Of a stretch of DNA of 34,015 nt, positions 1 through 34,015 are shown in pieces. Origin of the DNA: Chthoniobacterales bacterium (GTDB lineage: Bacteria; Verrucomicrobiota; Verrucomicrobiia; Chthoniobacterales; UBA10450); assembly GCA_013821455.1 (NCBI GenBank), contig JACDGS010000043.1, positions 1 through 34,015 of the forward strand. The letters are read 5' to 3'. The translations under genes were made by a program, and so were the position numbers. Position 1 is the first letter of the stretch; the number at the start of each line of letters is the position of its first letter. The notes under the pieces were generated by a model, which saw only the letters and a program-made list of their open reading frames with translations, made no database searches and was not told where the DNA came from.

Positions 1-121
1 TTTGCTCCCATTAAACTGGGCGCGGGTTTCCTCAACTGAGGACAATTCAGTGTGTAAGCACTTATTCATAATGTCGGGTGTAGGTTCCATACCCGCACCC
101 GGCAACTCCCATCATGTCATC

Positions 122-124
122 TAG
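122..124 (+). other. In-frame TAG interrupting the first gene
   Basis: The frame encoding the first protein can be read back to base 2, interrupted only by this TAG in the context ATC-TAG-GCG. Both other forward frames have early stops upstream. TAG is an ordinary stop elsewhere in the window (eno, the FtsB-like gene, the GNAT gene, the fatty acid transporter), so general recoding is unlikely. A TGG-to-TAG change would explain it. The upstream 40 codons are not clearly recognisable, so it could instead be the edge of older decayed sequence. Confidence 0.45.
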
Positions 125-1414
125 GCGGCGGCTATTTTCGATCAACTCTGGGATGACAACAAAGGAACTGCCCATTCGAAGGAGGAGTCAGGACCGACTT
201 ACTATCGTATTCACGCCGGTCGCTCGTTAGGCACGATCGACTGGAACTCATGGACCGACCTCCCTACGAGTACGGTTTACAAGGATGCGTCAGGTAAACC
301 CGTGGTAGCTGCCTATAACACTTCGGATAAGGAAAAGACCTGCCGGCTCTTTGAGGGCGGAAGGAACACCGCGACCTTTCAAGTCCCGCCGCGCCGGCTA
401 ATTGCCTGGTCGGCCGATAAGAAGGTCCCACCCGCTCTCTTAGCTGCGGTCCAAACACTTCCAAGTCCTCCCGCGATCCCACCCCCGAGTGGTCCACCGG
501 TTCTAACGACTATCCAGGTCGAACCTTCCGCTGCGCTTATTAGTGACAAGGCCACTCAGAAGTTTGTCGCCAAAGGACTCGATCAGTTTGGCAAACCTTT
601 CGCGATAACTCCTGCCTGGAGCGTGCAAGGCAAAGGCAGCGTCGATGCGAACGGACTGTTTACGCCGAATGGCGGTGGTAACTTCGTCGAACCTCACAGC
701 GACGTAATCGCGAAAGCCAACGAAATGGAAGGTCGCGCCTGGGCTGCGGTCGAGGAATCGCGTCATCCTAGTAAGATCATTCTAACTCCCGAAGCTCCGC
801 GTGACTTAAAGCTCGCCGCTAACTCGAAGATGAAGTTTCGCGCGGAAGCGGTCGATCAGTTTAAGGCTCGTTATCTGCTGCCCGTGAAATGGACTAGCAC
901 TGGAAATGTAAGTGTGAGTCCCGAAGGAGAAGTAACGGCAGGTCAACCTGGCGATGCAGCTTTTACCGTCGAAGCCGGAGACCAGAAAGTCACTGTGCGA
1001 GTAAAAGTGCTAAGTCCGGATCAAGTTAATCTGGCGACACTCAAACCTGTAACCGCCTCATCGAGCGAAAACGGCGGCACCGAGGCGCATCAGGCCGTTG
1101 ACGGAAACGATAAGACGCGTTGGGGAAGCGCCTTTAGCGACCCACAGTGGATCATGGTCGATTTGGAAAAGACTTACGGGTTGAAGAAGGTAGTTCTTAA
1201 CTGGCAAAATGCCGCCGCTAAAGTTTATGAGTTAGAGTTATCCAATGATGGCTCGCACTGGAGTTCGGCCGCAAAGGTGGACGATGGCAAACCCGGCGTC
1301 CGTACCTTCGACCTAAACTCGGTGAAAGCTCGCTACCTGAGAGTCACCGGAACTCAGCGAACCACTGGCTACGGGTATTCACTCTACGAAATCGAAGCTT
1401 ACGGAACACCGTAA
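125..1414 (+). CDS. C-terminal part of a secreted glycoside hydrolase-like protein with Ig-like and F5/8 type C domains
   Basis: The frame is open from base 125 to the TAA at 1412-1414. The first possible start codon in it is GTG at 302, but recognisable protein sequence (an LWDDN and a GPTYYRIHAGRSLG stretch) is already encoded from about 125, so 302 is probably not the true start. The upstream TAG at 122-124 interrupts a frame that is open back to base 2. The first ~95 residues resemble the end of a catalytic domain, with a closing beta-sandwich (AAYNTSD, VPPRRLIAW) of the kind I associate with GH81 endo-beta-1,3-glucanases; that family guess is weak. Two Ig-like or bacterial invasin-like segments follow (about 780-1010). 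The last ~125 residues form an F5/8 type C (discoidin, CBM32-like) carbohydrate-binding domain, with the ASSSENGG, AVDGNDKTRWGS and ARYLRVTG motifs. It is probably an exported polysaccharide-binding or degrading protein. Domain call firm, enzyme family tentative. Confidence 0.6.
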   Translation, partial: AAAIFDQLWDDNKGTAHSKEESGPTYYRIHAGRSLGTIDWNSWTDLPTSTVYKDASGKPVVAAYNTSDKEKTCRLFEGGRNTATFQVPPRRLIAWSADKKVPPALLAAVQTLPSPPAIPPPSGPPVLTTIQVEPSAALISDKATQKFVAKGLDQFGKPFAITPAWSVQGKGSVDANGLFTPNGGGNFVEPHSDVIAKANEMEGRAWAAVEESRHPSKIILTPEAPRDLKLAANSKMKFRAEAVDQFKARYLLPVKWTSTGNVSVSPEGEVTAGQPGDAAFTVEAGDQKVTVRVKVLSPDQVNLATLKPVTASSSENGGTEAHQAVDGNDKTRWGSAFSDPQWIMVDLEKTYGLKKVVLNWQNAAAKVYELELSNDGSHWSSAAKVDDGKPGVRTFDLNSVKARYLRVTGTQRTTGYGYSLYEIEAYGTP

Positions 1415-1455
1415 TTATAACGTCCGCTAAGTATCACAGTTTTCGGCTCCGTGCG

Positions 1456-2433
1456 TCAGGCGAGATAGTGCCTAACGAGTGGAATGAGTTGCGACACATC
1501 CGTTCGTCTAAAGCGGCGACTCTTAGGTTTGCCGCGGGTAACTGGTAAGTCACTTACCTGCGTGAGCTGACCATCCTTCCAGACCCAGGCCTTGTCGTTA
1601 TAGGGACCTACTTTCCGCGGGTCACTCCAGTTATGAATGGAGAGAAGTCGATCACTCACGGCCGCCGCGATATGCATCGGCCCGCTATCCACACTGACGA
1701 CGAAGCGCGCCCGGCGAATCAGCCAGATAAGTTGTAGAACGGTCGTGTGATTAAGCAGGTTGAGACAATTATCGGACAGTGGCAGCTCGCGTTTCGCGCG
1801 ACCGGCGAGCACGACGCGATACGGCGCGAGCGCACGGCAGAATTCCTCCACCGCGAGATCGCTAAGTGATTTGCGCGAACCGCGCGCGAAAGGGTGGAGA
1901 AGGACAAAGGGAACGTCGTCGTCGAAACGCTGGATCGGATCGCCGGTGGGTAAAGGAAAAGACAAAGGCCGCTCGACCGGCACACCAAATTTTTCCACGA
2001 GCGCGAGATAGCGCTCGACGGCATGCACGTCGCGATCGACGGGCGCGACATGGTCGTAAAACCTGCGCGCGCCTTCGCGCGCATCGCTCATGCCGTAGAA
2101 TTGGCGGGGATGACTGGCGCGGCCGATGAGAGCGCTTCGGAACAGACCTTGAAAATCGAGCGCAACGTCAGGTCGCAAGCGCCCGGTATGTCGCATCCAG
2201 GGCAGTAGTCGCGTGGCCAGGCCGAGACCACCCAGCTCACCGCGCGGGAAAATGTGAATATGATTGATGCACTTATTTCCGCGCAAAAGCGGCGCCCATT
2301 CGGGATTAATCACCCACGTGATGTTCGCATTCGGATAAGCGGCGCGGATAAGAGCAACCGCCGGCAGGGTATGGACGACGTCGCCTAACGAACTCGGTTT
2401 GATGATGAGAATGGAACGAGTGACGTGCGGCAA
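1456..2433 (-). CDS. Glycosyltransferase family 9 (LPS heptosyltransferase-like)
   Basis: A 325-residue GT-B fold enzyme of the ADP-heptose:LPS heptosyltransferase family, expected to transfer a sugar onto the LPS core at the inner face of the cytoplasmic membrane. The N-terminal IIKPSSLGDVVHTLPA loop carries the family's catalytic-base Asp (residue 18). The C-terminal VSVDSGPMHIAAA motif is the nucleotide-sugar site. The start is TTG at 2433, because an in-frame stop lies two codons upstream and the conserved loop begins seven residues later. It is the last gene of a long minus-strand run. The dispersed octamer lies inside the catalytic loop (2384, encoding Ser-Leu-Gly) and again in the last codons (1471). 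Donor and acceptor sugars cannot be told from sequence. Confidence 0.85.
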   Translation of the reverse strand: MPHVTRSILIIKPSSLGDVVHTLPAVALIRAAYPNANITWVINPEWAPLLRGNKCINHIHIFPRGELGGLGLATRLLPWMRHTGRLRPDVALDFQGLFRSALIGRASHPRQFYGMSDAREGARRFYDHVAPVDRDVHAVERYLALVEKFGVPVERPLSFPLPTGDPIQRFDDDVPFVLLHPFARGSRKSLSDLAVEEFCRALAPYRVVLAGRAKRELPLSDNCLNLLNHTTVLQLIWLIRRARFVVSVDSGPMHIAAAVSDRLLSIHNWSDPRKVGPYNDKAWVWKDGQLTQVSDLPVTRGKPKSRRFRRTDVSQLIPLVRHYLA

Positions 2434-2507
2434 AATCTATGAGCTCCGAATTAACGGCCTTCGCCTAACGAACTCAAGTAACTGGAAATTGCGATTAGCC
2501 CTCGCAC

Positions 2508-3230
2508 TCAGCGGCCTTGCGCGAGACGGTCGGCCAGGCGTTCAGGCAAACCAGCCGCCCGAATTTTCCGCTGGGTGGTGGCGAGGTCGTATTCAATCCG
2601 GCGCTGCTCCACGACGTGGTGATCGGTGTGCAAAATACGATAGGCGGCGCGCCAATCGCGGTCGCGCGGCTGGCCGACGCTCCCTGTGTTAATGAAGTAT
2701 TTTTTCCCCGGCACCATCATGATTTGATCGGTGGTGATGCGGCGCACCGTATCGTCGCGGACAAAGGCCGTCGGCCAATGCGTGTGTCCGAAAAAACAAA
2801 GCGACGTGTGTTGGTAGGTAAAACTCGCGATCGCATCGAGATCGCTAAAGACGTAGCCCCACTGATGCGGCGTGTCGAGGGTCGCGTGGACGATGGTAAA
2901 GTCACGGACTTGTCTCGTTAGGCGGAGATCGGCCAACCATTCCTTTTCCTCGCGGGAAAGGTGTTCGCGCGTCCAGCCGATCGCTTCCTCCGCGAGTTCG
3001 TTGAAGTCTTCCGTGGAAAAATTGCTCGATGCTTGTTCGTCGTGATTACCTTTCACGACGGGACATTCCAGCTCCTGGATAAGCTGCACGCATTCGCTTG
3101 GGTTGGCGTTGTAGCCGACGATGTCGCCGAGGCAAACATAGTGCGTGCAATGTTGCGCGCGGGCGTCGGCCAGCACGGCCTCGAGAGCTTCGAGGTTGCC
3201 GTGGATATCGCTGAGGATGGCAAAACGCAT
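2508..3230 (-). CDS. Calcineurin-like metallophosphoesterase (YfcE/MPP superfamily)
   Basis: A 240-residue cytoplasmic two-metal phosphoesterase. The metal-binding motifs appear in order: SDIHGN at the N-terminus, GDIVGYN near residue 36, GNHDEQ near residue 61, and GHTHWP in the C-terminal half, followed by NTGSVGQPRD. This arrangement fits the single-domain group that includes diadenosine tetraphosphatase-like and YfcE-like enzymes. The substrate is not predictable. ATG at 3230 places SDIHGN at residue 7, as usual. It lies 10 bases downstream of the TPR-like gene and is probably co-transcribed with it. Confidence 0.85.
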   Translation of the reverse strand: MRFAILSDIHGNLEALEAVLADARAQHCTHYVCLGDIVGYNANPSECVQLIQELECPVVKGNHDEQASSNFSTEDFNELAEEAIGWTREHLSREEKEWLADLRLTRQVRDFTIVHATLDTPHQWGYVFSDLDAIASFTYQHTSLCFFGHTHWPTAFVRDDTVRRITTDQIMMVPGKKYFINTGSVGQPRDRDWRAAYRILHTDHHVVEQRRIEYDLATTQRKIRAAGLPERLADRLAQGR

Positions 3231-3240
3231 CGCAAAGAGT

Positions 3241-3999
3241 TTACGGTTCGTGGTCGGGAATGCGCTGATCCAATGGGATATCGAGTTTCTTTTCGAGAAT
3301 TTTCAAACGCTTGAGCAAAGTCGGCAGGCGTTCGTGCGACCCGCGCTGGTAGAGCGCGAGAAGCGCATCGTAGGCCGCGCGCTCCTGGCCGGGCGCGTAG
3401 GATAACTCGTAGGCGGCGAAACGCTCGTCGAATTCTGGCGCGCCCTCGAGTTTGGCGGCCTGCGCGTAGAGGCGGGCGGCCGCGCTGTGATCGCCCAGCT
3501 TGTCTTTGCAAAGCCTGGCGAGCGCCTCGTAAAGCTGAGGCCGGTCGGGATTGTTTTTGATTCCGCGCTCGAGGAAATCCTTCCCGAGCGCGAAATATTC
3601 CTGCTGTGCTTTGCGGCGCATGGCGTCGTTAGGCAAAGTGGTGTCGCGCATTGCGGCCACGCTCGCGTTCCAAGCCATGTGCCAAGCGGCCATGTCCCAA
3701 AACAAAATCAAACGCGGTTGCAAAGTGGTGACCTCGCGAAAGAGCAGCAGCACCCGGCCCCACTCCGTCCTCTCCCAGGCCACGTGCGCCTGGATGAAAA
3801 TGACGTCGGCGACTAACGAACGAAATCCGCTTAAAGCCGCGAGAAAACCGAGCTGGCCGATTTGTTCGCGCAGATCGAGGCCGAGTTTCGTTTCGTGAAA
3901 ATAAGCGCTCCGATGCTGCGCGGAGATTGAGGACTCGATCGGCACCCGCACCGCGCCGAAAGCAAGCAGGAGCACGGCGACGAGCAGCGCGCGGATCAT
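3241..3999 (-). CDS. Membrane-anchored TPR-like protein of unknown function
   Basis: A 252-residue protein. ATG at 3999 overlaps the TGA of the upstream permease gene as ATGA, which suggests translational coupling and argues against an upstream start at 4026. The first ~20 residues (MIRALLVAVLLLAFGAV) form a signal anchor. The body is helical, with degenerate tetratricopeptide-like pairs, for example the FLERGIKNNPDRPQLYEALA segment and an AAARLYAQAAKLEG helix. Coupling to an ABC-2 permease suggests an accessory role beside that transporter, but this is inference from context. No enzymatic motif was seen. Confidence 0.7.
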   Translation of the reverse strand: MIRALLVAVLLLAFGAVRVPIESSISAQHRSAYFHETKLGLDLREQIGQLGFLAALSGFRSLVADVIFIQAHVAWERTEWGRVLLLFREVTTLQPRLILFWDMAAWHMAWNASVAAMRDTTLPNDAMRRKAQQEYFALGKDFLERGIKNNPDRPQLYEALARLCKDKLGDHSAAARLYAQAAKLEGAPEFDERFAAYELSYAPGQERAAYDALLALYQRGSHERLPTLLKRLKILEKKLDIPLDQRIPDHEP

Positions 4000-4874
4000 A
4001 ATTCCTTCCCGTAAAACACGACCCACGCGAAGAAGAAATAGACCGAGGTGTAAACGCAGCCGAGCAAGGCGGTCTGGGCGAAGAGGCCGTTCGGGATGGT
4101 CGTGCCCGCCACGATATCGTCCACTAAATTGAAGAGCTGCAAATCGGGAAAAGCGAGCGCGACGAGCGCGAGAAAAGTTTTCGCAATCCAGCCCGCGCTA
4201 TTTTCCTGGAGCCAATACTCCCGCGCCGTCGCCTGGAGATGGCCGATGAAATAAATGAAAACCATGACAAAGATCGTGAAGATGTTTGAAGTCGCGAAGG
4301 TGGAAATAAAAAGTGTGAGGGAAGCAAGGAGCGCGGCCTTTAAATAAACGACGACGATTCCCGGCAGCAGATTCGCGCTGAACGCGGAAGCCTTGAGCGC
4401 GCGCACGGCTTCCTGCACCTGCTCGGGGCGAAGGCCGGTGGTTTGGCGCAAGGTTTCGCTCGCGAGCATTTCCTGCCTAACGAAAAGCACCGCGAGAAAG
4501 ACCGCGGTCATGGCCAGCAGACTAACGAGAAGCAGCAGTAACACACCGGCGAGTTTGCCCGCGAGATACTCGTAACGCGGGACCGGCTTGGCCAGGATGG
4601 TGTAGATGGTGCGCTCTTCCATATCGCGCGGCAGGAGCTGCGCCGTGGCCACAATCGCGAGGAGCGAAGTGAAGATGCTCATCGCGCCTAACGACACGTC
4701 TTTGAGCACCTGGAATTCCTGCTGGAAGCTCAACTGCGCCATGAAGATCGAGCTGCCGATGAGGAGAAGCGCGAAGATGAGCAGGAAATAAAAGACCTTC
4801 AGCCTAACGAGCTCGGTGAAGGTGTTGCCCGTGAGGGCGGCGATGCGGACCGGGGAAAAGGCGCGGTGTTTCAC
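3996..4874 (-). CDS. ABC-2 type transporter permease
   Basis: A 292-residue integral membrane protein with about six hydrophobic segments: one near residues 27-47, one near 80-100, a long one near 110-130, and three in the C-terminal half, ending in VYFFFAWVVFYGKEL. The PRDMEERTIYTILAKPVPRYEYLAGKL region between the second and third segments is typical of ABC-2 permeases of the NosY/GldF type. The start is GTG at 4874. Its ATPase partner lies just upstream at 4995-5849, separated by a palindromic repeat. The substrate is unknown; this family covers export of polysaccharides, drugs, proteins or membrane components. Confidence 0.85.
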   Translation of the reverse strand: MKHRAFSPVRIAALTGNTFTELVRLKVFYFLLIFALLLIGSSIFMAQLSFQQEFQVLKDVSLGAMSIFTSLLAIVATAQLLPRDMEERTIYTILAKPVPRYEYLAGKLAGVLLLLLVSLLAMTAVFLAVLFVRQEMLASETLRQTTGLRPEQVQEAVRALKASAFSANLLPGIVVVYLKAALLASLTLFISTFATSNIFTIFVMVFIYFIGHLQATAREYWLQENSAGWIAKTFLALVALAFPDLQLFNLVDDIVAGTTIPNGLFAQTALLGCVYTSVYFFFAWVVFYGKEL

Positions 4875-4895
4875 TTCGGGAAGCGGAGAGTTGGG

Positions 4896-4992
4896 TCCAC
4901 AGATTTCACAGATTTACACAGATTTTTACAGAGGACTTGAAAGCGTCTGCCGGGATAAAAAGTAATCTGTGTAAATCTGCGAAATCTGTGGA
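4896..4992. repeat. Palindromic CACAGATT element, copy 1
   Basis: A 97-bp inverted repeat. The left arm (4896-4925) contains three CAGATT units and is matched by a right arm of about 29 bp (4964-4992) made of AATCTGTG-type units. The spacer holds an AGAGGACTTGAAAG stretch. The same arms and a related spacer recur at 19949-20024. Here it fills the gap between the ABC ATPase and permease genes. It could form a long hairpin in RNA and change the ATPase:permease expression ratio. It is AT-rich compared with its surroundings. Confidence 0.85.
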
Positions 4993-4994
4993 CC

Positions 4995-5849
4995 TCATTT
5001 CTTTTCCGTGTTGTTAGTCGCCTCGAGAAAGAGACGTTCCAGCGTGGTCTGCGGCTGGCGCGTTTCGAGCAACTGCGCGGGAGACTTTTCGACGAGAGCG
5101 GCGATTTGCGCGAGCACTTCGGGCGTGGCGTTTTGCAAGATCAACTCGGTCTGATCCTCAATCGCAAGCAGGTCTTCGACTCGTCCTTCGCGCACGAGCA
5201 AGCCATGCGCGAGAATGCCGACGCGGTCGCAAATTTCCTGGACTTGCGCGAGCAAATGCGATGAGAGCAAGACGGTGATTCCACGCCGTTTCAGATCGAG
5301 AATGAGATCGCGAATATCGCGCGAGCCGGCCGGATCGACGCCCGCCGTCGGCTCGTCGAGCACGACTAGCCGCGGCTCCTGGAGCAACGCTTGTGCGAGA
5401 CCGATCCGTTGCAGCATCCCTTTCGAATAGCCTCCGAGCCTGCGGTCGCGCGCATCCTGCAATCCGACAAGATGGAGCAATTCCTCGACGCGATTCTTCA
5501 AGGCCGAGCCGCGCAGTCCGCACAGTTTCCCGTAAAATCGGAGCGTCTCCGCACCTGTCAGATATTTGTAAAAATAGGGATTCTCCGGCAGAAAACCAAC
5601 TGCCTCGCGGCTTCCGACTTCGCGGCTGTCGCGTCCGAAAATGGCAGTCGAGCCACTGGTCGGCGAGACGAGCCCGAGGATTATTTTCAGTGTCGTGCTT
5701 TTGCCGGATCCGTTAGGCCCAAGCAAACCGTAAACCTGTCCGGGCGCGACCTCGAGATCGAGACCACGCACCGCGACGAGTTTCGTCCGCCGGAAAGGGA
5801 TCGGAAAAACTTTCGTTAGGCTGCGGACCGCGACCGCCGGCTCAGTCAT
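4995..5849 (-). CDS. ABC transporter ATP-binding protein (ABC-2 exporter type)
   Basis: A 284-residue cytoplasmic ATPase with all core motifs: Walker A GLLGPNGSGKST, Q-loop region GFLPENPYFY, signature GYSKGMLQR, Walker B LVVLDEPTAGVDP and the switch His in LLSSHLL. The C-terminal ~60 residues form the extension common in CcmA/NatA-like ATPases. The start is ATG at 5847-5849 (MTEPAVAV). The frame is open further upstream, but that sequence is low-quality and overlaps the acylphosphatase gene. The real start overlaps the acylphosphatase stop by 8 bases. It pairs with the permease at 3996-4874. Confidence 0.92.
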   Translation of the reverse strand: MTEPAVAVRSLTKVFPIPFRRTKLVAVRGLDLEVAPGQVYGLLGPNGSGKSTTLKIILGLVSPTSGSTAIFGRDSREVGSREAVGFLPENPYFYKYLTGAETLRFYGKLCGLRGSALKNRVEELLHLVGLQDARDRRLGGYSKGMLQRIGLAQALLQEPRLVVLDEPTAGVDPAGSRDIRDLILDLKRRGITVLLSSHLLAQVQEICDRVGILAHGLLVREGRVEDLLAIEDQTELILQNATPEVLAQIAALVEKSPAQLLETRQPQTTLERLFLEATNNTEKK

Positions 5850-6120
5850 GGCGAATCTCGAAACCTCGCGCCGACGGCGCGTTGGCCAGCGCGGACTCCT
5901 GCTGTTTGCGGATGTGCGCGCGCAGCTCGCTTTGCCCGATCGCTTCGACGAAGGCGCGCACTTCCGCTTCATCGCCGCTTACTTGCAATTCGACGCGACC
6001 GTCCGCCAAATTGCGAACCCATCCGGTGACGTCGAAGCCTTTGGCGACTCGTTTGACCGACCAGCGAAAACCGACGCCCTGGACGTTGCCTTCAAAAAAA
6101 ATCTGCAGCGAAGTGATCAC
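5842..6120 (-). CDS. acyP: Acylphosphatase
   Basis: About 92 residues, the usual size for this small alpha/beta enzyme, which hydrolyses acyl phosphates. The diagnostic motif FEGNVQGVGFRWSVKRVA contains the phosphate-binding loop (GNVQGVGFR, with catalytic Arg), followed by GWVRNLADGRVELQVSGDE with the catalytic Asn. GTG at 6120 is chosen because it leaves eight residues before the motif. TTG at 6132 is an alternative. A longer frame upstream runs through the lipoprotein gene and is not credible as protein. The stop overlaps the ABC ATPase start by 8 bases. Confidence 0.85.
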   Translation of the reverse strand: MITSLQIFFEGNVQGVGFRWSVKRVAKGFDVTGWVRNLADGRVELQVSGDEAEVRAFVEAIGQSELRAHIRKQQESALANAPSARGFEIRHD

Positions 6121-6206
6121 GCGCGGCGGCAATGGTAGGCGGCGAACGATCACCCCGCCAGTGTAGGAATCGAGTCGCGCCGGCCGCGCGCGGACGGTGG
6201 CTTTGC

Positions 6207-6698
6207 CTAACGAGGCTGCGGAATCGCGGTCGGCTCCGGCAGCGGTTCCGGCGGCGCGACCAGGCGAGGATCGCTCGAATCTATCTGGAATTGCTCCTCG
6301 TGATTCGCAACCAAAGATGCGGTCTGGGGCAAAAGCGGAGGCGGTGGTGGGGCCAGTTTCTCCGCGACCAGGGAGGACGAGGCGGGCCGGATATCTTCGC
6401 TCGCGACGTAGCCATTCTCGCCGGTTTGCAATTGCACTTTTACATAGCCAAACGAAGGCCGGATGACTTTCATGATCGCGTCTTTGGGCAATTGCTGATC
6501 GGGACCGTTGCCCTGCTGCGGACCGAAATGATAGAACGGCGTCTGGGTCGCATTGACTGCATACCAGCTGCCGGTTGTGCCGGAAAGCTGTCCGCCAATT
6601 TTCTCCACGCTCCCGCAGCCGCCCAACAAAACCGCGAGGGCGATGAGCGTTAGCAGCATCCATGAGCGACTGCTTATTTGTAACTGTAAATGACGCAT
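6207..6698 (-). CDS. SH3-like domain lipoprotein
   Basis: A 163-residue protein with a lipoprotein signal: hydrophobic residues 14-25, then Leu-Gly-Gly-Cys with the acylated Cys at about residue 28. A bacterial SH3-like region follows (WYAVNATQTPFYHFGP through YVKVQLQTGENGYVASEDI), then a Pro-rich tail (PPPPPLLPQ and PPEPLPEPTAIPQPR). SH3-like modules of this kind usually bind cell-wall peptides or proteins. The start at 6698 overlaps the upstream gene by 25 bases; ATG at 6659 would still leave a short signal peptide. The stop codon TAG is formed by the dispersed octamer at 6206-6213. Confidence 0.75.
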   Translation of the reverse strand: MRHLQLQISSRSWMLLTLIALAVLLGGCGSVEKIGGQLSGTTGSWYAVNATQTPFYHFGPQQGNGPDQQLPKDAIMKVIRPSFGYVKVQLQTGENGYVASEDIRPASSSLVAEKLAPPPPPLLPQTASLVANHEEQFQIDSSDPRLVAPPEPLPEPTAIPQPR

Positions 6699-7114
6699 AC
6701 TCCCGCGGGCGCGTCCTCCTCCAGGCCCACCCGGACGTAGAATTGGCCGCTGTTCGCTACTGTTACTCCAGCAGCCGCCTTGCCATCCGCGCGATATTTA
6801 TCCGTGGGCACGGGCGCGCCGGTTTCGTTAAAAATTTCCAGACTCAGATGTTTGCCGGTTTCCGTCGCGCCGGCGGAGAACCAATATTGGTTTCCGGCAT
6901 AAAGGGTGACTGCAATCACCTTGCTTTCGTGCGGTGCGAGGCTCGCGCTCCAATGACCATCGCGAATCTTGAAGCCGTCATTGGAAAATGCGCCTGCCAG
7001 ATCGAGTGCCACTCCGCGCGCTGCGACTTCCTGATCCGTCTCCGCGAGAATCGCCACACTGAAAGCCGTACAGCAAATCAAGGTAAGACAAAACTTCAAG
7101 CCGATGCCCTTCAT
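6674..7114 (-). CDS. Exported protein of unknown function
   Basis: A 146-residue protein with an N-terminal signal peptide (MKGIGLKFCLTLICCTAFSV, likely cleavage after ILA). The mature part looks like a small beta-sandwich: SNDGFKIRDGHWSASL, AVTLYAGNQYWFSAGATETG, and FYVRVGLEEDAPAGVCVIYSYK at the C-terminus. This is reminiscent of domains binding extracellular ligands, but I do not recognise a family. The start overlaps the upstream gene's stop by one base (TAATG), indicating an operon with it. Confidence 0.7.
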   Translation of the reverse strand: MKGIGLKFCLTLICCTAFSVAILAETDQEVAARGVALDLAGAFSNDGFKIRDGHWSASLAPHESKVIAVTLYAGNQYWFSAGATETGKHLSLEIFNETGAPVPTDKYRADGKAAAGVTVANSGQFYVRVGLEEDAPAGVCVIYSYK

Positions 7115-7944
7115 TAGTCCTTCTTTTGAATCTGCTGCATGAGATGCGTGATCGCGTTCTGTAAATGACCGACCTCAGCGGCAGAAAGCGACTTTCCGAA
7201 AGGTGTCGCGACGATTTTTTCAATCTCCTGCAACTGTGCATCGACGCTTTTTACCAGCGGGTCCGCGAGCAGATCGGGCGAGATCTCGACCAGCTTCGAG
7301 TGAATGAAACGCAGCAGCTCCGGCTGTCGCAAAACCTGCGCGACTTTCGCGTCGTAATTTTTGGCCACGACCGCAGTCACTACTTGCGTCCCACGAATCC
7401 AACCGCCCAGACTAACGAGGATAACCAGATCCTGATCGCGGTGCGATTGCATCGAAGACTTCACCTCATTCTGCGTCGCCTCCAGCTCTTCCTGCAGCGC
7501 CGGCCACTCATCGTTTTCCGCAAACTGATTGATGCTGTTGCCTCGCGCTAGAATATTTTCACTCACGCCAAGAGCCTTGGCCATTTTGAGAATATCGCCT
7601 CCGGTGTTTTTCACCTGCTGCGAGTCCTGCGCCTCGATTGCGATAAAGCCGTCGGCGATGAGGCCGCCGAGATTCAGCGCGATCTGCGCGCGAGTTTTGT
7701 AATTCATCGCAATCGGTCCGCGAAAACTCGCGGTCCAATCCGGCTTGGCCTTTTTGCCGAGAGCGGCAAAGGTTTCCCCCGGAGTGGGGATGGTGATGGT
7801 GTCACTCTTGATCGCCTGCGTGAGATCGTTAGGCGAAAGGAAAGAGAGGGGAGCGGAGTGCGCTGCGCCAGGCTCGCCGATGGCGGAACTCACGAGCACA
7901 GACAAAAACAAAGTTACCGCTTTTTGTGAGGTCCTCTCGAACAT
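7114..7944 (-). CDS. Exported helical protein of unknown function
   Basis: A 276-residue protein with a signal peptide (hydrophobic residues ~9-22, probable Ala-X-Ala cleavage near residue 31). The mature part is mostly alpha-helical and rich in Gln, Glu and Lys. It contains a conserved-looking NYKTRAQIALNLGGLIADGF segment and a LVILVSLGGWIRGTQ helix. No catalytic motif was seen. It is the first gene of the nine-gene minus-strand run and is followed by two more exported proteins, which suggests a shared envelope role. Confidence 0.7.
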   Translation of the reverse strand: MFERTSQKAVTLFLSVLVSSAIGEPGAAHSAPLSFLSPNDLTQAIKSDTITIPTPGETFAALGKKAKPDWTASFRGPIAMNYKTRAQIALNLGGLIADGFIAIEAQDSQQVKNTGGDILKMAKALGVSENILARGNSINQFAENDEWPALQEELEATQNEVKSSMQSHRDQDLVILVSLGGWIRGTQVVTAVVAKNYDAKVAQVLRQPELLRFIHSKLVEISPDLLADPLVKSVDAQLQEIEKIVATPFGKSLSAAEVGHLQNAITHLMQQIQKKD

Positions 7945-8175
7945 TGGAGGAGATTATCCACGCGTCTGAGTATTTGCCAGCCGAAATAGATGGAATGATT
8001 CGCTTCATCGCAGAAGGCTCGAAGAAGTGTCCGCAGAGTCGAAAAGTTTTGGCCTAACGAACGTAACTGAAATGATTCGGTGATGCCAACGAGCACTGCG
8101 ATGATCAAGTCAAAGCGACGTTTCGCCACCAAATCTGTCTTGACATCGGACGTGTGACTGAAGAGTCTCAACCTT

Positions 8176-8892
8176 ATGAAAATCCAGAGGAAGCTTCGTC
8201 CTAGAATCAACTCCATCGGCAAAAGTCGCTGGGCCACCTACACGGCGGCGGGTATCGCTACAGCTTTGGGTGGGGCGCACGCCGCAGACGCGGAAATTCA
8301 TTACTCCGGACCTCTGCACGAAAAGTTCGATGCGCTCCCGCAATCTACCCAGGAGGGTTTCTTTCCCCTCGAAGGCGGCGCGCGCCTGGCCTTTGATTTC
8401 GGGCGCGCTGAGAGCGGAGATGGGGCGGCCTTTTTCGATATCGAAGGAGGCGTTTTGCACGACTCGTTGGTGGAGTCGTTTCGCGGAACCCAGCCTGGGG
8501 GTGTCTCCGGTCTCCGTTATCCCTCGAAACTGGCGGCACACGATCCCATCTCTTCGGGGAATTTCGTCGCCGGCTCAGCTTCGCCTTTTGCTTTTTTGGC
8601 CTTTCACGGCGGTCTGGGCGGAAGCCAATGGTTAGCTCGGGGCCCGGGCTTTATCGGGTTTCGGTTTGACGCGGGAAATGGAATTCAATATGGCTGGGCA
8701 AGGGTTAAGATGTTTGGAGCGCCGGACAATCGCTTCCAAGTCATCGACTACGCCTGGGGCGACCCGGGAGAGCCAGTTAGCGCTGGCCAACTGAAGAGTC
8801 GCACGCAAGCTCCGCAAAGCGGCGCGCTTGGATTTCTCGCCTTGGGCGCAGCCGGCCTTGCGGCTTGGCGGCGACCCACGCCGATACTCTAG
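8176..8892 (+). CDS. PEP-CTERM-like exported protein
   Basis: A 238-residue protein. The N-terminus has a basic stretch followed by a hydrophobic signal (TYTAAGIATALGGAHA). The middle is a beta-rich domain with GPGFIGFRFDAGNGIQYGWA and YAWGDPGEPVSAGQ motifs, which recur in predicted exosortase-sorted proteins of Verrucomicrobiota. The C-terminus has the tripartite sorting pattern: a short polar stretch (QAPQSG), a hydrophobic helix (ALGFLALGAAGLAAW) and a basic tail (RRPTP). The canonical Pro-Glu-Pro is replaced by Ala-Pro-Gln. It is expected to be anchored and then processed by an exosortase, which is not in this window. Confidence 0.75.
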   Translation: MKIQRKLRPRINSIGKSRWATYTAAGIATALGGAHAADAEIHYSGPLHEKFDALPQSTQEGFFPLEGGARLAFDFGRAESGDGAAFFDIEGGVLHDSLVESFRGTQPGGVSGLRYPSKLAAHDPISSGNFVAGSASPFAFLAFHGGLGGSQWLARGPGFIGFRFDAGNGIQYGWARVKMFGAPDNRFQVIDYAWGDPGEPVSAGQLKSRTQAPQSGALGFLALGAAGLAAWRRPTPIL

Positions 8893-9002
8893 CAGGTGCG
8901 AGGGATTAGATTTCCTGCGGCTCTTTTGACGAGACGCTTCCAGTAAGAGTTTCGTCGTAACGCGTCTTAATCGCGCCGCTCAGCTCTGTAGTATTAGTTG
9001 CC

Positions 9003-11708
9003 GTGTCGCTCGCTTCGCCGCGCCGCAAAGTTTTACTCATCGGTTGGGACGCGGCCGATTGGGAACACATCACCCCGCTGCTCGAGGAAGGTCTCATGCC
9101 AACGCTCGACGGATTCATTAACCGTGGCGTTATCGGAAACCTCGCCACTCTCCAGCCGATCCTTTCCCCCATGCTCTGGAACTCCGTCGCAACGGGTAAG
9201 TTTGCAGACAAGCACGGCATTCACGGTTTCATCGAACCCGATCCCATCAACGGCGGTGTGCGGCCTTACAGCAGCGCCTCGCGAAAATGCAAAGCGCTTT
9301 GGAATATTCTGAGTCAATCAGGTCTGCGCAGTAACGTCGTCGGCTGGTGGGCCAGTCATCCTGCGGAACCGATCAATGGCACCGTGGTCACGAACGCTTT
9401 CGGCGGTGTGAAATTCGATCCGGAAAAAGGCTGGAGCATTCCCCGGGGCACTGTGCACCCAGCCGCGCGCGGGACGGATCTCGCGCGTTATCGGATTTTC
9501 CCTAACGAACTCACCGAGGCTCATATTTTGCCCTTCATTCCCGAGGCCGCTACGATCGATCAGGAAAAGGATAAGCGTCTCAATTCCTTCGCGAAAGTCC
9601 TGAGCGATAACGCATCGATCCACGCCGTCGCCACGGCTTTAATGGAAAAGGAGCCGTGGGATTTCACCGCGATTTATTACGACGGCATCGACCATTTCTC
9701 GCATGCCTTCATGGCGTATCACCCGCCGAAGCTGCCGTGGATCAAGGACGAGGATTTCGCGCTTTATCAAGGAGTCGTTAGGGGAGCCTATCGTTTCCAC
9801 GACATGATGCTGGAGCGGCTCCTCGATCTCGCCGGACCGGAAACAACGGTCATCCTTTGTTCCGATCACGGCTTCGAGTCGGGATCGCAACGTCCTCAGG
9901 GCACGCCGCGCGAGCCGGCGGGTCCCGCGATCTGGCATCGGCAATACGGCATCTTCGCCATGGCCGGCCCGGGTATCCGGCGCGACGAACGCATTTATGG
10001 CGCGAGCCTGATCGATCTCGCGCCAACCGTTCTTACTCTTTTCGATCTTCCGATTGGTGAAGATATGGACGGCCGGCCCTTGCTCGAAGCCTTCGAAGCG
10101 ATGCCTGCGGTCCAGACGATCCCGAGTTGGGAAGACGTGCCAGGCGACGCTGGAATGCTAGCTGCGGATCAGCAAATGGATCGCGCCCAAGCCGCCGAGC
10201 TGATGCAGCAATTTGCGGCGCTTGGTTACATCGAAGACCCGGGCGCGGACAAAGAAAAAGCGGCGGAATCGGCTGAGATCGAAGCGAAATACAACGTCGC
10301 GCGCACTTACCTTTGGAAAGGGCGCGCCGACGAAGCGCTTCCGCTCCTCGAAGAGATCGTTAGGCGCCGCCCGTGGGAGGACCGGTTCCTTTCGCTCCTC
10401 GCCTCCGCGTATTTCCAGGCCGGCTACCTGGCTCAAGCCGAGCGGCTCCTTCTCGCGATCGCGGGTCGTGGCGAGCCCGACAACGCGCCCGCCAATCTGC
10501 TTTGGGCGCGGATCAAACTCGCTCGCGGCGATCTCGGCGGTGCTCTCCAAGCCGTGCTCGCGGCCGATGCGCCCAATCCTCGTTCGCCGGGAGTTTATGT
10601 GCAGATCGGCGAGATCTATGTGCGCCTGCGGCAATGGCAAGATGCCCGGACCGCGTATGAAAAAGCCCTCGCGCTCGATGAAGATAACGCTCGCGCGTAC
10701 CTCGGACTTTCCAACGTCTATCGCCGGCTCGGTGACAACCAGCAGACTGTCGATTGCGCCTTGCGCGCGGTTGGCTTGCTCCATCGCCTGCCGCTCGCGC
10801 ATTTCAACCTTGGCGTCGCGCTCGCGCGTTTCGGCGAGAACGAACGCGCCATCCTCGCTTTCGAGACGGCGCTTCGCTTTCAGCCCGAGATGGTGAACGC
10901 GCATCGCTACCTCGCAGCCCTGCAAAAGATCGACGGAGGCGATCCGGTGAAAGCCGGGTTTCATCGCGGTGAAGTGTTGCGCCTAACGAGTCGACGGGCG
11001 CGGCGTGGAGTCTCGAACGATCCGAAACGCGAGCAGCTTTTCGACCTGCCGAAGATCCCGCCGCGCGCCGAACGCCTGGCCACTCTGCTCAAAGAACGCC
11101 CCGATCCGAAACCCGAAGTCGAGAAATCGGGCAAGACGTTCGTCCTCGTCTCCGGGCTCCCGCGCTCCGGCACTTCCCTTATGATGCAGTTGCTCGAAGC
11201 GGGTGGCCTGCCCGTCATGACCGACGCCCAGCGCGTCGCCGACATCGATAACCCGCGCGGCTATTATGAATGGGAAGCGATTAAGCAAATCGCCAAAAAA
11301 CCCGAGCTGCTCGACGACCCGGCGGTGGCAGGCCGCGCGATCAAATGCATCTCCATGCTCCTGCCTCATCTGCCGCCGCAACATCGATACAAAGTGATTT
11401 TCATGACGCGCCCGATCGCGGAAGTAGTCACCTCGCAACAAGCGATGGCCGCGCGTTTGCGAACCAAAGGCGCCGAACTCGACCGCGCGCAATTGGAGCG
11501 AGGCCTCCGCGCGCACCGCGAAGAAATACGGCAATGGGCCAAGGGTGCGGCAGGCGTCGAATGGCTTGAGATAGAATATCCCGCACTCGTGCGCGAACCC
11601 GCCGCCGCGATCGCGCGTCTGGTCGATTTCCTTGGCGCGGAGAAGTTGCCTAACGAGTCCGCCATGGCCACCGCGATTGATCCAGCATTGCACCGCCGCA
11701 GGGCGTGA
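9003..11708 (+). CDS. Three-domain fusion: type I phosphodiesterase, TPR repeats and sulfotransferase-like domain
   Basis: A 901-residue protein with no obvious signal peptide. Residues ~9-390 are an alkaline phosphatase-superfamily phosphodiesterase (PF01663-like): metal-binding Asp in LLIGWDAADW, the nucleophile region SPMLWNSVATGKFADKHGI, then YYDGIDHFSH and ILCSDHGFES. Residues ~430-645 are TPR repeats (for example VQIGEIYVRLRQWQDARTAY). Residues ~705-890 form a P-loop sulfotransferase-like domain with a 5'-PSB loop VSGLPRSGTS and a second conserved segment VIFMTRPIAEVVTSQQ. The likely chemistry is phospho- or sulfo-ester metabolism on a glycan or protein substrate, but the substrate is unknown. 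The start is GTG at 9003. The three domains read continuously without a frameshift. Confidence 0.85.
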   Translation: MSLASPRRKVLLIGWDAADWEHITPLLEEGLMPTLDGFINRGVIGNLATLQPILSPMLWNSVATGKFADKHGIHGFIEPDPINGGVRPYSSASRKCKALWNILSQSGLRSNVVGWWASHPAEPINGTVVTNAFGGVKFDPEKGWSIPRGTVHPAARGTDLARYRIFPNELTEAHILPFIPEAATIDQEKDKRLNSFAKVLSDNASIHAVATALMEKEPWDFTAIYYDGIDHFSHAFMAYHPPKLPWIKDEDFALYQGVVRGAYRFHDMMLERLLDLAGPETTVILCSDHGFESGSQRPQGTPREPAGPAIWHRQYGIFAMAGPGIRRDERIYGASLIDLAPTVLTLFDLPIGEDMDGRPLLEAFEAMPAVQTIPSWEDVPGDAGMLAADQQMDRAQAAELMQQFAALGYIEDPGADKEKAAESAEIEAKYNVARTYLWKGRADEALPLLEEIVRRRPWEDRFLSLLASAYFQAGYLAQAERLLLAIAGRGEPDNAPANLLWARIKLARGDLGGALQAVLAADAPNPRSPGVYVQIGEIYVRLRQWQDARTAYEKALALDEDNARAYLGLSNVYRRLGDNQQTVDCALRAVGLLHRLPLAHFNLGVALARFGENERAILAFETALRFQPEMVNAHRYLAALQKIDGGDPVKAGFHRGEVLRLTSRRARRGVSNDPKREQLFDLPKIPPRAERLATLLKERPDPKPEVEKSGKTFVLVSGLPRSGTSLMMQLLEAGGLPVMTDAQRVADIDNPRGYYEWEAIKQIAKKPELLDDPAVAGRAIKCISMLLPHLPPQHRYKVIFMTRPIAEVVTSQQAMAARLRTKGAELDRAQLERGLRAHREEIRQWAKGAAGVEWLEIEYPALVREPAAAIARLVDFLGAEKLPNESAMATAIDPALHRRRA

Positions 11709-11862
11709 CCGGCTCCTGTTATTCCAAGCGTGGCTCTGCGCCGTTTTCTTTTGCAGCCTGGACGGACGTGGGGACTTTATCTCTTGCGACTGTGCCTAAC
11801 GAGACAATTTCCCGAGGAATGTTTGCCTAACGAGCGCAGCGACGCACCTCAAAGCCATGTGA

Positions 11863-13190
<1,328 letters not shown>

Positions 13191-13191
<1 letters not shown>

Positions 13192-13520
13192 TGGATACGA
13201 ATCTGTTTCGCCAAAGGCGAGAGGCCACCATTTGGCAACAGATGAACGCGATCTTGCGCGTTCTGCTCTTTATCGCCGTCTGGCTGCTGATGATTAGTTT
13301 CTTTTTTCCACCTTACCAGCAGCTTCAGCGCGATAGGGCGGCCTACAACGATCTCGATGCGCAGCTCGGTGAGCAAAAGGCCATCCTCTCCCGCCTAACG
13401 AGACAAGTAGCGTTGCTCAAAAACGATCCCACTTATCTGGAAACAATCGCACGCGATCGCCTTGAATTGATGAAGGCAGGCGAAACCATCTTCCGCGAAG
13501 CGGTGCGTAAAGATCGGTAG
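13191..13520 (+). CDS. ftsB: FtsB/DivIC-type septum formation initiator
   Basis: A 109-residue bitopic protein: a short cytoplasmic N-terminus, one transmembrane helix (about residues 20-40, ILRVLLFIAVWLLMISFFF), a heptad coiled coil (LQRDRAAYNDLDAQLGEQK) and the C-terminal NDPTYLETIARDRLELMKAGE motif typical of the FtsB/DivIC family. It would act with FtsL and FtsQ in the divisome. The start is GTG at 13191, overlapping the enolase stop as TAGTG. The octamer at 13394 encodes Leu-Thr within the coiled coil. The FtsB versus DivIC name is a matter of convention. Confidence 0.85.
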
Positions 13521-13555
13521 GACGCGCCCCGTGGGAACTTCGCGCCTTCGGCGCT

Positions 13556-13651
13556 TTGTCATCTCGAGCGAAGCGAGGGACCCCGCCAGGAATCAAGGAA
13601 GTGCACACCAAACTTAGCTTGTGAGGTCCCTCGCTCCGCTCGGGATGACAA
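13556..13651. repeat. Intergenic inverted repeat of the GTCATCCCGAGCGGAGCGAGG family, copy A
   Basis: The left arm (TTGTCATCTCGAGCGAAGCG, then AGGGACCCC) and right arm (GGTCCCTCGCTCCGCTCG, then GGATGACAA) are imperfect complements flanking a non-conserved loop. Related copies lie at 20801-20901, 24997-25130 and 31005-31119. All are in intergenic DNA. Here it separates the convergent FtsB-like and MsrA-like genes and may serve as a bidirectional terminator. Confidence 0.85.
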
Positions 13652-13691
13652 AGTCGTTCGGTTATGAGGCGCCTCTGAGCGCTCCTGGGAG

Positions 13692-14228
13692 TTAGTGCGC
13701 CGCGGCAAGCGCGGCGCGCTCATCTGGAGACAAATACTCTCTCGCCTTCTCCGGGTTCACCCGCACAAAAGCATTCACTTTGGTCGCTTGTTCCGGACTT
13801 AGCTTCAGGTCTGCGTAGGGCGTTCCTGCGAGCTGTTTCTTTTGATCGCTGGCCGGCGCTTTCCGGTATTTGTCATCAAGGACAGGACCCACACTTACTC
13901 CCGCTATCTTAGATGCGCTCGATCGCATCCCGTCAGAAAGGTGAACCTGATCGGCCACACCTGCGCGCAGAGCTTGAGATGCGAGTTGCTCCAGCGAAAT
14001 CTTAGCTGGATCGTAGTCAACCTGAGTCACCTCGCGCCCGTGAAAATAACCGGCCTCAGTCCGGACGACGCCTTCAATCTGACCGAGGTGCATTTCGCCC
14101 GACCAGAAACAATATTGGGAGAAGGCAACACGCTCCGTCTTATGAAGCATCGTGCTCCCGGTTTGTTGGGCATGCAGAAAAACGGCCGGCAATGACATAA
14201 CAGCGACCAAGTAGAGAATTGCTTTCAT
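13692..14228 (-). CDS. Exported MsrA-like protein
   Basis: A 178-residue protein with a signal peptide (MKAILYLVAVMSLPAVFLHA). The segment FSQYCFWSGEMHLGQIEGVV followed by RTEAGYFHGREVTQVDYDPAKISLEQL matches the layout of peptide methionine sulfoxide reductase A: an active-site Cys in the CFW motif, then the GY-x-G and V-x-YDP-x-x-IS blocks. The later MsrA region with the second half of the active site is absent or strongly diverged, and the protein is shorter than usual. It may be a periplasmic reductase or a non-catalytic relative. It is a single gene preceded (on its strand) by the hairpin at 14276-14312. Confidence 0.6.
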   Translation of the reverse strand: MKAILYLVAVMSLPAVFLHAQQTGSTMLHKTERVAFSQYCFWSGEMHLGQIEGVVRTEAGYFHGREVTQVDYDPAKISLEQLASQALRAGVADQVHLSDGMRSSASKIAGVSVGPVLDDKYRKAPASDQKKQLAGTPYADLKLSPEQATKVNAFVRVNPEKAREYLSPDERAALAAAH

Positions 14229-14275
14229 AAGAGTGCTTAGCGGCTAGCAGAAGCGGCGGTCGACTTATAAGAGAA

Positions 14276-14312
14276 AAGTCGGCACGCTCTTATTCCCGAA
14301 GCGTGCCGACTT
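14276..14312 (-). terminator. Likely intrinsic terminator of the arylsulfotransferase gene
   Basis: A perfect 13-bp stem (AAGTCGGCACGCT paired with AGCGTGCCGACTT) with an 11-base loop. On the minus strand it follows the arylsulfotransferase stop by 22 bases and is followed by a T-rich run (TTCTCTT). It also separates that gene from the downstream MsrA-like gene. Confidence 0.7.
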
Positions 14313-14334
14313 ACAATCCTCGCTCCAACTAAAT

Positions 14335-15795
14335 CTAATTCAGATGGAGATTTTCCCAGTGGATGATGGAGGCGTTCCACGCCGTCCCGCAGAAATCGAG
14401 CTCACTATAACGGTAGTCGAAAGCCTTGGCGCCAGTCGCGTCCAGCCCGACGATCCCAGTGAAGACGTAAGGCCCGCCGAGTGTGTAATCGATGAGATAG
14501 TTATCGGGCGCATCCTCGTAAACGCTGCTGCAATAAGGACTGTAGATACTCGGGTTAGCCAGGTAATGGTAGATCTCGGTCGCGGTGAAAGTAGTCAGGT
14601 TAATGTCATACTTGCGCGGCGCGCTGTAGGTCCGTGTTTCTCCCGGCGGCTGTTGATAAGAGCTGCCCGTGCCGTCATCGAAAAGAAGAAGCTTGTCGTT
14701 AGGCACGGAAACCGCGTGCTGGCCGATCGGCGGGAGCGTATCGGCGCCGAGTGTCAGCGCGTAGGCGCGCAGCGAAGCAAAGTCATGCCAGTGTTTCGTC
14801 GGATCGCCCAGGATCCACTTGATCGCGCTCGTATCGTAATCGATCCCCATGACGAAATTCTCGCGACTGGAAACAATCAGAGTGTTATCGGACGCGCGAT
14901 AGGCCGTAGCATTGTTATGGAACCAATCGATCGGCGCCGGATGCACGAATTGTGAGGGATCATCGCCACCCGCAATCATCGCGGCACTGATGATATCGGC
15001 GAGGTTCCAGGTCTTGAGGACATTCCCCGCGGTATCCACTTCGATATTCACACACTCCGTCCAGGCGCTCGTATCTACGTCGAGAATCACTCCTGTCTTA
15101 CCTGGATCGATGTTATGATGAAAGCCGATGACTCCGATGGAACTATAGTCAGCGAGAGTCGTGTATTTTCCGTCAAAGTCTTCGCGCACTAGTGAGTTGC
15201 CGGCGGTGATATAGAAAGCGTTCTCAAAATCCGCCGAAGGTTGCGAGCCTATGCCCGCGGTGCCGATCCAGCGAATTTCCGCATCCGTATCGATAATGAT
15301 TGGCGTGGTAGGATCCGCATAACTCTCGAGCAAGATAAAGTCATAGCTAAGAGTGGTCCCCGGCAGGCGCGCCTGGATGACACTGGGAGTTGAGTAAGTG
15401 CCGCCATCATAAGAGGCAGTCACAATAGCTATACTACTTTGCTGTGAGCTACCGTCTCTGAAGGTAAGCGTGACCGTCACATTATTACTCCGGCCCGCAT
15501 AGAGGCCAAAGATCGGAACGGTAATAGCAGTGGAATTCGACCTGAGATAGCCGCGCTTCTGTAAATACTGTCGCGAGTAGCGGACATTGATCGGGCGCGT
15601 CGCCGACCCGGTCTTGGGCGCGATCTCATACTGCACGTAACGCAGCGTCGAGATATCGCTCACTTTTACCCGGGCGAAGCTGATGAAAGGCGTCGGTCCC
15701 GGGGTGTAAGTGATGCGACCAGTGAGTTGAGCGGCTGGGGAGTTAGGCAGCAGCAAGCTGAGACCAACGAAGAGACCGATAAACCATGCTTTCAT
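14335..15795 (-). CDS. Secreted arylsulfotransferase (AssT-like)
   Basis: A 486-residue protein with a signal peptide (MKAWFIGLFVGLSLLLPNSP). An N-terminal beta-domain (about residues 25-150) is followed by the PF05935-type propeller. Diagnostic blocks are FHHNIDPGKTG, IDWFHNNATAYRASDNTLIV, SSRENFVMGIDYDTSAIKWI and GQHAVSVPNDKLLLFDDG. The His residues of these blocks and the Arg of SSR correspond to active-site residues of periplasmic aryl-sulfate sulfotransferases, which move sulfate between phenolic esters without PAPS. Cys residues in the C-terminal third (YCSSVYED, LDFCGTAW) may form a disulfide. Substrate unknown. The octamer at 14696 encodes Pro-Asn. Confidence 0.8.
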   Translation of the reverse strand: MKAWFIGLFVGLSLLLPNSPAAQLTGRITYTPGPTPFISFARVKVSDISTLRYVQYEIAPKTGSATRPINVRYSRQYLQKRGYLRSNSTAITVPIFGLYAGRSNNVTVTLTFRDGSSQQSSIAIVTASYDGGTYSTPSVIQARLPGTTLSYDFILLESYADPTTPIIIDTDAEIRWIGTAGIGSQPSADFENAFYITAGNSLVREDFDGKYTTLADYSSIGVIGFHHNIDPGKTGVILDVDTSAWTECVNIEVDTAGNVLKTWNLADIISAAMIAGGDDPSQFVHPAPIDWFHNNATAYRASDNTLIVSSRENFVMGIDYDTSAIKWILGDPTKHWHDFASLRAYALTLGADTLPPIGQHAVSVPNDKLLLFDDGTGSSYQQPPGETRTYSAPRKYDINLTTFTATEIYHYLANPSIYSPYCSSVYEDAPDNYLIDYTLGGPYVFTGIVGLDATGAKAFDYRYSELDFCGTAWNASIIHWENLHLN

Positions 15796-15841
15796 GTGGA
15801 GGTTGTAGCTGGTGTGGTAACCTCAGGTCAAGCTTTTTTAG

Positions 15842-17425
15842 CTACGGTCGTGGGGCGGGAGGCGGCGAGGTAGGGCTGGGCGGAACGATTTGGTCTAGCA
15901 CTTGGTGCAGAAGCGTCGCGCCGGTTCCTTCCGCAGTCGTACGCATCAGGCTTTTCAGCAGTGGTAAAGCCTCGTCCTTCCTACCTGCTTCGATAAGTGT
16001 ATCTGCCTGTTCCAAGCCCGCGCGCAAAAGGTCGCCATGACCGCGATAGATAGTTCGCGCTTGTCGCAGACAACCGAGCGCGCTGTCATTGTCCCCAACC
16101 TCTTCTTGTCTTAGCCCGAGATCTTCCAACATAGGGCCATTATCAGCGCGAGAGGCGGCCTGGCGCGCGATGGGAAAATAATCCGCCGGACTTAGTCCTA
16201 TCTTTTTCAAGGCGAACTCGTGAGACATGATCCAATCGTTATGCGCGCTACTACCTTTCGTAGAGTCAAGTTGGAGCCATGCCGCATACGGCCGATAAAG
16301 TGGATCGCCTACCACCACAGTCATCCACGAAAGAGCGCGCGTGGCCATGTAAGCGCTTTCCGCCAGGGTAAAGCCGTGCAGCAAACGGTCGTTGAAGATA
16401 TCGAGATGCGCGGTCATTTGCAGGTACGGTTCATAGACGTTGCCTAACGAAGCTGTCGCGCCTTTGCTCAGGAGTGGCGCAACCCAATTCGCATCTGCGT
16501 GCCGCAAGGTATTGGCGCTAAAAGAATGGATATGAACTGCGATCGCGCCGCGTGGAAAAACAAAATCGGGCTCCGCGAACGGGCCGGAGATCCCACCGGC
16601 GTACCAACCGTAATATAAGACACAGTTAGTTACCGGGTAGCCGGAAGGAAAAACACTCGGCTTACGGTCGTAAACCACCGGGATACCTACTCGCCGCAAG
16701 TCCTTTACCACCGTGCGAAGCCATTCGTCGCCGTCGGCCAGGCCACCGGAAGTGTTATGTGCGCCATCCACATAAGCGCGTCCCCAGAGACCCGCCTTCT
16801 CGGCCTCCACCGCATCGGCGATCATTCGCCTAACAATGCCCGCGGTAGGTGCGTCGAGCCTGGTAACCAACAGAATCGGAACGCCATCTAACTCGCCGAT
16901 AGGTCGAAAATTCTGGAAGTAGGGATTAGGTGCGACGCCGGAAATCTGCCGCGAGAAAAGTCCGAGTGTAGCCAGTTCGGAATCGACGGAAGCTTCATTC
17001 TGTGAACCGAGAATGTTACTCTCCGGATGATCGCCCGGATAATCGGCGGTCGCGCGGACTTTCAACGGCATCCCACGGATGAGCGCGACGAAGTGAATCT
17101 GACTGGAGCTAACTCGCATCTGGCCGCTGGCATCTTCCTGCGATTTCCACCACTGATGTTCGATGAAGGCTTTGCGGAGCGGCTCGGCAATGGTCTGGTC
17201 GTATTCCTGGCGACTAATCTCTTCCTCGAGCGAGCAATCAAGGCCGATCAAGTGATCGTTAGGTATCTGGCGCAGTTGCGCGTAATAGCGGGCGAGACCG
17301 GTCGAATCCGGCGCCGCGCGATTATAGACAACGAGAGTCGCCCGGGCGAGTTCGGCCGCGTCGCGGGCGAGAAGGCTAGTGCCTAACGAGTAAAGGACTA
17401 CCAGAACGAGAAAGCAGGATTTCAA
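15842..17425 (-). CDS. TIGR03790 family exported protein with C-terminal TPR-like region
   Basis: A 527-residue protein. A signal peptide (MKSCFLVLVVLYSLGTSLLA) precedes a domain with the hallmarks of the TIGR03790 family: ATLVVYNRAAPDSTGLARYY, HFVALIRGMPLKV, LVTRLDAPTAG, YYGWYAGGISGPFAEPDFVF, and ATASLGNVYEPYLQMTAHLD near residue 345. The function of this family is not established. Residues ~400-515 are helical and TPR-like. The C-terminal tail is Pro-rich. The start is TTG at 17425, overlapping the stop of the MBL-fold gene as TTGA, so the two are translationally coupled. Octamers at 16443 and 17392 encode Ser-Leu-Gly and one at 17266 encodes Pro-Asn. Confidence 0.8.
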   Translation of the reverse strand: MKSCFLVLVVLYSLGTSLLARDAAELARATLVVYNRAAPDSTGLARYYAQLRQIPNDHLIGLDCSLEEEISRQEYDQTIAEPLRKAFIEHQWWKSQEDASGQMRVSSSQIHFVALIRGMPLKVRATADYPGDHPESNILGSQNEASVDSELATLGLFSRQISGVAPNPYFQNFRPIGELDGVPILLVTRLDAPTAGIVRRMIADAVEAEKAGLWGRAYVDGAHNTSGGLADGDEWLRTVVKDLRRVGIPVVYDRKPSVFPSGYPVTNCVLYYGWYAGGISGPFAEPDFVFPRGAIAVHIHSFSANTLRHADANWVAPLLSKGATASLGNVYEPYLQMTAHLDIFNDRLLHGFTLAESAYMATRALSWMTVVVGDPLYRPYAAWLQLDSTKGSSAHNDWIMSHEFALKKIGLSPADYFPIARQAASRADNGPMLEDLGLRQEEVGDNDSALGCLRQARTIYRGHGDLLRAGLEQADTLIEAGRKDEALPLLKSLMRTTAEGTGATLLHQVLDQIVPPSPTSPPPAPRP

Positions 17426-18249
17426 GCCGTTATCTCTATCTTCAAGCCATCGTAAGCAATCCCGGTGCGCGGCGGCAAACCCTCCTCGGCACTTTGCGGC
17501 AGCTCATGGCAGATATGCGTAAACAACGTCTGGCCTGGCTGCACGCGCCGGGCGACCTCCAAAGCCTGCTCGACGCTTAGATGAGTCGGATGCGGCTTCG
17601 GGCGGAGAGCGTCTATGATCAGCACCTTTACTCCGTCGATGCGACGCGCGATTTCATCCGGCACCGCGCTGCAATCACTCAGATAAGCGAGCAGTTTTAC
17701 GCCGCCTCGGGAGAAGAGATAACCATAAGTCTCAAAGCTGCCATGCGGGACGGGCAGGGGAGTAATGGTCGTCTCGCCTAACGAGAATGGGCCGCAGACA
17801 ATGTGTGGCTCAGGTTTCAAATAGCCCGGGAAGGGATTAATCGCCTGGAAAGCGAAAGCGAAAACTCGCTTCAGGTCCGCCATCGTTTCGAGGGAAGCGT
17901 AGATCGGAATGCGCCCGCGCCGAGGGGCCGCGAAGCGACGCAAGTCGTCGAAACCCATGATGTGATCCGTATGGGAATGCGTGAAGACCGCCGCATCCAC
18001 CTGCCAGATATTTTCGCGCAGGCATTGGCTGCGGAAGTCCGCGCCGGTATCGACGACGAAGGAGCATTCCGGCGTCTCCAGATAAATGGACGCGCGCGTC
18101 CGTCGATCGCGCGGATCAGGCGAGCGGCAGACCGCGCAATCGCAGCGAATCATCGGGACACCCTGGGAGGTGCCGGTGCCGAGAAAAGTGAGGCGGAGTT
18201 GAGGATTGGGAACTGAGAGTTGAGAGTCGGAGGCGTTCAGAAGCCCCAT
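17422..18249 (-). CDS. MBL-fold metallohydrolase (PhnP-like)
   Basis: A 275-residue metallo-beta-lactamase-fold hydrolase. Motifs: LTFLGTGTSQGVP at the N-terminus, a Cys pair in RCDCAVCRSPDPRD, FVVDTGADFR, the metal motif FTHSHTDHIMGFDDL, LAYLSDCSAVP, and a late His in LFTHICHEL. The GTGTSQG plus Cys layout is typical of PhnP-type cyclic phosphodiesterases and their relatives. The first ~18 residues of the predicted start (ATG 18249) are encoded by a CTCTCAACT-type simple repeat and may not be conserved. The gene is divergent from recN with a 33-base gap. Confidence 0.85.
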   Translation of the reverse strand: MGLLNASDSQLSVPNPQLRLTFLGTGTSQGVPMIRCDCAVCRSPDPRDRRTRASIYLETPECSFVVDTGADFRSQCLRENIWQVDAAVFTHSHTDHIMGFDDLRRFAAPRRGRIPIYASLETMADLKRVFAFAFQAINPFPGYLKPEPHIVCGPFSLGETTITPLPVPHGSFETYGYLFSRGGVKLLAYLSDCSAVPDEIARRIDGVKVLIIDALRPKPHPTHLSVEQALEVARRVQPGQTLFTHICHELPQSAEEGLPPRTGIAYDGLKIEITA

Positions 18250-18279
18250 CTTTCCGCTCGCATCCCTTAACTCTCAACT
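18218..18279. repeat. Short inverted repeat between the MBL-fold gene and recN
   Basis: The 10-mer AGTTGAGAGT at 18218-18227 is matched by ACTCTCAACT at 18270-18279. The left copy lies within the first codons of the MBL-fold gene, the right copy just before the recN start. It could be a small repeat-derived element or an operator-like site in the divergent promoter region. No further support. Confidence 0.4.
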
Positions 18280-18282
18280 TCT

Positions 18283-19938
18283 GTGTTACTCGGCCTGCTG
18301 CGCATCAAAAACCTCGCCCTGGTCGAAGATCTCGAGTGGGAGCTGACTCCGGGTTTCACCGTTATCACCGGCGAAACGGGGGCGGGGAAATCGATTATCA
18401 TCGGCGCGCTCAAGTTATTGTTAGGCGAGCGCGCCGAGAAAGCGCTCATCCGCACGGGCGCGGAGGCCTGCACGGTTGAAGCGATTTTTTCCGGCGACGA
18501 TTTTGCCGCGCTTAACCAGCGGCTGGAAGAATCCGGCATCGAGCCTTGCGCAGGACAGCTTCTGCTCAAGCGTCACTTCTCGTTAGGCGGAAATAATCGC
18601 CAGTTCGTGAACGGTTCGCCGGCGACTCTTGCTTTGCTGGAAACGATTGGCGACGAATTGGTCGATCTGCACGGGCCGCACGATCACCAATCGCTTCTCT
18701 CACCGGAACGCCAGCTCCTGCTGCTCGACGGCTTCGCGCACGCGCAGGACGCGCGCGAAAGTTATCGCGAACATTTCCGCCACTGGCAGGCCTTGATCGC
18801 GGAAGAAAAGGCTCTGAGCACGGCGGAGTCGGCCCGCGCACAGGAGCTCGACCTCCTGCGTCATCAGGTGCGCGAAATCGCTTCGGCCGAGGTTCAGCCT
18901 AACGAGGAAGAAGAAATCCACGCCCGCTATCGACTGGCCAGCAACAGCAAGCGGCTGATCGAGCTTTCGAGCGCAATCGCGCAGCAGCTCGCGGAAAGCG
19001 ACGACGCCGTTCTCAACCGTCTCGCGGAAACGCAACGGCTCTTGCGCGAGCTGGAGAAAATCGATCCCGCGCTCGCGGAAACATCGGAGTCTCACGCCGC
19101 CGCCGTCATCGAATTGACGGAGGTGTCACGCACGCTCGGTCGTTATGCGGAAAAGCTCGACCTCGATCCGGCGCAGCTCGCGCAACTCGAAGAGCGAGTC
19201 ACTCTGCTCGAAACCTTGAAGCGAAAATATGGTGGCTCGCTTGCGGAAGTAATCGCGTTCGGGGAGCGCGCCGCCTCGCGTATGCAGAAGATCGAGGGCC
19301 GCGACGCGGAATTGCAACGTCTCGCCACGGAGATTGCAAAGGCGCGCGCGACGGCGGAGCGAGCCGCGGCAGCATTGCGAAAGTTGCGCGCGAGCGCCGC
19401 TCCGAAACTGGCCAAGAACGTTAGGCAGAATCTCGCCGACCTTGGTTTTCGTCAGTCGGAATTCGAAGTGCGAATTCTGCCTAACGACGAACCGCGCGCG
19501 CACGGCACCGAAACAATCGAGCTGCTGTTTTCACCTAATCCGGGCGAGCCATTGAAGCCGTTGCGCACGGTCGCATCGAGCGGCGAAATCTCGCGCGTCA
19601 TGCTCGCGATCAAATCGACGCTGGCGATGCAGGACGCGATTCCGTTGCTGGTCTTCGACGAGATAGACGCCAATGTCGGCGGCGAAATCGCGCACGCGGT
19701 CGGCGCGAAAATGCGCGCGCTCGCGGAGAAACATCAGGTCCTTTGCATCACGCATCTGCCGCAAGTCGCGGCCGCGGCGACGACGCATTTCGTGGTGACG
19801 AAAGATGTCGCGGGCGGCCGGACGTTTTCGGAATTGCGCGAAGTAAAAGGCAAAGCACGGCAGGAAGAAATCGCGCGCATGCTCGGAGGGAAAAGCGACT
19901 CTGCGCTGAAGCACGCGGCAAGTCTGCTTGGACGTTGA
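18283..19938 (+). CDS. recN: DNA repair protein RecN
   Basis: A 551-residue SMC-like ATPase for double-strand break repair. It has the N-terminal LRIKNLALVEDLEWEL and Walker A GETGAGKSIIIGALKLLLG, a long central coiled coil (about residues 150-400), a signature-like SSGEISRVMLAIKS, Walker B LLVFDEIDANVGGEIA and a CITHLPQVAA switch. The length is normal. The start is GTG at 18283. It is unusually rich in the dispersed motif: exact octamers at 18590, 18898 and 19480, plus one-mismatch copies near 18419 and 19429. Confidence 0.95.
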   Translation: MLLGLLRIKNLALVEDLEWELTPGFTVITGETGAGKSIIIGALKLLLGERAEKALIRTGAEACTVEAIFSGDDFAALNQRLEESGIEPCAGQLLLKRHFSLGGNNRQFVNGSPATLALLETIGDELVDLHGPHDHQSLLSPERQLLLLDGFAHAQDARESYREHFRHWQALIAEEKALSTAESARAQELDLLRHQVREIASAEVQPNEEEEIHARYRLASNSKRLIELSSAIAQQLAESDDAVLNRLAETQRLLRELEKIDPALAETSESHAAAVIELTEVSRTLGRYAEKLDLDPAQLAQLEERVTLLETLKRKYGGSLAEVIAFGERAASRMQKIEGRDAELQRLATEIAKARATAERAAAALRKLRASAAPKLAKNVRQNLADLGFRQSEFEVRILPNDEPRAHGTETIELLFSPNPGEPLKPLRTVASSGEISRVMLAIKSTLAMQDAIPLLVFDEIDANVGGEIAHAVGAKMRALAEKHQVLCITHLPQVAAAATTHFVVTKDVAGGRTFSELREVKGKARQEEIARMLGGKSDSALKHAASLLGR

Positions 19939-19948
19939 GGAGCGAAAA

Positions 19949-20024
19949 ATCCACAGATTTCGCAGATTTTCACAGATTAAAAGAGGCTTTCAAAAATCTG
20001 TGTAAATCTGTGAAATCTGTGGAT
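19949..20024. repeat. Palindromic CACAGATT element, copy 2
   Basis: Arms of about 30 bp at 19949-19978 and 19995-20024, built from CAGATT units, close around a short spacer (AAAAGAGGCTTTCAAA region). It is homologous to the 4896-4992 element but with a shorter spacer. Its right end overlaps the ATG at 20023, so the start of the next gene lies inside the element and its leader would fold into a long hairpin. Confidence 0.85.
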
Positions 20025-20778
20025 GAAAAAAACAATTCTTCCGGCGGCCATTATCCCGCGGATCGGTCTCCTATTTGTCGTTAGTCTCATCTGTGGTCGG
20101 GCCGCCGTGGCGGCCCCGGCAATGACGCAGGAGGAACTCGTTAGGCGAACGCAGGAACTCTACGATGCCGTCGTGCCCGGCGACCGGACTCCCTGGAAAA
20201 GATATTATGCGGACGACTGCCTCTTTCACGACGAGAAAGGCCGCAGCCTCGATAAGGCGAAATTGATCGAAGATATTTCGCCGATGCCGAAGGGCTATTC
20301 GGGCACGATCAAAATCGCCAAGCCGCAGAGCGTGATTACCGCCGACACGGCGATTCTAAGTTATGACTCGATCGAGACAGAGACGATCTTCGGTCAGGAG
20401 TTGCACGCGCGTTATCATGGGACCGACACCTGGCTGCTGCGCCACGGCCAATGGCAAATCGTCGCTTCGCAAACGATGCGTTATTACGAAGACCCGGCGG
20501 TCGGTCAGGACGATCCCGCGAAGTTTGCCGCTTATGCGGGGACTTATCAGCTAGCGCAGGAATCGGAGCGCAGGACAATGATCTCTTTTGAGAAGGCGAA
20601 TCTTTTCATCGAGCGAACCGGCGGCAAAAAAGTGCAGCTCTTCCCGGAAGCGGGCGATCTCTTTTTTCGCAAGGACGTGGAGGGACGAATTCTGTTTCAC
20701 TTCGGCAAGGATGGAAAAGTGGACACACTGATCGATCGGCGGAATAACGAAGATGTGGTCTGGAAAAAGGTCGCGTGA
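20023..20778 (+). CDS. Exported NTF2-like (DUF4440-type) protein
   Basis: A 251-residue protein with a signal peptide (hydrophobic residues ~5-30, cleavage after VAA). Residues ~35-155 form an NTF2-like cone fold of the DUF4440 type: RTQELYDAVVPGDRTPWKRY, YADDCLFHDEKGRS, and TDTWLLRHGQWQIVASQTM. The C-terminal ~80 residues (AAYAGTYQLAQ to the end) resemble the beta-domain that follows such modules in beta-lactamase-associated proteins. The role is unknown. The ATG lies within the end of the palindromic element, so it may be post-transcriptionally regulated or the real start may differ. Confidence 0.75.
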   Translation: MKKTILPAAIIPRIGLLFVVSLICGRAAVAAPAMTQEELVRRTQELYDAVVPGDRTPWKRYYADDCLFHDEKGRSLDKAKLIEDISPMPKGYSGTIKIAKPQSVITADTAILSYDSIETETIFGQELHARYHGTDTWLLRHGQWQIVASQTMRYYEDPAVGQDDPAKFAAYAGTYQLAQESERRTMISFEKANLFIERTGGKKVQLFPEAGDLFFRKDVEGRILFHFGKDGKVDTLIDRRNNEDVVWKKVA

Positions 20779-20800
20779 GGTTCATGATACTCGCGCGACT

Positions 20801-20901
20801 TGTCATCCCGAGCGGAGCGAAGGCGAGGGACCCCGCGAGCCAGGTTTGAGGTATTGTATCGTTTGTAGCTTGTGGGGTCCCTCGCTCCGCTCGGGATGAC
20901 A
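20801..20901. repeat. Intergenic inverted repeat of the GTCATCCCGAGCGGAGCGAGG family, copy B
   Basis: The left arm is TGTCATCCCGAGCGGAGCGA followed by AGGCGAGGGACCCC. The right arm is GGGGTCCCTCGCTCCGCTCG followed by GGATGACA. The loop (about 40 bases) is not conserved with other copies. It fills most of the gap before the dienelactone hydrolase gene and may attenuate read-through from the upstream gene. Confidence 0.85.
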
Positions 20902-20917
20902 GCAATTGGATACTCTT

Positions 20918-21718
20918 ATGAAAAAATTTCTATTTCTCGCGATCGCATTTCTCTTCATCGATCGGATGGAAGCCAAACTCATCACCAAGTCCGTCGCCTA
21001 CGAAGACCGCGGTACGAAACTTCAAGGCTACGTCGCTTATGACGACGAGAAGACCGCGACCGGCAAGGTGCCCGGCATTCTCGTGGTGCCGGAATGGTGG
21101 GGCGTGAATGCTTATGTAAAAAACCGCGCGGACCAGCTCGCGCAACTCGGTTATGTCGCCTTTGTCGCCGACATGTACGGGGATGGAAAATCAACCGAAG
21201 ACCCAAAGCAGGCTGGCGAGTGGGCCGGTCCTTTCGAAGGAAAGCCGCGCATGGCTGAACGCGCGCAGGCCGGCCTCGATCAGTTACAAAAAATTCTTTC
21301 CGTGGACCAAACAAAACTGGCGGCGATCGGGTTTTGTTTTGGTGGCTCGACGGTCCAAGCCCTTGCTTATACCGGCGCGCCCTTGGCGGGAATCGCGAGT
21401 TTCCATGGCGGCCCCGTTCCCGCGCCGGCTTCTGCGGCCGGAAAAGTGAAAGCAAAATTCCTCCTCATGAATGGCGCGATTGACAAAATGGTGCCGCCGG
21501 AAAAGCGAAACGAGCTCGAGAAATCGCTCGAAGCGGCCGGGATCGATTATCAGTCGATCGACTATGCCGGCGCGCTCCACGCCTTCACCAATCCCAATGC
21601 GGATCGCGTCGCACGCGAACACGGTATGACGGGGATGATCGCCTACAACGAACCGGCGGCGCGGCGTTCCTGGGCGCAGATGCAGACTTTCTTCCAGGAA
21701 ATTTTCGCCGGTCGTTAG
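20918..21718 (+). CDS. Exported dienelactone hydrolase family protein
   Basis: A 266-residue alpha/beta hydrolase from ATG at 20918. A TTG four codons upstream is possible but would spoil the signal peptide (MKKFLFLAIAFLFIDRMEA). Family features: VVPEWWG with the conserved Glu, the nucleophile elbow AIGFCFGGS with Cys at about residue 140, LMNGAIDKMVPP with the acid region, and GALHAFTNP with the catalytic His. Members hydrolyse dienelactones or related esters; the substrate here is unknown. The stop codon is the TAG inside the octamer at 21712 (CGT-TAG-GC). Confidence 0.88.
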   Translation: MKKFLFLAIAFLFIDRMEAKLITKSVAYEDRGTKLQGYVAYDDEKTATGKVPGILVVPEWWGVNAYVKNRADQLAQLGYVAFVADMYGDGKSTEDPKQAGEWAGPFEGKPRMAERAQAGLDQLQKILSVDQTKLAAIGFCFGGSTVQALAYTGAPLAGIASFHGGPVPAPASAAGKVKAKFLLMNGAIDKMVPPEKRNELEKSLEAAGIDYQSIDYAGALHAFTNPNADRVAREHGMTGMIAYNEPAARRSWAQMQTFFQEIFAGR

Positions 21719-21766
21719 GCAGATTTCCCGGATGCAGCCGCAGCTCGTCTCGCTAAGATTGTCGCC

Positions 21767-22233
21767 ATGACGTTATCCCGGTTGGTCCTATACTCGTTAG
21801 GCATCGTTAGTCTCGGCGCCACGCTCAGCTTGGCCGAGCCGTTGACAGCAAACGCCAGCCCGGAGGAATTAGATGCGGTTCTGCGCTTCGAGCGGGCCTG
21901 GTGCGATGCCTATCTCCATGGCGACATTGATTTCCTGCGGGCGCATGTTGCGAGCGACTTCACCCTCACCGGCAGTAACGGACACATCGACACGCTCGCG
22001 GGCGACATCGCGGAACTGCAAGCGGCAAGGTGAAGTATTCGGTCTTCGAGAATCGCGAGATGCGGCCGCGCATCTATGGAGATACGGCGGTCGTAACGGG
22101 TCGGACCAAAGTGAAAGCGACCATCGAGGGCAAACCTTATGAGACGGATGTGGCTTTCACCGACACGCTTGTCCGCATCGATGGCCAATGGTTTGGCGTC
22201 GCCGGGCACGTTTCCAAATCCGCGCTAAAATAA
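21767..22233 (+). pseudogene. Frameshifted DUF4440/NTF2-like gene
   Basis: Two overlapping frames encode one recognisable domain. The first (21767-22033) has a signal peptide and the N-terminal half (VLRFERAWCDAYLHGDIDFL, VASDFTLTGSNGHI). It runs into TGA just after ELQAAR. The second (from about 22024) continues as GKVKYSVFENREMRPRIYGD, then TAVVTGRTKVK to the end. Inserting one base near 22022 restores a ~155-residue DUF4440 protein. It is therefore a one-base deletion, a sequencing error, or (less likely) two coupled products, since GTG at 22030 overlaps the TGA as GTGA. The first half contains an octamer at 21794 and a variant right after it. Confidence 0.8.
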
Positions 22234-22240
22234 GAGTTAG

Positions 22241-22264
22241 CTGGCGCCGCGAACCGCGCGCCAG
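22241..22264 (+). terminator. Possible hairpin terminator
   Basis: A 7-bp stem (CTGGCGC and GCGCCAG) with a 10-base loop starts 8 bases after the frameshifted gene. No T-run follows, so intrinsic termination is doubtful. Confidence 0.3.
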
Positions 22265-22350
22265 GCCGGCTGAGGAGAACGTCTCCGCACGACGGAGAAA
22301 ATTTACCTCGCCATCATACTGTCACATTATCTATCGTCCGACTCTTTTAC

Positions 22351-23532
22351 ATGATTCAACGCGACTATCTCATCATCGGCAGCGGTATCGGCGGCGGCAG
22401 CGTTTGCGAAGGCATTCGCCAATACGACAAGAAAGGCTCGGTCACTCTCGTCGGCGCCGAGACCTTTCATCCTTACAAACGCTGGTTGCTCTCAAAACAA
22501 TTTCTGCGCGAGAAAACTCCCGCTCTTAAAAAGCTGCCCTACCTGGACGAGCGCTGGTACGAGTCGCACAAAATCGAAGCGCGCCTCGGCACCGTCGTGA
22601 CCCAGTTCAATATCGATCGCCGGCTCGCCGTGCTCGGGAATGGCGAGACGATCGAATTCAAGAAAGCCTGCCTCGCCATGGGCAGCCGGCCGGTGCGCCC
22701 GCAGGTCGCGGGTATCGGGCTGGGCAACGTTATTTATCTGCGCACGATCCGCGACGCGCTCGCGCTGCGCGAAATGTCGCAATCGGAGAAGTTGATCGTC
22801 GTCGTCGGCGGCGGTCTTCTCGCCTGCGAAGTCGCGGCAAGTTTGCGTCTCGGCAAACTCAAAGTGGCGATCATGCATCGGCACCAGACCCTGCTTAATC
22901 GCTACCTCGATCCCGAAACAGCGGCGTGGGTGACCGAGCATTTCGCGAAGCAAGGCGTCACGCTTTTGCTCGGCTCGAGCCTGAATGGTTTCGAAGGCAA
23001 AACCGTCCTGCGCAATATCCAGACGAAAAGCGGCGAGCGCGTCCCCGCCGGAGTCGCGATCGTCGCCTGCGGCTCGGAACCCGCCCTCGACATCGTGCGT
23101 AACACTCCGCTCTCGAGCCCGCTCGGTTCGCCGGTGACGGATTACCTCGAAACGGAAGAGAAAGGGATTTATGCAGTCGGCGATCTCGCGTTTTATCCGG
23201 ATCGTTTGATGGGCGGAATGCGGCGACAGACGCATTGGGAAAATGCGCGTGAACAAGGCCTCATCGCGGGCGCGAATATCACCGGCAAAAAGCGCCAGCG
23301 TTACGAACAGATTCCCTATTTTTGGACGGAGTTCTTTGATCTGCGGCTGGACTTCGTCGGCGACTTCAACGTCGCGCCCACGCGCGTGCAGTTGACCGGA
23401 TCCTACGCCAAGGCGCGCTTCGTTGTCCGCCATTACCAAGGCGAGAAATTGCGCGGCATCGTGCTGTGTCACCACAGCACGAGCGATGTCGAAGCGGCCA
23501 AGTCGGAGCTGCGCCAGGCGCTCGGGAAATAA
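22351..23532 (+). CDS. FAD/NAD(P)-dependent oxidoreductase (ferredoxin reductase-like)
   Basis: A 393-residue two-dinucleotide-binding-domain flavoprotein. The FAD-binding Gly motif is in DYLIIGSGIGGGSVCEG at the N-terminus, ACLAMGSRPVRP closes the first domain, the NAD(P) Rossmann motif is VVVGGGLLACEVA (about residue 150), and YAVGDLAFYPD is the second FAD contact. A C-terminal domain (about residues 310-390) matches the rubredoxin/ferredoxin reductase and AIF-like group. It lacks the CxxC of disulfide reductases. The redox partner is unknown; no ferredoxin gene is adjacent. ATG at 22351 gives the usual short N-terminus. Confidence 0.85.
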   Translation: MIQRDYLIIGSGIGGGSVCEGIRQYDKKGSVTLVGAETFHPYKRWLLSKQFLREKTPALKKLPYLDERWYESHKIEARLGTVVTQFNIDRRLAVLGNGETIEFKKACLAMGSRPVRPQVAGIGLGNVIYLRTIRDALALREMSQSEKLIVVVGGGLLACEVAASLRLGKLKVAIMHRHQTLLNRYLDPETAAWVTEHFAKQGVTLLLGSSLNGFEGKTVLRNIQTKSGERVPAGVAIVACGSEPALDIVRNTPLSSPLGSPVTDYLETEEKGIYAVGDLAFYPDRLMGGMRRQTHWENAREQGLIAGANITGKKRQRYEQIPYFWTEFFDLRLDFVGDFNVAPTRVQLTGSYAKARFVVRHYQGEKLRGIVLCHHSTSDVEAAKSELRQALGK

Positions 23533-23544
23533 CTTCTCGTTAGG

Positions 23545-24030
23545 CTAAAATTCGCCTTCGGGAATTTCGAGCGACTTATTCTCGACCCGGGACAATTTCC
23601 AATCCCACGGGCGCCAGCTTTCGTGGCGCCAGTGCAGAACGAAGGGAGTCGTTAGGCTGTTGACGCGGCTGTTAATTTCCGCGGCGGCTTCGCCGGTGCC
23701 GTTCATTTGGATGCGCGCCTGCCAGGTGGCTGCGGCGGGTGAAATCTGCGTCCGAGCCTCCGAAGCAGTGATCGTTAGGCTAAAAAAATAGCGGCCAACT
23801 GTGCGCAACCGGTTCAACAATTTTTCCCGATCGTCGCCCCAGTCATCGCGATAATCTGCCGCCACAAATCCCCCGACATTCGACCAAGCGCGACGCTCCA
23901 CTTGATGAAGCAGATGTTCCGCGTGCAGGCGCACCTGACTCTCGGCGCCCCAGAGCAGAAACAGATAAATCCCAAAGACGAAGGCGCAGAGCAGGCCGGC
24001 GTAAAAGCCGTAACGAAATGTCGAAGGCAC
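23545..24030 (-). CDS. Membrane-anchored protein of unknown function
   Basis: A 161-residue protein with one N-terminal membrane helix (about residues 8-28, FYAGLLCAFVFGIYLFLLWG). A soluble part follows, with VGGFVAADYRDDWGDDREKL and a C-terminal Trp-rich FVLHWRHESWRPWDWKLSRV; the layout resembles a small NTF2-like or DUF4440-type fold. The start is GTG at 24030. Its TAG stop directly abuts an octamer at 23537, and two further octamers at 23649 and 23772 lie inside the gene: three copies in 250 bases. It is convergent with the oxidoreductase gene. Confidence 0.7.
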   Translation of the reverse strand: MPSTFRYGFYAGLLCAFVFGIYLFLLWGAESQVRLHAEHLLHQVERRAWSNVGGFVAADYRDDWGDDREKLLNRLRTVGRYFFSLTITASEARTQISPAAATWQARIQMNGTGEAAAEINSRVNSLTTPFVLHWRHESWRPWDWKLSRVENKSLEIPEGEF

Positions 24031-24127
24031 GCTTGACCTTCGCTCCGATCAACGCGCTTCGACAAATCGTTTGACGCGCGACAGGTTGGGCATGAAACGT
24101 GCGCACCTTTCATCAAACTCTCCACAT

Positions 24128-24217
24128 ATGCTCACGATCAGTTCCTTCTTCTTCCTCCTTTGCGGTTTCGGCGGTTGCATCTGGTGGGCGTGTCGCGAAG
24201 ACCGCAACGAAACCTAA
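24128..24217 (+). CDS. Small membrane peptide (29 residues)
   Basis: An ATG at 24128 opens a 29-codon frame ending with TAA at 24215-24217, nine bases before the response regulator start. The peptide is a hydrophobic helix (TISSFFFLLCGFGGCIWWAC) followed by a charged tail (REDRNET), the usual look of small bitopic membrane proteins. It contains three Cys. No clear ribosome binding site was seen. Coding status is supported only by composition and position. Confidence 0.4.
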   Translation: MLTISSFFFLLCGFGGCIWWACREDRNET

Positions 24218-24226
24218 TTTTGCGCG

Positions 24227-24970
24227 ATGCTCGATTCCGACGATTTGAAATGGACCGCGTCCAATTTGATCGCGCTGCATCGCCGCTTGCAGGAAGTGTC
24301 GCGTTTATCCGCGCAAGCCGGTCAGGCGCACGGTGTGGGCGAAGACCTGCGCCTGCTGGATAAAGAAGTCGAGCAGGCGAGGAAAACTGCACAGGCTCTG
24401 CTCGATCGCATTACTTCGCGCCTGCTCGCGGGCACGCGAAGAATCGATACCGCTCCGGGAACGCCGCCGATCTTCAGAGTGATGCCGCCGGCATCGTTAG
24501 GCTCCACACCCGTCGCTGGCGTCGAGGCCCGGATTCCAGTGGGCGAGTTGGCGCTCGCGGCCGTCCCCGACGGAGGCATCGTCATTCGGAATCCGGAGGG
24601 CAGAGGCAAGCTGGTTTTAGTGGTCGATGACGAGCCAGAAATTTTGGAGCGAGCGGGCCTGATGCTGGAAGAGGAAGGTTTTCGCATCATTCTGGCGAAA
24701 GACGGTTTTGAAGCGCTCCAGATTTACGGACAACTTTCCGATAAGATTTCCCTGATCATTCTGGATTTCTTTTTGCCGGTGATGGATGGCGACGCGGTGT
24801 TCGACGAGCTCAAAGCGATCAATCCCAACGTGCAGGTCGTGCTCAGCAGCGGGTTTGCCGAGCAGACGAAGTTGGGCAGCATGCTCGCGCGCGGTTTGTG
24901 CGGCTTCATTCCGAAGCCCTACACGAGCGAGAAATTGATTGATCAGGTGCGCTCGATCATCGCCGCCTAA
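24227..24970 (+). CDS. Response regulator with N-terminal helical region and C-terminal receiver domain
   Basis: A 247-residue protein. Residues 1-70 are helical and coiled-coil-like (LIALHRRLQEVSRLSAQAGQ, then a Lys/Glu/Gln-rich helix). Residues 75-125 are a linker. Residues ~127-247 are a CheY-like receiver with acidic pair Asp134-Asp135 (LVVDDEPE), phospho-acceptor Asp180 (IILDFFLPVMDG), Ser in VVLSSGF and Lys230 (FIPKPYT). No DNA-binding or output domain follows, so it probably acts by protein contact; the helical N-terminus resembles part of a histidine kinase dimerisation region. The stop TAA is formed by the octamer at 24966. It lies just upstream of pilT, suggesting a link to pilus motility. 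Confidence 0.82.
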   Translation: MLDSDDLKWTASNLIALHRRLQEVSRLSAQAGQAHGVGEDLRLLDKEVEQARKTAQALLDRITSRLLAGTRRIDTAPGTPPIFRVMPPASLGSTPVAGVEARIPVGELALAAVPDGGIVIRNPEGRGKLVLVVDDEPEILERAGLMLEEEGFRIILAKDGFEALQIYGQLSDKISLIILDFFLPVMDGDAVFDELKAINPNVQVVLSSGFAEQTKLGSMLARGLCGFIPKPYTSEKLIDQVRSIIAA

Positions 24971-24996
24971 CGACGACGAAACTTCGGAAGCCGGGT

Positions 24997-25130
24997 TGTC
25001 ATCCCGAGCGGAGCGCAGCGAAGTCGAGGGATCCCGTAGGGCTTTCCGGAAGATCTCGCACACCCGTCTTTTTGCCTAACGACTCGTCCTCGTCCTTCCG
25101 CGGGATCCTTCGGCTCCGCTCAGGATGACA
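24997..25130. repeat. Intergenic inverted repeat of the GTCATCCCGAGCGGAGCGAGG family, copy C
   Basis: The left arm is TGTCATCCCGAGCGGAGCGC followed by AGCGAAGTCGAGGGATCCCG. The right arm is CGGGATCCTTCGGCTCCGCT followed by CAGGATGACA. Its loop contains an exact copy of the dispersed octamer (25075-25082). It lies in the 240-base gap between the response regulator and pilT. Confidence 0.85.
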
Positions 25131-25210
25131 GAGCAGAAGGCTTCCGCGCCGCTCCCGCAAAGTTAACTCACCCTGCTGGCATCCTTTTAGCTACTCCGGG
25201 AAGCGAATTT

Positions 25211-26293
25211 ATGGCCCGGATCGACGCTTTTTTTAAATTGATGGCCGAGGAGAGAGCTTCCGACCTTCACCTTGCGACTAACAATCCGCCGATGCTCCGC
25301 ATCAACGGCGATCTCGTGCGCGTCGATTATCCGCCGCTGCAAAACGACGATCTCAAGGCCATGGTTTATGAGATTGCGCCGGAAGCGAAAATCAAAGTCT
25401 TCGAGGAAACATCGGACGTCGATTTCGGCTACGAAGTGCCGGGCGTCGCGCGCTATCGCGCGAATTTCTTCCTGCAAAAATACGGCATCTCCGCCGTCTT
25501 CCGTTTGATTCCGTCGAAGATTCTCACGGTCGAAGATCTCGGTCTTCCACCGGTGCTAAAGAAATTCCCGCTGTTGAAGAAGGGATTGATTCTCGTCACC
25601 GGCCCGACCGGTTCCGGTAAATCGACCACGCTCGCGGCAATGATAGATTACGCGAACCTGCAACGCCACGATCACATCATCACGGTGGAAGATCCGATCG
25701 AGTTCGTGCACCGCAGCCAAAATTGTCTCGTGCAGCATCGCGAAGTCGGGGTGCACACGCGCTCGTTTAGCGCGGCTTTGCGCGGCGCGTTGCGCGAAGA
25801 TCCGGACGTCCTGCTTGTCGGTGAACTGCGCGATCACGAGACGATCGAGCTCGCGCTCACTGCGGCTGCGACCGGCCACTTGGTTTTCGGAACGCTCCAT
25901 ACTTCCAGCGCGGCGAAAGCCGTCGATCGCGTGATCGATGTTTTCCCGAGCGGCCAGCAAAACCAGATCCGCGCCACGCTCTCGGAATCGCTCAAAGGCG
26001 TGATTGCGCAGAATCTTTTCAAGCGCATCGACAAGCCCGGCCGCGTCGCCGCGCTCGAGATCCTGGTCGTCGATATCGCGATCGCAAATCTCGTTAGGGA
26101 AGCGAAGACGCATCAAATCCCGGGCATGATTCAGGTCGGAAAAAAGAAGGGCAACCAACCGCTCGACGACGCGATCATGGATCATCTTCGCAACCTCCGC
26201 ATTTCGCCCGAGGAGGCCTACGACAAGTGCATCGACAAAAAGAAATTCCGTCCCTTCCTCAAGACCCCGCCCGCGGAAGAATTTGAAGAATAA
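25211..26293 (+). CDS. pilT: Type IV pilus retraction ATPase PilT
   Basis: A 360-residue secretion-superfamily ATPase. Its N-terminal PAS-like domain begins ARIDAFFKLMAEERASDLHL, the classic PilT opening. Walker A GPTGSGKST starts at residue 131. The Asp box HHIITVEDPIEFVH-like segment (here HDHIITVEDPIEFVH), Walker B VLLVGELRD and the His box GHLVFGTLHTSSA follow in order. It powers pilus retraction for twitching, adhesion and DNA uptake at the inner membrane. ATG at 25211 is preceded by a GGGAAG ribosome-binding-like sequence. The octamer at 26091 encodes Val-Arg. It leads an operon with the next two genes. Confidence 0.93.
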   Translation: MARIDAFFKLMAEERASDLHLATNNPPMLRINGDLVRVDYPPLQNDDLKAMVYEIAPEAKIKVFEETSDVDFGYEVPGVARYRANFFLQKYGISAVFRLIPSKILTVEDLGLPPVLKKFPLLKKGLILVTGPTGSGKSTTLAAMIDYANLQRHDHIITVEDPIEFVHRSQNCLVQHREVGVHTRSFSAALRGALREDPDVLLVGELRDHETIELALTAAATGHLVFGTLHTSSAAKAVDRVIDVFPSGQQNQIRATLSESLKGVIAQNLFKRIDKPGRVAALEILVVDIAIANLVREAKTHQIPGMIQVGKKKGNQPLDDAIMDHLRNLRISPEEAYDKCIDKKKFRPFLKTPPAEEFEE

Positions 26294-26305
26294 CGGCCTA
26301 ACGAG

Positions 26306-27484
26306 ATGAGAGCGCCCGATCTCGACCGGATTTTGTCGGCGATGCTCAACACCTACGACGGCGTTTCCGATCTTAACTTCTCCGTTGGTCGTCCCCTCCA
26401 GGTGGAGGATTTCGGGGAACTCAAACCGGTCTTCGTCGATCCGCCGATCGATGCGCTGACGCCTTTTCAGACCGAGCAGATCGCGCTCGCGCTGATGCAG
26501 GGGAATCGCCGCCTCATGCGCGATTACCTTCTCGTTGGCTCCTGCGATTGCAGTTACGCGCTCTGCGACGAAGCGCGCTTTCGGGTAAACATTTTCCGGC
26601 AGCAAGGGCAATTCGCGATCGTGATGCGGAAGCTGCAGGCCATCGTCCCGACACTCGAATCGCTCGTGCTGCCCAGCGTTTTCAGCGAAATAGCGAAGGA
26701 AAAAAACGGACTCGTTCTCGTTACCGGCGCCACCGGCAGCGGCAAGACGACGACGCTCGCGGCGATCCTGAATGAGATAAACGATACGCAGTCGGTCCAT
26801 ATCGTGACGCTGGAGGATCCGATCGAATTCGTGCATCCGTTAGGCCGCGCCACTTTTAATCAACGCGAGCTCGGCCACGACTTCGACAATTACCCTAACG
26901 GATTGCGCGCCGCGCTCCGGCAGGCGCCGAAAGTAATTTTCGTCGGCGAAATGCGCGATCGCGCGACGGTGGAGGTCGCGCTCATGGCGGCGGAAACCGG
27001 CCATCTTGTTCTGAGCACGCTGCACACGGTTGATGCCGGCCAGGCGATCAATCGCATCCTCGGTCTCTTCTCGTTAGGCGAAGAACAGCAGTTGCGTCTG
27101 CGGCTGGCCGATTCCGTGCGTTACGTCGTGAGCCAGCGTCTCGCGCCCAAGGTCGGCGGCGGCCGCCAGTTGCTCACCGAAATCATGGGCAACAATCTGC
27201 GCACGCGCGAATCGATCGCGCTCGGAGAAGGGGAGCATCGCAGCTTCTACGAGATCATCGAGGCGAGCGCGACGTTCGGCTGGATCACCTTCGATCAGTC
27301 GATTCTTTTGGCATACGAAGCCGGCGCGATCAGCGAAGAAACCGCGCATCGTTTCGCCTCCAAGAAAGGCCGTGTCACTCGCGGCATCGATCTCTTACAA
27401 AAAATGCGCGGCGTCGAGGAGGACCGTGACATCGGTTTGCGGCTCGATCGTCCCAGCGCCGATCTGCTGCGCCAGAAAGCATGA
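26306..27484 (+). CDS. Second PilT-family ATPase (PilT2/PilU-like)
   Basis: A 392-residue paralogue of the preceding gene. Walker A GATGSGKTTT starts at residue 141. The Asp box HIVTLEDPIEFVH, Walker B VIFVGEMRD and His box GHLVLSTLHTVDAG are complete, so it should be an active ATPase. The N-terminus is more diverged than PilT (YDGVSDLNFSVGRPLQVEDF) and the C-terminus has a distinct extension. It starts 12 bases after pilT; its ATG (26306) comes one base after an octamer, with no separate Shine-Dalgarno sequence. An octamer at 27071 encodes Ser-Leu-Gly. PilU-type partners assist PilT retraction. Confidence 0.88.
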   Translation: MRAPDLDRILSAMLNTYDGVSDLNFSVGRPLQVEDFGELKPVFVDPPIDALTPFQTEQIALALMQGNRRLMRDYLLVGSCDCSYALCDEARFRVNIFRQQGQFAIVMRKLQAIVPTLESLVLPSVFSEIAKEKNGLVLVTGATGSGKTTTLAAILNEINDTQSVHIVTLEDPIEFVHPLGRATFNQRELGHDFDNYPNGLRAALRQAPKVIFVGEMRDRATVEVALMAAETGHLVLSTLHTVDAGQAINRILGLFSLGEEQQLRLRLADSVRYVVSQRLAPKVGGGRQLLTEIMGNNLRTRESIALGEGEHRSFYEIIEASATFGWITFDQSILLAYEAGAISEETAHRFASKKGRVTRGIDLLQKMRGVEEDRDIGLRLDRPSADLLRQKA

Positions 27485-27948
27485 ACCTCGAACCCGACCA
27501 TCACGTCTTCGATCTCGGCGACCAGACTGCGCTCGTGTGCGTGCCCGCTTCGCCTTGTCAGAAATCGATCGCCGCGCAGTTAGTCGCGCTCGATTACAAA
27601 GTGCACCTTGGTCTCTTTGAAGAAGACGTGCTCCTCAAGCTCGCGACCTGCAATTACAACGTCGTCATCATCGACGAAAATTTTAAGGAAGCCGGCGCGG
27701 ACGAAAATGTCATCCTGCGCGAAATGGTAAAGAGTTCGGGCGCGTTGCGGCGCGAGCATTTCGTCGTGCTGCTGAGCCAGCGCTTCGCCACGAACGATGC
27801 CACGAGCGCCTTCGTCATGAGCGTGGACCAGATCATCAACTTCGGCGATCTCGCGAATTTCAAACCGGTCCTCCGGCGCGGTGTCGCGATGCATCAGGAT
27901 CTCTACCGGCCGTTTCTCGAGACGATCAAAGTCGTCCAGGCTCTTTAG
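27481..27948 (+). CDS. Degenerate receiver-like protein in the pilT operon
   Basis: A 155-residue protein overlapping the upstream ATPase gene by ATGA, so translationally coupled. The alternating hydrophobic strands (TALVCVPASP, VHLGLFEED, YNVVIIDENF, HFVVLLSQRF, DQIINFGDL) follow the CheY receiver fold. The acidic pair expected at strand 1 is replaced (VCVPAS), and an Asp sits only at the strand-3 position (IIDEN), so it is probably a pseudo-receiver. It may regulate the two retraction ATPases by protein contact. Family assignment is by fold pattern only. Confidence 0.65.
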   Translation: MNLEPDHHVFDLGDQTALVCVPASPCQKSIAAQLVALDYKVHLGLFEEDVLLKLATCNYNVVIIDENFKEAGADENVILREMVKSSGALRREHFVVLLSQRFATNDATSAFVMSVDQIINFGDLANFKPVLRRGVAMHQDLYRPFLETIKVVQAL

Positions 27949-28052
27949 GGAAAGCTCCCGTTCCTCGCGCGAGGTTTACAAAAATCGCGCGCGATTTTAC
28001 GAAACGCTGGTTGCGGCTGCTGGACGACGCGTGGTAATTTCCGCGTCGTCAC

Positions 28053-28577
28053 ATGAAGCCTGTTCGCTGGTTACGTTTCAATTGGGATTTGGAGAGGCTT
28101 CCCGCGAGCGAAATCGCGCTGCCGGCGCATTATCATTTCGGCTCGGCGACGGCGGCGGATGAAAACGAATTGCGCACTGTGATCACGCGTTCGTTCGCGC
28201 ACGACACCTCGTGGGGTGACGCGATTCACGAGGTCAACGGCATGATCGACGCGTGGCTCGGAAAGGCCTTCGAGCCGGAAGGCGCGGCCGTTCGTTGCCT
28301 CGCCTTGCGGCACGGCTTGCGCATTATCGGCGCGGCGGTTTTGAATCCGGACAGCCTCGTTGAGGATAACCTTTCGCCCGGCCCGTGCGTGCTCATGGAA
28401 TATCGCAACCGCGGCCTGGGCACGGCGCTCCTGGGGGAATCGCTCGGTCAACTGCGCGAGGGCGGACTTACCCGCGCCAGTGCGCGCGCGAAAAAAGATT
28501 CGCCGGTAGCGAAATTTCTCTACCCGAAATTCAACGGCACCCCGACGCCGGACGACACCTCGCTGATCGCGGTCTAG
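28053..28577 (+). CDS. GNAT-family N-acetyltransferase
   Basis: A 174-residue protein. The acetyl-CoA-binding motif A appears as MEYRNRGLGTALLGESLGQL (R/Q-x-x-G-x-G/A pattern), preceded by a strand LRIIGAAVLNPDSLVED and followed by a helix and LTRASARAKKDSPVAKFLYP. The N-terminal half (ENELRTVITRSFAHDTSW) matches the usual first helices. The substrate is unknown. ATG at 28053. An octamer begins immediately after the TAG stop (28578). Confidence 0.75.
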   Translation: MKPVRWLRFNWDLERLPASEIALPAHYHFGSATAADENELRTVITRSFAHDTSWGDAIHEVNGMIDAWLGKAFEPEGAAVRCLALRHGLRIIGAAVLNPDSLVEDNLSPGPCVLMEYRNRGLGTALLGESLGQLREGGLTRASARAKKDSPVAKFLYPKFNGTPTPDDTSLIAV

Positions 28578-28630
28578 TCGTTAGGCAAAAATCTTTCCGC
28601 CATCTTCAACTGGGCGAACGAAGTCTCTTT

Positions 28631-28771
28631 TCCGGGGAGGACGGGCTGATAGCCCGTCGTGCGGTGCAGTCTGCGCCGCACATTCGATCGCACAACGCGG
28701 GTTGCGCTCCGCGCAAAGCATGGAGCGAGACTCGCCTCATGCTGACGGGCTACCAGCCCGTCCTCCCCGGA
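28631..28771. repeat. Large inverted repeat with GACGGGCT/AGCCCGTC arms
   Basis: The left arm (TCCGGGGAGGACGGGCTGAT, then AGCCCGTC) is complementary to the right arm (GACGGGCTACCAGCCCGTCC, then TCCCCGGA). Each arm also carries its own small palindrome. The loop holds a GC-rich stretch with further self-complementarity. It sits between the convergent GNAT gene and lpxA and is unlike the other two repeat families. It may act as a bidirectional terminator. Confidence 0.85.
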
Positions 28772-28790
28772 ACAGAAACCGCGTGCTGGC

Positions 28791-29570
28791 CTAACGAACG
28801 ATCCCGCGTTCGCTTTCTTCGATGAACGCCAGAATCTCCCGCACCTCGGCCGACTCCGAGAGTTTCGCCCGCGCCTCTTCCAGCGCCTGCGCGGTATTGA
28901 GCTTCGCGCGATAGAGCAGGCGAAACGCCTCCTTGATCGGTTTCATTTTCTCCGGTGCATACCCGGCGCGTTCCAATCCCACTTGATTAATCCCGCGCAC
29001 CTTCGCCGGGTTGCCATCCGCGATCATGAACGGCGGCACGTCCTGCACGATTTTTGAGCATCCCCCCGTGATCGCGAAGCGCCCGATGCGGCAGAATTGA
29101 TGCACCGCGGTGAGGCCGCCGATGACCGCGTGATCGCCGACGTGCACATGTCCGGCGAGCGTACCGTTATTGGAAAAAACGACCGCGTCGCCGACGACGC
29201 AATCGTGTCCGATATGCGAGTAGGCGAGGAAATTTCCGCCGCTCCCGACGCGCGTTTTTCCGCTCGCGGAAGTGCTGCGATTCACGGTGCAAAATTCCCG
29301 AAAACAATTGCCGTCACCGATCTCCAGATAGGTCGGCTCGCCCTGGTATTTCAAGTCCTGCGTTTGCTGCCCGATCGAACAGTAGGCGTAGAATTTATTC
29401 TCCCGCCCGGCCCGTAACGGTCCGGCGAGGGTGACATGATTTTGCAGCCAGCAATTTTCGCCTAACGACACCTGAGCCGCGATCACGCAGTAAGGCCCGA
29501 CGAAAGTGCCCGCGCCTAACTGCGCCGCGGGATCGACGATCGCCGTCGGGTGAATCGTTAGGCCGTTCAC
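28791..29570 (-). CDS. lpxA: Acyl-ACP--UDP-N-acetylglucosamine O-acyltransferase LpxA
   Basis: A 259-residue left-handed beta-helix enzyme, first step of lipid A synthesis. Hexapeptide repeats run from IHPTAIVDPAAQLGAG through the catalytic His in AYSHIGHDCVVG, then NNGTLAGHVHVGDHAVIGGL and HQFCRIGRFAITGGCSKI. The C-terminal helical domain (GYAPEKMKPIKEAFRLLYRA) is complete. The start is GTG at 29570, overlapping the lpxC-fabZ stop as GTGA. The gene ends in the octamer at 28790 (CGT-TAG) and carries others at 29461 (Ser-Leu-Gly) and 29555 (Leu-Thr, right after the start). Confidence 0.95.
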   Translation of the reverse strand: MNGLTIHPTAIVDPAAQLGAGTFVGPYCVIAAQVSLGENCWLQNHVTLAGPLRAGRENKFYAYCSIGQQTQDLKYQGEPTYLEIGDGNCFREFCTVNRSTSASGKTRVGSGGNFLAYSHIGHDCVVGDAVVFSNNGTLAGHVHVGDHAVIGGLTAVHQFCRIGRFAITGGCSKIVQDVPPFMIADGNPAKVRGINQVGLERAGYAPEKMKPIKEAFRLLYRAKLNTAQALEEARAKLSESAEVREILAFIEESERGIVR

Positions 29571-30889
29571 TTATCGATGAAGGTGAACATGAGCTCGCCC
29601 TCGGACACAACCGCATCGTTGACCACGCACTTGCACATTGCTTTGGCGAGGCGATTGCCGCGCGACTTTGTCAGCTCCGCGTGAATGAAGAGTGTGTCGC
29701 CAGGGAAAACCGGCTTGCGAAATTTCACTCCGTCCGCACTCATGAAATAACCGACGCGGCTCGCGCTTTTACTGATTCGCATCATCAGCACGCTTGCCAC
29801 CTGCGCCATCGCTTCGACTTGGAGAACGCCCGGCATCACGGGATGTCCCGGGAAATGTCCCTGGAAAAACGGCTCGTTGATCGTGACCGATTTGATGCCG
29901 ATGCATTTCGTCTCGCCTTCGAAAGAGAGAATGCGATCGACCATGAGAAAAGGATAACGATGCGGCAGCACGGCCATGACGGCGTTGATATCGAGGCCGC
30001 CTTCGCCTAACGGCAGCGCACTTTTCGGCAATACCGCGGTGGTCGCTGCCTGCACTTTCGCGAGGGCGCGGGCGAAGTCCGTGTTTACACCATGTCCGGG
30101 CTTGATCGCGATGACGTGGCCGCGCAGCGCCCGCCCGAGCAGCGCGAGGTCGCCGATGATATCGAGGATTTTGTGCCTAACGAACTCGTCGGGGAAGCGC
30201 AGCGGTTCCTTGCTCAGGACAGAATCTCCCCTAACGACGATGGCGTTCTCCAGGCTGCCGCCTTTGATCAGGTTTTTCTCCATCAATTGCTCGACGTCTT
30301 CGTAATAAACAAAGGTGCGAGCCGGCGCGATTTCCCGCTCGTAGATCGCGGGCGTAATCGCCGTCGTCATGAACTGCGTGAACCGCCCTTCCGGTCCCGC
30401 TTGCGTGCAGGAGATGCGAAATTCGTTGTCCGGCAAAACGACGAGGAGCGACCCGCTTTTCGTTTCGACCGAGATCGGCTCGCGCACATGGAACAAAAGC
30501 CGCGGCGCTTCCTGCGGCGCGACTCCGGCCTTCCTGATCGCATCGACAAACGGGAGCGCGCTGCCGTCGCCGATGGGCGGTTCGTTCGCGTCCATCTCGA
30601 TGACCGCGTTATCCACGCCGAGCGCGGCGAGAGCGGAGAGGACGTGCTCGACGGTATGCACGCGGATCGAGCCTTCGCCGATGCTAGTGGCGCGCTCGAC
30701 CGTTTTCACGTTGGCGATCGTGGCGTCGATCGTCGGCTCGTCCTGGAGATCTTTGCGTTTGAATTTGATCCCGGAATCAGGCGGCGCCGGCTGAATTTTT
30801 AGCGAGACCTTCGCGCCCGTGTGCAGGGAGGAACCATGGAGAGAAGCGGTTTTGGCGAGGGTATGCTGGAACTCGGCGGCGGCAGGCAT
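29567..30889 (-). CDS. lpxC/fabZ: Bifunctional UDP-3-O-acyl-GlcNAc deacetylase / 3-hydroxyacyl-ACP dehydratase (LpxC-FabZ fusion)
   Basis: A 440-residue fusion. Residues 1-~295 are LpxC: the HTVEHVLSAL motif with Glu81 and Zn ligand His82, then FVRHKILDIIGDLALLG with His239 and Asp243 as the other Zn ligands. Residues ~300-440 are FabZ: LPHRYPFLMVDRI with catalytic His310, GHFPGHPVMPGVLQVEAMAQ with the catalytic Glu, and a complete hot-dog fold. LpxC-FabZ fusions are known in Bacteroidetes and related groups. It couples lipid A and fatty acid synthesis. The octamer at 30176 spans Val-Arg next to Zn ligand His239; another is at 30230. ATG at 30889 is well placed. Confidence 0.96.
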   Translation of the reverse strand: MPAAAEFQHTLAKTASLHGSSLHTGAKVSLKIQPAPPDSGIKFKRKDLQDEPTIDATIANVKTVERATSIGEGSIRVHTVEHVLSALAALGVDNAVIEMDANEPPIGDGSALPFVDAIRKAGVAPQEAPRLLFHVREPISVETKSGSLLVVLPDNEFRISCTQAGPEGRFTQFMTTAITPAIYEREIAPARTFVYYEDVEQLMEKNLIKGGSLENAIVVRGDSVLSKEPLRFPDEFVRHKILDIIGDLALLGRALRGHVIAIKPGHGVNTDFARALAKVQAATTAVLPKSALPLGEGGLDINAVMAVLPHRYPFLMVDRILSFEGETKCIGIKSVTINEPFFQGHFPGHPVMPGVLQVEAMAQVASVLMMRISKSASRVGYFMSADGVKFRKPVFPGDTLFIHAELTKSRGNRLAKAMCKCVVNDAVVSEGELMFTFIDK

Positions 30890-31268
30890 GGAGCGCTAAC
30901 TAACAGAAGAGAGGATGATTGGCCAGAGCCAGTCGCGGCGAAAGGAAAGGGAAAATCGGCGGTAATGGATTGGATAGAGGTTGTCTCAAAAGTTGGCGAG
31001 AGCGTGTCATCCCGAGCGGAGCGAGGGACCCCACAAGCGTAGATGGGCGTTGCCTAAGCAGGTGACCCCGAAGGACGCTTGCGGGGTCCTTCGCCGCGCT
31101 GCGCCGGCTCAGGATGACATGTGCGGCTGTCAGTTGCCTTAGCTGCCGGTCTTGAATTTGGCGCTGCGCAACGAGGGTTGCCTAACGAGTAAAGCCCTGT
31201 CTAAATCCGCGAGTAAGCTTTCGACGCATCGATTTTCACCGTATGGCGCTGTGCTACCCTACGCTGCC
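30890..31268. other. 379-base gene-free region upstream of the lpx operon and the fatty acid transporter
   Basis: A divergent intergenic region. It should hold the promoters of lpxC-fabZ (minus) and the transporter (plus), but no convincing -35/-10 pair was recognised. It contains one inverted repeat (31005-31119) and one exact octamer (31181-31188). A frame open from 31152 joins the transporter gene, but its first 39 codons do not look like the conserved protein. Confidence 0.6.
31005..31119. repeat. Intergenic inverted repeat of the GTCATCCCGAGCGGAGCGAGG family, copy D
   Basis: The left arm is TGTCATCCCGAGCGGAGCGA followed by GGGACCCC. The right arm is GGGGTCCTTCGCCGCGCTGC followed by GCCGGCTCAGGATGACA. 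The loop contains GCCTAAGCA at 31052-31060, which looks like a decayed copy of the dispersed 9-mer. Confidence 0.85.
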
Positions 31269-32705
31269 ATGACTCACCCCGGCTCGCGCGATCTCTCTGA
31301 AGCCGGCTTTCTCGCCCGGACCGCGCTTCACCTAACGAACTGGACAGAGCGGTGGGTGCCTGACGCATTTGTGTTCGCGCTCCTCGCCACGCTCTTCGTC
31401 GTTGTTGCCGGTGTCGCCTTCACTCCCTCCAGCTTGCCGCAGGTGGTCGATGCCTGGGGCCATGGCCTTTGGGAACTGATCCCGTTCACGCTGCAGATGG
31501 CACTCATCATCATTACCGGTCATGTGCTGGCAACTTCGCCGCCGGTAGGAAAAGTCATTCGCGCTCTCGCGGCCTGGCCGACGACGCCCCGCGGCGCCGT
31601 CGCCTTGGTCACCTTATTTGCGATGGTCAGCTCGTGGTTTAACTGGGGATTCAGTCTGATCTTCAGCGCAGTCCTCGCGCGTGAGGTCGCGCGCCGCGTG
31701 GTCGGAGTGGATTATCGCGCGCTCGCCGCGGCGAGTTTCCTGGGTCTCGGCAGTGTTTGGGCGCAGGGACTCAGCGGCTCGGCGGCGTTGCAAATGGCCA
31801 CGCTCGGCGCACTCCAGCCGCAAATCCGCGAAATCGTTTCGCACGGTGGTCTCGTCGCGGGCGGGCTCATCCCGTTTCGACATACGATTTTTCTCTGGCA
31901 AAGCTTCGTCTCGGTCGTCGTGGAAATCGTCGTAGTTACTACCGTGATGTGGCTGGCGACGCCGCCCGCTGGTCGTGGTAAAACGGCGGCTGACCTTGGC
32001 ATCGCTCTCGCCGAGGCAGAAGTCGCGTCGCCTCCCACTACCGCGAAGCCAACACCGGGCCAGTGGCTCGAACATTCTCCGATCCTTAGCTGGCTGATCG
32101 TTCTTCTGGGCGGCACTTATCTGGTCCGCTACTTCATGCAGGCCGATGAGCCGTTAAACGCCATCAATCTAAATACCGTTAACCTTACCTTTCTGCTGCT
32201 CGGCTTTCTCTTGCATAAGACTCCCGCGCGTCTCATGCACGCGGTGCAAAGCGCGACTCCCGCAGTCTGGGGCATTATTCTCCAGTTTCCCTTCTATGCG
32301 GGCATCGCGGGCGTTATCACCGCGACTCACTTGAACCAGGGTATCGCTCTTATGTTCGTTAGGTTCTCGAATGCCCACACCTTTCCGGCCATCGTGGCGA
32401 TTTACTCCGCGGTGCTCGGCGTCTTTGTTCCATCCGGCGGTTCGAAATGGGTCGTCGAAGCTCCTTATATCATGACTGCTGCGCACGCGCTGAAAGTTCA
32501 CCTCGGCTGGGTCGTAGCGTCCTATGACTTGGGCGAAGCGCTGGCCAATCTCGTGCAGCCTTTTTGGATGTTGCCAATCCTGGGCCTGTTCCAACTGCGC
32601 GCGCGCGATGTCATGGGTTACACCTTTGTTGTCTTCCTCGTCCTCGTCCCCTTCGTCCTGCTCTTAGTAACTCTGTTGGGTTCGACATTGTCCTATCCGC
32701 TCTAG
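31269..32705 (+). CDS. Short-chain fatty acid transporter (AtoE family)
   Basis: A 478-residue polytopic membrane protein with about 10-12 hydrophobic segments. Family features include the N-terminal WVPDAFVFALLATLFVVVAG, the SSWFNWGFSLIFSAVLARE segment, LQFPFYAGIAGVI, and the conserved VFVPSGGSKWVVEAPYI, all characteristic of PF02667 short-chain fatty acid transporters. It probably imports acetoacetate, butyrate or similar acids. ATG at 31269 (MTHPGSRDL) is preferred over a TTG at 31152 because the upstream 39 codons overlap intergenic sequence. Octamers at 31331 (Leu-Thr) and 32356 (Val-Arg) lie inside the gene. Confidence 0.9.
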   Translation: MTHPGSRDLSEAGFLARTALHLTNWTERWVPDAFVFALLATLFVVVAGVAFTPSSLPQVVDAWGHGLWELIPFTLQMALIIITGHVLATSPPVGKVIRALAAWPTTPRGAVALVTLFAMVSSWFNWGFSLIFSAVLAREVARRVVGVDYRALAAASFLGLGSVWAQGLSGSAALQMATLGALQPQIREIVSHGGLVAGGLIPFRHTIFLWQSFVSVVVEIVVVTTVMWLATPPAGRGKTAADLGIALAEAEVASPPTTAKPTPGQWLEHSPILSWLIVLLGGTYLVRYFMQADEPLNAINLNTVNLTFLLLGFLLHKTPARLMHAVQSATPAVWGIILQFPFYAGIAGVITATHLNQGIALMFVRFSNAHTFPAIVAIYSAVLGVFVPSGGSKWVVEAPYIMTAAHALKVHLGWVVASYDLGEALANLVQPFWMLPILGLFQLRARDVMGYTFVVFLVLVPFVLLLVTLLGSTLSYPL

Positions 32706-32737
32706 CCAAGCGAGCTTCGCCTAACGAGACTAACTCT

Positions 32738-32755
32738 GTCCCTGCTTCCAGGGAC
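32738..32755 (+). terminator. Possible terminator hairpin after the fatty acid transporter
   Basis: A perfect 7-bp stem (GTCCCTG and CAGGGAC) with a CTTC tetraloop, 33 bases after the transporter stop. A weak T-run follows only 11 bases later. An octamer lies just upstream (32720). Confidence 0.4.
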
Positions 32756-32759
32756 CGGA

Positions 32760-32827
32760 AGCCGCAATTTTGGCCTGAAGTCCTCGTCGGCCGCAATCAT
32801 TTCTGGACATTCGCGCAAATTGCGGCT
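32760..32827. repeat. Inverted repeat upstream of the secreted TIM-barrel gene
   Basis: AGCCGCAATTT at 32760-32770 is complemented by AAATTGCGGCT at 32817-32827. The 46-base loop contains another GCCGCAAT. It ends 15 bases before the likely ATG at 32843, so it could be an operator or leader structure. Confidence 0.45.
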
Positions 32828-32842
32828 TGCTGTCGCCACCGA

Positions 32843-34015
32843 ATGCAACAAACCGCAACTGAGGGCCGAATTGAGAGGGAAAACCTGCGAAACCCTTTCT
32901 CGCGGTTGTTGCGCTTTAACGCTCTTCTAGTTTTCGTCCTGGGCGCGGCGTTCGCCGGGGAGGCACCGGCCGTGTCCGTGCCGTATGGAGTTTTTTCTAT
33001 TTCTAGCCCGGGCAAAAACCCAACTCAGAACGCCCTCGCCAATGCCAATGTCGATGGCATCACCATCGCGCAGACTTGGAACGATCTGGAGCCGAACGAA
33101 GGCGAATATCATTTCGAGTTTCTCGACGGCGCCATCGCCATGTGCGCCGCGCATAACAAGAAAGTACTCCTGTGCATCGGCATGCAGAATGGCAAGCCCG
33201 CCTGGGTGAATACATCTGTGACTCTGGCCGGAGGCAGCTTTTTCACTTTCCTGAATGACGGCGTGCCTACCACCATCCCGGTCTTTTGGGATCCGACCTT
33301 CTTGAATAAGAAGACCGCGATGATCGCGGCGCTTGGCGCGCACTTGACGAATAACTCGAACATCGTTGTCGTGGTGGCGAGTTTCGCCAATGCGACGAGC
33401 GAAGATTGGAATGTGCCGCACGCCCAGACGGATATCGCGCAGTGGCTCACGCTCGGTTATACCTCGGATAAGCTCGTCGCCGCCGGGCAGCGCATCATCG
33501 ACGCGACCATGGCGGCTTTCCCGAACCAGATCGTGACTCTCGCGGTGAGTGGGAACGGTCATCTCGGCGGCGGTCTGAACCTCGATCCTACGAGCGACTA
33601 TGTCCCGCGCACAGTGGTCGGCCTCGAGCGCGCCCTATGGCCAGGGAGGCTCAACATCCAGAAGAACGACCTCTCCACCTTCATCCCGCCCGCGCCGGGG
33701 ACTGACTCACTCTATCAGATGATCTAGGACTTCCAGCCGGACGTTGCCAAGCAGATGCTTTACCAATGTTTCAATGACCCTACCTATAAGGTCAACAACG
33801 GCGTGCCACAGGACCCGGCGACATCTCTTAAGATATCGATCGATAACGGGGTGACTTATCACGAGAAGTACGTCGAGATCTACCAGACCGACGTAAACAC
33901 TCTGCCGGATACGATCGCGTACGCCCACACGGTTCTTACCGCTACACCTACACCTACACCTACACCTACACCTACACCTACACCTACACCTACACCTACA
34001 CCTACACCTACACCT
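32843..34015 (+). CDS. Secreted TIM-barrel glycoside hydrolase-like protein, interrupted by TAG and running off the window
   Basis: From ATG 32843 the first 294 codons encode a signal peptide (LLRFNALLVFVLGAAFAGEA) and a TIM-barrel-like region: VDGITIAQTWNDLEPNEGEY, FLDGAIAMCAAHNKKVLLCI, and ASFANATSEDWNVPHAQ with a candidate acidic residue. This resembles GH42-like or related beta-glycosidase barrels; the exact family is unclear. TAG at 33725-33727 interrupts the protein, but the same frame continues for all 96 remaining codons with consistent protein (DFQPDVAKQMLYQC, KYVEIYQTDVNTLPDTIAYA), ending in a Thr-Pro linker. A longer open frame upstream of 32843 overlaps the transporter gene and is not credible. 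Confidence 0.6.
33942..34015 (+). repeat. Tandem CTACAC hexamer repeat encoding a Thr-Pro linker
   Basis: About 12 perfect copies of a 6-base unit run to the window edge. In the frame of the preceding gene it reads Thr-Pro-Thr-Pro, a typical linker between a catalytic and a binding or sorting domain in secreted enzymes. Copy-number change would keep the frame. The true length is cut by the window end. Confidence 0.9.

Follow-up and report, generated by a model that had tools for sequence, protein, structure and literature searches.

A four-gene type IV pilus retraction cluster with a putative pseudo-receiver, and two dispersed words resembling DNA uptake sequences, in a family of Chthoniobacterales

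In a Chthoniobacterales bacterium from soil, four same-strand genes (24227-27948, + strand) code for a response regulator (RR), the retraction ATPase PilT, a second PilT/PilU-family ATPase and a 155-aa protein (P155). They lie on DNA that carries one 9-bp word, GCCTAACGA (word A), far more often than expected. The locus raises the question of whether the four genes make up one retraction module, and whether the pilus so driven takes up DNA bearing the word. An earlier note, made from the letters of this DNA, had proposed both that receiver proteins tune retraction and that the pilus reads the word. We analysed the whole stretch of 34,015 nucleotides (the window, contig C76 of a 4.30-Mb draft genome) against the rest of the genome and its relatives. 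The features are collected in the table.

Table. Features of the retraction cluster and copies of word A within it
Feature	Position	Strand	Details
Response regulator (RR)	24227..24970	+	247 aa; Pfam Response_reg 3.5e-19; ortholog alignment; 5' of pilT in 9/9 family stretches
REP-like palindromic repeat	24997..25130	.	inverted repeat between RR gene and pilT; 18-bp arms TGTCATCCCGAGCGGAGC / GCTCCGCTCAGGATGACA
PilT retraction ATPase	25211..26293	+	360 aa; TIGR01420 442 bits; motifs; PDB matches
Second complete PilT/PilU-family ATPase (PilU by position)	26306..27484	+	392 aa; TIGR01420 343 bits; motifs; PDB matches
P155, putative degenerate receiver (pseudo-receiver), partner gene of second ATPase	27481..27948	+	155 aa; 30 family orthologs; linkage; hhalign
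GCCTAACGA word within RR gene	24494..24502	-	
GCCTAACGA word spanning RR gene stop codon	24965..24973	+	
GCCTAACGA word, RR-pilT intergenic region	25074..25082	+	
GCCTAACGA word, gap pilT / second ATPase	26296..26304	+	
GCCTAACGA word within second ATPase gene	27071..27079	-	

Both ATPases scored above the curated TIGR01420 cut-off of 319.1 bits, PilT with 442.3 and the second ATPase with 343.2 bits. Performing a motif scan, we found Walker A, the Asp box EDPIE, Walker B, the His box and an AIRNLIRE-like motif in PilT. The same scan found Walker A (GATGSGKT), the EDPIE Asp box and the His box in the second ATPase; its Walker B, FVGEMRD, was read from the translation, as the scan pattern was too strict. 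The AIRNLIRE motif, though present in the neighbouring PilT, was not found in the second ATPase by the scan. In a PDB sequence search, the top matches of PilT (360 aa) were PilT structures (3jvu, 375 bits). For the second ATPase, PilT chains scored 254 bits and the PilU chain 9n32 lower, at 202 bits; an assignment as PilU proper was not reached. The locus has in common with the PilT/PilU motors of Gram-negative type IVa pili (Pseudomonas, Vibrio, Acinetobacter) the adjacent pilT and pilU-type genes, the complete ATPase motifs and the TIGR01420 membership. It differs from them in that an RR gene lies 5' and a probable degenerate receiver gene 3', and in that the PDB search placed PilT chains nearer to the second ATPase than the PilU chain.

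The receiver domain of RR covers residues 130-241 (Response_reg, 3.5e-19), and the N-terminal ~125 aa are without a Pfam assignment. Aligning the orthologs, we found the acidic pair, the phosphoacceptor Asp and the Lys all kept, as in a receiver proper. The stand-alone receiver protein, pilT and the second complete PilT-family ATPase of the earlier note were thus confirmed. The note had also described P155 as translationally coupled. In the source genome, the ATG of P155 and the stop codon of the second ATPase lie in a 4-bp overlap of the two genes, but most relatives have a gap of ~20-50 bp, so the overlap is not general. The palindrome between RR and pilT gave an RNA fold z of -3.85, and its arm sequence TCATCCCGAGCG has 50 copies in 621 kb of the source genome. 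Single arms of this REP-like repeat (TGTCATCCCGAGCG...) lie in the window near 13637, 20803, 20888 and 31007, the RR/pilT gap holding one full palindrome.

We checked whether the genes stay together in relatives, and the grouping held. The order RR-PilT-ATPase-P155 was unbroken in all nine family stretches checked, which come from seven genera, and an acetyltransferase gene usually came next after P155. P155 itself was present in 44 of 83 family genomes and 13 of 14 genera; none of the 35 genomes in genus g163 has it. Also missing from this genus are the two ATPases close to the second ATPase (the type of the window and that of contig C61, described below), which leaves it with only a distant tandem PilT pair. 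A profile search across the class returned P155 in 45 of 335 genomes (31 of 152 genera). At 20 loci outside the family, P155 directly followed the ATPase in 19, the exception being L133, where the contig ends at P155; PilT preceded the ATPase in 18, and RR was recognisable in about five. This linkage marks PilT, the second ATPase and P155 as a unit that is old and shared across the class, with RR as a looser member. Most family loci retain the acetyltransferase gene found 3' of P155 in the window (GNAT, 28053-28577), and a GNAT gene also follows P155 in some non-family loci (L125, L134, L135, L138).

Word A occurs 4,605 times in the 4.3-Mb genome, 2,306 times on one strand and 2,299 on the other, while the reversed control occurs 62 times. 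The window has 45 copies against ~0.2 expected. Counts are genome-wide, and location statistics come from 621 kb (14% of the genome). In this sample, word A was the commonest 9-mer with 722 copies, the next unrelated word having 157. Its density was 0.96/kb in genes and 1.69/kb between genes, and within genes every frame that does not create a stop codon was occupied. Variants differed mainly at positions 1, 2, 8 and 9, the inner CTAAC being nearly fixed. The flanks showed a few weakly preferred bases and beyond these no conservation; word A is therefore not a mobile repeat. At orthologous sites in other species of the genus, 16 of 22, 11 of 15 and 7 of 9 copies were kept, and 5 of 8 in g161, compared with 10-15% of random 9-mers in the control. 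The bases of the word were more conserved there than its flanks. Chi and KOPS are strand-biased in other bacteria; word A showed no strand bias by contig (chi-square P = 0.39), and a signal of their type was judged unlikely.

The earlier note had placed abundant uptake-like motifs beside the cluster. Their abundance stands, but their placement does not. From the genome mean, 4.0 copies would be expected in the four-gene cluster, where five were found, and 36.4 in the window, where the 45 copies are no significant excess (P = 0.09). We therefore reject a gathering of words beside the cluster; they are spread genome-wide.

Among 288 genomes of the phylum, word A reached thousands of copies in two only, both of the family, and at most 133 copies in 285 others. 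Within the family, g161 and those four g1 genomes that the tree includes had 440-1,070 copies of it per Mb; most of the remaining genomes had roughly 20-130. Performing an unbiased k-mer scan, we found a second word, TGTCGATCTT (word B), first in genomes G013 and G166. It is unrelated to word A and enriched in g2, g3, g153, g154, g155 and g162, and weakly in g163; word A thus marks the genus of the window, and word B a clade sister to it. Its maximum of 4,941 nine-mer copies was in G166, which carries both words (word A, 1,802 copies). In a tree of the second ATPase (PilU) plus P155, the sampled word-B genera formed one clade (support 95) nested within the word-A genera, and a ComEC tree placed g163 inside the word-B clade (support 100). 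In family f1 (loci L043-L045 and L040-L042), word B has an extended preference, G....WTGTCGATCTT. The scan also returned a local repeat, GTCGAACGTC, in g159, which was set aside.

The median word-B density was 112 copies per Mb in the 35 genomes of g163, compared with 467 in the cluster-bearing members of the clade (Mann-Whitney P = 2e-5). Cluster loss in g163 is one evolutionary event, so this correlation does not count as many-fold independent evidence, and the loss of the module alongside word decay is suggestive only. Two g155 genomes (G293, G294) keep the cluster and have word-B densities similar to those of g163, and g156, also with the cluster, has few words. At the 20 non-family loci (358 kb), word A was absent, and there was no other word of comparable strength save a local tandem array. 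This 21-bp array, in L131, had first resembled a dispersed word and was rejected as such.

Does the pilus of this module take up the words? The case for it is circumstantial. The source genome encodes a full-length ComEC, which is present in 76 of 83 family genomes, 18 N-methyl pilin candidates and a PilB-PilB-PilC-pilin locus; a ComEA search there returned only helix-hairpin-helix matches below the family cut-off. It also has at least five PilT/PilU-type ATPases spread over three loci, so another pair could serve uptake. One of these loci (L032, G000:C61, 10166-11956) has a PilU-like ATPase 58% identical to the second ATPase of the window and, directly beside it, another receiver protein (206 aa), so that an ATPase and a receiver are paired there too. 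Another (L033, G000:C87, 4110-6457) has tandem PilT-like ATPases, ~48% identical to PilT and kept in g163 too, with a holin-like protein and a DUF883 protein among their neighbours.

The alternative that survives best is that the cluster serves twitching or attachment retraction only, while the words belong to transformation with other motors (C61 or C87), their co-location being chance. The class-wide presence of the cluster without words, which means that the cluster does not imply uptake words, fits this, as do the genome-mean word density at the cluster and the three PilT/PilU loci. In Acinetobacter baumannii, PilT is needed for transformation, and PilU is dispensable for it and chiefly serves high-force motility (PMC8088505). 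Because of this dispensability, the second ATPase and P155 may by analogy serve high-force retraction rather than uptake. On the other side, g163, which lacks the module and the C61-type ATPase and retains ComEC and the distant tandem PilT pair, has a four-fold lower density of words; moreover, PilT usually serves as the uptake motor as well (PMC8088505). We regard a cluster limited to twitching or attachment as unlikely, if the most serious of the alternatives. That the pilus reads the motif, as the earlier note had it, is in line with the fewer words of g163, but sits poorly with a class-wide cluster beside family-restricted words and with the few words of g156.

We also compared the words with known uptake sequences. 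Word A is short and non-palindromic and occurs about once per kb on both strands, in genic and intergenic DNA; the words are conserved within the lineage and form dialects that follow phylogeny. Uptake sequences are further defined by raising DNA binding and uptake in transformation and by a cognate minor-pilin receptor (ComP, with PpdA/ComN proposed). On these sequence features, words A and B are most likely DNA uptake sequences, and the uptake-like nature that the earlier note saw in the motif is upheld by the counts, the orthologous conservation, the family restriction and the dialects. The uptake sequences (DUS) of Neisseriaceae likewise occur ~1 per kb, non-palindromic and on both strands; their dialects track the phylogeny, and Simonsiella muelleri carries two in one genome (PMC3630211). 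They are 10-12-mers with a CTG core, whereas words A and B are related neither to DUS nor to one another, belong to a host of the phylum Verrucomicrobiota and are known here from sequence. With the uptake sequences (USS) of Pasteurellaceae, the words share a 9-mer core, a fixed inner core and a weak flanking preference (PMC12616744, PMC1626085); the USS read AAGTGCGGT / ACAAGCGGT and the words here GCCTAACGA / TGTCGATCTT. According to a 2025 paper, uptake words are confined to two families, Neisseriaceae and Pasteurellaceae (PMC12616744), and we found no uptake sequences for Verrucomicrobia in the open-access literature.

The words might instead be kept by another sequence-specific process, such as orphan methylation, a recombination hotspot, chromosome segregation or nucleoid protein sites. 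Any process favouring a 9-mer could yield high counts and orthologous conservation, and there is a precedent in HIP1, a cyanobacterial octamer that is abundant and not known as an uptake sequence (PMC4390886). Word A is not palindromic, unlike HIP1. It lacks the strand bias by contig (P = 0.39) of Chi/KOPS, and the two unrelated words replace each other along the tree, as uptake dialects do. We consider such a process unlikely, somewhat less likely still than a cluster limited to twitching or attachment.

We then return to P155, which the earlier note had described as a receiver-fold protein without the acidic pair. It belongs to no Pfam or NCBIfam family, had no match in a PDB sequence search, and a narrow-profile hhalign comparison with receivers gave no match. 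We built a diverse P155 profile by adding 20 distant homologs and aligned it with a profile of 26 diverse receivers. The hhalign probability was 90.7-93.2% with a score of 41-44, and the alignment was in register from strand 1 through strand 4. Ten column-shuffled receiver profiles scored at most 15.6 against P155. Single P155 members matched the receiver profile with E about 0.001 in a search of 50 sequences, and the D/D/K pattern of acidic pair, phospho-Asp and Lys was not conserved in 50 homologs. The AlphaFold model was poor (pLDDT 35.5 from an input of two sequences only), and the receiver reading is therefore based on profiles. The fold proposed for P155 thus agreed with the profile match (91-93%), and the missing acidic pair was confirmed, while the model lent no support. 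Neither outcome that the earlier note named as refuting it came true: the cluster is conserved, and by profile P155 looks like a receiver. By these profiles, P155 is best read as a pseudo-receiver, a receiver fold without the phosphorylation site. That it is an unrelated small alpha/beta protein, matched through general strand/helix alternation, would suit the empty family, PDB and narrow-profile searches and the poor model, but is improbable given the in-register match, the low shuffled controls and the E values of single members.

As a pseudo-receiver strictly linked to the second ATPase, P155 is most likely a phosphorylation-independent adaptor on that motor, and we infer that RR and P155 tune retraction. 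FrzS-type pseudo-receivers and PilG/PilH steer type IV pili with or without phosphorylation. P155 would share with FrzS (Myxococcus) and with the Pil-Chp receivers PilG/PilH (Pseudomonas) that a receiver-fold protein acts on type IV pili; it differs in being stand-alone, 155 aa long and genetically tied to a second retraction ATPase class-wide.

Our explanation as a whole, a four-gene type IV pilus retraction module and, separately, family words that are DNA uptake sequences, we consider probable without holding it firmly. The gene order, its conservation, the intact and degenerate active sites and the profile match to receivers are what we observed of the module. In its proposed working, PilT and the second PilT/PilU-family motor would power retraction, the upstream RR would be the phosphorylatable input, and P155, having lost its phosphorylation site, would dock on the second motor as the phosphorylation-independent adaptor and take part in regulation. 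Of the words, we observed the number, the dispersal over both strands, the orthologous conservation, the family restriction and the dialect-like replacement along the tree, and ComEC, pilins, PilB and PilC are present. In uptake, a pilus-tip pilin would bind the word on free DNA, PilT-driven retraction, putatively by this module, would draw the word-bearing DNA in, ComEC would pass it through the inner membrane, and recombination would maintain the words in the genome.

A bolder claim, held tentatively and with slightly less than even confidence, is that this family is a third lineage, outside Proteobacteria, with self-recognition uptake words, at least two of them, unrelated and mutually replacing within one family. 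A type IV pilus with a pseudo-receiver-controlled second motor would pull these words in, and they would decay on loss of the module. If true, this would be an independent case for testing why uptake words arise, whether by mate choice, uptake bias/drive or receptor constraint. Within a single Verrucomicrobiota family it would combine two unrelated words, a genome that carries the pair and a clade in which words are fading. A PilU-linked pseudo-receiver, kept class-wide, would be a new handle on the regulation of retraction force. On its own the cluster would deserve modest interest; combined with the words and their dialects, it deserves high interest.

Two minor observations remain. A perfect (CTACAC)12 array at 33942-34015 of the window reaches the contig end and is perhaps an assembly break. 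In g156 and G306 (L047-L048, L079-L084), words of the GTACTCA/CTGAGTACG type occurred 14 times in 101 kb against 1.0 expected, and are perhaps a third, faint word.
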